64,000 nt of DNA. Source: an uncultured Lachnospiraceae bacterium. Lineage in GTDB: Bacteria > Bacillota > Clostridia > Lachnospirales > Lachnospiraceae. Of this stretch, positions 1 through 64,000 are shown piece after piece. Numbering within the stretch: the stretch's first letter is position 1; every line of letters starts with the position of its first letter. A program made the translations under genes and the position numbers. The stretch spans positions 62,001 to 126,000 of the forward strand of contig CANTEG010000009.1 in NCBI GenBank assembly GCA_947652735.1, given 5' to 3'. Under the pieces are notes generated by a model that saw nothing but the letters and a program-made list of their open reading frames with translations, was not told where the DNA came from and searched no databases.

Positions 1-273
1 TTTACTGCTCAGGTATACGTTCTTACTAAGGACGAGGGTGGACGTCATACTCCATTCTTCAACAACTATCGTCCACAGTTCTACTTCAGAACTACAGACG
101 TAACTGGTGTATGTAACCTTCCAGCAGGTACTGAGATGTGTATGCCTGGTGATAACGTAGAGATGACTATCGAGCTCATCCACCCAATCGCTATGGCTCA
201 GGGTCTTACATTCGCTATCCGTGAGGGTGGTAGAACTGTAGGTTCAGGAAGAGTTGCTACTATCATTGAGTAA
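1..273 (+). CDS. tuf: Elongation factor Tu, C-terminal part (5' end outside window)
   Basis: EF-Tu delivers aminoacyl-tRNA to the ribosome as a GTP complex in the cytoplasm. The window opens in frame inside domain III: about 90 codons follow to TAA, with the typical segments [24 protein letters not shown] and the C-terminal stretch around [20 protein letters not shown]. The GTPase domain lies outside the window. Codon use is strongly biased (many GGT, GAG, ATC), as expected for a very highly expressed gene and unlike the genes that follow. A strong terminator starts 24 nt after the stop, so tuf is the last gene of its operon, probably the str operon (rpsL-rpsG-fusA-tuf), though that is inferred from the usual gene order. 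Confidence 0.97.
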
Positions 274-296
274 TTAAATATTATTCAAACTATTAT

Positions 297-330
297 CGGG
301 GTTCCTTGTTAACAGGGAACCCCGTTTTTT
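297..330 (+). terminator. Rho-independent terminator of tuf
   Basis: A GC-rich hairpin, CGGGGTTCC paired with GGAACCCCG around a short loop, is followed by six T residues. It lies directly after the tuf stop codon and also overlaps the 3' end of the antisense MFS remnant. Confidence 0.93.
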
Positions 331-633
331 ATTGTTTATCCATTTCAAATATAACCTGCTCTTTTTCCATATCTCTAAAGAACCCTATTGCAGACAATCC
401 GACAACATATACAATTAGTCCCGTTGAGATTAAACACAGGTATATTGCATTCCTAAATTGGTCAAACAAAAAACCATAAATAATCTGTCCTATAGGTTGG
501 GCACATAATGTAATAGCAGATGTATAAGCCATTACTTTTCCAATTAAATGATTTGGTGTCCTTTGCTGGATACGTGAAACCGCAAAAATAGAAAAATTGC
601 TGTAGTCCATTCCAAGGAACTGAGAAAAGAAAC
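329..633 (-). pseudogene. MFS efflux transporter, C-terminal remnant
   Basis: The minus strand encodes about 100 residues resembling the last two or three membrane helices of a major facilitator drug pump of the macrolide-efflux type (SRIQQRTPNHLIGKVMAY, then hydrophobic helices, then a charged tail). A full MFS protein has about 400 residues and 12 helices, so at least three quarters is missing. An ATG exists at 610, but homology-like sequence (FFSQFLGMDYSNF) continues upstream in frame to about 633, where it meets a stop and a large inverted repeat. This suggests a deletion or rearrangement at that junction rather than a real short gene. No ribosome-binding site is seen. Probably non-functional. 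Confidence 0.75.
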
Positions 634-685
634 TGTCCTAATAAGAGCTTTATGTCCACATAACTCTTATTGGGGCAGTTTTTTT
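630..685. repeat. 18-bp inverted repeat with T tract (terminator or element end)
   Basis: AAACTGTCCTAATAAGAG (630-647) pairs with CTCTTATTGGGGCAGTTT (664-681) with two G-T type mismatches, a 16-nt loop and a run of seven T. It sits exactly where the MFS remnant loses its reading frame. It may be a terminator on the plus strand or the relic of a small mobile element. From 686 to 910 I see no other gene. Confidence 0.6.
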
Positions 686-910
686 CAGTAAAAGTTACAT
701 GTAAGTCGGTAATAATTACGAGGTTCCGATTTTGGTGTCGAAATTTGTTATAATTTGTCAAACTGTAGCATTAAGGGGATGGATGTTAAGCAAAAAGCAT
801 ACGCAACAACCCTGTAAGACATACCAATAACAGGCATTCATGCTCTATATACTACAGTTTATATAATGCAGTAACTATATAAAAAAGGAATCTGAAAGGA
901 GAAAGTAATT

Positions 911-1939
911 ATGCAAAAAGAGTATGTTGTATTGGAAGGGAAAATTTTTGTAGTAGAGCTTTTGTCGTATATGGGTTCTACTAACTATGGATGGTGCATT
1001 TCAAAGCTGCCACAGCAAATCATTGTCATGGCAACAGAAAATGTTCCTGTGGGTGGCAAATATAGCGCGACGTTATTACAAAGATTTTATTTCGGAGCGT
1101 TGGCGACAGAGGAGGAAAAAGTTGATATTTCATTTACGCTGAATAGCTGGTCAGATTTGGATGATGTAGTGGATAATTTTACTGCAAATGTAAAGATTAT
1201 CAAAAGTGATTCGGAGGATTTTGCTTCCTACAGTGAAAATGCAGTGAAAATTGCAATGCCATATGGATTTGTACGTCCTGATGATGGTACGCAAAATTCC
1301 TGTCAGGATTATGGCTTGCCATGTATCGGACATCAAGATTTTAATCATTTAATTGTAGCATATGGTGTACCACTTGGACAAGATTTTAAAAATCTCAACA
1401 TGGCATGTGAGCCTATATATATGGGACAGAATGCGAATTTAAAATATGGCTACCCGTGTGGAGTACAGGATGCAAGCCTAAAGTATGGCTACCCGTGTGG
1501 AGTACAGGATGCAAGCCTAAAGTATGGCTACCCATGTGGAGTACAGGAGGCAAGTCTAAAGTATGGCTATCCATGTGGAGTACAGGAAGCAAACCTAAAG
1601 TATGGCTATCCATGCAGTGTGCAGAAATATGGCTACCCGTGTGGAGTACAGGAGGCAAGCCTAAAGTATGGCTATCCATGTGGAGTACAGGAGGCAAGCC
1701 TAAAGTATGGCTACCCATGTGGAGTACAGGAGGCAAGCCTAAAGTATGGCTATCCGTGTGGAGTGCAGGAAACAAGTCTTACGTATGATGATCCATATAA
1801 TGTACAGAAATATGGCTACCCGTGTGGAGTACAGGATGCAAACCTTAAATATGGCTATCCATGCAGTGTGCAGAAATACGGTTATCCATGTGGGGTACAG
1901 GATTCACAAGAGGCACGCATATATGCGGTTCCATTTTAA
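911..1939 (+). CDS. Candidate RiPP precursor: I42-like N-domain plus 13 tandem KYGYPC(G/S)VQ repeats
   Basis: 342 residues with a good AAAGGAG site before the ATG. Residues 1-102 look like a chagasin/I42 cysteine-protease-inhibitor fold: STNYGW fits loop 1 of that family (NPTTGYSW), a VGG segment fits loop 2, then FYFGAL and SW in the loop-3 region. Residues 103-176 hold sparse degenerate motifs (PYGF 117-120, DYGLPC 133-138, AYGVPL 150-155). Residues 177-330 are 13 tandem units of 13 or 10 residues: twelve carry KYGYPC, and one is degenerate (TYDDPY). The protein ends in IYAVPF. There is no signal peptide or membrane segment. The next gene, 18 nt downstream, is a radical SAM-SPASM enzyme, so this is most likely its peptide substrate, with Tyr/Pro/Cys of each unit as candidate modification sites. 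Precursor role and domain assignment are inferences; the repeats are seen directly. Confidence 0.72.
   Translation: MQKEYVVLEGKIFVVELLSYMGSTNYGWCISKLPQQIIVMATENVPVGGKYSATLLQRFYFGALATEEEKVDISFTLNSWSDLDDVVDNFTANVKIIKSDSEDFASYSENAVKIAMPYGFVRPDDGTQNSCQDYGLPCIGHQDFNHLIVAYGVPLGQDFKNLNMACEPIYMGQNANLKYGYPCGVQDASLKYGYPCGVQDASLKYGYPCGVQEASLKYGYPCGVQEANLKYGYPCSVQKYGYPCGVQEASLKYGYPCGVQEASLKYGYPCGVQEASLKYGYPCGVQETSLTYDDPYNVQKYGYPCGVQDANLKYGYPCSVQKYGYPCGVQDSQEARIYAVPF
1439..1900 (+). repeat. Tandem 39-nt/30-nt coding repeats
   Basis: Within the precursor gene, near-identical units of 39 nt (13 codons) alternate with a few 30-nt units (10 codons) lacking the last three codons. Neighbouring units differ by only a few bases, mainly at third positions, which points to recent expansion by slippage or unequal crossover. 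Array length is likely to vary between strains and could be mis-assembled by short reads. Confidence 0.95.
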
Positions 1940-1957
1940 TGACTAAGGAGGAAACTT

Positions 1958-3385
1958 ATGAAATATCAGCCAATTACCTGTGTATGGGAAGTGACTATGG
2001 GATGCAATATGCGGTGTGGACACTGTGGTTCTTCCTGTGCAAAGCCTTTGGAGGGCGAATTGACTACAGAAGAAGCACTGGCTTTATGTGACCAGATTGC
2101 AAATCTCGGGCTTAAGTGGGTTACATTATCTGGCGGAGAGCCTCTTATCAGGCAAGACATTGCACAAATTGTAAAACGGTTATCCAGTCAGGGAGTTTTC
2201 GTTAACATGATTACCAATGGGCTACTTCTGGATAGGGCTATGGCAGAAACGTTAAAGGAAAATGGAATCGCAACACTTGCAATCAGCATTGATGGAACAA
2301 GAGAAATTCACGATGAGATTCGCAAGAAAGGTGCCTTTGATAGTGCGAGGGAAAGCTTTCAATACATGACGGAGCTTGGCATCAAAAGTGGTGTTGTTAC
2401 GACCATTACAAACAAGAATATAGATATTCTTGGTGAATTAAAGGAAGAACTGATTCGTATGGGCGTAAAAACATGGCAGGTACAGATTGGTCTTCCGATG
2501 GGAAATTTAAAGGAGAAACCAGATTGGCTTCTTGCACCTGAAAGAGTTACGGATATTATTGATTTCTGCTATGAAACGGCAAAAGAGGGCAGAATTAAAA
2601 TTTATCCTGCGGATTGTATCGGCTATTATACTAAAAAGGAACTGGAAGTTAAAAAGATATCGTATGAAACAGACATGGTATCTTTGTGGGACGGATGCAA
2701 CGCAGGAATCAGGGGCTTTGGAATTTTACATGATGGAAGAATTCTCGGATGTACATCCATACGTGAGGAACAGTTTATCGAAAAGAAGTCCATACGGGAA
2801 AGCACCCTTAAGGCTATTTGGGATAATGAAGGTGCTTTTGCATGGCGCAGGAATTTCAAGAAAGAGGATTTGGACGGAGCTTGTAAAACCTGTGTCTATG
2901 GTAGTAAATGTTTGGGCGGATGTCCAAATACAAGGCTTACCATGAATGGAAGTATAAACTCCGAAAACCAGTACTGTGCATACAATCTGAAGCTGAAAGA
3001 AATGCAGAAAAAGCAGCAGGAAATAACTGATGCTAAGGGTCTGTTTGAACAAGCCGAGGACTTGATTAAGCTGGGAATATATCAGGAGGCAGCAATTATT
3101 TTAAAGCGACTCACGGAGCTTGAACCAGACAATGAAAAGGCATTGGTTGTTAAGGCGTATGCTGAATACATGTGCGGCAACTATGAAATCTGCAAGGAGG
3201 ACAATGCGAAAGCACTGGAAATGAATGCAGGTAATGCGGACGCATTAAGCGGATATGCGATTGCACTTTACAACTTGGGGGATAAACAGGGCGGAATTGA
3301 TCATATGAAAAGGGCAGTCGTACTTTCAGGCGGCAGACGGGATTTGCAGGAGGATTTAGCAGGAATGATGGCTGCGGCAAACTAA
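1958..3385 (+). CDS. Radical SAM/SPASM peptide maturase with C-terminal TPR-like region
   Basis: 475 residues with an AAGGAGG site before the ATG. Radical SAM cluster cysteines are C16, C20 and C23 (Cx3Cx2C), followed by the SAM-binding TLSGGEPLIR at about 56-65. The C-terminal SPASM domain has the complete seven-cysteine pattern: C247 and C265, then C309-x2-C312-x5-C318-x3-C322, then C340, enough for two auxiliary 4Fe-4S clusters. Residues about 357-475 form helical TPR-like repeats (YQEAAIILKRLTELEPDNEKAL and similar), perhaps for binding the long repetitive substrate. SPASM enzymes of this kind install thioether, C-C or epimerised residues in peptides. The reaction here is unknown, but the adjacent Cys/Tyr/Pro repeat protein is the obvious substrate. 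I do not see a PqqD-like recognition domain, a dedicated protease or a transporter next to it. An anaerobic-sulfatase-type maturase is less likely, as no sulfatase is present. Confidence 0.88.
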   Translation: MKYQPITCVWEVTMGCNMRCGHCGSSCAKPLEGELTTEEALALCDQIANLGLKWVTLSGGEPLIRQDIAQIVKRLSSQGVFVNMITNGLLLDRAMAETLKENGIATLAISIDGTREIHDEIRKKGAFDSARESFQYMTELGIKSGVVTTITNKNIDILGELKEELIRMGVKTWQVQIGLPMGNLKEKPDWLLAPERVTDIIDFCYETAKEGRIKIYPADCIGYYTKKELEVKKISYETDMVSLWDGCNAGIRGFGILHDGRILGCTSIREEQFIEKKSIRESTLKAIWDNEGAFAWRRNFKKEDLDGACKTCVYGSKCLGGCPNTRLTMNGSINSENQYCAYNLKLKEMQKKQQEITDAKGLFEQAEDLIKLGIYQEAAIILKRLTELEPDNEKALVVKAYAEYMCGNYEICKEDNAKALEMNAGNADALSGYAIALYNLGDKQGGIDHMKRAVVLSGGRRDLQEDLAGMMAAAN

Positions 3386-3428
3386 ATAATTGACCTGCAT
3401 GAGTTATAGTAAGTTGGTTCCCTTTTTT

Positions 3429-3465
3429 GGACTTACGGGTATTTGCCCGTAAGTCCTTATTTATC
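3429..3465 (+). terminator. Terminator after the radical SAM gene
   Basis: A perfect 11-bp stem, GGACTTACGGG with CCCGTAAGTCC around a 6-nt loop, is followed by TTATTTATC and preceded by a six-T run. It closes the two-gene precursor/maturase operon. Confidence 0.85.
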
Positions 3466-3530
3466 TTATTTGTCGTTTGAAACTATAGTAATATTAATTA
3501 TTAAAACGTGTAATGAAAAGAGGGAGAAAA

Positions 3531-4058
3531 ATGTGGCAGACAATATCAAATGTATCAGCGGTTGTAACTTGTTTTTTATTTATTCTATATATTATAGGGC
3601 ATATATGGAAAGTGATTATTACCAGACAAACAAGGTTTGAAAAATTTCAAATCCAACGATTTGAAAGTGAAGATGAAATGGCCGAACATGATAAGGTTTT
3701 GATATTAGATCGTGTTGGAGAAGTATTTTCATTATCCTCTGAATATGGAATCAGAAATGTCACAGTGTATCATGTTGAGTATGATTTTGACAATGAGGGG
3801 AAACCATATTTAAAATCAAAAAGAGTAAAAGATACATATGGAAAGCTGGGCGTTAATGAGCAATTATTTATCAGATGTAATTTAGGGGAAGTGATGTCTA
3901 TCATTCAATTTGAAATTGAACGGGCTGATTATACAAAAGTAACGTTTGATGTGACGACAAGTGGCAAAACAGGGAATATTATAATAAACAATATCTTAGA
4001 CAAAAACTATAAATTTCAAATGACTTTTAAAAGTTTTCTTTATTATTTATGTGTATAG
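3531..4058 (+). CDS. Hypothetical single-pass membrane protein
   Basis: About 175 residues. I place the start at 3531 (MWQTISN) because AGAGGGAG lies just upstream; an in-frame ATG at 3513 has no clear site. One hydrophobic segment near the N-terminus (about residues 9-27) is followed by a mixed soluble domain of about 140 residues rich in beta-strand-like pattern (RNVTVYHVEYDFDNEGKPYL, KVTFDVTTSGKTG). I do not recognise the family. It stands alone after the peptide-maturation operon and could be an accessory to it, but nothing in the sequence shows that. The segment 4059-4257 downstream has no gene that I can support. Confidence 0.6.
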   Translation: MWQTISNVSAVVTCFLFILYIIGHIWKVIITRQTRFEKFQIQRFESEDEMAEHDKVLILDRVGEVFSLSSEYGIRNVTVYHVEYDFDNEGKPYLKSKRVKDTYGKLGVNEQLFIRCNLGEVMSIIQFEIERADYTKVTFDVTTSGKTGNIIINNILDKNYKFQMTFKSFLYYLCV

Positions 4059-4257
4059 GGAAATATGAGAATTAAAGAGAATGGGGATTAGCAGTTGGGG
4101 GATATCAGGTTTGAATGAAAAATTCATTGAACACAGAACCTTTTCAAGGGGCATGAAAGTTTCTGTCCATATATTTAGATTTTCAATGGTAAATCAAGTA
4201 TGGCAGTGATATAATCAATTAACAAATGAAACCTGAAATAACTTAGGAGATAGAAAG

Positions 4258-4914
4258 ATGTTAAAAGCAGTTATTTTTGATTTTGATTATACATTGGGTG
4301 ATACAACAAATGGCATTGTTTCAAGTATCAATTATGCATTGGAAAAGCTGGGCTTTGGTATGAGAAGTACGGAAGAAATAAGGAAAACGGTTGGATTGTC
4401 GCTGAAAGATACATTTTTTGCTTTGACAGGGGAGCAAAATGAAGAATGGGCAGTGCAGTTTTCCAACTATTTCAGGGAACAAGCTGACCTTGTCATGGTG
4501 GAAAGTGCAAGGCTGTATGATGATACAAAAGAAGTGCTTCAAAAGTTAAAGCAAGATGGGTATAAAGTCAGTATTGTAACAACGAAGTTTCGGTTCAGAA
4601 TTGAACATATATTAGAAAAGTTTGATGCCTCCCATTTGGTTGACTTAATTGTTGGTGCTGAGGACGTCAAAATTGAAAAGCCTAGTCCTGAGGGACTGCT
4701 TTGGGCAATTGACAGGCTTGAGTTGAAAAAGAATGAAATTCTTTATGTGGGGGACAGCATTGTTGATGCAAAAACTGCCCAAAACGCACAGGTGGATTTT
4801 GCAGGTGTATTGACGGGAACAACTGTGGCGGATGAGTTCAAGGTGTATAAGAATGTTTTCATAGGGGAACGTATAACAGATGTTTATAATTTTATTATGA
4901 ACTACAATCATTGA
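4258..4914 (+). CDS. HAD-superfamily phosphatase (phosphoglycolate phosphatase/PpaX-like)
   Basis: 218 residues, the usual length for this HAD subfamily. Motif I is FDFDYT, with nucleophile D8 and acid D10. A helical cap follows (residues about 15-80), then motif II around SIVTTK (T/S), motif III lysine in the EKPSPEG segment, and motif IV VGDSIVDAKTA. Such enzymes hydrolyse small phosphomonoesters or pyrophosphate in the cytoplasm using Mg2+; the substrate cannot be told from sequence. AGGAGATAG precedes the ATG. It appears to be a single-gene unit. Confidence 0.85.
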   Translation: MLKAVIFDFDYTLGDTTNGIVSSINYALEKLGFGMRSTEEIRKTVGLSLKDTFFALTGEQNEEWAVQFSNYFREQADLVMVESARLYDDTKEVLQKLKQDGYKVSIVTTKFRFRIEHILEKFDASHLVDLIVGAEDVKIEKPSPEGLLWAIDRLELKKNEILYVGDSIVDAKTAQNAQVDFAGVLTGTTVADEFKVYKNVFIGERITDVYNFIMNYNH

Positions 4915-5033
4915 CTTTTATATGGGCAATAATCTGATAAGAATAATGTGTATCTGATACATGTAAAATAATGCATTGATTTGAAGAGGCGTCCAAACTA
5001 ATACGGAAAACCTGTTATGGAGAGGTAAAATAT

Positions 5034-5636
5034 ATGAACAAGGTCACTTGCTGGGCAAAAGAAAATATTGTATGTTTAAGCTTAGTTATTATATTTATTC
5101 CATTATATGTAGTAACTGCAACGAACCATGATATATTTAATATGCTGGGGAGCACGGATTTGCAATACTTAGATGGGGAATATTATAGATGGGTTACGGC
5201 AATATTTATCCACCACTCTCTTGGTCATATATTTTTTAATTCGTTGGCATTGATTGCAGCAGGTTCCTTAATCAGTCATTTTATAGGAAAATGGAAAACA
5301 TTGTTTATATTTGTACTGTGTGGAACTTTGGCAGAGGTTGCATATTCTATTGTAGTAAATTATGCAATGCCTATGTATGACGGTGGTTCTTCAGGCGGGA
5401 TTTTTGCACTGATGGGCTGTTTTATGGTGTGCTATCTCCGTTTTCCTGAACAATTCCATTTAAAGTGGTTAAGATTGGATGTTATGATAGCAGTATTATA
5501 TTTTATTACGGTAAATGATAATGTAAGCTCGTTTCTGACACATACATTTGGGTTTGCGTTTGGTGCGGTCGTGAGCTTTATCATGGTTCTGCTTGGGGTA
5601 ATAAAGAACAAAGAAATTCAAGAAAGTGAAATATGA
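5034..5636 (+). CDS. Rhomboid-family intramembrane serine protease
   Basis: 200 residues with about six membrane segments. The catalytic dyad is visible: serine in GSSG (S120) and histidine H170 in a later helix (THTFGF). The signature HHSLGHIFFN around residues 60-69 matches the conserved HxxxHxxxN helix of rhomboids. It would cleave transmembrane helices of other membrane proteins in the lipid bilayer. The start ATG follows GGAGAGG. The neighbours do not indicate a substrate. Confidence 0.88.
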   Translation: MNKVTCWAKENIVCLSLVIIFIPLYVVTATNHDIFNMLGSTDLQYLDGEYYRWVTAIFIHHSLGHIFFNSLALIAAGSLISHFIGKWKTLFIFVLCGTLAEVAYSIVVNYAMPMYDGGSSGGIFALMGCFMVCYLRFPEQFHLKWLRLDVMIAVLYFITVNDNVSSFLTHTFGFAFGAVVSFIMVLLGVIKNKEIQESEI

Positions 5637-5711
5637 ATACAAATGCAAAATGTTTTTTATAAAAAAACACTATAAAAATACACGTGGAACAATGTTTAGG
5701 AGGAAAAGACA

Positions 5712-6101
5712 ATGATAAAGGATGAAATTGAGGCTGCTCTTGCCGAACGGCTTCGCATTGTTATTGAAACCCATGATGAGTGGGATTATGGAATACAACT
5801 GTGTATAGACAAAGAAGTCGCAATACTTTCTGGAAATATTTCCCAGACAATATATTTTTTTGAGGCAGAATGTACAGATGAAGAACTGTACTGGCTGTCA
5901 GAGGTGTTTGACGAGGTAATTGAGAAAACGCAGAGTAAAGCTTTAATCCAAGCTTTGCGTTTGCGGCTTGCGAGAGTTACCCGTGATGGCTATAATCAAA
6001 ATAACTTCAAAAGCGAACATATGAGAAAATGGGTCGATTATGATGAATATGTCAGAAGCATAGGAATGGATATTGATTATGCGGAAGAATATCTAAAATG
6101 A
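5712..6101 (+). CDS. Hypothetical acidic soluble protein
   Basis: 129 residues with an AGGAGG site 6 nt before the ATG. It is acidic and mostly helical in pattern, with ETHDEWDYGIQL near the N-terminus and a YDEYVRSIGMDIDYAEEYLK tail. There is no signal peptide, membrane segment or cysteine motif. I do not recognise the family. It lies 75 nt after the rhomboid gene in the same direction and may be co-transcribed with it. Confidence 0.6.
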   Translation: MIKDEIEAALAERLRIVIETHDEWDYGIQLCIDKEVAILSGNISQTIYFFEAECTDEELYWLSEVFDEVIEKTQSKALIQALRLRLARVTRDGYNQNNFKSEHMRKWVDYDEYVRSIGMDIDYAEEYLK

Positions 6102-6286
6102 AGATAAATTTTGTGCAAAATTACCTTTGGCAGATTGAACAAGAATATGTAAGATTAAAATAGACGTATAGCAGACTTGCGTAAATCCAGTTTTGTGATA
6201 CGTCAATTTTATTTATATTTGGGCAATTTCTCTTAAGATTTCATTGAAAGTCTGTGATATATTATAGTGGAAAGGGGCGTTATAAC

Positions 6287-6703
6287 ATGAAAAATAAAGC
6301 AGTAATTAAAACGGTTATCGACTATATAGAAACTAACATTGATGAAGACTTGTCACTTGATAAAATAGCAGATGCATTAAATTATTCAAAGTTTTATTTA
6401 GAACGGATTTTTGCCGAAGAAACAAATTGTACGGTTTATAAATATATACAGGGACGCAGACTGACAGTAGCTGCCCAAAAGCTTGTTGAGACAAAAAAGT
6501 CAATTATAGAGATTGCTTACGAGGCACAGTATAATTCACAACAGGCTTTTACATATGCGTTTAATAACTTATATCAGTGTACACCAAAAGTTTATAGAAG
6601 CAGGGGTGTATTTTATCCAAAGCAGTCAAAGCTTAATATGATGAACTTTGTCAAGAAATATTCAACGATGCAGTGTTTATGGGGAGGTAAATTAGCCGCA
6701 TGA
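6287..6703 (+). CDS. Short AraC-family transcriptional regulator (DNA-binding part only)
   Basis: 138 residues from the ATG at 6287, which follows GGAAAGGGG; an upstream in-frame GTG at 6254 is less likely. Both AraC helix-turn-helix motifs are present at the N-terminus ([20 protein letters not shown] and [20 protein letters not shown]), ending with the usual CTPKVYR. Family members with this N-terminal arrangement normally carry an effector-binding domain of about 150 residues after it. Here the protein stops about 35 residues later with a new tail. The last codon and stop overlap the next gene as ATGA, so it is translationally coupled to the ClpP paralogue. It could be a truncated regulator or a SoxS-like stand-alone form. 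Confidence 0.75.
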
Positions 6704-7311
6704 GTACAGTGCCTTATGTTATTGAACAGACAAGTCGGGGAGAACGAAGTTACGATATTTTTTCAAGATTGTTGTCTGATAGAATCATTTTTTTGGGAGA
6801 GGAAGTTAGTGATGCTTCGGCCAGCCTGATTATTGCACAAATGCTTTTTTTGGAAGCGCAGGACCCGAAAAAGGATATACAGCTATATATCAATAGTCCC
6901 GGTGGTTCCGTAACGGCCGGCTTTGCCATCTATGATACAATGCAATATATCAAATGTGATGTATCTACAATATGCGTAGGTCTTGCTGCAAGCTTTGGTG
7001 CTTTTTTATTAGCAGGAGGCACCAGAGGGAAACGTTTTGCACTGCCTAATTCGGAAATAATGATACATCAGCCTGCTATTCATGGAAACGGAATTCAAGG
7101 TCAGGCAACCGATATAAAAATTGCATCTGAGCATATACAAAAAAGCAAACAACGCTTAAACTCCATTTTGGCAGATAATACAGGTAAGAGTTTCGAGGAA
7201 ATTGCTATTGCAACGGAGCGTGATAACTATATGTCTGCACAAGAAGCAATGGAATTTGGATTAATTGATAAGATAATTGATAATCCAAGTAATGCCATTG
7301 GCAGTGTGTAA
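6700..7311 (+). CDS. clpP: ATP-dependent Clp protease proteolytic subunit paralogue
   Basis: 203 residues, full length for ClpP. The catalytic triad is present: S98 in [10 protein letters not shown]123 in MIHQP, D175 in ERDNYMS. ClpP forms a 14-subunit chamber that degrades proteins fed by ClpX or ClpA/C ATPases. The clpX gene of this window (29350-30705) is 22 kb away on the other strand, and this clpP is instead coupled to a short AraC regulator. It may therefore be a second, conditionally expressed ClpP rather than the housekeeping copy. The [13 protein letters not shown] segment is typical. The stop is followed at once by the convergent flavodoxin gene. Confidence 0.9.
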
Positions 7312-7313
7312 TT

Positions 7314-7835
7314 TTATGCATGCAGGCATTCCAAAATAGGGTCGATATATTTCTTGTCTGAAATATCATAGGACGTAGAAATCATGTTTATCATTACCTG
7401 TTCTGCTTCCGTTTTATCTTTTTTTGCTTTCAGCGTTTTAATAAACAGCTTCATCATAAGCTTGGATGGTGCAGACATTTTTTCATAGTTGAATCCGCCA
7501 GGACAGTAAAACACATTTACTTTTTTTAATTCAGAGTCATTAAAATTCTGTTTAAGGGCGGGTTCGATTTCGGGATTTTCTATCGGACTTCCGCCGACGC
7601 AAAATGCAATTAACTTTTTATCTTCCCATTTATCTATATTACTCTTGAACCAATGAAGCTTGCTGATACCACCTGCACATGCCCAGCCTCCAAACACAAT
7701 CGCATCATATGGCTCCATACTTTTTCTTTTTGCTGCCGATAATTCAAGACAATCCGCACCTGTTGCCTCTGCAATCCACTTCGCGTACCGTTTCGTAAAT
7801 CCTGTTTGTGAATTATAAATTACAATTGTTTTCAT
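7314..7835 (-). CDS. Flavodoxin-domain protein
   Basis: About 173 residues. The phosphate-binding loop SQTGFTKRYA near the N-terminus is that of FMN flavodoxins, followed by a typical alternating fold (AIVFGGWACAGG, FCVGGSP). I choose the ATG at 7835 because AAAGGAAC lies 7-8 nt before it; a TTG at 7841 is also in frame. It overlaps the end of the MarR gene by 23 nt, so the two are transcribed and probably translated together. It likely transfers electrons or acts as an FMN oxidoreductase under MarR control. The exact partner is unknown. Confidence 0.82.
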   Translation of the reverse strand: MKTIVIYNSQTGFTKRYAKWIAEATGADCLELSAAKRKSMEPYDAIVFGGWACAGGISKLHWFKSNIDKWEDKKLIAFCVGGSPIENPEIEPALKQNFNDSELKKVNVFYCPGGFNYEKMSAPSKLMMKLFIKTLKAKKDKTEAEQVMINMISTSYDISDKKYIDPILECLHA

Positions 7836-8313
7836 CTGCAACGTTCCTTTCCAAATTTTCTATTCCTGCATATAATCTTGACAAAAGAATAAACAGTGTT
7901 TCAATTTCCTCTGTGGTATATACTTCAAAAACATATTTCAGTTGTTCCTGATATTGTGAAAAGTCATTTTCAAAATAATGATTGACTTTTTCTGTAGGGT
8001 GAATACACATAGCTCTTGTATCGTGTGGGCTTTGCTGAATCGTAATAAAGCCTTTTTTCATCAGAACGTCGGCTATCTTTTTGATGTTTTGCCTTGAACA
8101 ACCCAATAAACTTCCTAACTGGGTAAATGTCAGATTTTCTTTGGATTGTCTGACAATAGATAACAGCATAAATTGCTTTAGTGAAATCTCTGGAATGTGA
8201 TTATCAAAAATAGTTTGCAGCTTATTTCCCGCAATAAATAATGTGCTGAAAATAGCCTTACATTGATTTTCAGTGGTAGTGGAAAATTTTGTAATTAAAT
8301 CGTCTAATTTCAT
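7813..8313 (-). CDS. MarR-family transcriptional regulator
   Basis: 166 residues with a winged helix-turn-helix in the middle (LTFTQLGSLLGCSRQNIKKIADVLMKKGFI, then the wing IQQSPHDTRAMCIHPT). MarR proteins are homodimeric repressors that release DNA on binding small ligands or on oxidation. The gene precedes an overlapping flavodoxin gene. Two GGTAAC-type half-site operators lie in its own promoter, which supports autoregulation of a redox or xenobiotic response operon. Confidence 0.85.
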   Translation of the reverse strand: MKLDDLITKFSTTTENQCKAIFSTLFIAGNKLQTIFDNHIPEISLKQFMLLSIVRQSKENLTFTQLGSLLGCSRQNIKKIADVLMKKGFITIQQSPHDTRAMCIHPTEKVNHYFENDFSQYQEQLKYVFEVYTTEEIETLFILLSRLYAGIENLERNVADENNCNL

Positions 8314-8326
8314 GCAACCTCCAATA

Positions 8327-8376
8327 GGTAACTTGTTACCCTTTGCTATTATAACAACATGTTACCTATAAGTCAA
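8327..8376 (-). promoter_or_regulatory. marR promoter with palindromic operators
   Basis: Read on the minus strand: -35 TTGACT (8376-8371), a 17-nt spacer, -10 TATAAT (8353-8348). The spacer holds GGTAACATGTT, and just downstream of the -10 lies the perfect palindrome GGTAAC-AA-GTTACC (8340-8327). Both sites would block polymerase when bound, as expected for a self-repressing MarR protein. Confidence 0.85.
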
Positions 8377-8400
8377 GATAAATAGAAAGCTTTTTAAGGC

Positions 8401-8430
8401 TTGACGGTAAAAATCATGGTAGTTTATACT
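8401..8430 (+). promoter_or_regulatory. Promoter, copy 1 of a duplicated upstream segment
   Basis: TTGACG (8401-8406), an 18-nt spacer, TATACT (8425-8430). The surrounding roughly 60 nt closely match 10986-11048, upstream of the acetyltransferase, including TTGACGGTAAAA, TTATA, TGTT, ACATTC and ATGGGAT. It should drive the methyltransferase gene. Confidence 0.6.
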
Positions 8431-8483
8431 GTTAATTACATTCCCTAAGATGGGATATGAAATTTGTATTTTTGGAGGCGTGT

Positions 8484-8519
8484 ATGAGGAAACGAATTAA
8501 TGACTCGGTGCAGTTTTAA
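8484..8519 (+). CDS. Possible 11-codon leader ORF
   Basis: A strong TGGAGG site precedes an ATG that opens an 11-codon frame encoding MRKRINDSVQF. Its end overlaps a hairpin whose arms are GGTGCAGTT (8507-8515) and AACTGCACC (8574-8582). It may be a leader peptide of the methyltransferase transcript, or the stub of a deleted gene. The evidence is only the site, the frame and the hairpin. Confidence 0.3.
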   Translation: MRKRINDSVQF

Positions 8520-8610
8520 CAACTGGCAGCAGATTGTATCGAGGTTAATGATTATATTTTTTATGTTGTCAGGAACTGCACCTGTTATAAATATTATTTA
8601 GAATGATATT

Positions 8611-8720
8611 GGTCAATTGTGAAATGTCATATTATCGAAAAGTAGCGAAAGCGTGCCTGGCGGTAATATTGTCTATATTGTACAACGGATGTTCGAACAA
8701 ACAAAGCTTTGCAATTGACT
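8611..8720 (+). repeat. Dispersed leader element, copy A (before methyltransferase)
   Basis: Outer arms GGTCAATTG (8611-8619) and CAATTGACT (8712-8720) pair. The core TTGTACAAC is at 8678-8686, and TTGCAATT starts 23 nt later. GATATG and the AAGGAAAAGGAG ribosome site follow at once. See the findings for the family of seven copies. Confidence 0.75.
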
Positions 8721-8754
8721 AAGAATGATATGTTTAAGGAAAAGGAGCAGTTTT

Positions 8755-9513
8755 ATGGATAGAGATTATTTAAAAAGAATTTGGAAACAGGAAGAGGAAG
8801 CGGCACATATTCACGGTTGGGATTTTTCGCATATTCAGGGAAGATATGAAGCGGAGCAGGATTTGCCGTGGGATTATGAAAAGCTGGTCAGGAAATACTT
8901 AAAAAGCAGCTTGAACATTTTGGATTACGATACAGGCGGCGGTGAATTTTTGCTATCGTTAAATCATCCGTATGACAAAACCGCAGCGACGGAGGGATAT
9001 CCGCCAAATGTTAAGCTGTGTCAGGAAAGGCTTATGCCACTCGGGATAAGCTTTAAGGAATGTGCCAACCCGTCACAAATTCCGTTTAAAGATGAAACTT
9101 TCGACTTAATCATCAACAGACATGGCGGTTTTTGTACAACGGAAGTTTTTCGGTTGCTGTGTCCAAATGGTATGTTTGTTACAGAGCAGGTGGGCGGAGA
9201 TAATGAGCATGATTTAGTGGAGCTGGTGCTGCCGAAAGCAGAGAAGCCATTTCCCCATTTAAAGCTTGCAATCCAGCGTAAGAAATTTGAGGAGGCAGGA
9301 TTTGAAATTGTTCAGGCAGAAGAAGCGTATCGCCCCATAAAATTTTATGATGTTGGAGCGTTTGTCTGGTTTGCACATGTCATTGAATGGGAATTCCCCG
9401 ATTTTTCGGTGGACAGATGCTTTGAACAGTTATTAAAAATGCAGCAAATTGTAGAGAAAGATGGATTTGTGCAAGGGACAATTCACAGGTATCTGATTAT
9501 TGCAAAAAAGTAA
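8755..9513 (+). CDS. SAM-dependent methyltransferase (class I fold)
   Basis: 252 residues from the ATG at 8755, 7 nt after AAGGAG; an in-frame ATG at 8725 lacks a site. The SAM-binding motif I is NILDYDTGGGEFLL, then an acidic end of strand 2 (TEGYPPN), and motif IV FDLIINRHGGF, as in small-molecule methyltransferases related to the UbiE/YcgJ type. The substrate is unknown. The gene is preceded by a TTGACG promoter, a short leader ORF and a dispersed leader element, and is followed by a hairpin. Confidence 0.82.
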   Translation: MDRDYLKRIWKQEEEAAHIHGWDFSHIQGRYEAEQDLPWDYEKLVRKYLKSSLNILDYDTGGGEFLLSLNHPYDKTAATEGYPPNVKLCQERLMPLGISFKECANPSQIPFKDETFDLIINRHGGFCTTEVFRLLCPNGMFVTEQVGGDNEHDLVELVLPKAEKPFPHLKLAIQRKKFEEAGFEIVQAEEAYRPIKFYDVGAFVWFAHVIEWEFPDFSVDRCFEQLLKMQQIVEKDGFVQGTIHRYLIIAKK

Positions 9514-9527
9514 TTGAATAAAATGGA

Positions 9528-9575
9528 GCTGCCACATTAAGATTATGCCTTAAGCACAAATTTTAATGTGGCGGC
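9528..9575 (+). terminator. Long hairpin after methyltransferase gene
   Basis: GCTGCCACATTAA (9528-9540) pairs with TTAATGTGGCGGC (9563-9575) around a 22-nt loop. No T run follows, so termination efficiency is uncertain. Confidence 0.55.
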
Positions 9576-9582
9576 TTGGTAT

Positions 9583-9627
9583 TAGGGATTTGTAGGATTC
9601 CATTGATGGCGATTTTATATTGCTGTA
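9583..9627 (+). pseudogene. Degraded copy of the 3' end of the 91-residue hypothetical gene
   Basis: The segment around AGGATTCCATTGATGGCGAT closely matches the end of the gene at 13466-13741 (AGGATTCCATTGATGGTGAT). In that frame it reads D-L-stop-D-S-I-D-G-D, so the copy carries a stop. It indicates an old duplication or deletion around this locus. The rest of the gap, about 9628-9933, shows no gene. Confidence 0.65.
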
Positions 9628-9933
9628 AAGAAATAGTGAAAACTTTCGGACATACAGTTAATAATGTCAGCGTATCAGCCGATGTATACAATAACTTATA
9701 ATATTTCAAAGGGATTTGAACTATAAACACTTCAAGGATGAAGTAATATATCTAAGGTATCGTATGCGGTGCCTGTTTTCTGTTATATTTTTTGCCCTTG
9801 TCGTGGGCTCATTTTCCTATGAACAGTAGAGATTGCATTATGGTGTTACTATGTAAAGCAGCGGCATATTTTGATTTACTTTATCAATCAGTGCATAGTA
9901 TACAGCTATATTCAAAATGAAAGGGGAATGAAA

Positions 9934-10791
9934 ATGTCAAGTCTTTATGGAGTATCTGCATATCAACAGACAAACGGAGCATGGAACAATAAAACAAACA
10001 GCACAAAAAATGAAAAGACGAATTCAGTAAAAAATACGGACAGTACGACAGATAGCGTGAAAACAACGGAGTTTAATCCTATTGATACAAAAAGCTCTTT
10101 GGTGCCAACGACAAAAGCAGGGTATGGAACGGTTATAGGTAATGTGGAGCTTTCCGACAAGGCAAAGGATTATTATGGCAAGCTGAAAGCGAAATTTGGT
10201 AATATGAATTTTATACTTGTCAGTGAGGATATGAAGTCACAGGTTCAGGCGAATGCAGCAGCTTACGGCAATGCCAATAAGCAGGTTGTACTTATTAATG
10301 AGGAAAAGCTTGAAAAGATGGCAAATGATGAATCCTTCAGGAAGAAATATGAGGGAATTATTGCTATGTCACAGCTTAAGCTTCAGGAGGCAAAGAATAG
10401 TCTTGCAAGCAGCGGTGCCAGCTTAAAGAATTTTGGAATGTCAGTAGATTCAAATGGAAAGGCGACATTCTTTGCAACAGTTGAAAAGGCAAATAAAAAG
10501 GCTGCTGAGAAGAAGCAGGCTGCGAAGAAAGCTGCAAAGGCAAAGGATAAGAAGCGTGCCGAGGAAAAGGCAAAAGAAAAGAAGCTTGAGGAAAAGCGTG
10601 CTAAGGAGAAGGCAGAGGAAAAGGACGCGGACAAGATTTCAAATGAGTTTGATGATAAGGAATATGTAATAATAAAAGCAGATTCCATGGAGGAACTGAT
10701 AGACAAGGTTTCTGCATATGCATATGACAATGCATCAATACTTTCTGAAAGTGAAAAACAGGTGGGACAGAATTTTGATATCAGAGGCTAG
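9934..10791 (+). CDS. Lys/Glu-rich coiled protein (DUF6033-like)
   Basis: About 285 residues. I place the start at 9934 (MSSLYGVSAYQQTNG), 8 nt after AAAGGGG; upstream in-frame codons lack a site. The N-terminus is Asn/Thr/Lys-rich. A conserved-looking middle domain (residues about 60-165) carries DYYGKLKAKFGNMNFILVSED and MANDESFRKKYEGIIAMSQ. A long charged coiled coil of Ala/Lys/Glu repeats follows (about 170-235), then a short C-terminal segment. I recall similar Lachnospiraceae proteins filed under DUF6033, but could not verify this. There is no signal peptide. Function unknown. Confidence 0.65.
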   Translation: MSSLYGVSAYQQTNGAWNNKTNSTKNEKTNSVKNTDSTTDSVKTTEFNPIDTKSSLVPTTKAGYGTVIGNVELSDKAKDYYGKLKAKFGNMNFILVSEDMKSQVQANAAAYGNANKQVVLINEEKLEKMANDESFRKKYEGIIAMSQLKLQEAKNSLASSGASLKNFGMSVDSNGKATFFATVEKANKKAAEKKQAAKKAAKAKDKKRAEEKAKEKKLEEKRAKEKAEEKDADKISNEFDDKEYVIIKADSMEELIDKVSAYAYDNASILSESEKQVGQNFDIRG

Positions 10792-10832
10792 AAAGTAAAT
10801 TTTTTGTATTATTATATTTTGGTATTGCTTTT

Positions 10833-10886
10833 AAGGCATACTCATATAAGCATTTATATTAAAGCTTTTTGGGTATGCCTTATTTT
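10833..10886 (+). terminator. Terminator-like hairpin
   Basis: AAGGCATAC (10833-10841) pairs with GTATGCCTT (10873-10881), with an inner AAGC/GCTT pairing, followed by ATTTT. It ends the Lys/Glu-rich gene. Confidence 0.7.
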
Positions 10887-10989
10887 AATGTTTATTTATA
10901 TAGGAGGTTTTTGGGCTTGCATGTATGCCCTGATATTATGTATGCATCGGGTTGCCTGATAAATGAAGCATAAAGAAATTGTTTGGGGA

Positions 10990-11019
10990 TTGACGGTAAA
11001 ATTTATGATAGCTTATAAT
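10990..11019 (+). promoter_or_regulatory. Promoter, copy 2 of the duplicated upstream segment
   Basis: TTGACG (10990-10995), an 18-nt spacer, TATAAT (11014-11019). It matches the promoter segment at 8401-8430 and its flanks, and should drive the acetyltransferase and possibly the GH32 gene. Confidence 0.65.
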
Positions 11020-11052
11020 GTTTATAACATTCTTGAAATGGGATGAGGAGAT

Positions 11053-11127
11053 GGGCAAAACGCATTATTACTAAGATACAATTGTGTATACTGTACAACG
11101 GATACCTGTAAAAGCAGAGCTTTGCCT
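11053..11127 (+). repeat. Dispersed leader element, copy B (before acetyltransferase)
   Basis: Arms GGGCAAAAC (11053-11061) and GCTTTGCCT (11119-11127) pair. The core variant CTGTACAAC is at 11091-11099. TATGGGATAT and the ribosome site follow. Confidence 0.7.
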
Positions 11128-11160
11128 ATTACTATGGGATATGAAACAGAGGTGTGGGGC

Positions 11161-11772
11161 ATGAGTGAAATGAAAGAAAGAATGCATACGGGGGAGCTTT
11201 ATCTTCCTGGGGATACGGAAATCATGAAAGAGCAGGTCGTATATCAGGATAAATTATTTGAGTACAACCTGACAAAGCCTTCCGAAGCAGAAAAACGGAC
11301 GAAAATGTTAAAGGACATGCTTGGGGATTGTGGCGAGGGAGTTTATATTGAAGCCCCTTTTTATTCAAACTTTGGAGGACATCACTGCCATTTTGGAAAT
11401 ATGGTGTATGCCAATTATAATTTGACTTGTGTGGATGACACGCATATCTATGTCGGTGACTACACCATGTTTGGTCCAAATGTGACAATTGCTACGGCAG
11501 GTCATCCGATTTTGCCAAAACTGAGGGAACAGATTTATCAATTTAACATGCCGGTTCATATTGGCAGAAATTGTTGGATTGGTGCAGGAGCTATCATTAT
11601 GCCGGGGGTTACAATCGGGGACAATACGGTAATCGGTGCAGGAAGTATTGTGACAAAGGATATTCCTGCAAATGTTATAGCTGTAGGGAATCCGTGCAGG
11701 GTAATGCGTGAAATTGGCGAGCGTGACAGGGAATATTATTATAAGGACAGAAAAATCATGGTTAATGATTAA
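11161..11772 (+). CDS. Sugar O-acetyltransferase (maltose/galactoside type)
   Basis: 203 residues from the ATG at 11161, after GAGGTGTGGGG, which gives the family's usual N-terminus (MKERMHTGELYLPGD). An in-frame ATG at 11122 would overlap the leader element. Left-handed beta-helix hexapeptide repeats run from about 70 to 190 (VTIGDNTVIGAGSIVTKDI). The catalytic histidine H115 lies in TAGHP, at the same position as in LacA. It transfers acetyl from acetyl-CoA to a sugar hydroxyl. The fructosidase gene follows 101 nt downstream, which suggests a sugar-related unit. Confidence 0.92.
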   Translation: MSEMKERMHTGELYLPGDTEIMKEQVVYQDKLFEYNLTKPSEAEKRTKMLKDMLGDCGEGVYIEAPFYSNFGGHHCHFGNMVYANYNLTCVDDTHIYVGDYTMFGPNVTIATAGHPILPKLREQIYQFNMPVHIGRNCWIGAGAIIMPGVTIGDNTVIGAGSIVTKDIPANVIAVGNPCRVMREIGERDREYYYKDRKIMVND

Positions 11773-11873
11773 TGGGAGTGGCAAATACAAAGGGGCATAT
11801 CGGAGCAACTAAGTGCCTGAACAGCAGATACTTTGGAGACTGCACAAAAAAATGAAAAGGTGGAGGTAACACT

Positions 11874-13442
11874 ATGTTGGAATTTCATGCAGACAGTAAA
11901 TATTTAATGTTTCCAATCAGTCATTGTGCACAGGATAAGAGACTGTATTTTTGGATTGATGGAAAACTTGTGTATGACATAATGCTTCCACTGGATTATG
12001 ATAAACCGAATGTTTATGTCCCATTGAACATCGAGCGGTTTTATGGGAAAAACGTACAGATTGGCTGCGACAAAGATATTAAGATACAAATTGATAAACG
12101 TGACCATGTAGATACATGTTATGATGGAACATATCGTCCTTATGCACATTTTACTGCGAAAAGAGGCTGGATAAATGACCCAAATGGCTTAGTATATTAC
12201 AAGGGAATTTACCATATGTTTTATCAGCACAATCCAGTTGACTGCAAATGGGGGAATATGCATTGGGGGCATGCCGTGAGCAGTGATTTGGTACATTGGC
12301 AGGAACAGGAGATCGCGTTTTATCCGGACGAGGATGGAACGATTTTTTCGGGTTCCGCTATTATAGACTGGAACAATGTCACAGGTTTAAAGCAGAATGA
12401 TAATGACGTAATTATTATTTTTTATACGTGTGCAGGCAACACTTCCGAGGCTTCAAAGGGGAAGATGTTTACACAGAATCTGGCATATAGCATTGATGGT
12501 GGAATTACTTTTATTAAATATGAAAAAAATCCTCTGATTCCACAAATTGTTGATGAAAACCGTGACCCAAAGGTGATTTACTATGAGCGGGATGATAGTT
12601 ATATTATGGCTTTATATTTGTATAACCATGAATTTGCACTTTTTAAGTCGAACAATATGTTGGATTGGAAACAAATCCAGCAAATCAATCTGTCCGAAGA
12701 TTCCGAGTGCCCTGATTTTTTCCCTCTGGCAGTAGATAACAATGCGGACAATATTAAATGGGTGTTGATTGGTGCCGCTGACACATACGTAATTGGAATC
12801 TTTGACGGGGCGCAGTTTACCGTTGAATCCAATATGATGAGGTTAAACTATGGGAATAGTTCTTATGCAGCACAGTCTTGGTCGGATATTCCGAACAGGA
12901 GAGTACGGACTGCCTTTTCCAAGATGATTATTCCTGGCGAGCCGTATGCCTGCTGCATGAATGTGCCACAGGAACTGTCTTTAAAGACAGTAAATGGGGA
13001 AGTTAAGCTTTGTGCGATGCCTGTAAAAGAATCTGGGCTTTTATATACAGATGAAAAGCATTTCACAAATGTATCTATTAGCATGGAAGAACCCTTTCGG
13101 CATCAGATATCCTCCAAATGCTGCGATATTACACTGCGTATTTCGGCACAGACCTCATGTTCATTTGCGCTATTTGGGTTTCATATGGATTATGATGCAG
13201 AACAATCTATTTTGAAATGTCTGGATAAAGAAGCACCCGTTAAGGGGGAGCATGGATTGCTGACAATACGGATGATTATAGATACAATAAACACGGAAAT
13301 ATTTGCAGACAGTGGAAGTATTTTTATGGGCATGACCTACATACAGGACTGCAACCTGAATACATTGTCTCTTTCATCTGCCAAATGTGCAGATAACATA
13401 GACATAACCATTGCCGAGTTATGTGCATTTTGGGAGAATTGA
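11874..13442 (+). CDS. Glycoside hydrolase family 32 beta-fructosidase
   Basis: 522 residues. Catalytic residues of GH32 are all visible: nucleophile D102 in WINDPNG, transition-state stabiliser D231 in RDP, acid/base E278 in ECPDFF. It hydrolyses fructose from sucrose, sucrose-6-phosphate or fructans. The first 80 residues form an extra beta-rich N-terminal domain, and residues from about 400 on form the C-terminal beta-sandwich. No signal peptide is seen, so it acts in the cytoplasm on imported sugar. No sugar transporter or ScrR-type regulator is adjacent, so specificity is open. Confidence 0.93.
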   Translation: MLEFHADSKYLMFPISHCAQDKRLYFWIDGKLVYDIMLPLDYDKPNVYVPLNIERFYGKNVQIGCDKDIKIQIDKRDHVDTCYDGTYRPYAHFTAKRGWINDPNGLVYYKGIYHMFYQHNPVDCKWGNMHWGHAVSSDLVHWQEQEIAFYPDEDGTIFSGSAIIDWNNVTGLKQNDNDVIIIFYTCAGNTSEASKGKMFTQNLAYSIDGGITFIKYEKNPLIPQIVDENRDPKVIYYERDDSYIMALYLYNHEFALFKSNNMLDWKQIQQINLSEDSECPDFFPLAVDNNADNIKWVLIGAADTYVIGIFDGAQFTVESNMMRLNYGNSSYAAQSWSDIPNRRVRTAFSKMIIPGEPYACCMNVPQELSLKTVNGEVKLCAMPVKESGLLYTDEKHFTNVSISMEEPFRHQISSKCCDITLRISAQTSCSFALFGFHMDYDAEQSILKCLDKEAPVKGEHGLLTIRMIIDTINTEIFADSGSIFMGMTYIQDCNLNTLSLSSAKCADNIDITIAELCAFWEN

Positions 13443-13465
13443 AAAATAAGGAGAAAGATTTTATT

Positions 13466-13741
13466 ATGGACAATTATATTGTATATGGAACAGATGAGTT
13501 GATTATTGACGGGCATAGGTGCAAGAAGCTTGACGAGGGGGTGTACGAACCTCGTGGTGCATACATAGTAACAAGGGATGCATGGGAGAATGATAAAAGA
13601 AATAAGGGGTTCGTTCTGATTACCATTCGGGAAAATGAGTGGGAACACAGAGTTATTTACGTTGTGACCGAGGGGTGCAGGTTAGGCATCAGAGATTTAC
13701 AGGATTCCATTGATGGTGATTCCATATATTGTATTGTATGA
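13466..13741 (+). CDS. Small hypothetical protein
   Basis: 91 residues from the ATG at 13466, preceded by AAGGAGAAAG and lying 23 nt after the fructosidase stop. It has a beta-rich pattern (YIVYGTDELIIDGHRCKK, KGFVLITIRENEW) with no membrane segment. I do not recognise it. A stop-containing copy of its 3' end occurs at 9583-9627, so the gene or its neighbourhood has been duplicated. It is probably co-transcribed with the fructosidase. Confidence 0.65.
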   Translation: MDNYIVYGTDELIIDGHRCKKLDEGVYEPRGAYIVTRDAWENDKRNKGFVLITIRENEWEHRVIYVVTEGCRLGIRDLQDSIDGDSIYCIV

Positions 13742-13862
13742 GAATTTTGAAGCTGCCGACTGGCTGAATATGATTTGCAACACAGTATGTTTAACTGCAT
13801 ATGTGAATTCAGCCTTTATTGACATAGTACTGTGCATTTTACAGAATTATTTAAAATTTTTA

Positions 13863-13890
13863 TTGACACAGAAAAAAAACGGTTTATAAT
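13863..13890 (+). promoter_or_regulatory. trp operon promoter
   Basis: Consensus -35 TTGACA (13863-13868), a 16-nt spacer, and consensus -10 TATAAT (13885-13890), directly upstream of the T-box leader. Confidence 0.88.
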
Positions 13891-13899
13891 AAATAATGT

Positions 13900-14236
13900 T
13901 AAAGAAAAGTGCCCTTGGCACATTGGTATATGGGAACACAAGTTTCCTGTTTAATTAAATAAGGTACACAAAAACCTATGACGTGGAGATAACGTTATAT
14001 GTGCACTTACAGAGAGTTGGGGTGGCTGAGAGCCCGACAGAACGCAGTATAGCAAATGGACCACTGAGGGCATGGTCAAAGGATTTTATCTGAGTATTCC
14101 ATGACGTTCGCATACGTTAGTTGCAGGGAGTATGATAGTACTTCATAAGTGCACAGATTTTCTGTGAAACAAGGTGGCACCGCGGAACGATTATCCGTCC
14201 TTGACAAATTTTATATTTGTCAAGGACTTTTTTATT
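13900..14236 (+). promoter_or_regulatory. Tryptophan T-box leader
   Basis: A T-box leader of normal length precedes trpE. The T-box sequence AAGGTGGCACCGCGGAA is at 14171-14187. Stem I carries AGAG and GGTG elements, and the specifier in AAATGGACCACTGAGGG gives TGG at 14057-14059, the Trp codon. The final terminator is GTCCTTGACAAAT (14197-14209) paired with ATTTGTCAAGGAC (14215-14227) and a T run. Uncharged tRNA-Trp should stabilise the antiterminator and switch the operon on. Confidence 0.95.
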
Positions 14237-14326
14237 TTGATTTATAGGAAACTGCGTTTGCTATGGGTATGTCCGAAAGGAATATGCTAAGTGATGGGAT
14301 GATGTTTAAAGTCAGGAGGTAGCAGT

Positions 14327-15808
14327 ATGATAAGACCAACATTAGAAACGGCCAAAGAACTGGCTAAAGGTTACAAAGTGATTCCGGTTTGCAGGGAAAT
14401 TTATTCAGATTTTATAACACCGATACAGGTGCTCCGTAAGCTGAAAAAGGTAAGCGGACACTGTTACATGCTTGAGAGCGTGGAAAATCAGGAGCGATGG
14501 GGAAGATATACATTTCTTGGGTATCAGCCAAAGCTTTCAATCACATGCATAAATGGATTGCTGAAAATAGCAGATATAGATGGGAACATCATAACGGAAG
14601 AAGAAACCTCTCATCCGCAAAACAACATCAATCAACTCCTTGAGGAGTATAAAAGCCCCAAAATAGATGGAATGCCGTCATTTACAGGCGGACTGGTAGG
14701 GTATTTCGCTTATGATTATTTAAAATACAGTGAACCAAGACTGAATCAGGAGGTTCAGGACACAGAGGGATTTAACGATGTTGACCTTATGATGTTTGAT
14801 AAGGTAATCGCATTTGATAATGTGAAGCAAAAGCTGATAGTCATTGTTAATGCATCCACAGAGGATATTGAAACGGGCTATGAAGCTGCACTGAATAATA
14901 TAAACGAAATCATTCAGTTGATTAAATGTGGAGAAGAAGAAAAAGCAGAACCGACAAAGCTAAAATCAGAATTCAGGAGACTGTTTGACAAAGAAGAATT
15001 TTGTAGCATGGTAAGTAAAGCAAAGCAATATATATACGAGGGCGATATATTTCAGGTTGTGTTATCAAACAGGCTGGAGGCGGACTTTGAGGGAAGTCTG
15101 TTTGACACATACAGGGTGCTCAGGACGATTAATCCATCGCCGTATATGTTTTATTTCAGCGGTGATGACATAGAGGTGGCGGGGGCTTCACCTGAAACCC
15201 TTGTAAAGCTTGAAAACGGTGTGCTCCACACATTTCCACTTGCAGGAACAAGACCAAGGGGAAAGACGATGGAGGAAGATAAGGCACTTGAGGCTGAGCT
15301 TTTGTCCGATGAAAAAGAATGTGCCGAACACAATATGCTTGTGGACTTAGGCAGAAATGATTTGGGAAGAATCAGCAAATTTGGAAGCGTAAACGTGGAA
15401 AAGTATATGTCCGTTGAGCGGTATTCCCATGTAATGCATATCGGGTCAACGGTGAGGGGTGAGATAAGAGAAGACAAAAGTGCATTGGATGCGGTCTGTT
15501 CGGTGCTTCCTGCGGGAACACTTTCGGGAGCACCAAAGATAAGAGCCTGTGAGATAATCAGGGAGCTTGAAAACAACAAGCGTGGAATTTATGGTGGTGC
15601 CATAGGCTACATAGATTTTACGGGTAATTTGGACACCTGCATCGCCATTCGGATAGCCTACAAGAAAAACGGAAAGGTTTTCGTACGGTCAGGAGCAGGA
15701 ATTGTCGCGGACAGCATTCCAGAAAATGAGTTTCAGGAATGTATCAATAAAGCACAGGCGGTTGTGACAGCAATTGAGACCTCTCAGAGTGAGTTAAATG
15801 ACATGTAG
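14327..15808 (+). CDS. trpE: Anthranilate synthase component I
   Basis: 493 residues. It makes anthranilate from chorismate with ammonia supplied by TrpG, the first step of tryptophan synthesis. The feedback site LLES is present as MLES (near residue 49), so tryptophan inhibition is likely. The chorismate-binding half has SPYMFYF, GASPETLV, PLAGTRPRG, ELLSDEKECAEHNMLVDLGRND and RSGAGIVADS. An AGGAGG site precedes the ATG. It is the first gene of the T-box-controlled operon and is followed by dispersed leader element copy C. Confidence 0.97.
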   Translation: MIRPTLETAKELAKGYKVIPVCREIYSDFITPIQVLRKLKKVSGHCYMLESVENQERWGRYTFLGYQPKLSITCINGLLKIADIDGNIITEEETSHPQNNINQLLEEYKSPKIDGMPSFTGGLVGYFAYDYLKYSEPRLNQEVQDTEGFNDVDLMMFDKVIAFDNVKQKLIVIVNASTEDIETGYEAALNNINEIIQLIKCGEEEKAEPTKLKSEFRRLFDKEEFCSMVSKAKQYIYEGDIFQVVLSNRLEADFEGSLFDTYRVLRTINPSPYMFYFSGDDIEVAGASPETLVKLENGVLHTFPLAGTRPRGKTMEEDKALEAELLSDEKECAEHNMLVDLGRNDLGRISKFGSVNVEKYMSVERYSHVMHIGSTVRGEIREDKSALDAVCSVLPAGTLSGAPKIRACEIIRELENNKRGIYGGAIGYIDFTGNLDTCIAIRIAYKKNGKVFVRSGAGIVADSIPENEFQECINKAQAVVTAIETSQSELNDM

Positions 15809-15812
15809 GGAT

Positions 15813-15875
15813 GAGCAAAACTCACAGTATCTAAATTGTACAACGGGAGTTCGTAAAAGTAACGTTTTGCACAGG
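15813..15875 (+). repeat. Dispersed leader element, copy C (trpE-trpG junction)
   Basis: Arms GAGCAAAAC (15813-15821) and GTTTTGC (15864-15870) pair. The core TTGTACAAC is at 15836-15844. GCTATGACATG and AAAAAGGAG follow, directly before trpG. Confidence 0.72.
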
Positions 15876-15903
15876 CTATGACATGTAAAAAGGAGTGATA
15901 AAC

Positions 15904-16482
15904 ATGATACTGCTGATAGATAATTACGACAGCTTCTCCTACAATTTGTTTCAAATGATAGGAGATATAAATGCTGATATTAAGGTGATAAGACATGATG
16001 AGATGACTGTTTCGGAAATAGAAGCACTTGCACCGTCACATATTATAGTTTCACCAGGACCAGGAAGACCATGTGACGCAGGCGTATGTGAGGAGGTAAT
16101 CAATTATTTCAAGGGGAAAATCCCCATATTCGGAGTATGTCTCGGACATCAGGCGATATGTGAGGTATTTGGCGGTGAGATAGGATATGCCGAAAAGCTG
16201 ATGCACGGAAAAATGTCTATGGTGGATTTGGATACAGACAGCAAAATTTTTGCAGGAATGGAGCCATGTATTCAGGCGGCAAGATACCACTCGCTGGCGG
16301 CAAAACGCGAAAGTCTGCCAAAGGAGTTAAAGATTATCGGGCAAACAAAGGACGGAGCGGTAATGGCAGTGGAGCATGTAACATATCCGATATACGGTGT
16401 GCAGTTTCATCCCGAATCCATACTTACACCAAAAGGGCGGCAGATATTGGAGCTTTTTTTAAAAATTAATGCGACAGCATAA
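15904..16482 (+). CDS. trpG: Anthranilate synthase component II (glutamine amidotransferase)
   Basis: 192 residues from the ATG at 15904, 8 nt after AAGGAG (a GTG at 15895 is inside the site). It is a class I glutaminase: nucleophile C79 in GVCLGHQ, H169 and E171 in VQFHPES, oxyanion segment SPGPGRP. It supplies ammonia to TrpE. There is no second pabA in this window, so it might also serve p-aminobenzoate synthesis; that is inference. Confidence 0.95.
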   Translation: MILLIDNYDSFSYNLFQMIGDINADIKVIRHDEMTVSEIEALAPSHIIVSPGPGRPCDAGVCEEVINYFKGKIPIFGVCLGHQAICEVFGGEIGYAEKLMHGKMSMVDLDTDSKIFAGMEPCIQAARYHSLAAKRESLPKELKIIGQTKDGAVMAVEHVTYPIYGVQFHPESILTPKGRQILELFLKINATA

Positions 16483-16567
16483 TATAAACAGTTGATTATG
16501 AATGAAAACAGTTATGTTGGATTTTTATGAAAACAGATATTTAACATCAGTATAGGAGGACAAAACA

Positions 16568-17578
16568 ATGATTAAAGAAGCAATTACAAAGGTAGTAAAC
16601 GGAACAGATATTACAAAAGATGAGGCACTTGCAGTTATGGATGAAATCATGGGTGGTGAGGCAACTCCTGCCCAGGTTGGAGCATTTTTAAGTGCACTTC
16701 ATATAAAGGGAGAGACAGTGGAGGAAATCGCTGCCTGTGCGGAGGGTATGAGAAAGTTTGCCTTGAAAGTGGACAGAGAGGGACATGATGTTATTGATAT
16801 TGTCGGAACAGGCGGTGACTGCTCCAACACATTTAATATATCAACGGCTGCCGCATTTGTGGTAAGTGCTGCAGGTGTTGCAGTTGCCAAGCATGGAAAT
16901 AGGGCGGCATCCAGCAAATGTGGAACCGCAGACTGTCTGGATGCCCTGGGTGTAAATTTAATGATTGAGCCTGAAAAAAATAAGGAGATTTTAAAAAATT
17001 TAAACCTCTGCTTTATGTTTGCACAAAAATATCATTCGGCAATGAAATATGTGGGGCCTGTCAGAAAAGACATAGGAATCCCTACCGTGTTTAACATATT
17101 AGGTCCCCTTACCAATCCTGCCGCCAACACCCATCAGTTGCTTGGCGTGTACAGCGAGGACCTTGTCCAGCCCATAGCAGAAGCATTGAAAAATCTCGGC
17201 TTAAAAGGTGCTATGGTTGTGTACGGAGAGGACTGTCTGGATGAAATATCCTTAAGTGCACCTACAATCGTGTGTGAGCTTAAGGATGGAGAAATCACAC
17301 GTTATGAAATCATGCCTGAGCAGTTTGGAATGAAGCGCTGTGAAAAGGCTGCACTTATGGGTGGAAATCCAAAGGAAAATGCACAGACAATCAGAGATAT
17401 ATTTGCAGGAAAGGAAAAGGGAGCAAAAAGAGATATCGTTGTGTTAAATGCCGCTGCTGCTTTTCATATAACAAAGGGGATATCAATTGATGCAGGTATT
17501 GAGCTTGCAAATTCGGTTATTGATTCGGGAGCCGCATTAAGACAACTTGAGGAGTTTGTCAGTGCAACAAATAATTAG
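16568..17578 (+). CDS. trpD: Anthranilate phosphoribosyltransferase
   Basis: 336 residues. It joins anthranilate and PRPP to give N-(5-phosphoribosyl)anthranilate. The PRPP-binding GTGGDCSNTFNIST loop is at about 77-90, with KHGNRAASSKCGTADCLDALG and GPLTNP typical of the family. AGGAGG precedes the ATG. The gap upstream (16483-16567) has no leader element, unlike the other trp junctions. Confidence 0.97.
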   Translation: MIKEAITKVVNGTDITKDEALAVMDEIMGGEATPAQVGAFLSALHIKGETVEEIAACAEGMRKFALKVDREGHDVIDIVGTGGDCSNTFNISTAAAFVVSAAGVAVAKHGNRAASSKCGTADCLDALGVNLMIEPEKNKEILKNLNLCFMFAQKYHSAMKYVGPVRKDIGIPTVFNILGPLTNPAANTHQLLGVYSEDLVQPIAEALKNLGLKGAMVVYGEDCLDEISLSAPTIVCELKDGEITRYEIMPEQFGMKRCEKAALMGGNPKENAQTIRDIFAGKEKGAKRDIVVLNAAAAFHITKGISIDAGIELANSVIDSGAALRQLEEFVSATNN

Positions 17579-17586
17579 TTGGGGTT

Positions 17587-17624
17587 TTAGTCAACTGTAA
17601 AACCAGTGTTTCACAATTGACTAA
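17587..17624 (+). repeat. Dispersed leader element, short copy G (trpD-trpC junction)
   Basis: TTAGTCAACTGTAAAAC (17587-17603) folds back on GTGTTTCACAATTGACTAA (17606-17624). The TTGTACAAC loop is missing, leaving only the outer stem. GCTGATATTCAAGAAACAGGAG follows, as in the tails of copies A and E. Confidence 0.65.
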
Positions 17625-17652
17625 GCTGATATTCAAGAAACAGGAGAGATAT

Positions 17653-18435
17653 ATGATATTAGATGAGATAGCAGAAAGAACAAGAGAGCGGATAGCACTT
17701 GAAAAGAAGAAAATTTCCCTGCATGAGATGCGGCATATGGCGGAGGAGATGCCTGTAAATGGTGAATTTCCATTTTATAAGGCATTAAAAAGGCAGGGCA
17801 TATCGTTTATATGCGAGGTGAAAAAGGCATCCCCGTCGAAGGGAATTATTGCGGAGCAGTTTCCTTACGTGGATATAGCAAAATCCTATGAGGCAGCAGG
17901 TGCGGCAGCCATATCCTGTCTTACGGAACCTTTTTATTTCAAGGGAAGTGACCTCTTCCTAAAGGAAATAGCTGAAACTGTAAGCCTGCCTGTTCTTAGA
18001 AAGGATTTTACTGTTGACAGCTACATGATATATCAGGCGAAACGGATGGGAGCCTCAGCGGTGCTTCTCATATGTTCCCTGCTTGATACAGGTGCCCTTG
18101 CTGAATACCAAAGCATTGCAGAGGAACTTGGAATGTCAGCACTTGTTGAGGCACATGATGAACAGGAGATAGAAAATGCCCTTAAAATAAATGCAAAAAT
18201 AATAGGAGTCAACAACAGGGATTTGAAAACCTTTAAGGTTGATATAAATAATTCGGTACGGCTTAGAAAGCTTGTGCCTGAGGAAGTTGCATTTGTATCT
18301 GAAAGCGGAATCAAAACAGCGGAGGATGTAAAGCGGCTTGTAGAAAATAAAACAGATGCAGTTTTAATAGGAGAAACACTTATGAGAAGTGCAGATAAGA
18401 AAGCGATGCTGGACAGCTTAAGTGGTAAGGCATAG
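17653..18435 (+). CDS. trpC: Indole-3-glycerol-phosphate synthase
   Basis: 260 residues from the ATG at 17653 (MILDEIAERTRER), 6 nt after CAGGAGA; an earlier in-frame codon at 17617 sits in the leader element. It closes the ring of CdRP to indole-3-glycerol phosphate. The TIM-barrel motifs FICEVKKASPSKG, RKDFTVD, VEAHDEQE, GVNNRDLKTF and SESGI are present. The length fits a single-function TrpC with no TrpF fused. Confidence 0.96.
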   Translation: MILDEIAERTRERIALEKKKISLHEMRHMAEEMPVNGEFPFYKALKRQGISFICEVKKASPSKGIIAEQFPYVDIAKSYEAAGAAAISCLTEPFYFKGSDLFLKEIAETVSLPVLRKDFTVDSYMIYQAKRMGASAVLLICSLLDTGALAEYQSIAEELGMSALVEAHDEQEIENALKINAKIIGVNNRDLKTFKVDINNSVRLRKLVPEEVAFVSESGIKTAEDVKRLVENKTDAVLIGETLMRSADKKAMLDSLSGKA

Positions 18436-18477
18436 TTATAACTGGAAATTGACACGAAGTATGAGATGATTTTCTGT

Positions 18478-18543
18478 AGGTAATCGCGAAACTCCATATT
18501 TTCAAAAATGGATTATACAAAAGATAGAGCTTTGCAATTACCT
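18478..18543 (+). repeat. Dispersed leader element, copy D (trpC-trpB junction)
   Basis: Arms AGGTAATCGCGAAACTC (18478-18494) and GAGCTTTGCAATTACCT (18527-18543) pair with few mismatches. The loop keeps TTATACAAA, a variant of TTGTACAAC. This is the spot where trpF usually stands. Confidence 0.72.
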
Positions 18544-18602
18544 GAAATTTTTGAATAAAAACAATGAATGAAAGCACATTTTAGAAAAAGGGAGGAATAA
18601 AA

Positions 18603-19787
18603 ATGTCGAAAGGAAGATTTGGTGTACATGGCGGGCAGTATATACCTGAGACCCTGATGAATGCCATGCATGAGCTTGAGGAGGCATATGTTAAATACAA
18701 GGATGATGCAGAGTTTAACAGGGAGCTTACGGAAATGCTGAATGAGTATGCGGGACGCCCAAGCAGACTTTACTTAGCAAAGAGAATGACAGAGGATTTA
18801 GGCGGTGCCAAAATCTATTTAAAGCGGGAAGATTTAAACCATACAGGTTCCCATAAAATTAACAACGTAATCGGTCAGATGCTTTTAGCAAAAAGAATGG
18901 GCAAAACAAGGGTTATAGCAGAGACAGGTGCAGGACAGCATGGCGTTGCCACAGCCACGGTTGCAGCTATGATGGGTATGGAATGTGAAATCTATATGGG
19001 TAGGGAGGATACGGTTCGCCAGGCGTTAAACGTATACCGAATGAAGCTTTTGGGTGCCAAGGTTCACCCTGTAGACGCAGGAACGGCAACACTTAAAGAT
19101 GCAGTATCGGAGACATTCAGGGAATGGACTTCAAGAATAGAGGATACACATTATGTGCTTGGCTCGGTGATGGGGCCATATCCGTTTCCACAGATGGTAA
19201 GGGATTTTCAGGCAGTTATCAGCAGGGAAATCAAAGCACAGTTGATGGAAAAGGAGGGGAGGCTTCCTGATGTGGTTCTTGCATGTGTGGGTGGCGGCTC
19301 AAATGCAATGGGAGCATTTTACCATTTCATAGAGGAAAAGGACGTAAGATTAATTGGATGTGAGGCGGCAGGGAGAGGCATTGATACATTTGAGACAGCC
19401 GCGACAATAAATACAGGAAAGCTTGGAATATTCCACGGAATGAAATCCTATTTTTGTCAGGATGAATATGGACAGATAGCACCTGTGTACTCAATTTCGG
19501 CAGGTCTTGATTATCCTGGAATAGGACCGGAGCATGCATATTTACATGACATCGGACGTGCGGAGTATGTGGCTGTAACGGATGATGAAGCAGTTGCTGC
19601 GTTTGAGTATCTTTCAAGAATAGAGGGAATTATACCTGCAATTGAGAGTGCCCACGCGGTTGCCCATGCAATGAAGCTTGCAAAAACAATGGATAAAAAC
19701 CAGATAATGGTTATCAATATATCAGGACGCGGTGACAAGGATTGTGCAGCAATCGCACGTTACAGAGGGGAGGATATCAATGAGTAA
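18603..19787 (+). CDS. trpB: Tryptophan synthase beta chain
   Basis: 394 residues, TrpB1 type. It condenses indole and serine using PLP. The PLP lysine is K85 in HTGSHKINN, the phosphate loop is [10 protein letters not shown], and [10 protein letters not shown] is present with the catalytic glutamate. AGGGAGG precedes the ATG. The stop overlaps the start of trpA by 8 nt, coupling the two subunits. Confidence 0.97.
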
Positions 19788-20556
19788 CATAAGAAAAGCA
19801 TTTGAAAATGGAAAGGCATTTATTCCATTTATTACATGTGGTGACCCAAGTCTTGCGGTTACGGAACAGATTGTATATGCAATGGAGGAAGCGGGAGCAG
19901 ACATGATAGAGCTTGGAATCCCATTTTCCGACCCGACGGCAGAGGGACCTGTGATACAAGCGGCAAATATAAGGGCACTTGGCGGAGCGGAAACAGTAAC
20001 AACGGACAAAATCTTTGAAATGGTAAAAAAACTAAGGACTAAGGTGAACATTCCAATGGCATTTATGACGTATGCAAATGTTGTTTTCTCATACGGTGCG
20101 GAAAGATTCATTTCCACCTGTAAGGAGATTGGCATAGACGGGTTAATACTTCCCGATATTCCGTATGAGGAAAAGGATGAGTTTGATGCGGTGTGCAAGG
20201 CAAATAATGTAGACCTGATATCGCTGATTGCACCGACCTCACATGACAGAATAAGAATGATTGCAAATGATGCAAGCGGATTTGTATATTGCGTTTCCTC
20301 GCTGGGTGTTACGGGAACAAGGACGGAAATTACCACCGACATAGGGGAAATGATATCTCATGTAAAGGCAGTGAAGGACATTCCGTGTGCTGTAGGCTTT
20401 GGTATCTCAAATCCTGAGCAGGCAAAAAAGATGGCACAGCATGCTGACGGTGTTATCGTCGGAAGTGCGATTGTAAAAATAATTGCAAAGTACGGTAAGG
20501 ATGCGGTACCGTACGTCAGCGAGTATGTGCGAAGCATGAAAGCGGCACTATCATAG
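19780..20556 (+). CDS. trpA: Tryptophan synthase alpha chain
   Basis: 258 residues from the ATG at 19780, overlapping trpB by 8 nt with GAGGGGAGG upstream. It cleaves indole-3-glycerol phosphate and channels indole to TrpB. The catalytic glutamate is E44 in [10 protein letters not shown]. The residue matching Asp60 of the E. coli enzyme reads Glu in TAEGP. Later motifs SSLGVTGTR and [10 protein letters not shown] are normal. It is the last gene of the operon. Confidence 0.96.
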
Positions 20557-20576
20557 TAGTGACGAGGCTCTGTTGC

Positions 20577-20635
20577 TCATTTCCTAAATCGAATTTGCAT
20601 TGTATCATGTTCATATCAGGTAGTAAAGGAAATGA
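20577..20635 (+). terminator. Possible weak 3' hairpin of trp operon
   Basis: TCATTTCCT (20577-20585) pairs perfectly with AGGAAATGA (20627-20635) over a 41-nt loop. No T run follows, so it may be an mRNA stabiliser or a degraded element rather than a terminator. Confidence 0.4.
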
Positions 20636-20669
20636 ATCGTGCTTATGCCGTTCTCCGTAACAATGTATC

Positions 20670-20698
20670 TTGTGACTAGAGTGTGTTTATGATATTAT
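20670..20698 (+). promoter_or_regulatory. Promoter of the DHH-TIR gene pair
   Basis: TTGTGA (20670-20675), a 17-nt spacer, TATTAT (20693-20698), 61 nt before the GTG start. Confidence 0.55.
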
Positions 20699-20759
20699 GA
20701 AAACAGATGTTACAGTTTAGGTATACCGTATTATTCATGGGTTTTGGGAGGAATCTTTT

Positions 20760-22289
20760 GTGAAGCTTAGAGAACTTGAGCAATACAATCCGATTACGAT
20801 ACAATGTCACGACAATCCTGATGCAGATGCACTTGCATCAGGCTATGGACTTTACTGCTATTTTAGGGATAAGGGCAGGCAGGTTCGCTTAGTTTACAGC
20901 GGCAGAAATGAAATCAGCAAATCGAATCTGAAGCTGATGGTAGAGGAGCTGAATATACCTGTAGAGTATTTAAAAGCAGGTGAGAGTCAGGAATTACATG
21001 TGGATGGTCTTTTGATTACCGTTGACTGCCAGTATGGTGCGGGAAATGTGAGTCATATAGGAGCAGATAATGTGGCAGTGATAGACCACCATCAGATTGA
21101 AATTGACAACATTCCGATGAGTCATATTATTCCAGGTGTGGGAAGCTGTTCAACCCTTATATGGAAAATGCTTCTGGAGGAAGGCTATGATATTGGTGAA
21201 AAGGAAGAAGATGGACTTGGAACGGCATTATATTATGGACTTTATACCGATACAAACCAGTTTGCGGAACTTAACAATCCCCTTGATAAGGATTTGCGTG
21301 AGAGTGTGGAGTTTGACGGAACGCTGATTAACCGGCTCAGGAATTCAAATCTGACGCTCAAAGAGCTTGAGGTTGCAGGTGTTGCCATGCTTAGGTACAG
21401 CTTTAATGATGAGTATGGATTTGCAGTCATTAAATCACAGCCATGTGACCCCAATATTTTAGGCTTAATCAGTGACTTTCTGCTTCAGGTAGACTGTATT
21501 AATACTTGCGTTGTATACAATGAAATTGGAGATGGCTATAAGCTTTCGGTGAGATCCTGTGTCAGGGAGGTAAATGCAAGTGAGCTTGCGGCATTTTTGA
21601 CGGAGCAGATAGGCTCGGGCGGCGGACATTATGAAAAGGCAGGCGGATTTATCAGTAAAAAATTGTATATAGAAAAGTACAAGACCCTGCATGCAGAGGG
21701 ATATTTTAATAACCGCATGGCGGAATATTTTGATTCATTTGACCTTATATATGCAAAAAATTATACCGCCAATATAGAAGATATGAAGCGGTACGAAAAG
21801 AAAAAGCTTCCTATCGGTTATGTAAACATATGGGAGGTTCTTCCAATTGGTACACCGATTACCGTAAGAACCCTTGAGGGTGACGTTGATATGGTGGTGG
21901 AGCAGGATGTAATTGTTATGATTGGCATCAGGGGAGAGGTTTACCCGATGCACATGGAAAAATTCAAACGCTCATACAATGCTGAGGACAGGGATTATGT
22001 ATACGAGAGTGATACGGATATGAAATATGTTCCGACTGTTAAAGTGCGGAGCACAGGTGAAGCACTTGTGTTGACGGATTATGCAAGGACATGTACCCCA
22101 AGTGGAACCGTATATATTTATGCAAAGCCGCTTTCACGGGGAGTTAAGGTGTTTACTGCATGGGATAAGGAGAAATACATGCTGGGTAGACCAGGAGATT
22201 ATCTTGCGGTCAGAAGTGATGATTTACATGATGTATATGTTGTGGAGCAAAAGATATTTGGCAGAACCTATAAGGAGGCTTCAGAGTGA
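20760..22289 (+). CDS. DHH-DHHA1 phosphoesterase with extra C-terminal domain
   Basis: 509 residues starting at a GTG 7 nt after GGGAGGA. Motifs of the DHH family are present: NPDADALASGYG near residue 20, a VDCQYG aspartate, DHH in AVIDHHQ, and GSGGGHYEKAGGF of DHHA1 near 285. Family members (NrnA, GdpP-like) cut short RNA, pAp or cyclic dinucleotides with Mn2+. The usual length is about 320, so here about 170 residues are added at the C-terminus; they are beta-rich with no motif I know. The stop overlaps the TIR gene start as GTGA, so the two are co-translated. Confidence 0.82.
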   Translation: MKLRELEQYNPITIQCHDNPDADALASGYGLYCYFRDKGRQVRLVYSGRNEISKSNLKLMVEELNIPVEYLKAGESQELHVDGLLITVDCQYGAGNVSHIGADNVAVIDHHQIEIDNIPMSHIIPGVGSCSTLIWKMLLEEGYDIGEKEEDGLGTALYYGLYTDTNQFAELNNPLDKDLRESVEFDGTLINRLRNSNLTLKELEVAGVAMLRYSFNDEYGFAVIKSQPCDPNILGLISDFLLQVDCINTCVVYNEIGDGYKLSVRSCVREVNASELAAFLTEQIGSGGGHYEKAGGFISKKLYIEKYKTLHAEGYFNNRMAEYFDSFDLIYAKNYTANIEDMKRYEKKKLPIGYVNIWEVLPIGTPITVRTLEGDVDMVVEQDVIVMIGIRGEVYPMHMEKFKRSYNAEDRDYVYESDTDMKYVPTVKVRSTGEALVLTDYARTCTPSGTVYIYAKPLSRGVKVFTAWDKEKYMLGRPGDYLAVRSDDLHDVYVVEQKIFGRTYKEASE

Positions 22290-24805
22290 AAGAAAATGAA
22301 AACAGGAAATACACCTATGATGCATTTATAAGCTACAGACATTCAGAGCCTGACAAATTTATTGCGGAAACACTCCATAAGTATTTGGAGGCATTTAAAC
22401 CGCCAAAAAGCATTTTGAAAGCAGGTAAGGCATCCAGAACAAGAATTGAGCGGGTGTTTCGTGATAAGGATGAACTTCCGCTCACAAGTAATCTGGAGGA
22501 TCCGCTTGTCAATGCACTGATACAGTCAGAATATCTGATTGTCATATGCTCTCCGCGGTTAAAGGAATCCGTGTGGTGCAAAAAAGAAATTGAAACCTTT
22601 ATTGCCCATCATGGAAGAGAGAACATTCTTGCAGTTCTTGTAGAGGGAGAACCTGAGGATTCATTTCCTGAGGAGCTGCTTTATGAGGAGGAATACTTTT
22701 ATTATCCTGACGGCACACAGGGAGTAAACAGAAAAACGTTGGAACCTCTTGCGGCAGATGTGCGTTCTAATGACGGCAAAAAGGGAATGCTAAAGGCGTT
22801 AAAGTCTGAGATACTCCGCCTTATGGCACCTATGTTTGGGGTTTCTTACGATGATTTAAGGCAGAGGCATAGGGAACGGCGGCTGAAAAAGATTGCCACG
22901 GTATCCCTTACTGCGGCAGTACTTTGTCTAGCTGTGGGAGCATTTAGTACGGCGGCTGCACTTCGCATTAAAAAACAAAAGGAACAGATTGAGGCACAGG
23001 CAAACGAGATTGAGGCACAGGCAGATGAGATAAATGTCCAGAACCAAAAGCTGCTGGAACAGCAGGCAAAAAACCTTGCGGAAAAATCTTTGGCATTTCT
23101 TGAAGCAGGAGACAGGGAAAGTGCAGTTATTACAGCAAAGCAGGCATTGTCAGAATACGATGGAATCGCCATGCCATATACTGCCGAGGCAAAATATGCC
23201 CTTGCAGAGAGCCTGCATGTATACGATTCGGGTAATGTACTAAAAGCAAAGTATCAGCTTACGGCATCAGGAACGATTGATTGTCTGTTTGTTTCACCAG
23301 ATGGAAAAACCGCTGTCACACATGATACGATGGGGGCTTTAATGCTTTGGGATATTGAAACCCAGACATTACTTGAAACCCTGATGGACACAGACGTGTA
23401 TTTTACTGACAGACACTTGGCATTCATTGACCCAGACCGTTTTGCATACAGAACGGATGACAATACAATAAAAGTATACAGTGTATCAGAAAAAAAGGCC
23501 GTGGGAACAATAGAGGAAGACTCTGTACTTTCCGTTTTTTCAGATTCCACGGGCAAATATTTAGTTGCAAAAAACTGGTACGATTACATGGTATATGATA
23601 CTGAAACATTCAAGCAGCTCTATAAATTTACGGCACAGGCCGGAAATAGTCTGAGTGAGAAATGCTATTTTTCTGATAAAAATATTATGATTTACGGGGA
23701 AACGGCAGATGAAAGCAACGTGTCTGCAACGGCTGCGGATGCAGAGAAAAATTCGGATGTTGCAGCTGGCAAGGGAACGGTACTGCATTTCGTGAATTTG
23801 AAAAACGGAAAAGAATATGCACCTTTACCTGTTCCTTATGAGGAGATATTGGATGTGCGCTTTAAGGGAAAAGTTGCATATATTCTTACGGGAAAGTCTT
23901 CTGTACAGGCGCTTGAAAGGGCTGCCCATCTGACTGCTTATAATATTTCAAAGCAAGAAGCTTTGTGGGAGTCTGATTTGGATGGAAAATTTGCCGACTC
24001 CTTGTGTATGTCTTATGCAGAGGATGCAACTGAGTTTTTGCTGTATTCAGCAACTGAATTGATTTTGCTTAATGAAAAAAACGGTGCTGAAACAGGAAGA
24101 TTTCCGATAAATTCAGACATTGTCAAGGTACAGGGCTATGACAATACACCGCTGTTTATGTTCTTTACAAGAAGTGGAAGACAGGGTGTTCTTATGCCTG
24201 ACAAAAAGGACTATATATGGAGAGATTATATCTTTGATTGTAAATCTCAAAATGTGAGTTTATATGAGTCCTATACAGCGGGTGCACTGGTTGTTTCGTA
24301 TGGCGACAACAGGGTTACGGTTTATAGTGCAAGTAAGGGACCTGATTTGCAGCCATGCGAGGATGAAGTTGTGCCTAAAAATACGGAGAAGGAAAGTCGG
24401 GACTATTATATATCTGAGGCAGGCAGGCTTGGGCTTGAACGTGCTGTTCTTGTGACGCACATATTGTACTCTGATGACAAATCCGTGGTATTTGTTTCAT
24501 ATTCTGATATGACAATGGAGATTTATCAGGCCGCTGATATGCAGCTTTTGGCTGAGATAAGTGATATGGAATGTGAAATCACGGAATATCTTGGGACGGA
24601 TAATGAGGGAAATATTTATGTCTCAGGCGGAACGGCAGGCTATTGTCTGGACAATAATTATAATATGACTGCAAAAATTGAATATCTGGTTGCAGTGAAT
24701 AAGGAAAAAAACAGACTCGTTGTGGGCACGACAGAAGAGTTTTATCAGATGCCGATTTATACGACTGATGAGCTGCTTCAAATGGATATTAAGAATGTAT
24801 TTTAA
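22286..24805 (+). CDS. TIR domain-transmembrane-beta-propeller protein
   Basis: 839 residues, GTG start overlapping the DHH gene by 4 nt. Residues 9-150 form a TIR domain (YDAFISYRHSE; EYLIVICSPRLKESVWCKKE, with E101 at the catalytic-glutamate position of TIR NADases). One transmembrane helix at about 203-226 is followed by a coiled coil of IEAQANE/IEAQADE repeats (227-270) and a WD40-like propeller from about 315 to the end (LFVSPDGKTAVTHDTMGALMLWDIETQTLL). The TIR part should be cytoplasmic. Such proteins may sense a signal through the propeller and either scaffold or cleave NAD+. A defence or cell-surface stress role is inference. Confidence 0.85.
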   Translation: MKENENRKYTYDAFISYRHSEPDKFIAETLHKYLEAFKPPKSILKAGKASRTRIERVFRDKDELPLTSNLEDPLVNALIQSEYLIVICSPRLKESVWCKKEIETFIAHHGRENILAVLVEGEPEDSFPEELLYEEEYFYYPDGTQGVNRKTLEPLAADVRSNDGKKGMLKALKSEILRLMAPMFGVSYDDLRQRHRERRLKKIATVSLTAAVLCLAVGAFSTAAALRIKKQKEQIEAQANEIEAQADEINVQNQKLLEQQAKNLAEKSLAFLEAGDRESAVITAKQALSEYDGIAMPYTAEAKYALAESLHVYDSGNVLKAKYQLTASGTIDCLFVSPDGKTAVTHDTMGALMLWDIETQTLLETLMDTDVYFTDRHLAFIDPDRFAYRTDDNTIKVYSVSEKKAVGTIEEDSVLSVFSDSTGKYLVAKNWYDYMVYDTETFKQLYKFTAQAGNSLSEKCYFSDKNIMIYGETADESNVSATAADAEKNSDVAAGKGTVLHFVNLKNGKEYAPLPVPYEEILDVRFKGKVAYILTGKSSVQALERAAHLTAYNISKQEALWESDLDGKFADSLCMSYAEDATEFLLYSATELILLNEKNGAETGRFPINSDIVKVQGYDNTPLFMFFTRSGRQGVLMPDKKDYIWRDYIFDCKSQNVSLYESYTAGALVVSYGDNRVTVYSASKGPDLQPCEDEVVPKNTEKESRDYYISEAGRLGLERAVLVTHILYSDDKSVVFVSYSDMTMEIYQAADMQLLAEISDMECEITEYLGTDNEGNIYVSGGTAGYCLDNNYNMTAKIEYLVAVNKEKNRLVVGTTEEFYQMPIYTTDELLQMDIKNVF

Positions 24806-24878
24806 AATTCGTGCCGCCTATTACAAAAAAATGATTGTAGAATGCAAGTTTATTTGATATAATAAATGTTGGGCTTTT

Positions 24879-24952
24879 CGGCGTGTGGCTCAGTTTGGTA
24901 GAGCGCGTGGTTCGGGACTACGAAGTCGCAGGTTCAAATCCTGTCACGCCGA
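24879..24952 (+). tRNA. tRNA-Pro (anticodon CGG)
   Basis: Acceptor CGGCGTG pairs with CACGCCG. The D arm is GCTC-AGTTTGGTA-GAGC, the anticodon stem CGTGG/CTACG with loop TTCGGGA gives anticodon CGG, and the T arm is GCAGG-TTCAAAT-CCTGT. The discriminator is A and CCA is not encoded. It reads CCG proline codons. Confidence 0.96.
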
Positions 24953-25022
24953 TTGCTTTTTTGCATTTTTATTTAAGAAACGAATCTCGGAGCTACAAAA
25001 GCTACATGGGCAGGTAAGTATT

Positions 25023-26951
25023 ATGGAAAAACTATTATACTTTGATTATTGTGCGTTTGCTATAATGACGATTATGCTTGCAGCTATTTTGTTCAGAAGA
25101 TTATTTCATGGTAGGGCTAATATGAGCTTTTTGCTCGTTCTCTCTGTAGCCCTTTTTTCTGTTATATGCGATATTTGGGCGGTTTCCCTTGACAATATGG
25201 GTTTGGGGCACAGAATACCAAAGTATTTAGCCCACGATTGTTATCTAATACTCCACAATCTCACAATTGCTGTATTTGATTTTTATTTGGTGGCGGTCAC
25301 TGATACATGGCATAAGGTCAGCAATAGTAAGCTGTTGAAGTGTTTAATGCCAATTCCTTTTTTCGTTGTTTTTTTCTCAACTATAATCAGTAATTGGACA
25401 GGATGGATTTATTATTTAGATGATGCTGACAGATATGTAAGAGGAAAGTATTTCTTTGTTTTATATGTGGCAGTTATCGTGTATATTGCGTACGCATTTT
25501 ATCACACAATAAAATATACAACATATCTTGAGAGAGAGAAGAAAATTTCTCTTATGGTAATATATCCGTTCATGCTTGCCTCAACTGTCATACAGACAGT
25601 AATGCCAAATGTAATTATAGAGCTATTTGCCATTGCACTTGCGTTATTACTGATTATGCTGATGATTCAAAGACCGGAAGAACGGATAGATTCTGTCACG
25701 GGGATTTATAAGCTGATAGCATATGAGACTGACATGAAACGGTCGTTCCGAAACAAAAAATCCGTTCAGATTATTATGGTAAGTATTGCAAATCACAGGG
25801 CATTGCAGGATGTTTTGGGATATGAAAGTACAAGACAGCTCATTAAAAGAATAGGGGATACCTTTATAAAGTTAAAAAGACAGCTTAAGCTTAGGGCTGA
25901 ACTGTATTACATGGGAAATGGACGTTTCAGGATAGTTCTCGATGAGAAAAGCTTTGGCATGACGGAGGAGACAGCAGAAAAAATTAACCAGATTATGAAT
26001 AATAATGTAAACCTTAAAGATGTGGGCATCAGTATACAGGCTTATGTATGTATATTAAAGTGCCCTGAGGATTTAAATGACTTTGATACCCTGATTGCTT
26101 TTGGAAGTCAGTTGGAAAAGCAGGAGTTTACTGCAAATGTGTTACATGCTGAGAAAATCATCAAAAATAAGCAGTATAACCTTATCAAAGAAATGGATGC
26201 AATTATTGAGGATGCACTGATTAAGAATAAATTTGAAGTTTACTATCAGCCGATTTATTCGGTAGGAAATAAACAATTTAATTCTGCTGAGGCACTTTTG
26301 CGGCTTAAAAATGAAAAATACGGATTTATATCACCAGAAATATTTATTCCTGCTGCGGAGAAAAACGGTTCCATACATAGGATAGGAGCATTTGTTTTTG
26401 AGGAGGTATGTAAATTTATCGCTGATGAAGAATTTGCTTCTTTGGGAATGGAATATATAGAGGTGAACCTGTCTGTGATTCAATGTATGCAGGAAAGCCT
26501 TGCAAAAGATATACTTGGCACAATGAAAAAGTATAATGTTGAGCCAAATCAGATTAATCTTGAAATAACGGAAACGGCAACGTCCTATTCACAGCGGGTA
26601 ATGTATACAAATATAAACAAGCTGACAGATGCAGGGATAAGGTTTTCACTGGATGATTTTGGAACTGGTTATTCAAACATGAAACGAATTGCATCACTTC
26701 CACTGTCCATTGTTAAATTTGATAAAACCTTTGCTGATGTAGGTGACAGTTCAAAGCTAAAGATTATACTGGAAAATACGGTAAAAATGGTCAAGGACAT
26801 GGATATGAAAATCGTTGTGGAAGGTGTGGAAAATGAGAATCTTGTAAGATTCTTTTCGGATTTACAGTGTGAATATATACAGGGTTATTATTATTCAAAG
26901 CCTATACCAAGGAATGAATTTGTGAAGTTTGTAAGGGCAAATAACACTTAA
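25023..26951 (+). CDS. Membrane c-di-GMP phosphodiesterase (degenerate GGDEF plus EAL)
   Basis: 642 residues from the ATG at 25023; the longer frame upstream runs through the tRNA and is not coding. About seven membrane helices (residues 5-220) resemble a 7TM input module. A GGDEF-like domain (about 228-380) has the signature replaced by MGNGRF, so it should not make c-di-GMP. The EAL domain (about 395-642) is intact: SAEALLRL, VNLSV, EITET, DDFGTGYSN, KFDKTF and EGVE. It is expected to hydrolyse c-di-GMP at the membrane. The ribosome site (CAGGTAAG) is weak. Confidence 0.9.
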   Translation: MEKLLYFDYCAFAIMTIMLAAILFRRLFHGRANMSFLLVLSVALFSVICDIWAVSLDNMGLGHRIPKYLAHDCYLILHNLTIAVFDFYLVAVTDTWHKVSNSKLLKCLMPIPFFVVFFSTIISNWTGWIYYLDDADRYVRGKYFFVLYVAVIVYIAYAFYHTIKYTTYLEREKKISLMVIYPFMLASTVIQTVMPNVIIELFAIALALLLIMLMIQRPEERIDSVTGIYKLIAYETDMKRSFRNKKSVQIIMVSIANHRALQDVLGYESTRQLIKRIGDTFIKLKRQLKLRAELYYMGNGRFRIVLDEKSFGMTEETAEKINQIMNNNVNLKDVGISIQAYVCILKCPEDLNDFDTLIAFGSQLEKQEFTANVLHAEKIIKNKQYNLIKEMDAIIEDALIKNKFEVYYQPIYSVGNKQFNSAEALLRLKNEKYGFISPEIFIPAAEKNGSIHRIGAFVFEEVCKFIADEEFASLGMEYIEVNLSVIQCMQESLAKDILGTMKKYNVEPNQINLEITETATSYSQRVMYTNINKLTDAGIRFSLDDFGTGYSNMKRIASLPLSIVKFDKTFADVGDSSKLKIILENTVKMVKDMDMKIVVEGVENENLVRFFSDLQCEYIQGYYYSKPIPRNEFVKFVRANNT

Positions 26952-27131
26952 ATGTCACATTGTGCAAAGTGTCGCTTTTTTTCATATAATGTGATAGTCC
27001 ATTGGTAAATACTTAAGAAAATAATTAAATACCTTGCAAAACCGTGCAAAAAAAGGTAATATCATCCTAGCAAACAAAAAAAGACATCATTGTGGAACAT
27101 ATATTTAATTTTATTTACGGAGGAAATTAAG

Positions 27132-27590
27132 ATGGCAGTTAAGAAAGCAACAGTTGATTCGACTATGGCTAAAGTAGAGGCAGCAAAGGCAGCAACTAAT
27201 ACAGAGGCAAAGCCTGCCAAGACAGCAACAAAGAAAGCAGCACCTGCAAAGAAAGACGCTGCAAAGAAAGAAACTGCTGTTACTGAGGTTAAGGCAGATA
27301 CAAAAACAACAACAAAAGCTCCTGCAAAGAAAGAGACAGCAAAAGCTCCTGCTAAGAAGGCAGCACCTGCTAAAAAAGCTCCTGCAAAGAAAGCAGCACC
27401 TGCAAAGGCAGCAGATACAAAGGTATGTGTTGAGTTTAATGGCGGACAGATTTTCACAGATGATATAACAGCAAAGGCAATTGAGGTAAGTGGAAAGAAG
27501 TCAATTAAGAACTTAAATGTTTACTACCAGCCTGAAAATGGAATGGTTTATTTTACTGCTGATGGTGAGGAAGGTTCTTTCTCATTATAA
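27132..27590 (+). CDS. Lys/Ala-rich histone-like protein (DUF6465-like)
   Basis: 152 residues from the ATG at 27132 after ACGGAGG. Residues 1-98 are low complexity, with KKAAPAK/APAKK repeats like the tail of histone H1 or HU-type fusion proteins, suited to binding nucleic acid. Residues 99-152 form a small ordered domain (VCVEFNGGQIFTDDITAKAI, NLNVYYQPENGMVYF) that I recall as DUF6465 of Lachnospiraceae. It is a single gene ending in a strong two-way terminator. Nucleic-acid binding is inference from composition. Confidence 0.75.
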   Translation: MAVKKATVDSTMAKVEAAKAATNTEAKPAKTATKKAAPAKKDAAKKETAVTEVKADTKTTTKAPAKKETAKAPAKKAAPAKKAPAKKAAPAKAADTKVCVEFNGGQIFTDDITAKAIEVSGKKSIKNLNVYYQPENGMVYFTADGEEGSFSL

Positions 27591-27648
27591 GGTAATATAG
27601 AACATATACGTAGAACCAAGCAACTTTAATGTTGCAGTTCTGGCATTG

Positions 27649-27699
27649 AAAAAGCTATTGTAATATGGATGTTACGTCCGTGTGTACAATAGCTTTTTT
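27649..27699. terminator. Bidirectional terminator between histone-like gene and proC
   Basis: AAAAAGCTATTGTA (27649-27662) pairs perfectly with TACAATAGCTTTTT (27685-27698); the A and T runs serve both strands. Confidence 0.88.
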
Positions 27700-27724
27700 C
27701 ATTATCTGATATATAATTATAAAT

Positions 27725-28522
27725 TTATAAGCCCTTTGCTTTTCTTGTACATGCTTTCATGGCTTCAATGACAGCACTCCGCATACCTTTTTCTTCAAGG
27801 ATGCGGACTGCTTCGATAGTTGTACCTCCAGGTGAACAAACCATATCCTTAAGAGCTGCTGGATGACTTCCTGTTTCCAATACCATTTTGGCACTTCCAA
27901 GGACTGATTGTGCGGCAAATTTATATGCTTTGTCCCTTGGCATACCGTCTGCAACTGCGGCATCAGCCATTGCTTCTATAAACATAAATACATATGCAGG
28001 TGAGCTTCCGCTTACAGATACACATACATCCATAAGACTTTCGGGAATTTCCTCTGCAAGTCCGAAGCTTTGAAGCAGTGACATAACATGTTCAAACTCT
28101 GTTGGGGTTACATTCTCATTTTTACATACCCCTGTGATTCCCTCTCCCACGAGTGCAGGTGTGTTTGGCATTGTCCGAATAATCTTTTTGTCTGTACCGA
28201 GACGTTCGCCAAGCCATGTAAGTGTTTTGCCCGGTGCGATTGTGACAATAAGCTGTTCGTTTTTTACGCTGTTCTTTATTTCATTTATGACAGTCTCATA
28301 AAATTGAGGCTTGACAGATAAGAACAGCACCTCACATGATGCTGCAACCGTACAATTGTCGCTGGTAGTTACACCAAGCGTTTCTGCTGCTTTTTTTAAT
28401 GCTGCTTCGGATGCGTCTGCTACAATTATGGAGTCCGCAGAAATACCTGCTTTACTTTTGAGACCGCCTATAATTGCGGATGCCATATTTCCGCATCCGA
28501 TAAATCCAACCTTATAGTTCAT
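27725..28522 (-). CDS. proC: Pyrroline-5-carboxylate reductase
   Basis: 265 residues. It reduces 1-pyrroline-5-carboxylate to proline with NAD(P)H. The Rossmann loop FIGCGNMASAIIGG is at the N-terminus, SVKPQ in the middle, and the C-terminal dimerisation helices with SGSSPAYVF and SPGGTTIEA. It is the last gene of a minus-strand group after clpX and a phosphodiesterase. Dispersed leader element copy F lies just before its ribosome site, so its translation may be set separately. Confidence 0.96.
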   Translation of the reverse strand: MNYKVGFIGCGNMASAIIGGLKSKAGISADSIIVADASEAALKKAAETLGVTTSDNCTVAASCEVLFLSVKPQFYETVINEIKNSVKNEQLIVTIAPGKTLTWLGERLGTDKKIIRTMPNTPALVGEGITGVCKNENVTPTEFEHVMSLLQSFGLAEEIPESLMDVCVSVSGSSPAYVFMFIEAMADAAVADGMPRDKAYKFAAQSVLGSAKMVLETGSHPAALKDMVCSPGGTTIEAVRILEEKGMRSAVIEAMKACTRKAKGL

Positions 28523-28552
28523 TTTTTATCCCTTCCTTATCTCTTTATATAG

Positions 28553-28595
28553 TTAATTGCAAAACTTCTTATTTCCCAAAACCCAGTTGTACAAC
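28553..28595 (-). repeat. Dispersed leader element, copy F (before proC)
   Basis: Read on the minus strand, GTTGTACAAC (28595-28586) is followed 23 nt later by TTGCAATTAAC (28562-28552), the same spacing as copies A and E, and then by the proC ribosome site. Confidence 0.7.
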
Positions 28596-28619
28596 AGGCG
28601 TTTACAAGAACTTGATTTT

Positions 28620-29327
28620 TCATTCGGTGTTATTTAAAAGCTTTGATGCCAAGTCGGGTCTGTCGGTTATCAGCCCATCTGCCCCCAGACGGATACATTT
28701 TTTAATTTGCTTTTCACTGTTTACTGTCCACACGAAAACTTTAATTCCCACATTGTGCATATGCTTTATGTAGGTTTTGAAGCAGAAAAAATAGTTTGGG
28801 GAAATAAAGTCTGCCTTGCACATGGAGAGACGTTTCCCTGGAAAAAGCTCATGGAAGCGTCGTTTTGGTGAACCGTGTTTTTTTCCGACAAGCAGTCCTG
28901 CCCTGATGTTGTGATCATATTGCTTGATACGGAACACTGCCTTATCATGAAAGGACTTTATGATAAAGTCTTTGTAATCATAGCTTTTTAGCACAATATC
29001 AATCACCCGTTTCTCGTATCCGGTTTCTTTAAGTTCTATATCAAGCTTGATTTTACCCTTACATAAATCGACTACCTGTGAAAAGAGCGGTGGTACATAT
29101 CCGTCTGCTGACGTAATATCACAAAGCTCCCTGTACGTCAGGGAGTTTATGGGTTTCGCATTTATTTGGGAGTCGTGAAAAACAATTAGCTTGTCATCAT
29201 AGGTTTTGCGGATATCAAATTCAACATAATCAATATTTAAATCGATTGCAATCTGAAATGACTCTATCGTATTTTCGTATTTTGCCAGTGCAGATGCTCC
29301 TCTGTGTGCAATAATAACAGGATGCAT
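28620..29327 (-). CDS. Glycerophosphodiester phosphodiesterase
   Basis: 235 residues, the short cytoplasmic UgpQ-like type. It releases glycerol-3-phosphate from lipid head-group diesters. Active-site motifs are IIAHRGASALAKYENT, FDIRKTYDDKLIVFHD, KLDIELK and FVWTVNS. There is no signal peptide. The start lies 22 nt after the clpX stop, so the two genes are co-transcribed. Confidence 0.93.
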   Translation of the reverse strand: MHPVIIAHRGASALAKYENTIESFQIAIDLNIDYVEFDIRKTYDDKLIVFHDSQINAKPINSLTYRELCDITSADGYVPPLFSQVVDLCKGKIKLDIELKETGYEKRVIDIVLKSYDYKDFIIKSFHDKAVFRIKQYDHNIRAGLLVGKKHGSPKRRFHELFPGKRLSMCKADFISPNYFFCFKTYIKHMHNVGIKVFVWTVNSEKQIKKCIRLGADGLITDRPDLASKLLNNTE

Positions 29328-29349
29328 ACATTCCCCTCCTACATAACAA

Positions 29350-30705
29350 TTATATGTTTGTTCCGCGGAGTTCTATGACAGGAGCACCTTTGCCTTTAAT
29401 GTAGTCACCGGTTATGGTTACCTTGCCTATGCTGTCATCCCGGGGTATTTCGTACATGATGTCAAGCATAAATTTCTCAATAATGGCACGGAGTGCTCTT
29501 GCTCCTGTTTTTTTCTGCATGGCAAGCTCTGCAATTTCATCATAAGCAGTATCGTCAAAGCATAGAGAAACCTCATCTAGTGCCAACAGCTTTGTATATT
29601 GCTTTAAAATTGCATTTTTTGGTTCTTTCAAAATCTTGATATACATATCCTTGTCCAGTGCGTCAAGAGTAAACAGTACAGGAAGTCTTCCTAAGAATTC
29701 GGGTATCATACCAAAATCACGGAGATCCTCAACAGTTACCTCTTTTATAATATTGTGCTCGTTGTCAAATCTATCTTTAAGGTCAGCGTTAAAGCCCATG
29801 GAAGACTTTTTTGAAAGACGCTGCTTTATGATATCCTCAATTTCAGGGAATGCGCCGCCGCAGATGAATAGGATATTTTTGGTGTTCATTGTTGTGGTAG
29901 GTGTCATGGCATTTTTGCTGCCGGCACCTACAGGCACTTCAACCTCTGCACCTTCCAGTATTTTTAAAAGCCCCTGCTGTACAGCCTCACCACTGACATC
30001 GCGGCTGTGTGTTTCTTTCTTTTTGGCTATCTTGTCAATCTCATCAATAAATACAATTCCGCGCTCTGCCTTTTCCACATCGTTGTCGGCGGTGGAAAGC
30101 AGCTTTGAGAGAACGCTCTCAACATCATCACCTATGTATCCTGCCTCCGTTAAGGTGGTGGCATCCGTGATTGCAAGAGGAACATTTAAAAGTCTTGCTA
30201 TTGTTTTTACAAGATAGGTTTTTCCACAGCCTGTAGGACCAAGCATAAGCATGTTTGATTTTTCAATTTCAATATCATCCATTGTGTTGGTTATAACACG
30301 CTTATAGTGATTATATACGGCAACGGAAATAGCTTTCTTTGCGTACTCCTGACCGACAACATATTCGTCAAGCATTGCTTTAATCTTGTGCGGTGCAGGA
30401 ATCGTGGCAAGTGAAAGTTCAGGTTCTTCCTTCGCTTCCTCTTTCTTTTTCTTCTTTTTTACCTTTTGAGATTTTGGAATATCATCAAAGGGCATAAACT
30501 CAGACATATTTATATTTGGCATTTTTGAAAAATCCATAAACTGTAAATTGTTTCCACCAAGTGCATCAAAGCTTTTCTGCATACAATCATTACATATATT
30601 AATATTGTTTGGCAGCTTAATAAGAGTGCCTGCTGATGATTCGGGACGTCTGCAAAGGTAACAGTAACATTCGTAGTCGTCATTATTATTGTTATTATCA
30701 GACAT
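29350..30705 (-). CDS. clpX: ATP-dependent Clp protease ATP-binding subunit
   Basis: 451 residues. The N-terminal zinc finger has two CxxC pairs (CYLC and CNDC), followed by a Lys-rich linker (KKKKKKEEAKEE, about 80-95), the AAA+ core with Walker A GPTGCGKTYL, Walker B IVFIDEIDKI and sensor regions. The ClpP-docking loop reads MGF in place of the usual IGF. ClpX unfolds tagged proteins and feeds ClpP. No clpP or tig is adjacent, which departs from the common tig-clpP-clpX order; a clpP paralogue is at 6700. Confidence 0.97.
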   Translation of the reverse strand: MSDNNNNNDDYECYCYLCRRPESSAGTLIKLPNNINICNDCMQKSFDALGGNNLQFMDFSKMPNINMSEFMPFDDIPKSQKVKKKKKKEEAKEEPELSLATIPAPHKIKAMLDEYVVGQEYAKKAISVAVYNHYKRVITNTMDDIEIEKSNMLMLGPTGCGKTYLVKTIARLLNVPLAITDATTLTEAGYIGDDVESVLSKLLSTADNDVEKAERGIVFIDEIDKIAKKKETHSRDVSGEAVQQGLLKILEGAEVEVPVGAGSKNAMTPTTTMNTKNILFICGGAFPEIEDIIKQRLSKKSSMGFNADLKDRFDNEHNIIKEVTVEDLRDFGMIPEFLGRLPVLFTLDALDKDMYIKILKEPKNAILKQYTKLLALDEVSLCFDDTAYDEIAELAMQKKTGARALRAIIEKFMLDIMYEIPRDDSIGKVTITGDYIKGKGAPVIELRGTNI

Positions 30706-30812
30706 ATTTATCCTCCAATGTGTATAAGATATTGACAGTATAACACTAAATTAGATATATTTCTATATGATAACATTTGGAAGTGGAATATGAAAGGAAA
30801 AGGAGACCAAGG

Positions 30813-31160
30813 ATGAAAAAAAGAATACTGGCATACCTTAAATACATAGATGATTTGATTGAAACTGATAATTGTAATTGGGAACAGGAGACGAGAAAGC
30901 ACCTTGTGCAGATTGCTTTTTTTGCCCATGAACGTCAGGTACATCTTATTGTTATGGCACTTTTTGCCATTGCAGAGATAATTTGTATATTATATGTCCA
31001 TTTTACGGGAAGTCTCACAATACTAGCTCTTGCCTTTGCAATTTTAGTTTTGCTTGTTCCATATATTATGCACTATTATCTTTTGGAAAACAGTGTACAG
31101 CGTATGTACAGTCAGTATGATACCATGATGAATAAAATTGATAAGTCATTTTATATGTAG
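30813..31160 (+). CDS. Hypothetical small membrane protein
   Basis: 115 residues from the ATG at 30813, after AAAGGAGACCAAGG. Two hydrophobic helices (about residues 44-64 and 68-90) are flanked by helical charged ends (ERQVHLIVM; ENSVQRMYSQYDTMMNKI). I do not recognise the family. It is divergent from clpX and ends in the terminator at 31180. Confidence 0.65.
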   Translation: MKKRILAYLKYIDDLIETDNCNWEQETRKHLVQIAFFAHERQVHLIVMALFAIAEIICILYVHFTGSLTILALAFAILVLLVPYIMHYYLLENSVQRMYSQYDTMMNKIDKSFYM

Positions 31161-31172
31161 CTTCTGATTAAA

Positions 31173-31203
31173 AAAAACAAAGGGCTGTTATATTGCAGCC
31201 CTT
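31173..31203 (-). terminator. Terminator of the small lipoprotein gene
   Basis: AAGGGCTG (31180-31187) pairs with CAGCCCTT (31196-31203). The A run at 31170-31177 gives a U tract on the minus-strand transcript. Confidence 0.8.
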
Positions 31204-31222
31204 GTCTCATTCGTTTGACAGC

Positions 31223-31570
31223 CTATCTCTTACTTGAGGAAGTAGTGTTCTTTTTGTTGTTATTACCATTAGAGTTGCTGTCATCGTCCTCCAACATATC
31301 CTCGGCACCGTCAATTACACCGTCAACTGCATCCTTGGCACCATCTGTTAAATCATCGGCTGCATCCTTGATATCGTTGGCAGCACCATTGCTGGTAGAA
31401 CCTGAATTGTTGTTGTCATTGTTACTGTTTTGGGTTGTGTTTGTCTGATTGGTTGAGCTTGAACCAGAACTCCCGTTGTTTGCATCGTCCTTAGAGCCGC
31501 ATGCGGTAAGTGCAAATGTTAATGCCAAAAGAGTAGCAGCAAGTGCTAATGTAGATTTTATTCTTTTCAT
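31223..31570 (-). CDS. Small Asn/Ser/Asp-rich lipoprotein
   Basis: 115 residues. The N-terminal signal ends in lipobox LTAC, with Cys at about residue 24. The rest is low complexity: a Gly/Ser/Asn/Thr linker, an amphipathic segment (IKDAADDLTDGAKDAVDGVIDG) and a Asn/Ser/Lys tail. It should be anchored outside the membrane. AAGGAG precedes the ATG. Function unknown. Confidence 0.75.
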   Translation of the reverse strand: MKRIKSTLALAATLLALTFALTACGSKDDANNGSSGSSSTNQTNTTQNSNNDNNNSGSTSNGAANDIKDAADDLTDGAKDAVDGVIDGAEDMLEDDDSNSNGNNNKKNTTSSSKR

Positions 31571-31647
31571 AAATATTCACTCCTTATAATATAGAAAATA
31601 ATGTATCAATAGTATTACCTTTATTGGATAAAATATTTATGTAATTA

Positions 31648-31699
31648 AAAAAAATATGCCACATGAGAATTCATTTTGACATGAATTCCCTGCGGCATA
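31648..31699 (-). terminator. Terminator of the Cys-rich protein gene
   Basis: TATGCC (31655) and GAATTCAT (31667) pair with ATGAATTC (31681) and GGCATA (31694). Seven A at 31648-31654 give the U tract on the minus strand. Confidence 0.8.
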
Positions 31700-31718
31700 C
31701 CAGTATTAAGGGCTTTAA

Positions 31719-32597
31719 TTAGTCGTCTGGAGTAATACAGGCACAATCTGTCGGGTCTGTGCAGGAATCACAGGATTCCTTATTATCAAAAGGATTGCAT
31801 GGCTCCAGAGGCTTGATATTCCTGTCGAGCAAGCTGCCACATACAAACGTCATACATAAAGATTCATCTTCAGGTGCCAAAGTACCCTTAGATATGATTG
31901 GCCGGCCATTGTGTGGAAGCTGATACTGTGTGAAATAAATCGTCTTGACAATCAGCGTAAGCCCAACTGTGATTGTACCGTCAGCTATATCAAAATCTAA
32001 AACTTTAGGTATAGACATTAAGTTAAGGCCTTGATTTATCGTGTTATTTGTAGACGAAAATCCAATATAATTCAGTTCAGGAGACCCAATTGCACCATCG
32101 GTGTATGAGACCCCGTAAGGAGCAAAAAGTTCCAGTGTAACGGATGATGGGTTGGTGTCTGAATTATAGCCCTCGTCTTCCGTGCTGGAAGGAAGATAAA
32201 TAACACCACCAACAGTTGCAGTTGTCAGAAGTCTCTTGCAGCAGTCATAAAGTCTGACTGCAAATGTGACAGTCAGATTTGTCAGTGTGACTTCATAGCA
32301 GTTTGGTCTTGAGTTAATCGGTCTGATTGCAACAGGGTCATCAGGAATCGTGATATCTATAACCTCTGCACTGGCATATGCTGCTGTCGGAAAATCGGTA
32401 AGCAGAGCTGCCGGCAAAGTAATGGAACGACACACATTTATTCCTATTTCGTCATATACAACAGGAGCCAGAACAGTTAAATATTCAGGTGTACCGCACT
32501 GAGGTTCAACACATACATCGTGACAGGAATCGCAGCCGTTTGAATTACGGATTGTGTTGCTGATTACTCTTTTGTTACAGCCACAGGATTTAGACAT
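31719..32597 (-). CDS. Cys-rich beta protein, possibly spore or surface associated
   Basis: 292 residues with cysteines clustered at both ends: CGC, CDSCHDVC and C within the first 35 residues, and C-x4-CDSC-x4-DCAC near the C-terminus. The middle is beta-rich (ITIPDDPVAIRPINSRPNCYEVTLTNLTVTFAVRLYDCCKR). There is no signal peptide or membrane helix. Such end-clustered cysteines suit disulfide or metal cross-linking in spore coat proteins, but I cannot place it in a family. AAAGGAA precedes the ATG, and a single-gene terminator follows. Confidence 0.65.
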   Translation of the reverse strand: MSKSCGCNKRVISNTIRNSNGCDSCHDVCVEPQCGTPEYLTVLAPVVYDEIGINVCRSITLPAALLTDFPTAAYASAEVIDITIPDDPVAIRPINSRPNCYEVTLTNLTVTFAVRLYDCCKRLLTTATVGGVIYLPSSTEDEGYNSDTNPSSVTLELFAPYGVSYTDGAIGSPELNYIGFSSTNNTINQGLNLMSIPKVLDFDIADGTITVGLTLIVKTIYFTQYQLPHNGRPIISKGTLAPEDESLCMTFVCGSLLDRNIKPLEPCNPFDNKESCDSCTDPTDCACITPDD

Positions 32598-32700
32598 AGT
32601 TTTATTCCTTTCAAATTATGCTTACAATAATATATTCGCATTTGTAATTTTTGTTCTATAACTTCCATATATTGTATTTAAAGAAATAATGGAGCCATTT

Positions 32701-33477
32701 ATGGAGAAAATATTCAGGTCACAAAATGGAAGACGGATAGTTGTATGTGATGATGGCAACAATATAAATATAATTTTCTTTTCAAATCAGAGAAACATTC
32801 AGTGGAGTGTACTAAGACGTGATTATGGGTCGGAGCTTTGCGCGTGTATGTCAGGAGATGATATTTGTCTTGCTTATCTTAATACATCGAATGATTTGAT
32901 ATGGGATGTGGTAGGGGGAGAAAACAGAATTATACTCCTTTCTGATATAGGAAATGTAAAGAATATAAGAAATATTAAACTTGAAAAGATAAATGACAGG
33001 GCTGTTTTGGTTTATCAGACGGATAACCCCGTAAGCAATAAACAGGAATTGATATATTGTTTTCCTGAAACAGAACGAAAGAGCAGACTGCTCGTTTCAG
33101 GTGAGCAGGTGATAGAGGACTATATATTGTATTATAACGGGCAGGATAATATTTTGAGGTGCAAATATAAGAAAGAACCTGTATTAAAGACATTTGTATT
33201 AAAAACAGGCGATATGGGTGAGCTTATGGTGGAAGAACATATCATGTGTAAGGCGGGGTATATAGATGAATTAAACAGTAAATGCAAGATAAATCAGGAG
33301 GAGTTTGATAAGGCAAGCGACAGACTTCGGGAGGAGTTTGAGGAAAATCTAAAAAAACGGGCAGAGGATATAGAAAAGAAGTACAGGGCACAATATGATG
33401 AGTTGGTGAAGCTCACAAAAGAAATTCAGGAAGAGGGAAAAAAATGGAGACAACTATACTATAAAAGTGTTAAATAA
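32701..33477 (+). CDS. Hypothetical protein, beta-rich domain plus C-terminal coiled coil
   Basis: 258 residues from the ATG at 32701, 6 nt after GGAG; an in-frame ATG at 32689 has a weaker site. Residues 1-175 have short repeated strands with WSVLR, WDVVGG and alike, compatible with a small beta-propeller. Residues about 195-250 form a charged coiled coil (EEFDKASDRLREEFEENLKK). It is divergent from the Cys-rich gene. Not recognised. Confidence 0.65.
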   Translation: MEKIFRSQNGRRIVVCDDGNNINIIFFSNQRNIQWSVLRRDYGSELCACMSGDDICLAYLNTSNDLIWDVVGGENRIILLSDIGNVKNIRNIKLEKINDRAVLVYQTDNPVSNKQELIYCFPETERKSRLLVSGEQVIEDYILYYNGQDNILRCKYKKEPVLKTFVLKTGDMGELMVEEHIMCKAGYIDELNSKCKINQEEFDKASDRLREEFEENLKKRAEDIEKKYRAQYDELVKLTKEIQEEGKKWRQLYYKSVK

Positions 33478-33542
33478 AGATTTAAATTAACATAATATCT
33501 GGAAAAAAAGTTAGAGAAATAGCGAGTTTTATATATTTTTGC

Positions 33543-33571
33543 TTGACATAATATGGAATTTGGTTTACAAT
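33543..33571 (+). promoter_or_regulatory. Promoter of the deacetylase-folate region
   Basis: TTGACA (33543-33548), a 17-nt spacer, TACAAT (33566-33571). A GCAACCTTTT/AAAAGGCTGC hairpin-like segment follows (33579-33612) in the 5' leader. Confidence 0.8.
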
Positions 33572-33674
33572 AAAAATTGCAACCTTTTTTGGGAAAAATC
33601 TTAAAAGGCTGCCCAAATATATTGTATCTAGTTAGTATTATAACACAAGATATGGATTTGTAAAGGGGTTTATT

Positions 33675-34736
33675 ATGAAAAATGAAAAAAATCTTCCAAC
33701 TGAAAAAAATAATGAGTCCGACGAGTCCTTTAACAGAAGAAATGTCGATAGCATAAAGCGGCTGATTGTGCTTGCTGCATTGGTTATGTTCGTATTGCCG
33801 ATGATGGTATCGCTCTATCTTATGATGAGGCTTAACAGTATTGAGAGAAGGATGGATGACCTAATTAACACGTTGGGAAAAACGCAGGTTACGTATGACA
33901 GGTCTCTGACAACAGAGTGGGATGAAATTCAAATGGCACTGGAATCCGAGTTTGACGGATATGCCTCAAGCAATATTGACAAGACAAGAGTTGAGGACAG
34001 TCAGATACTTGCGAATTCCTATTCGTCTGAAGAACAGGCAGATGCTGGTGAGGAAACGGAAGCATCCACGGAAGAAACAGAATCGGTGCTTAACGGTAAA
34101 AAGGTTTATCTTACCTTTGATGATGGACCAAGCAGCCATACAGAAGAACTTTTGGACGTTTTAAGAGAAAAGAATGTAAAGGCAACATTCTTTGTGGTAC
34201 ATAATCCGGATGAGTCACTTTGGAAGGAGTATAAGAGAATTGTTGAGGACGGACATACACTTGGCATGCATTCTTATACCCATGTATATAGTGAAATATA
34301 TGCATCAAAGGAAGCATTTATAAAGGATGTCAGCGATTTACATGCATTCCTGTATGAGCAGACAGGAATTGATTGCAGGTATTACAGATTTCCGGGTGGA
34401 AGCTCCAATACAGTTTCTGATGTTGACGTACAGGAACTGATGGAGTACTTGTACAAGGAGGATATAAGGTACTATGACTGGAATGCATTAAGCGGAGATG
34501 CCTTGACAGCTAACATGGCTCCCGATGAGTTAAACGAAACTGTTCTTAATTATATAAGGGACAACGAGGGTGACTCTATGGTGCTTATGCATGACCTTGA
34601 GACAAGCGAGACAACAATAGAAGCGTTGGGAGATTTAATTGATATACTTAGGGCAGAGGGATATGAGATATGTCCGATTGATGATTACACCACACCCGTG
34701 CAGCATGTAAGCTATACACCTGATTATGAAGAGTAA
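33675..34736 (+). CDS. Membrane-anchored polysaccharide deacetylase
   Basis: 353 residues. One transmembrane helix (about 32-53) is followed by an acidic linker (about 95-140) and a NodB domain (142-345): TFDDGPSSHTEE with catalytic Asp and metal Asp, HSYTH metal histidines, RFPGGSSNT, and a late LMHD. It is expected to remove acetyl groups from peptidoglycan GlcNAc/MurNAc outside the cell. The promoter at 33543 fits. folC follows 18 nt downstream. Confidence 0.92.
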   Translation: MKNEKNLPTEKNNESDESFNRRNVDSIKRLIVLAALVMFVLPMMVSLYLMMRLNSIERRMDDLINTLGKTQVTYDRSLTTEWDEIQMALESEFDGYASSNIDKTRVEDSQILANSYSSEEQADAGEETEASTEETESVLNGKKVYLTFDDGPSSHTEELLDVLREKNVKATFFVVHNPDESLWKEYKRIVEDGHTLGMHSYTHVYSEIYASKEAFIKDVSDLHAFLYEQTGIDCRYYRFPGGSSNTVSDVDVQELMEYLYKEDIRYYDWNALSGDALTANMAPDELNETVLNYIRDNEGDSMVLMHDLETSETTIEALGDLIDILRAEGYEICPIDDYTTPVQHVSYTPDYEE

Positions 34737-34754
34737 TTGTGAGGGAACGACATC

Positions 34755-36014
34755 ATGGATTTTGCTAAGGCGGTAAACTATATTGAACATAAAAATAAGC
34801 TCGGTCAAAGACCGGGCTTAGATAGTATAAAGGAGCTTTTGCGCAGGTTGGGTAACCCGCAGGACAAGGTAAGATGTCTGCATGTTGCCGGAACCAATGG
34901 CAAAGGCTCTGTTTTTGCGTTTATGCAGGATATTTTGACAGAATCTGGATACAGTGTAGGACGATATGTGTCTCCAACGGTATTTACTTATCTGGAACGG
35001 TTCCAGATAAATGGCACATATATTGACGAGGATACATTTGCAAAAGTGCTTACATCTGTGGCAAATGAAGCGGAAAAAATGGAAGCGGACGGATATTTGG
35101 AGCCTACAGCCTTTGAAGTAGAAACAGCGGTTGCGTTTTTGCTTTTTTATGAAAAAAAGGTGGACTTTGCCCTTGTTGAATGTGGTATGGGGGGACTGCT
35201 GGACGGAACCAATGTTTTGAAGAAGCCGTATATGTCTGTTATAACGCAGATTTCTAAAGATCATATGCAGTTTTTGGGTGATACGGTAAGGGAAATTACC
35301 ATTCAGAAAGCGGGCATAATAAAAGAGGAAAGTATATGTGTATCAGCACCGCAAGGTGCGGAGGCATTTAATGTGCTTGCAAAGACCTGTAAAAATAAAA
35401 ACACGGCATTTTTCCATGTTGAGAACAAGGATATACAGGTGCTTGGAATGGACGTCAAAGGAACAGCCTTTACTTATAAAAACGAGGAATATTTTATTTC
35501 AGCTTTGGGGGATTATCAAATTGTAAATGCGGCAACTGCTATTGAGGCTGCAACCCATATTGAGGGGGTAAGCAAGGCGGCGGTACAAAGAGCAATAAGG
35601 AAGACAAAGTGGCTGGGAAGGTTTACAGTAGTACGTGACAATCCATATGTAATCGTTGACGGCGCCCACAATGAGCAGGCATGGATTTCGTTAAAAAAAT
35701 CCCTGCATAAATATTTTACAAATAAGAAGATTATATATATAATAGGAGTATTAAGAGATAAAGAATATCATAAGCTGGCGGATATATTGTCAGACACAAT
35801 GGAATGTGCAATTACCGTCACTCCGAACAATGATAGAGGGCTTGAAAATACAGTGCTTGCAGAGATTCTTACACAAAGGGGAGTACGTGCAGTAACGGCA
35901 GAAAATACGGAAGCCGCAATGGAATATGCACTTGATATGGCATGTCAGGCGGATGTGATAGTTGTGTGTGGGTCACTTTCCTTTCTGGGCGGTTATATGT
36001 GTGATATGAAATAG
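34755..36014 (+). CDS. folC: Dihydrofolate/folylpolyglutamate synthase
   Basis: 419 residues, Mur-ligase fold. It adds glutamate to dihydropteroate and folates using ATP. The P-loop is GTNGKGSVFAFMQ, followed by VECGMGGLLDGTNV, SKDHMQFLG and VDGAHNEQAW. It starts the folate group folC-HD-folP-folBK. No folE is seen in the window. Two small hairpins (GCTCC/GGAGC at 36018; TAGGAAG/CTTCCTA at 36038) separate it from the HD gene. Confidence 0.95.
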   Translation: MDFAKAVNYIEHKNKLGQRPGLDSIKELLRRLGNPQDKVRCLHVAGTNGKGSVFAFMQDILTESGYSVGRYVSPTVFTYLERFQINGTYIDEDTFAKVLTSVANEAEKMEADGYLEPTAFEVETAVAFLLFYEKKVDFALVECGMGGLLDGTNVLKKPYMSVITQISKDHMQFLGDTVREITIQKAGIIKEESICVSAPQGAEAFNVLAKTCKNKNTAFFHVENKDIQVLGMDVKGTAFTYKNEEYFISALGDYQIVNAATAIEAATHIEGVSKAAVQRAIRKTKWLGRFTVVRDNPYVIVDGAHNEQAWISLKKSLHKYFTNKKIIYIIGVLRDKEYHKLADILSDTMECAITVTPNNDRGLENTVLAEILTQRGVRAVTAENTEAAMEYALDMACQADVIVVCGSLSFLGGYMCDMK

Positions 36015-36071
36015 CAGGCTCCGCAGGAGCATGTCGGTAGGAAGTTAAGCTTCCTATAAAAGGATAAAGAG

Positions 36072-36548
36072 ATGGACAAGATAGAAAATATATTAAATAA
36101 TGACAGTTATAGATGTTATGTTAACTATATAGAAAAGATGGAGATGGATAGGAGCTTTTGTCGGCACGGTATGGAACATAGCCTTGATGTAGCGAGAATA
36201 GCTTATATTATTAATTTGGAAAAAAATATGGGGATAGACAAGGAACTTATTTATGCCACAGCACTTCTGCATGATATCGGAAGAGCGGCAGAATATAAGG
36301 ATGGAAGCCCTCATCATAAGGCTGGAGCTGATATTGCAGGAAATATATTGACGGAGGCGGGATTTTCGGAAGCTGACAGGGAATGTATATGTGATGCCAT
36401 TGCCTGCCACAAAAAGGAGCTTGATGATGGTGGAATTGCAGGGCTGTTATATAAGGCGGATAAGCTTTCAAGACGGTGCTTTGATTGTGGGGCGTATGAT
36501 GGCTGTTATTGGGACGATTCCATGAAGAATAAAGCTATAACATATTAA
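36072..36548 (+). CDS. HD-domain phosphohydrolase in the folate gene group
   Basis: 158 residues with the HD metal motif: H in RHGMEHSLDVA, HD in ATALLHDIGRA, then H in SPHHKAGAD and D. The family hydrolyses phosphoesters, including nucleotides. Its place between folC and folP suggests that it could remove phosphates from a pterin precursor such as dihydroneopterin triphosphate, a step often without an assigned enzyme; this is inference. AAAGAG precedes the ATG. Confidence 0.85.
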   Translation: MDKIENILNNDSYRCYVNYIEKMEMDRSFCRHGMEHSLDVARIAYIINLEKNMGIDKELIYATALLHDIGRAAEYKDGSPHHKAGADIAGNILTEAGFSEADRECICDAIACHKKELDDGGIAGLLYKADKLSRRCFDCGAYDGCYWDDSMKNKAITY

Positions 36549-36563
36549 TTGTTTGTCGGGATA

Positions 36564-36610
36564 TTGTACAACGAATGTTTGAAAAAGGTTGAATTTTGCA
36601 ATTGCCTATG
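36564..36610 (+). repeat. Dispersed leader element, copy E (before folP)
   Basis: TTGTACAAC (36564-36572), a 23-nt gap, TTGCAATT (36596-36603), then GCCTATGTGGGATATTCAA and AAGGAGAG directly before folP. The outer 5' arm is poorly kept. Confidence 0.72.
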
Positions 36611-36640
36611 TGGGATATTCAAAAAGGAGAGAACGCATAA

Positions 36641-37450
36641 ATGCAGATTGGCAACATGAACTTTGAAATAGGAAGACGTCCTTATATAATGGGAATTTTA
36701 AATGTAACCCCTGATTCATTTTCAGATGGGGGAAATTATACTGACATTGACAGGGCGCTGAAAAGAACAAAACAGATGATTGATGAAGGGGCTGATATCA
36801 TAGATGTCGGCGGTGAGTCAACAAGACCGGGACATGTAAAGATATCAGAGCAGGAGGAGATTGAGAGAACCTGCTTTATTATAGAGGCAATTAAAGAAAA
36901 TTTTAGTATTCCGGTTTCACTTGACACGTATAAGTCAAGGGTTGCACAGGCGGGAATTCTTGCAGGCGCGGATATGATAAATGACATATGGGGACTGAAA
37001 TGGGATGAGGACATGGCAGGGACGGTTGCACGCTTCGGGGTCGCCTGTTGTCTTATGCATAACAGGCATGAGGCTTCTTATGGGGATTTTTTGCGTGATG
37101 TTGTGTCTGATTTACAGGAAAGCGTGGATATGGCTTTGGCAGCAGGAATTAGTGCTGATAAACTGGTGCTTGACCCGGGAGTGGGTTTTGCAAAGGATAC
37201 GAAGCAAAATCTTGTAATAATAAATAATCTGAAGCTGGTTGTTGATATGGGATATCCTGTTTTGCTGGGAACATCGAGAAAATCTGTGATAGGCAATACA
37301 CTTGACCTGCCCGTGGACGAGAGAGTGGAGGGTACAATTGCCACCTCTGTTGCAGGGCTTCTTTCTGGGTGTGCTTTTTTCAGGGTGCACGATGTTTTGC
37401 AAAATTACAGGGCGCTTAAAATGGCGGATGCCATTATGAAATCAATGTAA
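36641..37450 (+). CDS. folP: Dihydropteroate synthase
   Basis: 269 residues, sulfonamide target. It joins DHPPP and p-aminobenzoate. Signature loops are GILNVTPDSFSDGG, GGESTRPG, NDIWGLKWDEDM, DPGVGFAK and LGTSRKS. The start at 36641 follows AAAAGGAGAG at the end of leader element copy E. Confidence 0.96.
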   Translation: MQIGNMNFEIGRRPYIMGILNVTPDSFSDGGNYTDIDRALKRTKQMIDEGADIIDVGGESTRPGHVKISEQEEIERTCFIIEAIKENFSIPVSLDTYKSRVAQAGILAGADMINDIWGLKWDEDMAGTVARFGVACCLMHNRHEASYGDFLRDVVSDLQESVDMALAAGISADKLVLDPGVGFAKDTKQNLVIINNLKLVVDMGYPVLLGTSRKSVIGNTLDLPVDERVEGTIATSVAGLLSGCAFFRVHDVLQNYRALKMADAIMKSM

Positions 37451-37524
37451 TGGCTTGCAGGATAACAAACTTTCAATTTAAATAGGAAATATGGGCTGAT
37501 GTTCAAGGAGAGGGAAAGGGATAT

Positions 37525-38367
37525 ATGGATAAGATTGTCATAAAGGATTTGGAAATATTTGCATATCACGGCGTTCTGCCACAGGAAAAAAAAGAAGGAC
37601 AGACATTTGTTGTCACGGTTGAACTGTTTTTGGATTTACACGGTGCGGGGACGGAAGATGCATTGTCCGAGACCGTAAATTATGCAATGGTATGTAACAC
37701 GGTTTCTAAGGTTATGACAGAAGAAAAATATGATTTGATAGAAGCTGCGGCAGAAAATATAGCAGGTACTATCTTGCTTGGATATGGCAAGGTTAATTCA
37801 GTCCGTGTGATACTCAGTAAGCCTGAGGCTCCGATTGATATGACCTTTGATACGGTATGTGTGGATATTACAAGAGGAAGACATACCGTATATCTAGGGC
37901 TGGGTTCCAATCTTGGTGATAAAGAAGGCTATCTTGATTACGCGGTTGACCAGCTTAATAAGGATGAGTACATAAAGGTAAATAAAGTGTCAACCTATAT
38001 CGTTACAAAACCATATGGAGATGTGGAACAGGATGATTTTTTGAATGGTTGTCTGGAGATAGAGACGCTGTATTCCCCCCAGGAGCTTTTGGCAATTATC
38101 GGAGACATTGAACAGGGAGCAGGAAGAAAGCGGCTCATTCATTGGGGACCAAGGACACTGGATATCGATATACTTTTATATGACAGGGAAATTATTATGG
38201 AGGAAAACTTAAAAATTCCCCATGCCGAGATGGCAAAGCGTCAGTTTGTTTTGGAGCCGCTTTGTGAAATAGCTCCATTTGCTTACCATCCGGGATATAA
38301 CAGGACAATAATAGAGCTTTTAGATATACTGCGTCGGAATGAGGAGACGACAGACAACAAAAAATAG
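37525..38367 (+). CDS. folB-folK: Fused dihydroneopterin aldolase / HPPK
   Basis: 280 residues, two enzymes in one chain. Residues 1-118 are FolB (KDLEIFAYHGVLPQEKKEGQ; the Glu and Lys sites are present). Residues 120-280 are FolK (TVYLGLGSNLGDKEGYLDYA, GPRTLDIDILLYD). Together they turn dihydroneopterin into 6-hydroxymethyl-dihydropterin pyrophosphate, the substrate of the FolP just upstream. Such fusions are known in clostridia. Confidence 0.95.
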   Translation: MDKIVIKDLEIFAYHGVLPQEKKEGQTFVVTVELFLDLHGAGTEDALSETVNYAMVCNTVSKVMTEEKYDLIEAAAENIAGTILLGYGKVNSVRVILSKPEAPIDMTFDTVCVDITRGRHTVYLGLGSNLGDKEGYLDYAVDQLNKDEYIKVNKVSTYIVTKPYGDVEQDDFLNGCLEIETLYSPQELLAIIGDIEQGAGRKRLIHWGPRTLDIDILLYDREIIMEENLKIPHAEMAKRQFVLEPLCEIAPFAYHPGYNRTIIELLDILRRNEETTDNKK

Positions 38368-38378
38368 GGGGTGTAGAT

Positions 38379-39914
38379 ATGTCGTACAAAACATTTGCAG
38401 CCATCAATGTGGGATCAAGTGAAATCGCAATGAAAATCTATGAAATCAGTGGGAGGAAAAGCTTCAGGCAGCTTGATGCAGTAAGCAACATTATTGAGCT
38501 TGCCAAGGATACTTACAGTAACGGTTTCCTCTCGACAGAGTCTATACGTCAGGTATGTGACACACTGTCAAGATTCAAAGCGAAAATGAAGGAGTATCAG
38601 GTGTCGGACTACAGGATATGTGCGACAAGTGCTGTCCGGGAAGCGGAAAATCGGGACATTGTACTGGACACGATTAAAAGAAGTACGGGATTTGATGTGA
38701 AGGTACTGAGCAATTCGGAGCAACGGTACACAAACTTCAAGGGACTTGTTGCAAAGTATGATGATTTTCATCAGATTGTGAGCAAAAATACTGCTTTTGT
38801 TGATGTGGGAGCAGGCAGCGTGCAAATTTCATTGTTTGACAAAAACAGTCTTGTAGTAACTGAAAATATTCCAATCGGAGCGGTTCGTATCAGGGATTAT
38901 CTTTCCATTATCGGAACGAGGAGCGGACGCCTTGATAAGCTTTTGGAGGAGTATGTTGAGAGTGACATTGTGGCATTCAGAAATATTTACCTCAATGACA
39001 AGGAAATCAAAAATATAATTGCAGTCGGAGAGGTTGCGAACGCACTCAAAAAAATAGCACCTGAGCTTGACATCAGCGAAAAAGTAAACCAGGCACAATT
39101 TTATGCAATGTATAAGAGAATCATTAGCATGACCCCTCAGGAGCTGTCAGAAAAATATGGTATTCCTTATGAGCGGGCTACACTTATGCTTCCTAACATA
39201 ATCATTTACCAGTCTTTCTTAAATAACTGTAAGGCTGAAGAAATATATGTGCCAAATGTGGATTTTTGTGAGGGAATCGCGGCATCGTATATGGACGAAG
39301 GTGCAAAAATCGTGTTCGACCATAACTTTGATGAGGATATCATTGCATCTGCATATTATCTTGCAAGGAGATACAGGTGCAGCAGAAGTCATGCGGAGAG
39401 AGTTTCAGAGTATGCGTTAAAAATATTTGACTGTGTAAAGAAAGCATACGGAATGGGAAAAAGAGAGCGTCTTTTGCTACAGATAGCAGCCATCTTACAT
39501 GAGTGTGGAAATTATATCAACATGCATGACGGGGCAAGGAACTCATACTATATTGTAGCGAATACGGAGATAATCGGACTTTCGCACAAGGAGCGTATGG
39601 AAGTCGCAAATATAGTCAAATATAACATACTTTATCTTCCGTCACGGGATAAGCTGGAAACGGAGTTGGGTGATTGCGATTATATGATTATTGCCAAGCT
39701 TGCAGCTATTATCAGAATTGCAAATGTTATGGATAAGAGCCACAAGCAGAAGCTGGAAGACATGTCCGTAACACTTAAAGATGAACAGGTAATTATATCA
39801 GCAAAGACATATGAGGATATTTCTCTTGAGTCGGGATTGTTTCTTGCAAAAGCTGATTTCTTCGAAACGGTATACGGAATAAGACCGGTACTCAGATTAA
39901 AAAGGAGTGTGTAG
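38379..39914 (+). CDS. Ppx/GppA phosphatase with HD-like C-terminal domain
   Basis: 511 residues. The N-terminal half has the actin-like fold (AAINVGSSEIAMKIYEI; CATSAVREAEN; FVDVGAGSVQISLF). The C-terminal part from about 315 is helical with HD-type features (AAILHECGNYIN, NTEIIGLSHKERMEVANIV). It hydrolyses polyphosphate or pppGpp. The gene ends 2 nt before ppk, so synthesis and breakdown of polyphosphate are made from one message. Confidence 0.9.
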   Translation: MSYKTFAAINVGSSEIAMKIYEISGRKSFRQLDAVSNIIELAKDTYSNGFLSTESIRQVCDTLSRFKAKMKEYQVSDYRICATSAVREAENRDIVLDTIKRSTGFDVKVLSNSEQRYTNFKGLVAKYDDFHQIVSKNTAFVDVGAGSVQISLFDKNSLVVTENIPIGAVRIRDYLSIIGTRSGRLDKLLEEYVESDIVAFRNIYLNDKEIKNIIAVGEVANALKKIAPELDISEKVNQAQFYAMYKRIISMTPQELSEKYGIPYERATLMLPNIIIYQSFLNNCKAEEIYVPNVDFCEGIAASYMDEGAKIVFDHNFDEDIIASAYYLARRYRCSRSHAERVSEYALKIFDCVKKAYGMGKRERLLLQIAAILHECGNYINMHDGARNSYYIVANTEIIGLSHKERMEVANIVKYNILYLPSRDKLETELGDCDYMIIAKLAAIIRIANVMDKSHKQKLEDMSVTLKDEQVIISAKTYEDISLESGLFLAKADFFETVYGIRPVLRLKRSV

Positions 39915-39916
39915 TC

Positions 39917-42037
39917 ATGGATAGGAAGCAACTTGAAAAGTACGAAAATTATACAAACAGGGAGCTTAGCTGGCTTCAGTTTAACTATAGAATACTTGGT
40001 GAGGCAAAGGATAAAACCCTTCCGCTTTTTGAGAGACTGAAATTTCTTGGCATTACTGCGTCTAATTTAGATGAGTTTTTTATGATAAGGGTAGCGTCGT
40101 TGATTGACCTTGTGCATGCGGGAATTAAAAAGAAGGATATAGCGGGGCTCACACCGGAGGAGCAGCTTGAGAAAATTATCCCTGAAACGAAAAATATGAT
40201 GATGTCACAGTATATGACACTGAACCGCTCACTGCTTCCTGCAATTGAGGAGAAGGGCTTAAAGCTGGTAAAGCATTATGAGGACTTGACGGAAAAGCAG
40301 GAACGATATGTTGACAAATATTTTCAAAAGGACGTTTATCCTGTTCTTACACCTATGGCAGTGGACTCGTCAAGACCGTTCCCGCTTATCAGCAATAAAA
40401 CCCTGAATATCGGGGCACTGATTCGTGACAAGAAAAAGGATGTCATAGATATCGCAACCGTTCAGGTTCCATCGGTTCTGCCGAGAATTGTCGAGCTGCC
40501 TGCGGAGGGGGAGACACGTGAAATTATTCTTCTTGAGGAGATTATTGAAAAAAATCTCGGAAAGCTGTTCTTAAGTTATGAGATAGTGTGTGCCCATCCG
40601 TACCGTATTATGAGAAATGCAGACCTTACCATAGATGAAGATGATGCCGCTGATTTGCTGAAAGAGATTGAGAAGCAGATAAAGAAAAGGGCATGGGGCG
40701 AGGTTATCAAGCTTGAGGTTGAGAACGACATGGATAAACGGCTTTTAAAGGAGCTTAAAAAACAGCTTCAGGTCTCAAGCGAGGCAGTCTATTCCATAAA
40801 TGGACCGCTTGACCTTACATTCCTTATGAAAGTAAGTGATTTGGACGGATTTTCACACCTTTGTAATAAAAAATATATTCCTCAGCCTGTACGTGCAATC
40901 AATAACGAGGAGAGTATATTTGACCAGATAAAGAGGAAGGATATTCTTCTTCATCACCCGTATGATGAATTTACACCTGTAATACAGTTTATTAAGCAGG
41001 CAGCGGTTGACCCGAATGTGCTTGCCATCAAGCAGACACTTTACCGTGTAAGTGGAAATTCGCCTATCGTGGCTGCCCTTGCACACGCAGCGGAAAATGG
41101 AAAGCAGGTAACCGTTCTCGTAGAGTTAAAGGCACGTTTTGACGAGGAAAATAACATTAACTGGGCAAAGATGCTTGAGAAGGCAGGCTGCCATGTTATA
41201 TATGGATTGGTGGGATTAAAGACCCACTCAAAGATAGCGCTTGTTGTAAGGCGTGAGGAGGATGGAATAAAGCGGTATGTCCATCTTGGAACGGGAAATT
41301 ATAATGATATAACGGCAAAACTTTACACTGACATGGGAATGCTCACTGCATCAGATGCCATAGGAGAGGATGCGACTGCGGTATTTAATATGCTGTCAGG
41401 TTACTCTGAGCCTCTTGCATGGAATAAGCTTTTTGTTGCGCCAATTTGGATGAAAAATAAATTTGTAGGTCTTATAAGACGAGAAACAGAAAATGCAAGA
41501 ATGGGCAAGGAAGCACGCATTATAGCAAAAATGAATTCACTCTGTGACCCTGTTATTATAAGTGCACTTTATGAGGCGTCACATGCAGGTGTAAAGATTG
41601 ACCTTATTGTGCGGGGGATATGCTGCCTTAAGACAGGTATACACCAGCTCAGCGAAAATATAACCGTAAGGTCAATCGTCGGTAATTTTCTTGAGCACTC
41701 GAGAATATTCTATTTCTACAACGGTGGATTTGAGGATGTTTATATGGGAAGTGCTGACTGGATGCCGAGAAACCTTGACAAGAGAGTCGAAATTACATTC
41801 CCTGTAGAGGATGAGGATTTAAAGCGAGATGTAATTGAAATATTAAATATACAGCTTGCAGATACATTAAAGGCATATATATTAAAGTCTGACGGCTCAT
41901 ATGAGAAGCAGGATTTGAGGGGACGGGATAAGCTGGAGGCACAGGCGTATTTTTGTAAAAGGGCAATGAATAATGCTAAGGAGGAAAGTAATCAGGCTGT
42001 CTCAAGGGTTTTTGTTCCAAGAACATCCGAGAAATAA
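39917..42037 (+). CDS. ppk1: Polyphosphate kinase
   Basis: 706 residues, full length. It makes polyphosphate from ATP. The N-terminal domain starts with TNRELSWLQFNYRILGEA. The catalytic region has a phospholipase D-like fold with VELKARFDEENNI and the autophosphorylated His in LKTHSKIALVVRRE. GTGNYND is also present. AAAGGAGTG precedes the ATG. Confidence 0.97.
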   Translation: MDRKQLEKYENYTNRELSWLQFNYRILGEAKDKTLPLFERLKFLGITASNLDEFFMIRVASLIDLVHAGIKKKDIAGLTPEEQLEKIIPETKNMMMSQYMTLNRSLLPAIEEKGLKLVKHYEDLTEKQERYVDKYFQKDVYPVLTPMAVDSSRPFPLISNKTLNIGALIRDKKKDVIDIATVQVPSVLPRIVELPAEGETREIILLEEIIEKNLGKLFLSYEIVCAHPYRIMRNADLTIDEDDAADLLKEIEKQIKKRAWGEVIKLEVENDMDKRLLKELKKQLQVSSEAVYSINGPLDLTFLMKVSDLDGFSHLCNKKYIPQPVRAINNEESIFDQIKRKDILLHHPYDEFTPVIQFIKQAAVDPNVLAIKQTLYRVSGNSPIVAALAHAAENGKQVTVLVELKARFDEENNINWAKMLEKAGCHVIYGLVGLKTHSKIALVVRREEDGIKRYVHLGTGNYNDITAKLYTDMGMLTASDAIGEDATAVFNMLSGYSEPLAWNKLFVAPIWMKNKFVGLIRRETENARMGKEARIIAKMNSLCDPVIISALYEASHAGVKIDLIVRGICCLKTGIHQLSENITVRSIVGNFLEHSRIFYFYNGGFEDVYMGSADWMPRNLDKRVEITFPVEDEDLKRDVIEILNIQLADTLKAYILKSDGSYEKQDLRGRDKLEAQAYFCKRAMNNAKEESNQAVSRVFVPRTSEK

Positions 42038-42072
42038 AAACTGTTGTTCACCTTTTTTTCACATATTTTTGC

Positions 42073-42101
42073 TTGACTGAAAATTTATATTATTGTAATA
42101 G
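42073..42101 (+). promoter_or_regulatory. Possible promoter of the ABC exporter pair
   Basis: TTGACT (42073-42078), a 17-nt spacer, TAATAG (42096-42101). The upstream context TTTTTGC matches that of the 33543 promoter. Confidence 0.45.
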
Positions 42102-42169
42102 ATATAAGGTAGAGTCAAAATGTGGAAAAAATAAAATGTAGTATTACATGAAAGAAGGGAAGCGACAAT

Positions 42170-43930
42170 ATGTTAAAAACGTTGGCAGCACAGGTAAAGG
42201 AATATAAGACTGCTTCCATACTTACACCAATTTGTATGATATTGGAGGTTGTTTTTGAAACTCTTATACCGTTCTTGCTTCAATCTTTAGTGGATGACGG
42301 AGTAAACAAAGGTGATATGAATCACATTGTACTTATGGGAGGATTGATGGTTCTTCTTGCAGCAGGCGGACTTGCAGCAGGAGTTCTCGGAGGTGTGTAC
42401 GGCTCCAAGGCTTCAACTGGCTTTGCCAAGAACTTGAGAGGGGCAATGTATGACAACATACAGACCTTTTCATTTTCAAATATAGATAAATTTTCAACAG
42501 CGGGACTTGTTACAAGGCTCACAACCGATGTGAACAACCTTCAGATGGCATATCAGATGCTGCTCAGGATGTGTATGCGGGCACCTGCAAGTATGATATT
42601 TGCAATGGTTATGGCATTTATGATAAGCCCAAGGCTTGCGAGCATATATCTGATAGCAGTTTTGGTGCTCAGTGTCATCCTTATGATTATTATAAGGTTT
42701 GCAATGAAATATTTCACACAGGTATTTAAAAAATATGATGATTTGAATGCCAGTGTGCAGGAAAATGTGTCTGCAATCAGAGTTGTAAAGGCATTTGTCA
42801 GAGAGGACTTCGAAAAGAAAAAATTTGCAAATGCAAGTGAAATGGTTTACAGCATGTTTCTTAAGGCAGAAAAGGTTTTATCCTTTAACTCACCTGTTAT
42901 GATGTTTACCGTATATACATGTATTATTGGGATAAGCTGGATAGGTGCCCATATGATAGTGTCAAGCACCTTAAAAACAGGACAGTTGATGAGTCTTCTC
43001 ACATACTGTATGAACATACTTATGAGTCTTATGATGCTCTCAATGATATTTGTAATGATGTCAATGAGTGTGGCAAGTGCAAGACGTATTGCTGAAGTGA
43101 TTAATGAGAAGGCTGATATTGTTAATCCTGAAAAACCTGTTATGGAAATAGCAGATGGAAGCATAGATTTCAATGACGTATATTTTAAATATGCAAAGGG
43201 CAGGAGTGGCAGTGAGGAAAGTTATGTTCTGGCAGATATCAATATTCATATTAAGGCAGGCGAGACTATCGGTATTATAGGTGGTACGGGAAGTTCTAAA
43301 TCCAGTCTTGTAAATCTGATAAGCAGACTCTACGATGTGACAAAGGGGGAACTGCTTGTAGGTGGAATTGATGTCAAAAAATATGATATTGAGACACTTA
43401 GAAATGAGGTTTCGGTTGTACTTCAGAAAAATGTACTTTTCAGCGGTACAATTTATGAGAACTTAAGGTGGGGTGATAAGGATGCCACCGATGAAGAATG
43501 TGAAAGAGCGTGCAGGCTTGCTTGTGCCGATGAATTTATAAAGGCATTTCCTGACGGCTACAATACACGGATTGAGCAGGGCGGAACCAATGTCTCAGGT
43601 GGTCAGAGACAGAGACTTTGTATTGCAAGGGCACTGTTAAAAAAGCCGAAAATACTGATACTTGATGACAGTACAAGTGCTGTGGATACAGCAACGGATG
43701 CAAAAATCAGAAAAGCATTTGCTGAGGAAATTCCAAACACGACAAAAATAATAATTGCCCAGAGAATAAACAGTATAAGTCATGCGGACAGAATTATTGT
43801 CATGGATGACGGACGCATAAACGGCATGGGAACACATGATGAACTTATTGCCACAAATGAAATATATAAGGATGTTTACGAGTCACAGACAGGCGGAAGC
43901 GGAGACTTTGATGAGGGAGGTGATGAGTAA
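42170..43930 (+). CDS. ABC exporter half-transporter with degenerate ATP site
   Basis: 586 residues: six helices (about 15-310) and a nucleotide-binding domain. Walker A is GGTGSSKSS, with Ser where Gly is usual. The signature NVSGGQRQR is canonical, but Walker B is LILDDSTSA, with Asp at the catalytic Glu. This pattern is typical of the inactive-site subunit in heterodimeric multidrug exporters such as BmrCD, LmrCD and TM287/288. It shares one base of TAATG with the next gene, its partner. Confidence 0.92.
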   Translation: MLKTLAAQVKEYKTASILTPICMILEVVFETLIPFLLQSLVDDGVNKGDMNHIVLMGGLMVLLAAGGLAAGVLGGVYGSKASTGFAKNLRGAMYDNIQTFSFSNIDKFSTAGLVTRLTTDVNNLQMAYQMLLRMCMRAPASMIFAMVMAFMISPRLASIYLIAVLVLSVILMIIIRFAMKYFTQVFKKYDDLNASVQENVSAIRVVKAFVREDFEKKKFANASEMVYSMFLKAEKVLSFNSPVMMFTVYTCIIGISWIGAHMIVSSTLKTGQLMSLLTYCMNILMSLMMLSMIFVMMSMSVASARRIAEVINEKADIVNPEKPVMEIADGSIDFNDVYFKYAKGRSGSEESYVLADINIHIKAGETIGIIGGTGSSKSSLVNLISRLYDVTKGELLVGGIDVKKYDIETLRNEVSVVLQKNVLFSGTIYENLRWGDKDATDEECERACRLACADEFIKAFPDGYNTRIEQGGTNVSGGQRQRLCIARALLKKPKILILDDSTSAVDTATDAKIRKAFAEEIPNTTKIIIAQRINSISHADRIIVMDDGRINGMGTHDELIATNEIYKDVYESQTGGSGDFDEGGDE

Positions 43931-45846
43931 TGGCACAGCACGGACCAAGAGGACCTATGGGTCGAGGCATGAAAGGCGGAAAAAAGGTAGAGAATCCCGG
44001 AAAACTTTTTGCAAGAATTATGGGATATGTAGGCAAAAAATATAAGATTCACTGTATTTTGGTTGTCATATGCATCATTGTTTCGGCACTTGCCAATGTT
44101 CAGGGGACCCTGTTTATGAAGACGCTGATTGACGATTATATCAGCCCGCTTATAGGTTCGGGAAATCCTGATTACTCAGAGCTGTTACATGCAATCATAA
44201 GAGTGGCGGGCTTTTACCTTGCAGGTATTCTCGCAGCATTTATACAGGCAAGACTTCTTATGTATGTTGCTCAGGGAACATTAAAAAGCATAAGGATAGA
44301 CCTTTTCAACCATATGGAAAGTCTTCCTATCAAATATTTTGATACGCATGCACACGGAGATATTATGTCTCTTTATACAAATGATGTGGATACGTTGAGA
44401 CAGATGATAAGCCAGAGTATACCACAGACCATATCAAGTGTAATTACGGTAGTTTCAGTGTTAGTGAGCATGATTATTTTAAATGTGCCGTTAACGCTGC
44501 TTACCCTTGCCATGGTATTTGTTATGCTCAAGGTTACAGGGGCGGTTGCGGGAAACAGCGGACGTTACTTTGCCGCACAGCAAAGGGATATCGGTGCGCT
44601 TAACGGTTATATAGAAGAAATGATTGAAGGGCAGAAGGTTATAAAGGTATTTTGCCATGAGGAGGAGAGCAAGGAAGGCTTTAATGCACTCAATGAACAG
44701 CTCTTTGACAGTGCAAATAATGCAAATAAATATGCCAATCTCCTTGGACCAATTAATGCACAGCTTGGAAATATAAGCTATGTAATATGTGCAATTGTGG
44801 GCGGAGCGCTTGCCATAAACGGAGTCGGTGGATTTACGCTTGGCGGACTTGCAAGCTTTCTGACCTTTAACAAGAATTTCAGTATGCCTATCAATCAGGT
44901 CAGCCAGCAGCTTAACTCAGTAATTATGGCACTTGCAGGCGCTGAGAGAATATTCAATACGCTCGATGAAAAGCCTGAAACTGACGAGGGATATGTTACT
45001 TTGGTTAATGCTGTGGAAAAAGATGGGGTATTAACAGAAAGTGAGGCAAGAACCGGACTTTGGGCATGGAAGCATACCCATCAGGCAGACGGTTCTGTAA
45101 CATATGTAAAGCTTACGGGTGACGTTGTTTTTGATGATGTAGATTTTGGTTATAACGAAGATAAGCAGGTACTGTATAACGTTGACTTATTTGCCACACC
45201 GGGACAAAAGATAGCTTTTGTAGGTTCCACAGGTGCAGGAAAAACGACAATTACAAATCTGATAAACAGATTTTATGATATTCAGGACGGCAAAATAAGG
45301 TATGATGGCATCAATATAAATAAAATTAAAAAGGATGATTTGAGACGCTCCCTTGGAATTGTACTTCAGGATACCCATTTGTTTACGGAAACAGTTATGG
45401 AAAACATAAGGTACGGAAGACTTGAGGCGACGGATGAGGAGGTAATCAAGGCTGCAAAGCTTGCCAATGCAGATGGCTTTATCAGGAGACTGCCTGATGG
45501 ATACAACACAATGCTTACAGGAGACGGTGCAAACTTAAGTCAGGGACAAAGACAGCTTCTTGCCATAGCAAGGGCTGCAATTGCTGACCCACCTGTGCTT
45601 ATCCTTGATGAAGCGACAAGCTCTATTGATACCCGAACTGAAAAAATCGTTCAGGAGGGTATGGATATGCTTATGAAGGGCAGAACAACATTTGTAATCG
45701 CACACAGACTTTCAACGGTAAGAAACAGCGACTGCATTATTGTCCTTGAAAAGGGAAAAGTTATTGAACGTGGTCCCCATGATGATCTTATAAAAAAACA
45801 GGGCAGATACTATCAATTGTACACGGGAAATAAGGTTGCAATGTAA
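43930..45846 (+). CDS. ABC exporter half-transporter, catalytic partner
   Basis: 638 residues. The N-terminal Gly/Arg/Lys-rich extension (about 1-30) is followed by six helices and an NBD with canonical Walker A GSTGAGKTT and Walker B VLILDEATSS. The signature is NLSQGQRQL. A segment of about 45 residues (about 345-390) precedes the NBD. It pairs with the upstream subunit; substrates are not evident, drugs or peptides being possible. Confidence 0.92.
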   Translation: MAQHGPRGPMGRGMKGGKKVENPGKLFARIMGYVGKKYKIHCILVVICIIVSALANVQGTLFMKTLIDDYISPLIGSGNPDYSELLHAIIRVAGFYLAGILAAFIQARLLMYVAQGTLKSIRIDLFNHMESLPIKYFDTHAHGDIMSLYTNDVDTLRQMISQSIPQTISSVITVVSVLVSMIILNVPLTLLTLAMVFVMLKVTGAVAGNSGRYFAAQQRDIGALNGYIEEMIEGQKVIKVFCHEEESKEGFNALNEQLFDSANNANKYANLLGPINAQLGNISYVICAIVGGALAINGVGGFTLGGLASFLTFNKNFSMPINQVSQQLNSVIMALAGAERIFNTLDEKPETDEGYVTLVNAVEKDGVLTESEARTGLWAWKHTHQADGSVTYVKLTGDVVFDDVDFGYNEDKQVLYNVDLFATPGQKIAFVGSTGAGKTTITNLINRFYDIQDGKIRYDGININKIKKDDLRRSLGIVLQDTHLFTETVMENIRYGRLEATDEEVIKAAKLANADGFIRRLPDGYNTMLTGDGANLSQGQRQLLAIARAAIADPPVLILDEATSSIDTRTEKIVQEGMDMLMKGRTTFVIAHRLSTVRNSDCIIVLEKGKVIERGPHDDLIKKQGRYYQLYTGNKVAM

Positions 45847-46024
45847 ATTATGCATTAATTGAAACATTTTTGTAAAAAATAATGATAAAATTAAAATAAA
45901 AACAAATTGCAAAAAAATTTATAAAATATGTAAAATTTATCACTTTTTAACATAAAAAAATTTGTTCTTTTATTTATTAAAAAAGTTTTGGAAAACATTG
46001 TTATAAATATGCATAAAATAAAGA

Positions 46025-46053
46025 TTGACTATTTGCTATTTAAATCCTAAAAT
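46025..46053 (+). promoter_or_regulatory. Promoter of the phospholipase-like gene
   Basis: TTGACT (46025-46030), a 17-nt spacer, TAAAAT (46048-46053), at the end of a very AT-rich intergenic stretch (45847-46096) that holds no gene. Confidence 0.72.
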
Positions 46054-46096
46054 AGTAAATGTACCTGGTTGGTGCTGAAAGGGGAAAACCAAAAAA

Positions 46097-46687
46097 ATGA
46101 GAAAAAAATCACATATTTCACTGGCAAAGGGAGTTATAAATGGACTTGGAATCAGTGACCGAATCAATCACCGATTTGCATTTTATGTAGGAAGTATATG
46201 GCCGGACTGTATTCCATCTTTTATCACCAAGAGACATTGCATTGATGATACGTTTGAAATACTTACCAAACGAATGAACAAATTTATAAAAAAATTTAAT
46301 CCTGAGAAAGATATGAATTCTCTTTCAACATGGAGAATGGGCATTGTACTCCACTATATTGCAGATTATTTTACATTTCCCCACAATACTCATTATACAG
46401 GAAACCTAAAAGAACACTGTGTTTATGAGGAAAAGTTAAAGCACCGTATGTACAGGTATGTGGATGAGTTAAACATTGCAGAATGTACAGAAAAGAAATG
46501 TATATTGTCCGGAGTGACTGAAATAGAGAGATTCATACGTGAAAAGCATGAACAGTATATGAACCTTTCGGGTAACGTGGACGATGACTGCCGATATTCA
46601 GTATTTGCATGTATTAGTGTAATGGCATCGCTGCTTTCCATCGTTGCTGCAAGGAAAGAAGCAGTTGTTTCAGGTGCTGCGGCGTGA
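46097..46687 (+). CDS. Zinc-dependent phospholipase C-like protein
   Basis: 196 residues matching the short PF00882-type family: HISLAKGVI near the N-terminus, GSIWPDCIP, and the metal histidines in VLHYIADYFTFPHNTHY at about 95-110. There is no signal peptide, unlike secreted phospholipases C, so it may act in the cytoplasm or on a different substrate. GAAAGGGG precedes the ATG. Confidence 0.8.
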   Translation: MRKKSHISLAKGVINGLGISDRINHRFAFYVGSIWPDCIPSFITKRHCIDDTFEILTKRMNKFIKKFNPEKDMNSLSTWRMGIVLHYIADYFTFPHNTHYTGNLKEHCVYEEKLKHRMYRYVDELNIAECTEKKCILSGVTEIERFIREKHEQYMNLSGNVDDDCRYSVFACISVMASLLSIVAARKEAVVSGAAA

Positions 46688-46787
46688 ATAAAATAATATA
46701 AAAAAGTGCATACTAACCCCACATTCAGGGATGACTTACATGTTTAAAAGCTTGGAATAGGCTGATGCTTAAGGAAGGGGGATTTGT

Positions 46788-46976
46788 ATGCGTAGTTCAA
46801 CAGAGGTATACGAAGAGGTTGCTGAAAGATGTCATGCTTATGACAAAAAAGAAAGAAGAGACTGCTTTTGCAATATAGCAGGTGATTCAAAGAGCTGTCT
46901 CAATTGCAGACATTTTGCAGATGACGAGCATTGCAGGCTCGACCTTTATGATCCGATTGTAAAGAACATTAAATAG
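46788..46976 (+). CDS. Small Cys-rich protein
   Basis: 62 residues with an AAGGGGG site and its own terminator, so a real gene. Cysteines are C15, C26, C28, C37, C40 and C48, within RDCFCN, SCLNCRHF and HCRL; the arrangement suggests a small metal (zinc or Fe-S) site. The middle (SCLNCRHFADDEHCRLDLYDPI) looks like a compact zinc-ribbon-like fold. Function unknown. Confidence 0.75.
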   Translation: MRSSTEVYEEVAERCHAYDKKERRDCFCNIAGDSKSCLNCRHFADDEHCRLDLYDPIVKNIK

Positions 46977-46987
46977 TGAAGTTTTGG

Positions 46988-47016
46988 GCACCGCTTTTTA
47001 AGAGCGGTGCTTTTTT
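46988..47016 (+). terminator. Terminator after the small Cys-rich gene
   Basis: GCACCGCT pairs with AGCGGTGC around a 7-nt loop, followed by six T. Confidence 0.92.
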
Positions 47017-47100
47017 ATTTAATAGAAGCCTTGACACAAAAAAAGTGTGTTGATATACTCAAGAATAGTTTGTTTTATGAGATGAGGAAAGGAAAATATT

Positions 47101-48732
47101 ATGATTAGTGCAAATAATGTAACCTTAAGACTTGGCAAAAAGGCTTTGTTTGAGGATGTGAATATTAAATTTACCGAGGGAAACTGTTATGGCTTGATTG
47201 GAGCTAACGGTGCGGGTAAGTCTACATTTTTAAAAATATTGTCAGGAGCGTTGGAGCCTACAAATGGTGAAGTGATTATGAATTCAGGCGAAAGACTTTC
47301 CGTGCTTCAGCAGGACCATTACAAGTATGATGAATATGCAGTAATGGATACTGTAATTATGGGAAATAAGCGACTTTATGAAATAATGAAAGAAAAGGAT
47401 GCGATATATGCAAAGGAAGACTTCACTGATGAAGATGGCGTGAGGGCATCTGAGCTTGAGGCTGAATTTGCTGATATGGACGGATGGAATGCAGAGGCGG
47501 ATGCGGCAACGCTTTTAAATGGACTTGGAATAGATACGGATATACATTACAAAAAGATGAGTGAGCTTGACGGAAATCAAAAGGTGAAGGTTCTGCTTGC
47601 ACAGGCACTTTTTGGAAATCCTGATGTGCTGCTCTTGGACGAGCCTACAAACCACCTCGATCTTGATGCCATTGCATGGTTGGAGGAATTTCTGATAAAT
47701 TTTGATAATACTGTCATAGTAGTGTCACATGACAGGTACTTTTTGAATAAGGTCTGCACACATATTGCAGATATCGATTACGCAAAAATACAGTTATATG
47801 CAGGAAACTACGATTTCTGGTATGAGTCAAGCCAGTTGATGATTAAGCAGATGAAGGAAGCAAACAAGAAAAAAGAGGAGAAGATAAAAGAGCTTCAGGA
47901 ATTTATCCAGCGTTTCTCAGCGAATGCCTCCAAGTCAAAGCAGGCAACATCACGAAAGAGAGCTTTGGAGAAGATTGAACTGGATGAAATAAAGCCGTCT
48001 AGCAGAAAGTATCCATATATTGATTTCAGACCAAAGAGAGAAATAGGAAATGAAGTACTTACAGTGTCAAATATATCAAAGACGGTTGACGGCGTTAAGG
48101 TGTTAGACAATATTTCCTTTACAATCGGACACGATGACAAGGTCGCATTCGTAGGTCCGAATACGATAGCAACAACAACCCTGTTTAAAATACTGGCAGG
48201 CGAGGAGGAACCGGACAGCGGTTCTTACAAGTGGGGCGTCACGACGTCACAGGGATATTTTCCTAAGGATAATACGAAGGAATTTGATAATGATTTGGTG
48301 ATAGCCGACTGGCTTGCACAGTATTCGGATGACAAGGATGCCACGTATGTGAGAGGGTTCCTTGGACGTATGCTCTTTGCAGGTGAGGACGGAGTGAAGA
48401 AAGTAAAGGTGCTTTCGGGAGGAGAAAAGGTAAGATGTCTTCTTTCTAAGCTTATGATTATGGGCTCCAACGTTCTTATTTTGGATGAGCCTACAAACCA
48501 CCTTGACATGGAGTCAATTACCGCGTTAAACAACGGACTTATGAAGTTTTCGGGAGTTGTGTTATTTGCATCTCAGGATCATCAGTTTGTACAGACAACG
48601 GCAAACAGAATTATGGAGCTTACAAGCACAGGACTTATAGATAAGCAGACTACCTATGATGAATATCTTGCAAGTGATGAGCTGGCGAGAAAACGTCAGA
48701 TTATGAATATGGTAAGTGATGACGAAAATTAG
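47101..48732 (+). CDS. ABC-F family ATPase with degenerate second Walker A
   Basis: 543 residues, two NBDs joined by a Lys/Glu-rich linker (about 250-300), no membrane helices: a ribosome-associated ABC-F factor of the YbiT-like branch. NBD1 has intact Walker A GANGAGKST and LLLDEPTNHLDLD. NBD2 has the signature LSGGEKVRC and ILDEPTNHLDME, but its Walker A reads GPNTIATTT (352-360), with Thr358 in place of the lysine. The YbiT-like branch is known to vary here, but loss of the Lys itself is notable. AGGAAAGG precedes the ATG. Confidence 0.93.
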   Translation: MISANNVTLRLGKKALFEDVNIKFTEGNCYGLIGANGAGKSTFLKILSGALEPTNGEVIMNSGERLSVLQQDHYKYDEYAVMDTVIMGNKRLYEIMKEKDAIYAKEDFTDEDGVRASELEAEFADMDGWNAEADAATLLNGLGIDTDIHYKKMSELDGNQKVKVLLAQALFGNPDVLLLDEPTNHLDLDAIAWLEEFLINFDNTVIVVSHDRYFLNKVCTHIADIDYAKIQLYAGNYDFWYESSQLMIKQMKEANKKKEEKIKELQEFIQRFSANASKSKQATSRKRALEKIELDEIKPSSRKYPYIDFRPKREIGNEVLTVSNISKTVDGVKVLDNISFTIGHDDKVAFVGPNTIATTTLFKILAGEEEPDSGSYKWGVTTSQGYFPKDNTKEFDNDLVIADWLAQYSDDKDATYVRGFLGRMLFAGEDGVKKVKVLSGGEKVRCLLSKLMIMGSNVLILDEPTNHLDMESITALNNGLMKFSGVVLFASQDHQFVQTTANRIMELTSTGLIDKQTTYDEYLASDELARKRQIMNMVSDDEN

Positions 48733-48756
48733 TTGACATAATATATGGAGGTAACT

Positions 48757-49767
48757 ATGATAGACGGAAAAAAAACGATGCTGTCAGGCATGCAGTCAAC
48801 GGGAATTATAACACTTGGAAACTATTTGGGGGCCTTAAAAAATTGGGTTAATCTGAATGAGGAAGAAGATATAAAATGCTTTTATGGAATTATGGATTTA
48901 CATTCCATAACAGTCAGACAGGAGCCTGCAAATTTGAGGAAAAGTGCAAGAACCTTGCTTCTTCTTTATATTGCAGCAGGGCTTGACCCGGAAAAAAACT
49001 GCATCTTTTTCCAGTCCCATGTTCCTGCACATCCCCAGCTCGCATGGATACTGAATTGCTATACATACATGGGAGAAATGAACCGAATGACCCAGTTTAA
49101 GGATAAGGCAGCAAAACATGCTGACAACATAAACACGGGACTTTTCACGTATCCTGTACTTATGGCGGCGGACATACTTCTGTATCAGGCGGATTATGTC
49201 CCTGTTGGAAAGGATCAGATGCAGCACCTTGAAATAACGAGAGATATCGCAAACCGTTTTAACGGAATATATGGGGATGTATTTACAATACCGGAGGCAT
49301 ATATCGGAAAGAGTGGAGCAAGAATTATGAGCCTTCAGGATCCAACAAAGAAAATGTCGAAGTCGGATGAAAATCCAAATGCGACAATCTCCCTTTTGGA
49401 CGATAAGGACACCATTATGAGAAAGTTCAAAAAAGCGGTTACGGACTCAGATGGATTTATTGCATATAGCGATGACAAACCGGGTATCAAAAACCTGATA
49501 GATATTTATTGTGCCGTAACATCAAAAAGTGTTGACGAGGCACTTAAGGAGTCAGACGGAATGGGCTACGGACAGCTTAAGGAAATGGTTGGTGAGGCAG
49601 TTGTTGCGGAGCTTGTGCCTTTACAGGAGCGGTTTGAGGCACTTTCGAAAGATAAGGAATATATAGATAAAATAATAAAAGAAAATGCTGAACAGGCATC
49701 CTATTATGCGAATAAAACTTTGAGAAAGGTTATGAAAAAGGTCGGATTTACTGAGCTGCCAAGATAA
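48757..49767 (+). CDS. trpS: Tryptophanyl-tRNA synthetase
   Basis: 336 residues from the ATG at 48757, since GGAGG lies between the in-frame ATG at 48745 and this one. It charges tRNA-Trp. The HIGH-equivalent is TLGNYLGAL, and KMSKS is present as KKMSKSDE. No T-box precedes it; it appears to be transcribed with the ABC-F gene 24 nt upstream, so its control differs from that of the trp operon. Confidence 0.96.
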   Translation: MIDGKKTMLSGMQSTGIITLGNYLGALKNWVNLNEEEDIKCFYGIMDLHSITVRQEPANLRKSARTLLLLYIAAGLDPEKNCIFFQSHVPAHPQLAWILNCYTYMGEMNRMTQFKDKAAKHADNINTGLFTYPVLMAADILLYQADYVPVGKDQMQHLEITRDIANRFNGIYGDVFTIPEAYIGKSGARIMSLQDPTKKMSKSDENPNATISLLDDKDTIMRKFKKAVTDSDGFIAYSDDKPGIKNLIDIYCAVTSKSVDEALKESDGMGYGQLKEMVGEAVVAELVPLQERFEALSKDKEYIDKIIKENAEQASYYANKTLRKVMKKVGFTELPR

Positions 49768-49773
49768 AAAACA

Positions 49774-49893
49774 AGGGGCTGTCGCACTGGGAATATTTAT
49801 ACCATGATAACGAAAACGCACTTTCGGTCAATGAAAGGTGTAATAGTTTTCTTAATTATTATGGCATATATATTTTCTAAAAGCGATAGCCCT
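49774..49893. mobile_element. MITE-like fold-back element
   Basis: About 120 bp with imperfect terminal inverted repeats of about 32 nt: AGGGGCTGTCGC... at the left and, reversed, AGGGCTATCGC... at the right, both continuing to ATTTATACCAT / ATATATGCCAT. The interior also folds back (GAAAAC with GTTTTC; ACTTTC with GAAAG). It has no coding capacity. It fills the gap between trpS and the convergent membrane-protein gene and could also act as their shared terminator. Confidence 0.6.
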
Positions 49894-49901
49894 GAACTTT
49901 T

Positions 49902-50750
49902 TTAGTTTATTGAAAATATATATCTAAGCATTTTTTCTGCGTTGGCTTTGTTTCTCTCGGAAGTTCCTGCAACACTTAAGAATACATCGCTATAGCCTGT
50001 GTTTAAATTTTTGGCAAATTCGGTGCCGCTAATATCCACTGCGAAAGCGACCATATTATCATCCTCATCCTTAACGCTCAGCAGACTACAGTTGTAATCG
50101 TTTTCCAGAACTGCTAAAAATTCAGCAGACAAGCTGTTGGCCACAGGTCTTGCCATACCAGCACTGCCGCAATATTCAACACCTGCTTTGTCAGATATAA
50201 TAATGTCGTAATAATTGTCATAGCACAGTGTAGGGAACTGCATATAATCCGAGCTATAAGAATTGCCTCCATTTTCGGCATAGTCTTCAAGGCTTAAGGA
50301 AATGGAAGTGTTTGACAAAATCTGATATCCTTTTTCTAGCCCGAAAAGACGGCAATAGTCATCTTCAAAGGATTTGTCAATTTGATTTATTCCTGTGTTT
50401 AAGACTGCATATGACAGTGCAATAGGGCGTGAATTTTTATAAATAGTAACAGGAATATAAATGGCGAGGGCTAAAAAAAGAATTGCTCCCATAATGGCAA
50501 ACTTATAATAGTAAAGAAAATATTTCCGCTGTTCCTTTTTGGACATACCCTCTATATTTTTGCGGTAGCGTTCCCTCTTTGCAGCAAGCCTGTCCTTGCG
50601 GCTCATGGCTCTAAGCTCAAGATTATCCTCTGTAGTTTTTTTTGTATCCGCTTCTGTGGAAGTGGAAGCTGTGATTTGACCTGCCACCGTTTTCGGCTGA
50701 TTTGATATGGCGTTTTCTTTGTTAACAATGTTATCTTCTTTATTTGCCAT
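49902..50750 (-). CDS. Hypothetical membrane-anchored extracellular protein
   Basis: 282 residues. The N-terminal 90 residues are cytoplasmic and charged (MSRKDRLAAKRERYRKNIEGM). One transmembrane helix (about 94-115) is followed by an extracellular domain of about 165 residues (YDIIISDKAGVEYCGSAGMARPV), faintly like a periplasmic-binding fold. There is no enzyme motif I recognise. It converges with trpS across the MITE-like element. Confidence 0.7.
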   Translation of the reverse strand: MANKEDNIVNKENAISNQPKTVAGQITASTSTEADTKKTTEDNLELRAMSRKDRLAAKRERYRKNIEGMSKKEQRKYFLYYYKFAIMGAILFLALAIYIPVTIYKNSRPIALSYAVLNTGINQIDKSFEDDYCRLFGLEKGYQILSNTSISLSLEDYAENGGNSYSSDYMQFPTLCYDNYYDIIISDKAGVEYCGSAGMARPVANSLSAEFLAVLENDYNCSLLSVKDEDDNMVAFAVDISGTEFAKNLNTGYSDVFLSVAGTSERNKANAEKMLRYIFSIN

Positions 50751-50979
50751 TATTATTCTCCTGTATTATCCCGTTTTTTTGATTCATTATTTTAAAATAA
50801 CAAATCAACAAAATATATTATTACAAAACTATACATTAGTATACCATACATTTCCAAGGTTAAAATGAAAAAAATGTGAACTTGCGACTTTTTTTAAAAA
50901 ACCATTTACAACTTGTGAAATCTCAACTATTATAGTAAAAGTGTCTTGCGACGTAAAAAGTTTAAGGATGGTATTTGAA

Positions 50980-52029
50980 ATGAAATCAAAGACAAAGCAT
51001 TTTCTGCATACGTTTTTTAAAATATTTATAATATTTATGCTTGTGACTGCGCTTATCAATGTGGGATTATTTGCAGCTATAGCAATCAATCATAAGAGTA
51101 AACTGAAAAAAGAAAAAGACCATCTGAATGCCCCGGGAATCATGGTGGATGCAGGAGGGCATAAGCAGCATGTCGTGGTTGGCGGTGATGAAGATTCAGA
51201 GCATGTGCTGGTATTTTTACATAGTGTGTGCGTGGTGGATGACAGTATAGCACTTCAACCGCTTATGAATGAACTGAAAAACTGCAAATATGCGTATGTG
51301 GACAGAAGCGGATATGGTTTTAGTGAAATGTCAAATACGGAAAGAAGTATAGAAAATCAGGTTGAGGAAACAAGAACAGCACTGAAAAATGCGGAGGTGA
51401 GCGGACCTTATGTGCTTGTTGCCATAGGGACGTCAGGTGTGGAGGCGTTTTACTGGGCAAAGACATATCCTGATGAGGTAGCCTCAATAATAGGAATAGA
51501 TATGATATATCCGGAACAGTTTGCAAATACCACTACAGATGAATATTGTGGATTTTTTGATTACCTTTATGTGAAATTTTGTGCGATAGGCGGACATCGG
51601 CTTGTTAAAAGCGTATTTCCTACAGATAAGTACGGCATTTATGACGAAAGACAGATGAATACACGGAATGCACTGATAGGAAAAGGAAATTACAACGAAG
51701 ACATATACGATGAACAGCTTAAAATGATTGATAATGCGGCAAAGGTTACGGCAATGGGCATTCCAGAGACGGATATGTATCTTTTGTATTCAAATCCCAT
51801 GCTTGAACCATATTTAAGTACGGATGAGGATATACAAAAATCGTATAATGATGCGATGGCAAAGGACAGTGAAACGGACTATGTTTCGGCATACAACCAG
51901 ATATTCAAAAATTATTTTAAGGATTACAAAAATGTGGCAATTGAGGAAGTAAGTGGATATTCAAGAATGTACACATATTGCCCGAAAACGATTGCAGAAA
52001 AAATAAATGATTTTATAATTAAGAAATAG
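50980..52029 (+). CDS. Membrane-anchored alpha/beta-hydrolase-fold protein
   Basis: 349 residues from the ATG at 50980, 10 nt after AAGGA. One N-terminal helix (about 9-33) is followed by an alpha/beta-hydrolase core: LVFLHSVCVVDDS at the oxyanion strand and VDRSGYGFSE. The nucleophile elbow is AIGTSGVEA (S152), where the usual G-x-S-x-G has lost its last glycine. It may be an esterase or peptidase on the cell surface, or an inactive form. Diverges from the upstream membrane-protein gene. Confidence 0.8.
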   Translation: MKSKTKHFLHTFFKIFIIFMLVTALINVGLFAAIAINHKSKLKKEKDHLNAPGIMVDAGGHKQHVVVGGDEDSEHVLVFLHSVCVVDDSIALQPLMNELKNCKYAYVDRSGYGFSEMSNTERSIENQVEETRTALKNAEVSGPYVLVAIGTSGVEAFYWAKTYPDEVASIIGIDMIYPEQFANTTTDEYCGFFDYLYVKFCAIGGHRLVKSVFPTDKYGIYDERQMNTRNALIGKGNYNEDIYDEQLKMIDNAAKVTAMGIPETDMYLLYSNPMLEPYLSTDEDIQKSYNDAMAKDSETDYVSAYNQIFKNYFKDYKNVAIEEVSGYSRMYTYCPKTIAEKINDFIIKK

Positions 52030-52101
52030 TTACAAAACAGTTACAGGACGTATAAAGATGTGAAAATTGCACAATTGCACAATGAAAAATAAAAAAAATG
52101 C

Positions 52102-52130
52102 TTGCAAAATTGTTTAATATGTCCTATAAT
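52102..52130 (+). promoter_or_regulatory. Promoter of the sugar ABC operon
   Basis: TTGCAA (52102-52107), a 17-nt spacer, consensus TATAAT (52125-52130), giving a leader of about 215 nt. Confidence 0.8.
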
Positions 52131-52137
52131 TACCTTA

Positions 52138-52340
52138 GTTTTGACAGCACAGTCAAGGCTATACGTATGGAACCAACAGTCATAGACTGAATTAATATAG
52201 GTTCAAAGAAGTAGTCCGAACGTGGGTACATAGAAGCAGGTTGAAACCCTGACAAAGAAGCTTTCGCTTGTTGGAGCTTTTAGGCAGGCGGGATATCTGG
52301 GGACGTGGAAGCGTATGGGACAAACACACATATTATAAAA
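52138..52340 (+). promoter_or_regulatory. Long structured 5' leader of the sugar-binding protein gene (unidentified)
   Basis: About 200 nt with several local hairpins: TTGAC/GTCAA near 52141, GGAACC/GGTTC enclosing AGTC/GACT (about 52168-52206), and AAGC-TTTC-GCTT near 52258-52270. No T run indicates a terminator. It could be a riboswitch-like or mRNA-stabilising leader; I do not recognise a known class. Confidence 0.4.
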
Positions 52341-52353
52341 GGAGGGTTTTTTT

Positions 52354-53775
52354 GTGAAAAAAATCAAAAAAGCGATGGCTCTTTCTTTAGCACTTGCTAT
52401 GGGACTTTCACTTGTAGCTTGTGGAGACAAGAAAGACGATGGTACAACTACTGAGGCAACTACAGCAAGCGATACTAGTGCTGATACTACAGCACCAGAT
52501 GCTTCAGAAGATGAAAATGGCGGTGGCGATGCTGCATCAGGCGTTGACGCTTGGGTAGAAGGCGCACTTGCAAACGGTGAGACTATTAACCTTTACTCAT
52601 GGAATGATGAGTTTGAGAAGAGAATTGAGACTCACTTCAGAAGCAGATATCCAGAGGTTGAGAAGCTTGTTGTTAACCACAACCTTAACCTTGAGGGTAC
52701 ATCTGATGAGTATGCAGCTAAGGTTAAGGCAGCTTACGATGCAGGCGGAGCAGATGTTCCTGGTATCGTACTTGCAGATGATTCTGTAGCACTTTCTTTC
52801 ATGGAGAAGGAGTGGGCAATACCTGTAACTGACCTTGGTCTTACAAAGGATATGTACTCAAATGCATATCAGTTCACTGTTGATTATGCAACAAACGCTA
52901 ACGGAGATCTTATGGCTATGACATGGCAGGCTCCTGCTGGTGTATTTGCTTATAGAGCAGATATCGCTGAGGAAGTTCTCGGAGTTTCAGAGCCAGATGA
53001 TGTTCAGGCATTAATCTCTGACTGGGATGGATTCCTTGATGTAGCAGCTAAGATGAAGGAAAAAGGATACGCTATGGTATCTGGAGCTGACGAAGTTAAG
53101 TATCCAATGCTTGACCAGAGAAAGTCTGCATGGGTTATCGACGGAAAGCTTAACATCGACCCAGCAGTAGAAGAGTTCTTTGAGCTTTCAAAGACACTTT
53201 ACACTGAGGGATACACTATGAACGCTGCACAGTGGACAACTGACTGGACAGCTAACATGACTAACAAGTCTACATTTGGTTACTTTGGATGTACTTGGTT
53301 CATTCCATGGTCACTTACTATCGAGGATACTGAGGCATTTGGTCAGTACCGCGTATGTTCAGGCCCTGTTGGATTCCACTGGGGTGGTTCTTACATGACT
53401 GTAACTGATAAGTGTGCAAACAAGGATCTTGCTGCACTTGTACTTTACACAATGGCTTGTGATGAGGAAGCTATGTACGATCTCTTCAAGAAGGATACTG
53501 ATTACCCTAACAACCAGGCTTCAGTTCAGAAGCTTATGGATGATGGTGTAGGTAGCCTTGAGAAGCTTGGCGGACAGAACCCACTTGAGGCTTATGACGC
53601 AACAGCTAAGAAGGTTGAGATTAAGATTGCTACTTCATATGACTCACAGATTAACAATATCATGAGTGATGTTTCAGGTAAGTACAACCAAGGTGAGATC
53701 GCATCTCTTGATGCAGCAGTAGCTGACATTAAGGCTCAGGTTTCTGCTACAATTACTGACATCACAGTAGAGTAG
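52354..53775 (+). CDS. Extracellular sugar-binding lipoprotein (MalE type)
   Basis: 473 residues, GTG start after AAAGGAGGG. The signal peptide ends in lipobox LVAC (Cys at about 23), followed by a Thr/Asp-rich linker and a family 1 solute-binding fold (INLYSWNDEFEKRIETHF, WQAPAGVFAYRADI, FGYFGCTWFIPW). It binds an oligosaccharide outside the cell for the two permeases that follow. Codon use is strongly optimised, as in tuf, so it is highly expressed. No glycoside hydrolase or ATPase gene is adjacent; a shared MsiK/MalK-type ATPase elsewhere is likely. Confidence 0.93.
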   Translation: MKKIKKAMALSLALAMGLSLVACGDKKDDGTTTEATTASDTSADTTAPDASEDENGGGDAASGVDAWVEGALANGETINLYSWNDEFEKRIETHFRSRYPEVEKLVVNHNLNLEGTSDEYAAKVKAAYDAGGADVPGIVLADDSVALSFMEKEWAIPVTDLGLTKDMYSNAYQFTVDYATNANGDLMAMTWQAPAGVFAYRADIAEEVLGVSEPDDVQALISDWDGFLDVAAKMKEKGYAMVSGADEVKYPMLDQRKSAWVIDGKLNIDPAVEEFFELSKTLYTEGYTMNAAQWTTDWTANMTNKSTFGYFGCTWFIPWSLTIEDTEAFGQYRVCSGPVGFHWGGSYMTVTDKCANKDLAALVLYTMACDEEAMYDLFKKDTDYPNNQASVQKLMDDGVGSLEKLGGQNPLEAYDATAKKVEIKIATSYDSQINNIMSDVSGKYNQGEIASLDAAVADIKAQVSATITDITVE

Positions 53776-53807
53776 TTATAAACCATTATAGTTTATGCAA
53801 TATCATG

Positions 53808-53845
53808 TTATGCACCGGAGAAATCCGGTGCATAATTTAAAAAAA
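53808..53845 (+). terminator. Attenuating hairpin between binding protein and permeases
   Basis: A perfect 12-bp stem, TTATGCACCGGA with TCCGGTGCATAA, closed by a GAAA tetraloop (53808-53835), followed by TTTAAAA. It probably protects the binding-protein message or stops part of transcription, giving excess binding protein over permeases. Confidence 0.75.
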
Positions 53846-53858
53846 GACTATCCTGTTG

Positions 53859-53935
53859 GACATTTTATAAGATGTATTTCAGGAAAACATATCTTACAGT
53901 ACATTAGTTCTTAGAAATGCTTCTTATAAAATGTC
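53859..53935 (+). repeat. 14-bp perfect inverted repeat upstream of permease gene
   Basis: GACATTTTATAAGA (53859-53872) and TCTTATAAAATGTC (53922-53935) are exact inverse copies; the 49-nt loop has a further GATGTATTT/AAACATATC pairing. Possible RNA stem or remnant of a small element. Confidence 0.6.
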
Positions 53936-53989
53936 TGACGGTGGTACGTGAGGTTAAATACAAAAAAATAAAATTGGGGACGTGAAAAT

Positions 53990-54955
53990 ATGAAAAAAAA
54001 GACAGTTGAGTATGGAAAATATGGATACATATTCATAGCTCCATTCTTCTTGGTATTCTTGATATTTCAGCTTTACCCACTTCTCTACACCTTCTTTCTG
54101 AGTTTCGTTGAACACAAATCAGTTATGGCAGGTGATCCGAAGTTTGTCGGTTTTGACAACTTTTTAGGAGTTTTAAGAGAACAAGACTTCCTAAATGGAG
54201 GATATAAGTGGTTTAATACTATTCCTTTGAATACAATCAAGAATACAATAATTATGTGGGTTTTAAACTTTATTCCACAGATTCTGTTAGCTCTGCTTTT
54301 GTCTGCTTGGTTTACTGATACAGTAGTTAAGCTTAAGGGACAGGGCGCATTCAAGGTTATGATGTTCATGCCGAATATCATCACTGCTTCATCCATAGCA
54401 ATTCTTTTCTACAACCTTTTTGGTACATCAGGCCCTGTTACACAGATGTGCTTAAAGCTTGGAATTGTAAGCAAGAACGATTTCTTCCTGCAAAACAAAT
54501 ATGCAACAATGGGACTGATTGCATTTATGCAGTTCTGGATGTGGTATGGTAATACAATGATAGTTCTTATTGCAGGTATCCTTGGTATCAATCCATCTCT
54601 TTATGAGGCGGCTATGGTTGACGGTGCCAGCGGAAGCCAGCAGTTCTTCAAAATTACATTGCCATTGCTTAAGCCTATATTACAGTTCACATTGGTTACA
54701 TCAGCTATTGGTGGTCTTCAGATGTATGATATACCGGCACTGTTTAATGTAAACAATGGTATCGGACAGCCGGGACGTGCTTCCCACACTGTTACGATGA
54801 TGATTAAGGAGGTTGCATTCTCGCAGCATCCAGACTATGGTAAAGCGGCAGCTATATCGGTTGTTCTCTTTATTGTAACGTTGATAATTAGTTTATTGTT
54901 CTTCGCTTTGACAAAGGATAGAGAGCCAAAGCAGAAGCATGCAGTTATAAGATAA
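53990..54955 (+). CDS. Sugar ABC transporter permease (MalF type)
   Basis: 321 residues with six or seven helices. The EAA loop contacting the ATPase is present (YEAAMVDGASGSQQFFKITLPLLKP at about 204-228). It starts with IFIAPFFLVFLIFQLYPLLYTF as in CUT1 permeases. Together with the next gene it forms the membrane channel. Confidence 0.93.
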   Translation: MKKKTVEYGKYGYIFIAPFFLVFLIFQLYPLLYTFFLSFVEHKSVMAGDPKFVGFDNFLGVLREQDFLNGGYKWFNTIPLNTIKNTIIMWVLNFIPQILLALLLSAWFTDTVVKLKGQGAFKVMMFMPNIITASSIAILFYNLFGTSGPVTQMCLKLGIVSKNDFFLQNKYATMGLIAFMQFWMWYGNTMIVLIAGILGINPSLYEAAMVDGASGSQQFFKITLPLLKPILQFTLVTSAIGGLQMYDIPALFNVNNGIGQPGRASHTVTMMIKEVAFSQHPDYGKAAAISVVLFIVTLIISLLFFALTKDREPKQKHAVIR

Positions 54956-54971
54956 GGGGGGTGTGTGAATA

Positions 54972-55853
54972 ATGGCTAAGGCACCAGAAGTTGGATTAGA
55001 TGAAGGATATGCAGCTAAGATAAGGGCTAAGAAAATAGCAAGAACAATTATTTGCATACTTCTTTGTGTAGTTAGTATATTTCCTTTTTATACCATGATT
55101 GTTAATGCTACATTGCCTTCCGATGAAGTAGCAAGAGGTTTGCATCTTGTACCTGGCGGACAGCTTATCAGCAACTTTAAGGGTATGTTAAGCAGAACAG
55201 AAGCAGTAGGAACTGATTTGTGGCATGCAATGCTTCACAGTGTAATGATTGCCGTTCCTGCTACAGTATTACAGGTTTATTTTGCAACACTTACAGCATA
55301 CGGTCTTACGGTATATAACTTTAAGTTAAAGAATTTTGCATGGTCATTTATCATGGCAATCATGATGATTCCTGCACAGGTATCTATTATCGGTTTCATG
55401 AAGTTCATGACTGATATAAAGCTTTATGGTAGTTACTTATGTCTTATCATGCCTGCAATGGCGGCGCCGACAACGGTATACTTTATGAAGCAGTACATGC
55501 AGGGAGCTCTCTCTGTAGAAATTATAGAGGCAGCAAGAATAGACGGTTCTGGAGAGTTTGCGACATTCAACAGAATAGCACTTCCGCTTATGAAACCGGC
55601 TATGGCTACTCAGGCGATATTCGCATTTATCGCTTCATGGAATAACCTGTATACTCCTACAATGATGATTTCATCTGTTAAGAAGTATACACTTCCAATG
55701 TTCGTACAGGGACTTAGATCTGATACAATCAGAACCGATTATGGTATGGTATATGTCGGTCTTACTATGACAGTATTACCTATCTTCGTTGTATACTTTG
55801 CACTTTCAAAGTATATCATCGCCGGTGTTGCACTTGGTGGTGTAAAGGAGTAA
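54972..55853 (+). CDS. Sugar ABC transporter permease (MalG type)
   Basis: 293 residues, six helices, with the EAA loop IEAARIDGSGEFATFNRIALPLMKPA at about 181-206. A RAKKIARTIICILLCVVSIFPFYTMIVNAT start is typical of MalG-type CUT1 permeases. AAGGGGGGTG precedes the ATG, 17 nt after the partner gene. A terminator follows. Confidence 0.93.
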   Translation: MAKAPEVGLDEGYAAKIRAKKIARTIICILLCVVSIFPFYTMIVNATLPSDEVARGLHLVPGGQLISNFKGMLSRTEAVGTDLWHAMLHSVMIAVPATVLQVYFATLTAYGLTVYNFKLKNFAWSFIMAIMMIPAQVSIIGFMKFMTDIKLYGSYLCLIMPAMAAPTTVYFMKQYMQGALSVEIIEAARIDGSGEFATFNRIALPLMKPAMATQAIFAFIASWNNLYTPTMMISSVKKYTLPMFVQGLRSDTIRTDYGMVYVGLTMTVLPIFVVYFALSKYIIAGVALGGVKE

Positions 55854-55916
55854 TACGAATTGGCAGACTTCGTAAGAAGCTTGTCGATGAAATACAAAAT
55901 TCCTTAATAATTAATA

Positions 55917-55946
55917 AAAACGGTGTCTTTATGGCACCGTTTTTTG
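55917..55946 (+). terminator. Terminator of the sugar ABC operon
   Basis: AAAACGGTG pairs with CACCGTTTT followed by more T. Two further tandem hairpins lie just downstream: TATAGGAAAG/CTTTCCTATA (55950-55978) and CAGGATT/AATCCTG (55982-55998). Confidence 0.85.
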
Positions 55947-56067
55947 TTTTATAGGAAAGTCCTCCGTGCTTTCCTATAAGGCAGGATTAAAAATCCTGTT
56001 AAGACCCGAACTACAGCGTCGAAGATGCTTTGTTCTTTTAGCTAAAATGAAAAAAATGTGAAAAAGG

Positions 56068-56096
56068 TTGACTACATCAGATAACTACACTAAAAT
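56068..56096 (+). promoter_or_regulatory. Promoter of the foldase gene
   Basis: TTGACT (56068-56073), a 17-nt spacer, TAAAAT (56091-56096), the same pattern as the promoter at 46025. Confidence 0.75.
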
Positions 56097-56143
56097 ATAG
56101 TTCGTTGTATAAAGATGACCATGAAAGGAAGAAACGGATTACC

Positions 56144-57217
56144 ATGAAGAAAAATAAATTAATAAAAAAAATAATAGCACTTGGACTGATATGTATCATG
56201 TCTTTAGGCTTAATCAGTTGCGGAAAAAAGAACGATAAAAATTCAAATTCCCATAGTGAGGGAGATGCAAACAAAACAAAGGTTATGGTAGTTGGAGATT
56301 ATGATATCTATATGGATGAAATGATGTTGTATATTTTCCAGACAATGATATCACAGGCAACAACATCTGCCGAGTGGAATGATGAAACCGAGGAAAATTA
56401 TAAAACATATGTTTTGTCGCAGGTAAGAGAGTCAAAAATTATTTATGATGTGGCAATGCACAATGATGTTGAACTTAATGATAAAGATATGGAAGTAGTC
56501 AATACCTCCATTTCCAATTTTAAAAAATTGATACCGCAGACAGTGCTTGATAAATATGATATATCAGAAGAAGCGATAGAACGGGTATTTAAGGAACAGG
56601 CAATTGTAGCCAAGTTTGAAAATGACATCAGAAACGATATGGGTCAAACCATAAATGATGACGTTGATAAAGCATATAAGGATACAATTTTTCACACATA
56701 TTATTACATGGTATTTCCGATTGTAGAAATTAACGAAAATGATGAGCCGAAGACGGATGATGAGGGCAATTATGTTTACGTTTCCGATGCGGAGAAAGCA
56801 AAGGTCTTAGAGAAGGCAAAAGAAGCGGCAGGGAAAATCAATGCAGGAACAGACTGCAAGGAAGTAGCAAAAGAATACGGCATAGACGGATATTCCACAG
56901 AAAGAGGCGGTTATCAGGGGGCATATACAGATGAATTAAATGATGTGATGTCTGCATTAAAGGAAAACGAGTGTACAGAGCCTATGGAGGATACGCTTGG
57001 ATATGTTATATATACAATGCTTGTTCCCGATGATACAAGCTTGAAATCAAGCTATATAGCAGGAGCGGTTCAGGAGACATTGAGTGATGAATATAGCAGT
57101 TTAAGAAATCAGTGGCTTTCAACTATCCAGATAGATATGGAAAAAGATATGGAAGGAACTGTATGGAATGACCTTTCGTTAAAAGATATATTGATAAGCA
57201 TAGAAGAAGCAAAATAA
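56144..57217 (+). CDS. Peptidyl-prolyl isomerase lipoprotein (parvulin, PrsA/SurA-like)
   Basis: 357 residues from the ATG at 56144. The signal peptide ends in lipobox LISC (Cys at about 25). A SurA-like helical N-domain (residues about 35-180) is followed by a parvulin domain (about 180-305) with YYYMVFPIVEIN, KEVAKEYGIDGYSTERGG and LGYVIYTMLVPDD, then a helical C-tail. It would help fold secreted proteins outside the membrane. The ribosome site (GGAAG) is spaced a little far from the ATG. Confidence 0.88.
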   Translation: MKKNKLIKKIIALGLICIMSLGLISCGKKNDKNSNSHSEGDANKTKVMVVGDYDIYMDEMMLYIFQTMISQATTSAEWNDETEENYKTYVLSQVRESKIIYDVAMHNDVELNDKDMEVVNTSISNFKKLIPQTVLDKYDISEEAIERVFKEQAIVAKFENDIRNDMGQTINDDVDKAYKDTIFHTYYYMVFPIVEINENDEPKTDDEGNYVYVSDAEKAKVLEKAKEAAGKINAGTDCKEVAKEYGIDGYSTERGGYQGAYTDELNDVMSALKENECTEPMEDTLGYVIYTMLVPDDTSLKSSYIAGAVQETLSDEYSSLRNQWLSTIQIDMEKDMEGTVWNDLSLKDILISIEEAK

Positions 57218-57232
57218 GTTTCCAATTTATAT

Positions 57233-57271
57233 AAAAACCATGATATGTTATGTCATGGTTTTTATTTTTTA
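57233..57271 (+). terminator. Terminator of the foldase gene
   Basis: AAAACCATGA pairs with TCATGGTTTT around a 9-nt loop, followed by TATTTTTT. Confidence 0.9.
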
Positions 57272-57362
57272 ATGCGTAATTTCGTTGGGATGGTTTTTAC
57301 AAAGGTTCAAAAATGTGAGTTGGCGTGTCATAGACATTTATTTTAAAAAGTTAAAATTTAAC

Positions 57363-57391
57363 TTGAAAAAATAAAAAGGATTTTTTATAAA
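57363..57391 (+). promoter_or_regulatory. Likely promoter of the dgt-dnaG-rpoD operon
   Basis: TTGAAA (57363-57368), a 17-nt spacer, TATAAA (57386-57391), about 90 nt before the dgt start. Confidence 0.5.
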
Positions 57392-57479
57392 TATGTAGAA
57401 TAATAAAATTAGCTGGCTTTTTATAAGGAAAAATATCTGACACATACATCATACGTTCAATCAAAAGGGGGAGTATGGT

Positions 57480-58478
57480 TTGGCACTTAGAGAATATTTT
57501 GAACAGAGGGAGCATGATATGTTCCGTCCGTGTGCCGCCTTTAGTGATACATCAAAAGGCAGGGATGTGGAGGAAGAAAAGTGCGATATAAGAACAGATT
57601 ACCAAAGAGACAGGGACCGTATTATTCATTCGAAATCTTTTCGTAGAATGAAGCACAAAACACAGGTTTTTTTAGCTCCGGGAGGCGACCATTACAGAAC
57701 GAGACTTACACATACGCTGGAGGTAGCCCAAATTGCAAGGACAATAGCAAGGGCCTTGCGGCTAAATGAGGATTTAACGGAAGCGATTGCCTTGGGACAT
57801 GATTTAGGACATACTCCGTTTGGACATGCAGGAGAGCGTGCATTGTCAAGATGTGCCTCAAGACCGTTTAACCACAATGAACAAAGTGTAAGAGTGGTGG
57901 AACGTCTTGAAAAAAACGGCAAAGGGCTCAACCTCACATGGGAGGTCAGGGACGGTATATTAAACCATAAAACATCGGGAAAGCCTGCTACCCTTGAGGG
58001 AGCCATAGTCAGGATTTCCGATAAGATAGCATACGTAAACCATGATATTGATGATGGAATAAGAGCAGGAATATTAACAGAGGAGTCATTGCCGTGGGAG
58101 TGTACGGATGTGTTAGGACACAGCACGAGAGACAGGATAAACAGCCTGATACATGCAATCGTGAAAAGCAGCCTTGAAATTGACAATATTGTCATGCCAC
58201 ATGAATACGAACAGGCACTAAAGGATTTGAGAACATTTATGTTTGCGGATTTATATACAAATCCAGTGGCAAAGAGCGAGGAAGGCAAGGCAGAACAGGT
58301 TGTAGAAATGCTGTTTGCTGAATATTCAAAGGATATATCCAAGCTGCCTGAGGAATATGTGAAATATATTAACGATGGCGAGGAAAAGGAAGTCGTTATA
58401 TGTGATTACATAGCAGGCATGACTGACAATTATGCCGTTGAGACTGTAAAAAGCTTATTTATACCACGGCCGTGGTAG
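57480..58478 (+). CDS. dgt: dNTP triphosphohydrolase (dGTPase-like)
   Basis: 332 residues starting at a TTG after AAAGGGGGAG; the nearby ATG at 57475 is out of frame. HD-type metal residues are visible: H in THTLEVAQIART, HD in LGHDLGHTPFGHAGE, and a later D. It cleaves dNTPs to nucleosides and triphosphate. The start segment YQRDRDRIIHSKSFRRMKHKTQVF is typical. It heads the replication/transcription operon with dnaG and rpoD, a common order in clostridia. Confidence 0.94.
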   Translation: MALREYFEQREHDMFRPCAAFSDTSKGRDVEEEKCDIRTDYQRDRDRIIHSKSFRRMKHKTQVFLAPGGDHYRTRLTHTLEVAQIARTIARALRLNEDLTEAIALGHDLGHTPFGHAGERALSRCASRPFNHNEQSVRVVERLEKNGKGLNLTWEVRDGILNHKTSGKPATLEGAIVRISDKIAYVNHDIDDGIRAGILTEESLPWECTDVLGHSTRDRINSLIHAIVKSSLEIDNIVMPHEYEQALKDLRTFMFADLYTNPVAKSEEGKAEQVVEMLFAEYSKDISKLPEEYVKYINDGEEKEVVICDYIAGMTDNYAVETVKSLFIPRPW

Positions 58479-58487
58479 GAGGAAAAA

Positions 58488-60260
58488 GTGTATTATCAGG
58501 ATGAAATTGTTGAGGAGGTTCGCAGCAGAAATGACATAGTAGATGTCATAGGCGGCTATGTGAGCCTTAAGAAAAAAGGAAATTCATATTCTGCGTGCTG
58601 TCCGTTCCACCACGAAAAAACACCATCCTTTCATGTAAGCAGGGATAAGCAGATGTACCATTGTTTCGGCTGCGGTGTGGGTGGAAATGTATTTACATTT
58701 ATTATGGAATATGAAAACTATAGTTTTCCTGAAGCCATAAAAATGCTTGCAGACAGGAGTGGGATGACCCTCCCAGAAAATGACAGCACACCTGAGATGC
58801 GGGCAAAGGAAAATTACAGGCTGCAATTAAAGGAATTAAATAAAGGAGCAGCGGCATATTTTCACTATCTGTTAACGAAGACGGAGCATGGTAAAAAGGC
58901 ACTGGATTATCTCCATGAAAGGGGATTATCGGATGAAACAATCAGTGCTTTTGCTATGGGCTATGCAGATATTTATAATGACGACCTTTACAAATATCTT
59001 AAGGAAAAGGGATATACGGACAAGCAGATGGTGGATGCAGGGCTTGTAGAGATATATGAGGACAGAGGTGCAAACGACAAATTTTGGAATAGGGTAATGG
59101 TTCCCATACTTGACATAAATGGCAAAGTGATTGCATTTGGTGGAAGGGTTCTTGGTGACGGTAAACCAAAGTACGTTAATACAAAGGAAACCGAAATATT
59201 TGACAAGAGCAGAAATTTGTTTGCCATGAATATTGCAAGGCGTTCCAGACGGCGGGGCATTATAATATGCGAGGGTTATATGGATGTTATCGCTATGCAT
59301 CAGGCAGGATTTGACAATGCGGTTGCGTCCCTTGGAACAGCGTTTACAATGGGACATGCAAATATTATAAAACGGTATGTTGACGAGGTGTATCTTGCTT
59401 ATGACAGTGACGGGGCAGGAACAAATGCTACCTTAAAAGCAATCGGAATCCTGCGGGAGGTAGGACTTACCACGAGAGTCATCAATATGGAGCCTTACAA
59501 GGATCCTGATGAATTTATTAAGAACATGGGCAGGGAAGCTTATGAGGAGCGTATTTTAAATGCAACAACAGGAATTGTATTTGAAATTGATACGATTGCG
59601 AAAAGCTACAACCTAAAGGACCCGGAGGATAAAATAAAGTTTACCAAGGATGCGGCAAAACGTATTTCTGCAATCGAGGAGGTTGTTGCAAGGCACAGCT
59701 ATATTGAAGCGGTTGCAGATAAATATAACCTTGACCATGATGGATTTAAAGGGATGGTGTCCAAATACGGAACCTTGGGAATGAAAGAAACGACAGGCAG
59801 GGATACGATACATGTCAGGGAACAGGCAGCGAAGCAAACGGAGGATAATAAGCCGCAAAAGCTCCTTCTTACGCTGATGGTCAATGATACAAGCTTGTTT
59901 GAGCTTCTATCGGGGATTATATCCGAGGAGGACTTTGCAGGCGATGATTATAGGGCGGTGGCACACGTGCTGTTTGAACAGTACGAAAAAAATGGTCAGG
60001 TGAATCCTGCTGCTATCGTCAATATATTCGATGACATAGAAAAGCAGAGACTTGTTGCGTCAATGCTTCAGACCGAGCTTGCATTTGATACCACTGCCGA
60101 GGAGAGGGAGCGCGCGATAAATGATGTGGTCAAAAAAACAAAAATTGCCAGAATTGACAGTGAATTAAGCACTTGCGGAAATGATATGGCAAAGTTTCAG
60201 GAATTAATTACAATGAAAGCAAAGCTTTCTAAATTGCATATTTCATTGAAAAGTGGATAG
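58488..60260 (+). CDS. dnaG: DNA primase
   Basis: 590 residues, GTG start after AGGAGG, 9 nt behind dgt. The zinc-binding domain is CCPFHHEKTPSFHV with YHCFGCG (about 38-64). The TOPRIM core has the ICEGYMDVIAMHQ and LAYDSDGAG metal-binding acidic residues (about 260-315). The C-terminal helicase-binding part is present. It makes RNA primers at the fork. Confidence 0.97.
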   Translation: MYYQDEIVEEVRSRNDIVDVIGGYVSLKKKGNSYSACCPFHHEKTPSFHVSRDKQMYHCFGCGVGGNVFTFIMEYENYSFPEAIKMLADRSGMTLPENDSTPEMRAKENYRLQLKELNKGAAAYFHYLLTKTEHGKKALDYLHERGLSDETISAFAMGYADIYNDDLYKYLKEKGYTDKQMVDAGLVEIYEDRGANDKFWNRVMVPILDINGKVIAFGGRVLGDGKPKYVNTKETEIFDKSRNLFAMNIARRSRRRGIIICEGYMDVIAMHQAGFDNAVASLGTAFTMGHANIIKRYVDEVYLAYDSDGAGTNATLKAIGILREVGLTTRVINMEPYKDPDEFIKNMGREAYEERILNATTGIVFEIDTIAKSYNLKDPEDKIKFTKDAAKRISAIEEVVARHSYIEAVADKYNLDHDGFKGMVSKYGTLGMKETTGRDTIHVREQAAKQTEDNKPQKLLLTLMVNDTSLFELLSGIISEEDFAGDDYRAVAHVLFEQYEKNGQVNPAAIVNIFDDIEKQRLVASMLQTELAFDTTAEERERAINDVVKKTKIARIDSELSTCGNDMAKFQELITMKAKLSKLHISLKSG

Positions 60261-60292
60261 AATATTAAACACTATGGAAGGATGGAAAAATA

Positions 60293-61447
60293 ATGGACGA
60301 AAATGTAACAAAGGATCAGGAGTTGGAGGGAAAGTTTCAGGCTAAGCTTAAGGAGCTTCTTGAAATTGCCAAGAAAAAGAAAAGTGTCATAGAGGACACG
60401 GAAATTATCAATCATTTCAACGATTGTAAGGAGATAGAGCTTACAACGGACAGAATGATTGCTATTTTTGAATTCCTTGAGGAAAATAGTGTGGATGTTC
60501 TGACAATTACTGATGATACTGATGATGAGGAGCCGGATGACGTCCTGCTTTCTGTCGAGGATGAGGATGTGGACGTTGAACATATAGACTTGTCTGTTCC
60601 TGATGGTGTGAGCATAGAGGATCCTGTCAGAATGTACCTTAAGGAAATAGGAAAGGTTCCGCTCTTAAGTGCAGAGGAGGAAATTGAGCTTGCAAAGAGA
60701 ATGGAGGATGGGGACGAAGAAGCAAAGAAGAAGCTTGCAGAGGCAAACTTAAGACTTGTGGTCAGTATAGCAAAGAGATATGTTGGACGTGGAATGTTGT
60801 TCCTTGATTTGATTCAGGAGGGTAACCTTGGACTTATTAAGGCGGTTGAAAAGTTTGATTACCGTAAGGGATACAAATTTTCAACATATGCAACGTGGTG
60901 GATTAGACAGGCAATCACAAGGGCAATTGCTGACCAGGCAAGAACCATCCGAATTCCTGTTCATATGGTTGAGACAATCAATAAGCTTATTCGTGTGTCA
61001 AGACAGCTTCTTCAGGAGCTTGGCAGAGAGCCTATGCCTGAAGAAATTGCAGAGGTTATGGATATTCCTGTGGAGAGGGTAAGGGAAATTCTTAAAATAT
61101 CACAGGAACCTGTTTCACTTGAAACACCTATAGGCGAGGAGGAGGACAGCCATCTTGGAGATTTTATTCAGGATGAAAATGTTCCTGTTCCTGCCGAGGC
61201 GGCTGCATTTACGTTACTTAAGGAACAGCTTGTAGAAGTCTTAGGTACGCTCACTGAAAGAGAACAAAAGGTGTTAAGGCTCAGGTTTGGTCTTGATGAT
61301 GGCAGGGCGAGAACCCTTGAGGAAGTAGGTAAGGAATTTAAGGTTACAAGGGAGCGAATCAGACAGATAGAAGCAAAGGCATTGAGAAAATTAAGACATC
61401 CGAGCAGAAGCAGAAAGCTCAGGGATTATTTAGAGGAAAACAGGTAA
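60293..61447 (+). CDS. rpoD: RNA polymerase primary sigma factor
   Basis: 384 residues (SigA). Region 1.1 is acidic (about 1-100), region 1.2 has [15 protein letters not shown], region 2 has [17 protein letters not shown] and the -10-binding [14 protein letters not shown], region 4 ends with the helix-turn-helix [20 protein letters not shown]. It directs housekeeping transcription; the TTGACA/TATAAT promoters seen across the window suit it. Confidence 0.97.
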
Positions 61448-61455
61448 AGTATGGC

Positions 61456-62184
61456 ATGTCATATATAAAGCTTTCAAAACGTATGCAGGCTGTGGCTGAT
61501 TTGGTTGATGAGAATAGTGTCGCCGATATTGGCTGTGACCATGCCCATGTTGCAATGTGGCTTGCAGAAAACGGGGTTCACAGGGTTATTGCAATGGATG
61601 TAAAACAGGGCCCCCTTGACATTGCAAAAAGTAATATAAGGGCTAACAATATGGAAGATATTATATCTGTAAGGTTGTCTGACGGTATGGAAGCACTTGG
61701 CGCAGATGAGGTGGAATGTGCCATTATTGCAGGTATGGGAGGAGAACTTATTACCCAAATTTTAAGCAGGGGAATAAAAAAGCTGGAGCAGGGAATTCAT
61801 CTGATTTTACAGCCACAGTCAGAAATACATAAGGTGAGACAGTTCATTTTACAAAACGGATATATCATATGCACCGAGAGGATGCTGATTGAGGATGGAA
61901 AATTTTATAATATAATAAAGGCAGTTCCTATGCATGAGTATAAGGGGGCTGGTACTTGCCGTGAAAAGTATTTGCCTCTTGATATTTTGTATGGCAGGCT
62001 GCTTCTTGCAGAGAAAAATCCTGTGCTTAAAACATATCTTTGCACTGAAAGGGATAAGTTAACTGCTTTAAGAAATAGTCTTGAAGAAGTATATACCGAG
62101 ACTGCTATTCATAGATTAAAAGAGATAAATGAGGAACTTGAAACCATACAGGAGGCACTGAAGCTTTTTGAATGTAGTATATGA
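61456..62184 (+). CDS. trmK: tRNA (adenine-22-N1)-methyltransferase
   Basis: 242 residues. SAM motif I is VADIGCDHAHVAMWLAENG, motif IV is IIAGMGGELI, and LQPQSEIHKVRQFI follows, as in the TrmK/YqfN family. It lies 8 nt after rpoD, the usual rpoD-trmK-Nif3 order of Bacillota. The C-terminal coiled segment (about 200-242) is typical. Confidence 0.93.
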   Translation: MSYIKLSKRMQAVADLVDENSVADIGCDHAHVAMWLAENGVHRVIAMDVKQGPLDIAKSNIRANNMEDIISVRLSDGMEALGADEVECAIIAGMGGELITQILSRGIKKLEQGIHLILQPQSEIHKVRQFILQNGYIICTERMLIEDGKFYNIIKAVPMHEYKGAGTCREKYLPLDILYGRLLLAEKNPVLKTYLCTERDKLTALRNSLEEVYTETAIHRLKEINEELETIQEALKLFECSI

Positions 62185-62213
62185 GCAGCTTTTTAATTAC
62201 ACGGAGGTAAGGT

Positions 62214-62987
62214 ATGCTTTGTAGTGATATAATCAGAATTCTTGAGGCCCAGTCACCGGCAGAATATGCCATGGAGTGGGATAATGTGGGTCTGCTTGTA
62301 GGAAGAAAAAATAAAGATATAAAAAAAATATTGCTTGCCGTAGATGCCACTGCTGATGTGTGCCAATTGGCAATTGAGAAAAATGTGGATATGATTATTA
62401 CCCATCACCCTATGATATTTTCAAAAATCAAACGTGTGAATGACGACACAGTGCTGGGAAACAAGATACTATCATTGATAGAGGCGGGGATTGTCTGCTA
62501 TGCCATGCATACAAACTTTGACACAAAGGGCGGAATGGCAAAGGAAGCGGCCCAAATGCTTACCCTTAAGAATACAGAGGTGCTAGAGGAAACCTATAAC
62601 GGAGAGGGGCTCGGTCAGATTGGAATACTGAAGGATGCAGTTACCCTTAAGGAATGTGCAAAAAAGGTAAAGGCTGCATTTGATATTGAAACAGTCATGG
62701 TTTATGGTGACAATAATAAAATGATTGAAAAAATTGCCGTTTGTCCTGGTTCGGGAAAAAGCGTGATTGACATTGCAATACAAAAAAATGCAGACTGTCT
62801 TGTCACAGGAGATATCGGGCATCACGACGGACTGGATGCCATGGAGGCAGGTCTGTCAATTATAGATGCTTCCCATTATGGAGTTGAAAAGCTTTTTATG
62901 AAATTTATGTATAATTATCTGGTTGATTTCTGCGATGGAGTTGAAATTGAAATAGCTGATGTGGGAACACCATTTTATATAGTGTAG
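62214..62987 (+). CDS. Nif3-like dinuclear metal-centre protein
   Basis: 257 residues, the single-domain short form. Metal ligands are in THHPMIFS, HTNFDTKGGMA and, near the end, IDASHYGVEKLF. It is also annotated as GTP cyclohydrolase I type 2, but its reaction is not established. ACGGAGGTAAGG precedes the ATG. Confidence 0.93.
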   Translation: MLCSDIIRILEAQSPAEYAMEWDNVGLLVGRKNKDIKKILLAVDATADVCQLAIEKNVDMIITHHPMIFSKIKRVNDDTVLGNKILSLIEAGIVCYAMHTNFDTKGGMAKEAAQMLTLKNTEVLEETYNGEGLGQIGILKDAVTLKECAKKVKAAFDIETVMVYGDNNKMIEKIAVCPGSGKSVIDIAIQKNADCLVTGDIGHHDGLDAMEAGLSIIDASHYGVEKLFMKFMYNYLVDFCDGVEIEIADVGTPFYIV

Positions 62988-62999
62988 AGGAGGTGCCTT

Positions 63000-64000
63000 A
63001 TGGAAAAGATTGATATTGTAATGGATGGAAATGAGTACAGAATAGATAAATGCTCCACGGTTGAGGAGTTTATTAATCAGTTTATGCCTGAGGACAAATA
63101 TAAGTATGTACTTGCATTTAGAAATAAAAAGCTCTGTGAGCTTGGAACCGTTCTGGACAAGGAATGTGAATTGGAGCTTATTACCGCTGCAAGTGTCATT
63201 GGAAATGATACATATAAGAGAAGTTTAAAGTTTCTTATGCTCAAGTCATTTGCAGATATTATTGGTAGGGAAAACAGGATAAATGTTATGTATTCCGTGG
63301 GAAAAGGAATCTATTGTAAGCCTATAGATGACAGCTTCAAAATAACCGGGGAAATTATTTCAAAGGTGAAGTCCCGTATGCAGGAGCTGGTGGATAAGGA
63401 TATACATTTTATCAAGGAAACAGTGGGAACGGACGAGGCTATCAAAAGGTTTAAACAGCAGGGAATGGCGGATAAGGAAAAGTTGTTTTCGTTCAGGCGA
63501 GTTTCCAAGGTTAATATATACAACTTAGAGGGCTACGAGGATTATTTTTACGGATATATGGTTGCATCAACGGGATATCTGAAATATTTTGACCTTCTGC
63601 CATATGATGAAGGAGTTGTTCTTATGGCTCCCACAAAAAATGAGCCTGGTGTACTTCCTGAATATAAGCCACAGGAAAAGCTGTTTAACGTTCTTAAAAT
63701 ATCTGACCAATGGAGTAAGATGCTTGACGTTGACAATGTAGGTGATTTAAATGATGTGATTACAAATGGTGATATACGTGAACTGATGCTTGTTCAGGAG
63801 GCATTGCAGGAAAAGCAGATTGCTTCCATAGCCGATATGATAAAAGCGGGCGACAAGAAAATAGTTTTGATTGCAGGACCAAGCTCCTCGGGAAAGACTA
63901 CATTTTCGCACAGGCTCAGTGTACAGTTAAGGGCACATGGACTTAGACCATATCCTCTTGCCCTTGACAATTATTTTCTTGAGAGGGAAATGACTCCTAA
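63000..64000 (+). CDS. Nucleoside (uridine-type) kinase with TGS-like N-domain, 3' end outside window
   Basis: About 333 residues are visible from the ATG at 63000, after AGAGGAGGTG, and the frame stays open to the window end. Residues 1-70 resemble the TGS domain of threonyl-tRNA synthetase and the following part its second domain. The P-loop kinase domain begins with IAGPSSSGKTTFSHRLS (about 290-308) and DNYFLERE, as in uridine kinase/phosphoribulokinase. This fusion is common in clostridia. Confidence 0.9.
   Translation, partial: MEKIDIVMDGNEYRIDKCSTVEEFINQFMPEDKYKYVLAFRNKKLCELGTVLDKECELELITAASVIGNDTYKRSLKFLMLKSFADIIGRENRINVMYSVGKGIYCKPIDDSFKITGEIISKVKSRMQELVDKDIHFIKETVGTDEAIKRFKQQGMADKEKLFSFRRVSKVNIYNLEGYEDYFYGYMVASTGYLKYFDLLPYDEGVVLMAPTKNEPGVLPEYKPQEKLFNVLKISDQWSKMLDVDNVGDLNDVITNGDIRELMLVQEALQEKQIASIADMIKAGDKKIVLIAGPSSSGKTTFSHRLSVQLRAHGLRPYPLALDNYFLEREMTP

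Follow-up and report, generated by a model that had tools for sequence, protein, structure and literature searches.

A two-gene unit for a repeat protein and a radical SAM enzyme

The window analysed here, a 64,000-nucleotide stretch of a contig from an uncultured Lachnospiraceae bacterium, carries close to its start two adjoining genes whose features are located in Table 1. The first encodes a precursor protein with a head, a connecting region and a tail of short repeats. As the original prediction had stated, the tail holds 12 copies of KYGYPC(G/S)VQ, beginning at residues 178 to 322, and one decayed copy, TYDDPYNVQ, at residue 291; the units follow each other at 13 residues, with 9 at two places and 22 at one, across the decayed unit. 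KYGYPC is identical in all 12 intact units, despite synonymous differences among units in each of the six codons. Inspection by eye, without a predictor, revealed no signal peptide in the 342-residue precursor. Two Pfam matches were set aside as false, their best stretches lying inside the YG repeats: PF21403 to the repeat tail (6.2e-9; 13 residues) and PF06505 to the related locus L022 (4.9e-8; 23 residues).

Table 1. Location in the window of the two genes and their features
Feature	Position	Strand	Basis
Repeat precursor, 342 aa	911..1939	+	ORF; predicted chagasin-fold head and XYG-repeat tail
Predicted chagasin-fold (I42-like) head, residues 1-97	911..1201	+	Predicted structure
FASYSEN, an F(V/A)xxSE-like segment, candidate site of maturase recognition	1220..1240	+	Sequence comparison
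Three extra XYG sites in the region linking head and repeats: PYG (Y118), DYGLP (Y134), AYGVP (Y151)	1259..1366	+	
Repeat array, 12 KYGYPC(G/S)VQ units, predicted K-Y-G splice sites	1442..1900	+	
Decayed unit TYDDPYNVQ, residue 291, without YG	1781..1807	+	
Predicted splicease of 475 aa, a radical SAM/SPASM maturase ending in a TPR tail	1958..3385	+	Pfam, NCBIfam, trees, signature residues
Radical SAM CxxxCxxC (C16, C20, C23)	2003..2026	+	Alignment
SPASM seven-cysteine region (C247-C340)	2696..2977	+	Alignment
TPR tail, about residues 359-457	3032..3328	+	Pfam TPR_2, consensus-TPR profile matches
Terminator-like hairpin after the two-gene unit	3429..3456	+	

The second gene starts after a gap of 18 nt, which contains AAGGAGG, and codes for a maturase with Pfam matches to Radical_SAM (3e-26) and SPASM (6.3e-6). 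The gap and the full sets of three and seven cysteines had been noted before and are borne out: the SPASM cysteines are C247, C265, C309, C312, C318, C322 and C340, and all ten are invariant in 41 aligned sequences, from the window and 40 related loci. The TPR tail, absent from the original prediction, matches profiles of consensus TPR chains and, at 5e-6, Pfam TPR_2, its 26.7 bits lying just below the cut-off of 27. TPR was considered as a marker of leader type and rejected, TPR being matched also in the GG-leader loci L072, L075 and L050, and lacking in L044 and L046. A single terminator-like hairpin, 43 nt beyond the maturase, closes the unit, as had been read. No + strand ORF of at least 40 aa lies between 480 and 911, and we agree that no exporter or protease gene occurs within the 64-kb window. 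The host genome (2.77 Mb, completeness 100) has one copy of the maturase.

The maturase and an X-Tyr-Gly partner occur together

One scan of genome contigs yielded 47 maturase loci, among them L016 from the cultured Kineothrix alysoides; the four named records whose maturases are most identical to that of the window are metagenome assemblies carrying the labels Clostridium, Clostridiales, Butyrivibrio and Bacteroides. On reading the ORFs by hand, we found an XYG partner adjoining the maturase in 44 loci: a chagasin-type repeat precursor in 34, a short GG-leader peptide with YG in five (L044-L047, L050), and another YG-bearing protein in five (short in L036 and L039; an SLH protein in L037 and L038 and a dockerin protein in L040, these three by Pfam). 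The three loci without one are L029, at a contig end, L056, where the maturase frame is split near a contig end, and L051, whose GG-leader peptide carries LYDIPP and no YG. A mechanical rule (two or more XYG[VIYFLAGMT], with a density of 1.5 or more per 100 aa, on the + strand within 600 nt of the maturase) picks out a partner in 39 of the 47 loci, as against 7 of 3,663 control ORFs, which lie farther away in these loci and were scored on motif density alone; the rule was framed post hoc, and one count is in loci, the other in ORFs.

At the level of whole genomes, the maturase is present at E<=1e-60 in 3 of 61 (the host's own included), and the repeat protein in the same three. All three are from the genus, which is represented by 37 genomes; the distribution is patchy. 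Across the class, 13 of 391 genomes have the maturase at E<=1e-50, and in 12 of these a YG partner was read near it, some 2.3 kb away in L074; the exception is L076, whose match contains stops, as do three of the four f39 matches. The pairing of maturase and repeat substrate originally proposed thus recurs, and homologues that never occur with YGxP proteins, envisaged as its refutation, are not what these genomes and loci hold. Maturases at 44-46% identity (L050, 45%) have GG-leader peptides with KYGV or LYGI cores nearby, and ORFs resembling C39-type ABC exporters by eye are found near those of L050, L073 and L075.

Residues were counted in the region beyond residue 110 of 30 precursors, using three different anchors. 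At the 166 Pro-Cys places, Y stands at -3 in 162 and G at -2 in 162; at the 216 aromatic-Pro places, Y is found in 209, G in 205 and Cys in 160; and at the 219 K-[YFWHC] places the figures are 211 for Y, 210 for G, 183 for Pro and 178 for Cys. The constant element of the unit across relatives is X-Tyr-Gly, Cys and Pro being less constant, and Lys takes the X position at 210 of 314 XYG sites. X-Tyr-Gly is all that the more distant systems retain (KYGVVID, LYGIEPP, LYGIPP, VYGGPEYF). The exceptions concern Gly: the repeats of L041 are mostly IYAYP, YAGP stands next to YGGP in L077-L080, and L051 has its LYDIPP. One substrate rule is suggested for precursors as unlike as GG-leader peptides and SLH, dockerin and chagasin-fold proteins.

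The precursor head is predicted to be chagasin-like

The large N-terminal domain noted originally is present, and structure prediction gives its residues 1-97 the fold of chagasin, a cysteine-protease inhibitor. The Pfam I42 cut-off (27.2) is exceeded in the relatives L070 (46.4 bits) and L048 (34.8 bits); the window protein falls below it. In a Foldseek search with the head, 2nqd ranked third (TMt 0.62), surrounded by other Ig-like folds, and the search by itself does not single out chagasin. Just beyond the head, F104, S108 and E109 are present in at least 90% of 30 aligned heads. The F(V/A)xxSE-like pattern that they form part of occurs in 28 of the 35 precursors listed, as against 15 of the 3,663 control ORFs, having been defined post hoc from the precursor set already inspected; it recurs in the SLH-type proteins of L037 and L038 and in short ORFs of L036, L039 and L085.

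Two genes of the host match C1 peptidases, the papain-like class that I42 inhibitors act on, above the cut-off, both with hydrophobic N-termini by eye, and a profile search of it that matched in 8 of 14 controls returned no C39 peptidase. With neither a visible signal peptide nor a C39 peptidase in the genome, the precursor has no evident route to proteases outside the cell.

Kinship of the maturase

The nearest NCBIfam model is TIGR04103 (nif11-class peptide maturase 3), matched at 5.8e-63 with 212.9 bits, below its cut-off of 725; TIGR03913 (6.6e-58) comes second and TIGR04133 third, both likewise under cut-off. The same two lead, again below cut-off, for the maturases of L044, L048, L050, L072 and L080. 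We take TIGR04103 to be IPR026482, the PlpX family; the likeness to PlpX is drawn from the models and the published description. A search with TIGR04134 matched neither of two Bacteroides-labelled genomes, but also none of 14 controls.

Partners of more distant enzymes, read in six of the 16 neighbourhoods of plasmid matches to the maturase, commonly carry YG. At a Nostoc TIGR04103 locus, a Nif11-leader precursor ending in IALYGLPPELF is accompanied by the radical SAM gene and, behind it, a 71-aa ORF without a Pfam match. Two of three DUF1843 peptides at an Azospirillum TIGR03913 locus have YG (MLYGGAM, KPYGVAI), as has one of three at an Aureibacter locus; near an Agathobacter maturase (47%), a short unannotated ORF ends in PVMYGTGVRM; a Parabacteroides TIGR04133 enzyme adjoins an annotated lipoprotein with CEYGSPHANF; and the sole YG of the Tropicibacter locus is an LYGAD within a 276-aa protein.

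A first tree, with a distant outgroup, had very long branches and an unresolved base. Rebuilt with its three longest rows removed and the root placed by choice on four rows, the tree sets the window group apart, at an SH-aLRT of 99, from the rows of Nostoc, Azospirillum, Aureibacter and f39; in these sequences the split is supported, its polarity not. Ten YG-linked maturases have W173-Q174-x-Q176, M181-G182-N183 and G222-Y223 in common, a set that does not show in the alignments printed for SkfB, PqqE and anSME. A cysteine pair, C27/C220, is invariant in the window group, with Ala or Asn at these positions in the Nostoc, Azospirillum, Aureibacter and f39 enzymes.

Tyramine excision as the predicted reaction

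In the available text of PMC11002830, PlpX is an IPR026482 SPASM enzyme which, paired with the small RRE protein PlpY, targets Xaa-Tyr-Gly in Nif11-type precursors. Its natural sites are given, in the available part of PMC10533398, as MYG and LYG, at which C8H9NO is lost and the leader is dispensable; the same part describes use of PlpXY with a PlpA2 core tag, PIRPGYGLPI, and its LYG form, PIRPLYGLPI. The LYG tag was rejected at both FtsZ sites tried (Table 1 of PMC10533398), which indicates that sequence context matters. A review, in the portion available, adds that XYG can direct several splices per precursor and that the beta-residues produced by splicing are said to give potent protease inhibition (PMC10373908, citing Scott et al. 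2022).

The proximity to TIGR04103, together with the XYG motif, favours tyramine excision of the PlpX type over a cross-link. We consider it likely, from these sequence features, that the maturase is a splicease which excises tyramine at many sites to give lysine ketoamides. The Tyr, Pro or Cys cross-link first put forward as the likeliest chemistry gives way, Cys and Pro being the less constant residues; the change now predicted is -135.07 Da per site in place of -2 Da. The statement that no described class has the YGYPC unit also needs amending, since the unit includes the XYG splice site of spliceotides. Several observations count against splicing. The maturase reaches 212.9 of 725 bits, does not group with the Nostoc enzyme in the trees and has its C27/C220 pair; a PlpY-like gene is absent from the two-gene unit, whose gaps of 18 and 43 nt are too small for one; YG is found also in partners of TIGR03913 and TIGR04133 enzymes; and Gly is not absolute, as L041 and L051 show.

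From the anatomy of the unit, its co-occurrence in relatives, the constancy of XYG, the predicted head fold and the kinship with TIGR04103 and TIGR03913, we infer the reaction, docking, target proteases and site of action proposed here. The maturase would dock on the precursor, probably via FASYSEN, the chagasin-fold head or both, perhaps helped by its TPR tail. It would then proceed along the repeat tail, removing a tyramine unit from every K-Y-G tyrosine and rejoining the backbone, at a cost of 135.07 Da per site; the calculated average of 37,886 Da for the unmodified protein would fall to about 36,264 Da with 12 sites spliced. A spliced K-Y-G would read -NH-CH(Lys side chain)-CO-CO-NH-CH2-, a ketoamide whose P1 residue is lysine and whose P1' residue is Gly, and the product would be a single protein with up to 12 electrophilic ketoamides, or 15 if PYG, DYG and AYG are included, behind the predicted chagasin-fold head.

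An inhibitor fold carrying ketoamides would suggest a multivalent protease trap. On this model, the chance that the product is a multivalent inhibitor of proteases, binding them in a reversible-covalent way, falls a little short of even. We are more tentative about the full arrangement, a two-part trap in which a chagasin-fold head and up to 12 enzyme-made P1-lysine ketoamides would belong to one protein kept whole, neither cut nor exported.

Other roles and other modifications

The tail might instead be a structural, adhesive or storage polymer, strengthened or made metal-binding by its modification, with the chagasin fold serving just as a docking leader and no protease as the target. Unlikely on balance, though deserving attention, this reading is about function and is compatible with splicing. 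It draws on the YGFP sites that L037, L038 and L040 carry on SLH-domain and dockerin proteins, on the EYGSP of the annotated lipoprotein partnering the Parabacteroides TIGR04133 enzyme, and on a long fibronectin/YD-like ORF found downstream in three loci. The inhibitor-like predicted fold of the head and the prevalence of Lys as X, which fits a P1 warhead, speak against it, and both would still be compatible with a structural role.

SPASM enzymes form many cross-link-type bonds, and the same Tyr-Gly could undergo an aryl cross-link or cyclophane formation, a thioether bond from the nearby Cys, or oxidation, giving small rings at -2 Da each. The window group's own C27/C220 pair, absent from the TIGR04103 and TIGR03913 members compared, is in keeping with this, as is the Cys that follows Pro in 160 of 216 aromatic-Pro units and in all 12 intact window units; thioether and cyclophane models match too (StsB 125.5, WgkB 108.7, SkfB 101.3 and PapB 74.5 bits, the last missing its cut-off of 340). 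These scores are well below the 212.9 bits of TIGR04103, however, about a quarter of anchored units lack the Cys, as do many GG-leader and SLH-type YG sites, and X-Tyr-Gly is more constant than Cys; we regard such a modification as improbable. That the repeat array expands without being modified and lies beside the maturase by chance is hardly credible: recombination easily enlarges repeat arrays, and copy number is variable (the 30 precursors have 6-16 XYG sites each after residue 110), but the post hoc rule separates 39 of 47 loci from control ORFs, KYGYPC is kept despite varying codons, and the partner gene precedes the maturase at some loci and follows it at others.

Neighbouring genes in relatives

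In many relatives the neighbours of the candidate protease trap include a divergently placed LytTR/GHKL sensor pair and a hydrolase that may be papain-like. Among 31 loci, a LytTR regulator cluster lies divergently upstream in 12, a GHKL kinase cluster in 13 and a protein of about 300 aa in 10, the Pfam names being taken from L028 alone. The last has His34, Glu46 and Cys149 invariant in six aligned members and is possibly a permuted papain enzyme related to YiiX/C92; one of four members scanned matched Pfam C92, at 20.8 bits against a cut-off of 27, and the best match to yiiX in the PDB had an E of 0.68, with a poor structure model (pLDDT 45.6). A search of the 61 genomes, the window's included, gave no match to it at E<=1e-8, the search having no positive control.

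Comparison with known systems

Literature searches, in which most subscription papers lay outside the scope, found no paper joining chagasin with radical SAM. Among the best matches listed, chagasin was absent from those on spliceotides, XYG or RiPPs, YGYPC was not joined with radical SAM, and the YGXP, YGYP and YGFP motifs did not appear with radical SAM or RiPP; matches to YGVP, YGIP, YGTP and YGGP were unrelated to such systems. The names TIGR04133 and TIGR04134 were not found in any paper.

PapB-type ranthipeptide systems with CXXX repeats, the comparison first drawn, are alike in having a SPASM maturase and a repeated motif; they differ in that the PapB model is matched at 74.5 of 340 bits and Cys, in 160 of 216 units, is not the most constant residue here. 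The GDL-motif systems (TIGR03913, DUF1843 peptides) share YG in two of three Azospirillum partners, on short single-site peptides and with maturases of 32-34% identity. The TIGR04133 rSAM/lipoprotein system of Bacteroidota has the C27/C220 pair in common with the window enzyme, with one site on a lipoprotein and without the WQxQ/MGN/GYY set. Chagasin and the other I42 inhibitors resemble the head in predicted fold, but the head lies below the I42 cut-off and is fused to an XYG array.

The closest parallel is with the PlpXY spliceases of the Pleurocapsa plp cluster, which, as far as the available text goes, likewise have a radical SAM/SPASM enzyme beside XYG precursors with possibly several sites each (PMC11002830, PMC10533398). 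The Nostoc TIGR04103 locus, with its Nif11 precursor, radical SAM gene and small ORF, resembles the plp layout as described there, and its LYGLPPELF site is an XYG like those of PlpX spliceases. Unlike PlpXY with its Nif11-type leader, the window system has a predicted chagasin-fold carrier, mostly Lys as X, 6-16 sites, a C-terminal TPR and no PlpY-like gene, and its maturase groups apart and has a Cys pair of its own. The title of Scott et al. 2022 (Chem 8:2659) reportedly speaks of 'peptides and proteins'. The reaction type, the XYG rule, its use at several sites and its wide spread are already published, 27 other characterised and 939 predicted splicease systems being cited from Scott et al. 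in the part of PMC10533398 available. The chagasin-fold carrier looks like an unusual use of a known kind of enzyme, the 939 predicted systems being known here by count alone. If the reading is right, backbone splicing would occur at high density on a folded-domain protein, native KYG substrates would be useful for Lys ketoamides or for many labelling handles per chain, and splicease chemistry would be tied to an inhibitor fold, the function of its product being testable in one assay.

Genes around the maturase and its homologues

SLH-domain and dockerin proteins with YGFP sites occur in three relatives (loci L037, L038 and L040) and are probably substrates of the same enzyme family. VYGGP/YAGP proteins adjoin distant maturases (35-37% identity) in loci L077-L080, and Pfam detects zinc ribbons in L080.

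Features near the window maturase and its homologues (coordinates are those of each locus)
Feature	Locus	Coordinates	Strand
Short ORF, like C-terminal end of MFS transporter (by eye)	Window	329-610	(-)
YGFP-bearing protein, SLH-domain or dockerin type	L037	5198-5989	
YGFP-bearing protein, SLH-domain or dockerin type	L038	5032-5982	
YGFP-bearing protein, SLH-domain or dockerin type	L040	5406-6011	
Further radical SAM-like ORF near maturase	L071	6468-7934	(-)
Further radical SAM-like ORF near maturase	L072	7891-9357	(-)
Long ORF 3' of maturase, fibronectin/YD-repeat-like by eye	L017	7621-13428	
Long ORF 3' of maturase, fibronectin/YD-repeat-like by eye	L035	7992-13418	
Long ORF 3' of maturase, fibronectin/YD-repeat-like by eye	L055	7625-13426	
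~300-aa protein, upstream flank	L015, L016, L017, L021, L028, L034, L035, L043, L054, L055		

Divergent clusters of LytTR response regulators (12/31 loci) and GHKL kinases (13/31) occupy the upstream flanks of relatives' loci, and possibly place these loci under peptide-sensing control. The ~300-aa upstream protein, whose His, Glu and Cys are invariant in an alignment of six members, may be a papain-like partner. Downstream, the three long ORFs, which belong to related loci, encode at least 1,808-1,935 aa and continue past the end of the examined DNA. The second radical SAM-like ORFs come from two Clostridia; that of L072 falls under the cut-off for every NCBIfam model among the matches listed (25 of 82).

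In the window, the MFS-like ORF has the tuf-like end on one side and the repeat gene on the other. An Agathobacter plasmid also groups an MFS gene with tuf and a related maturase.

A cysteine pair in the maturase

C27 and C220 of the window maturase are invariant in all 41 aligned sequences. The pair is also present in a TIGR04133 enzyme, and the TIGR04103/TIGR03913 members compared carry Ala/Asn at these positions; the pair may mark a functional difference.
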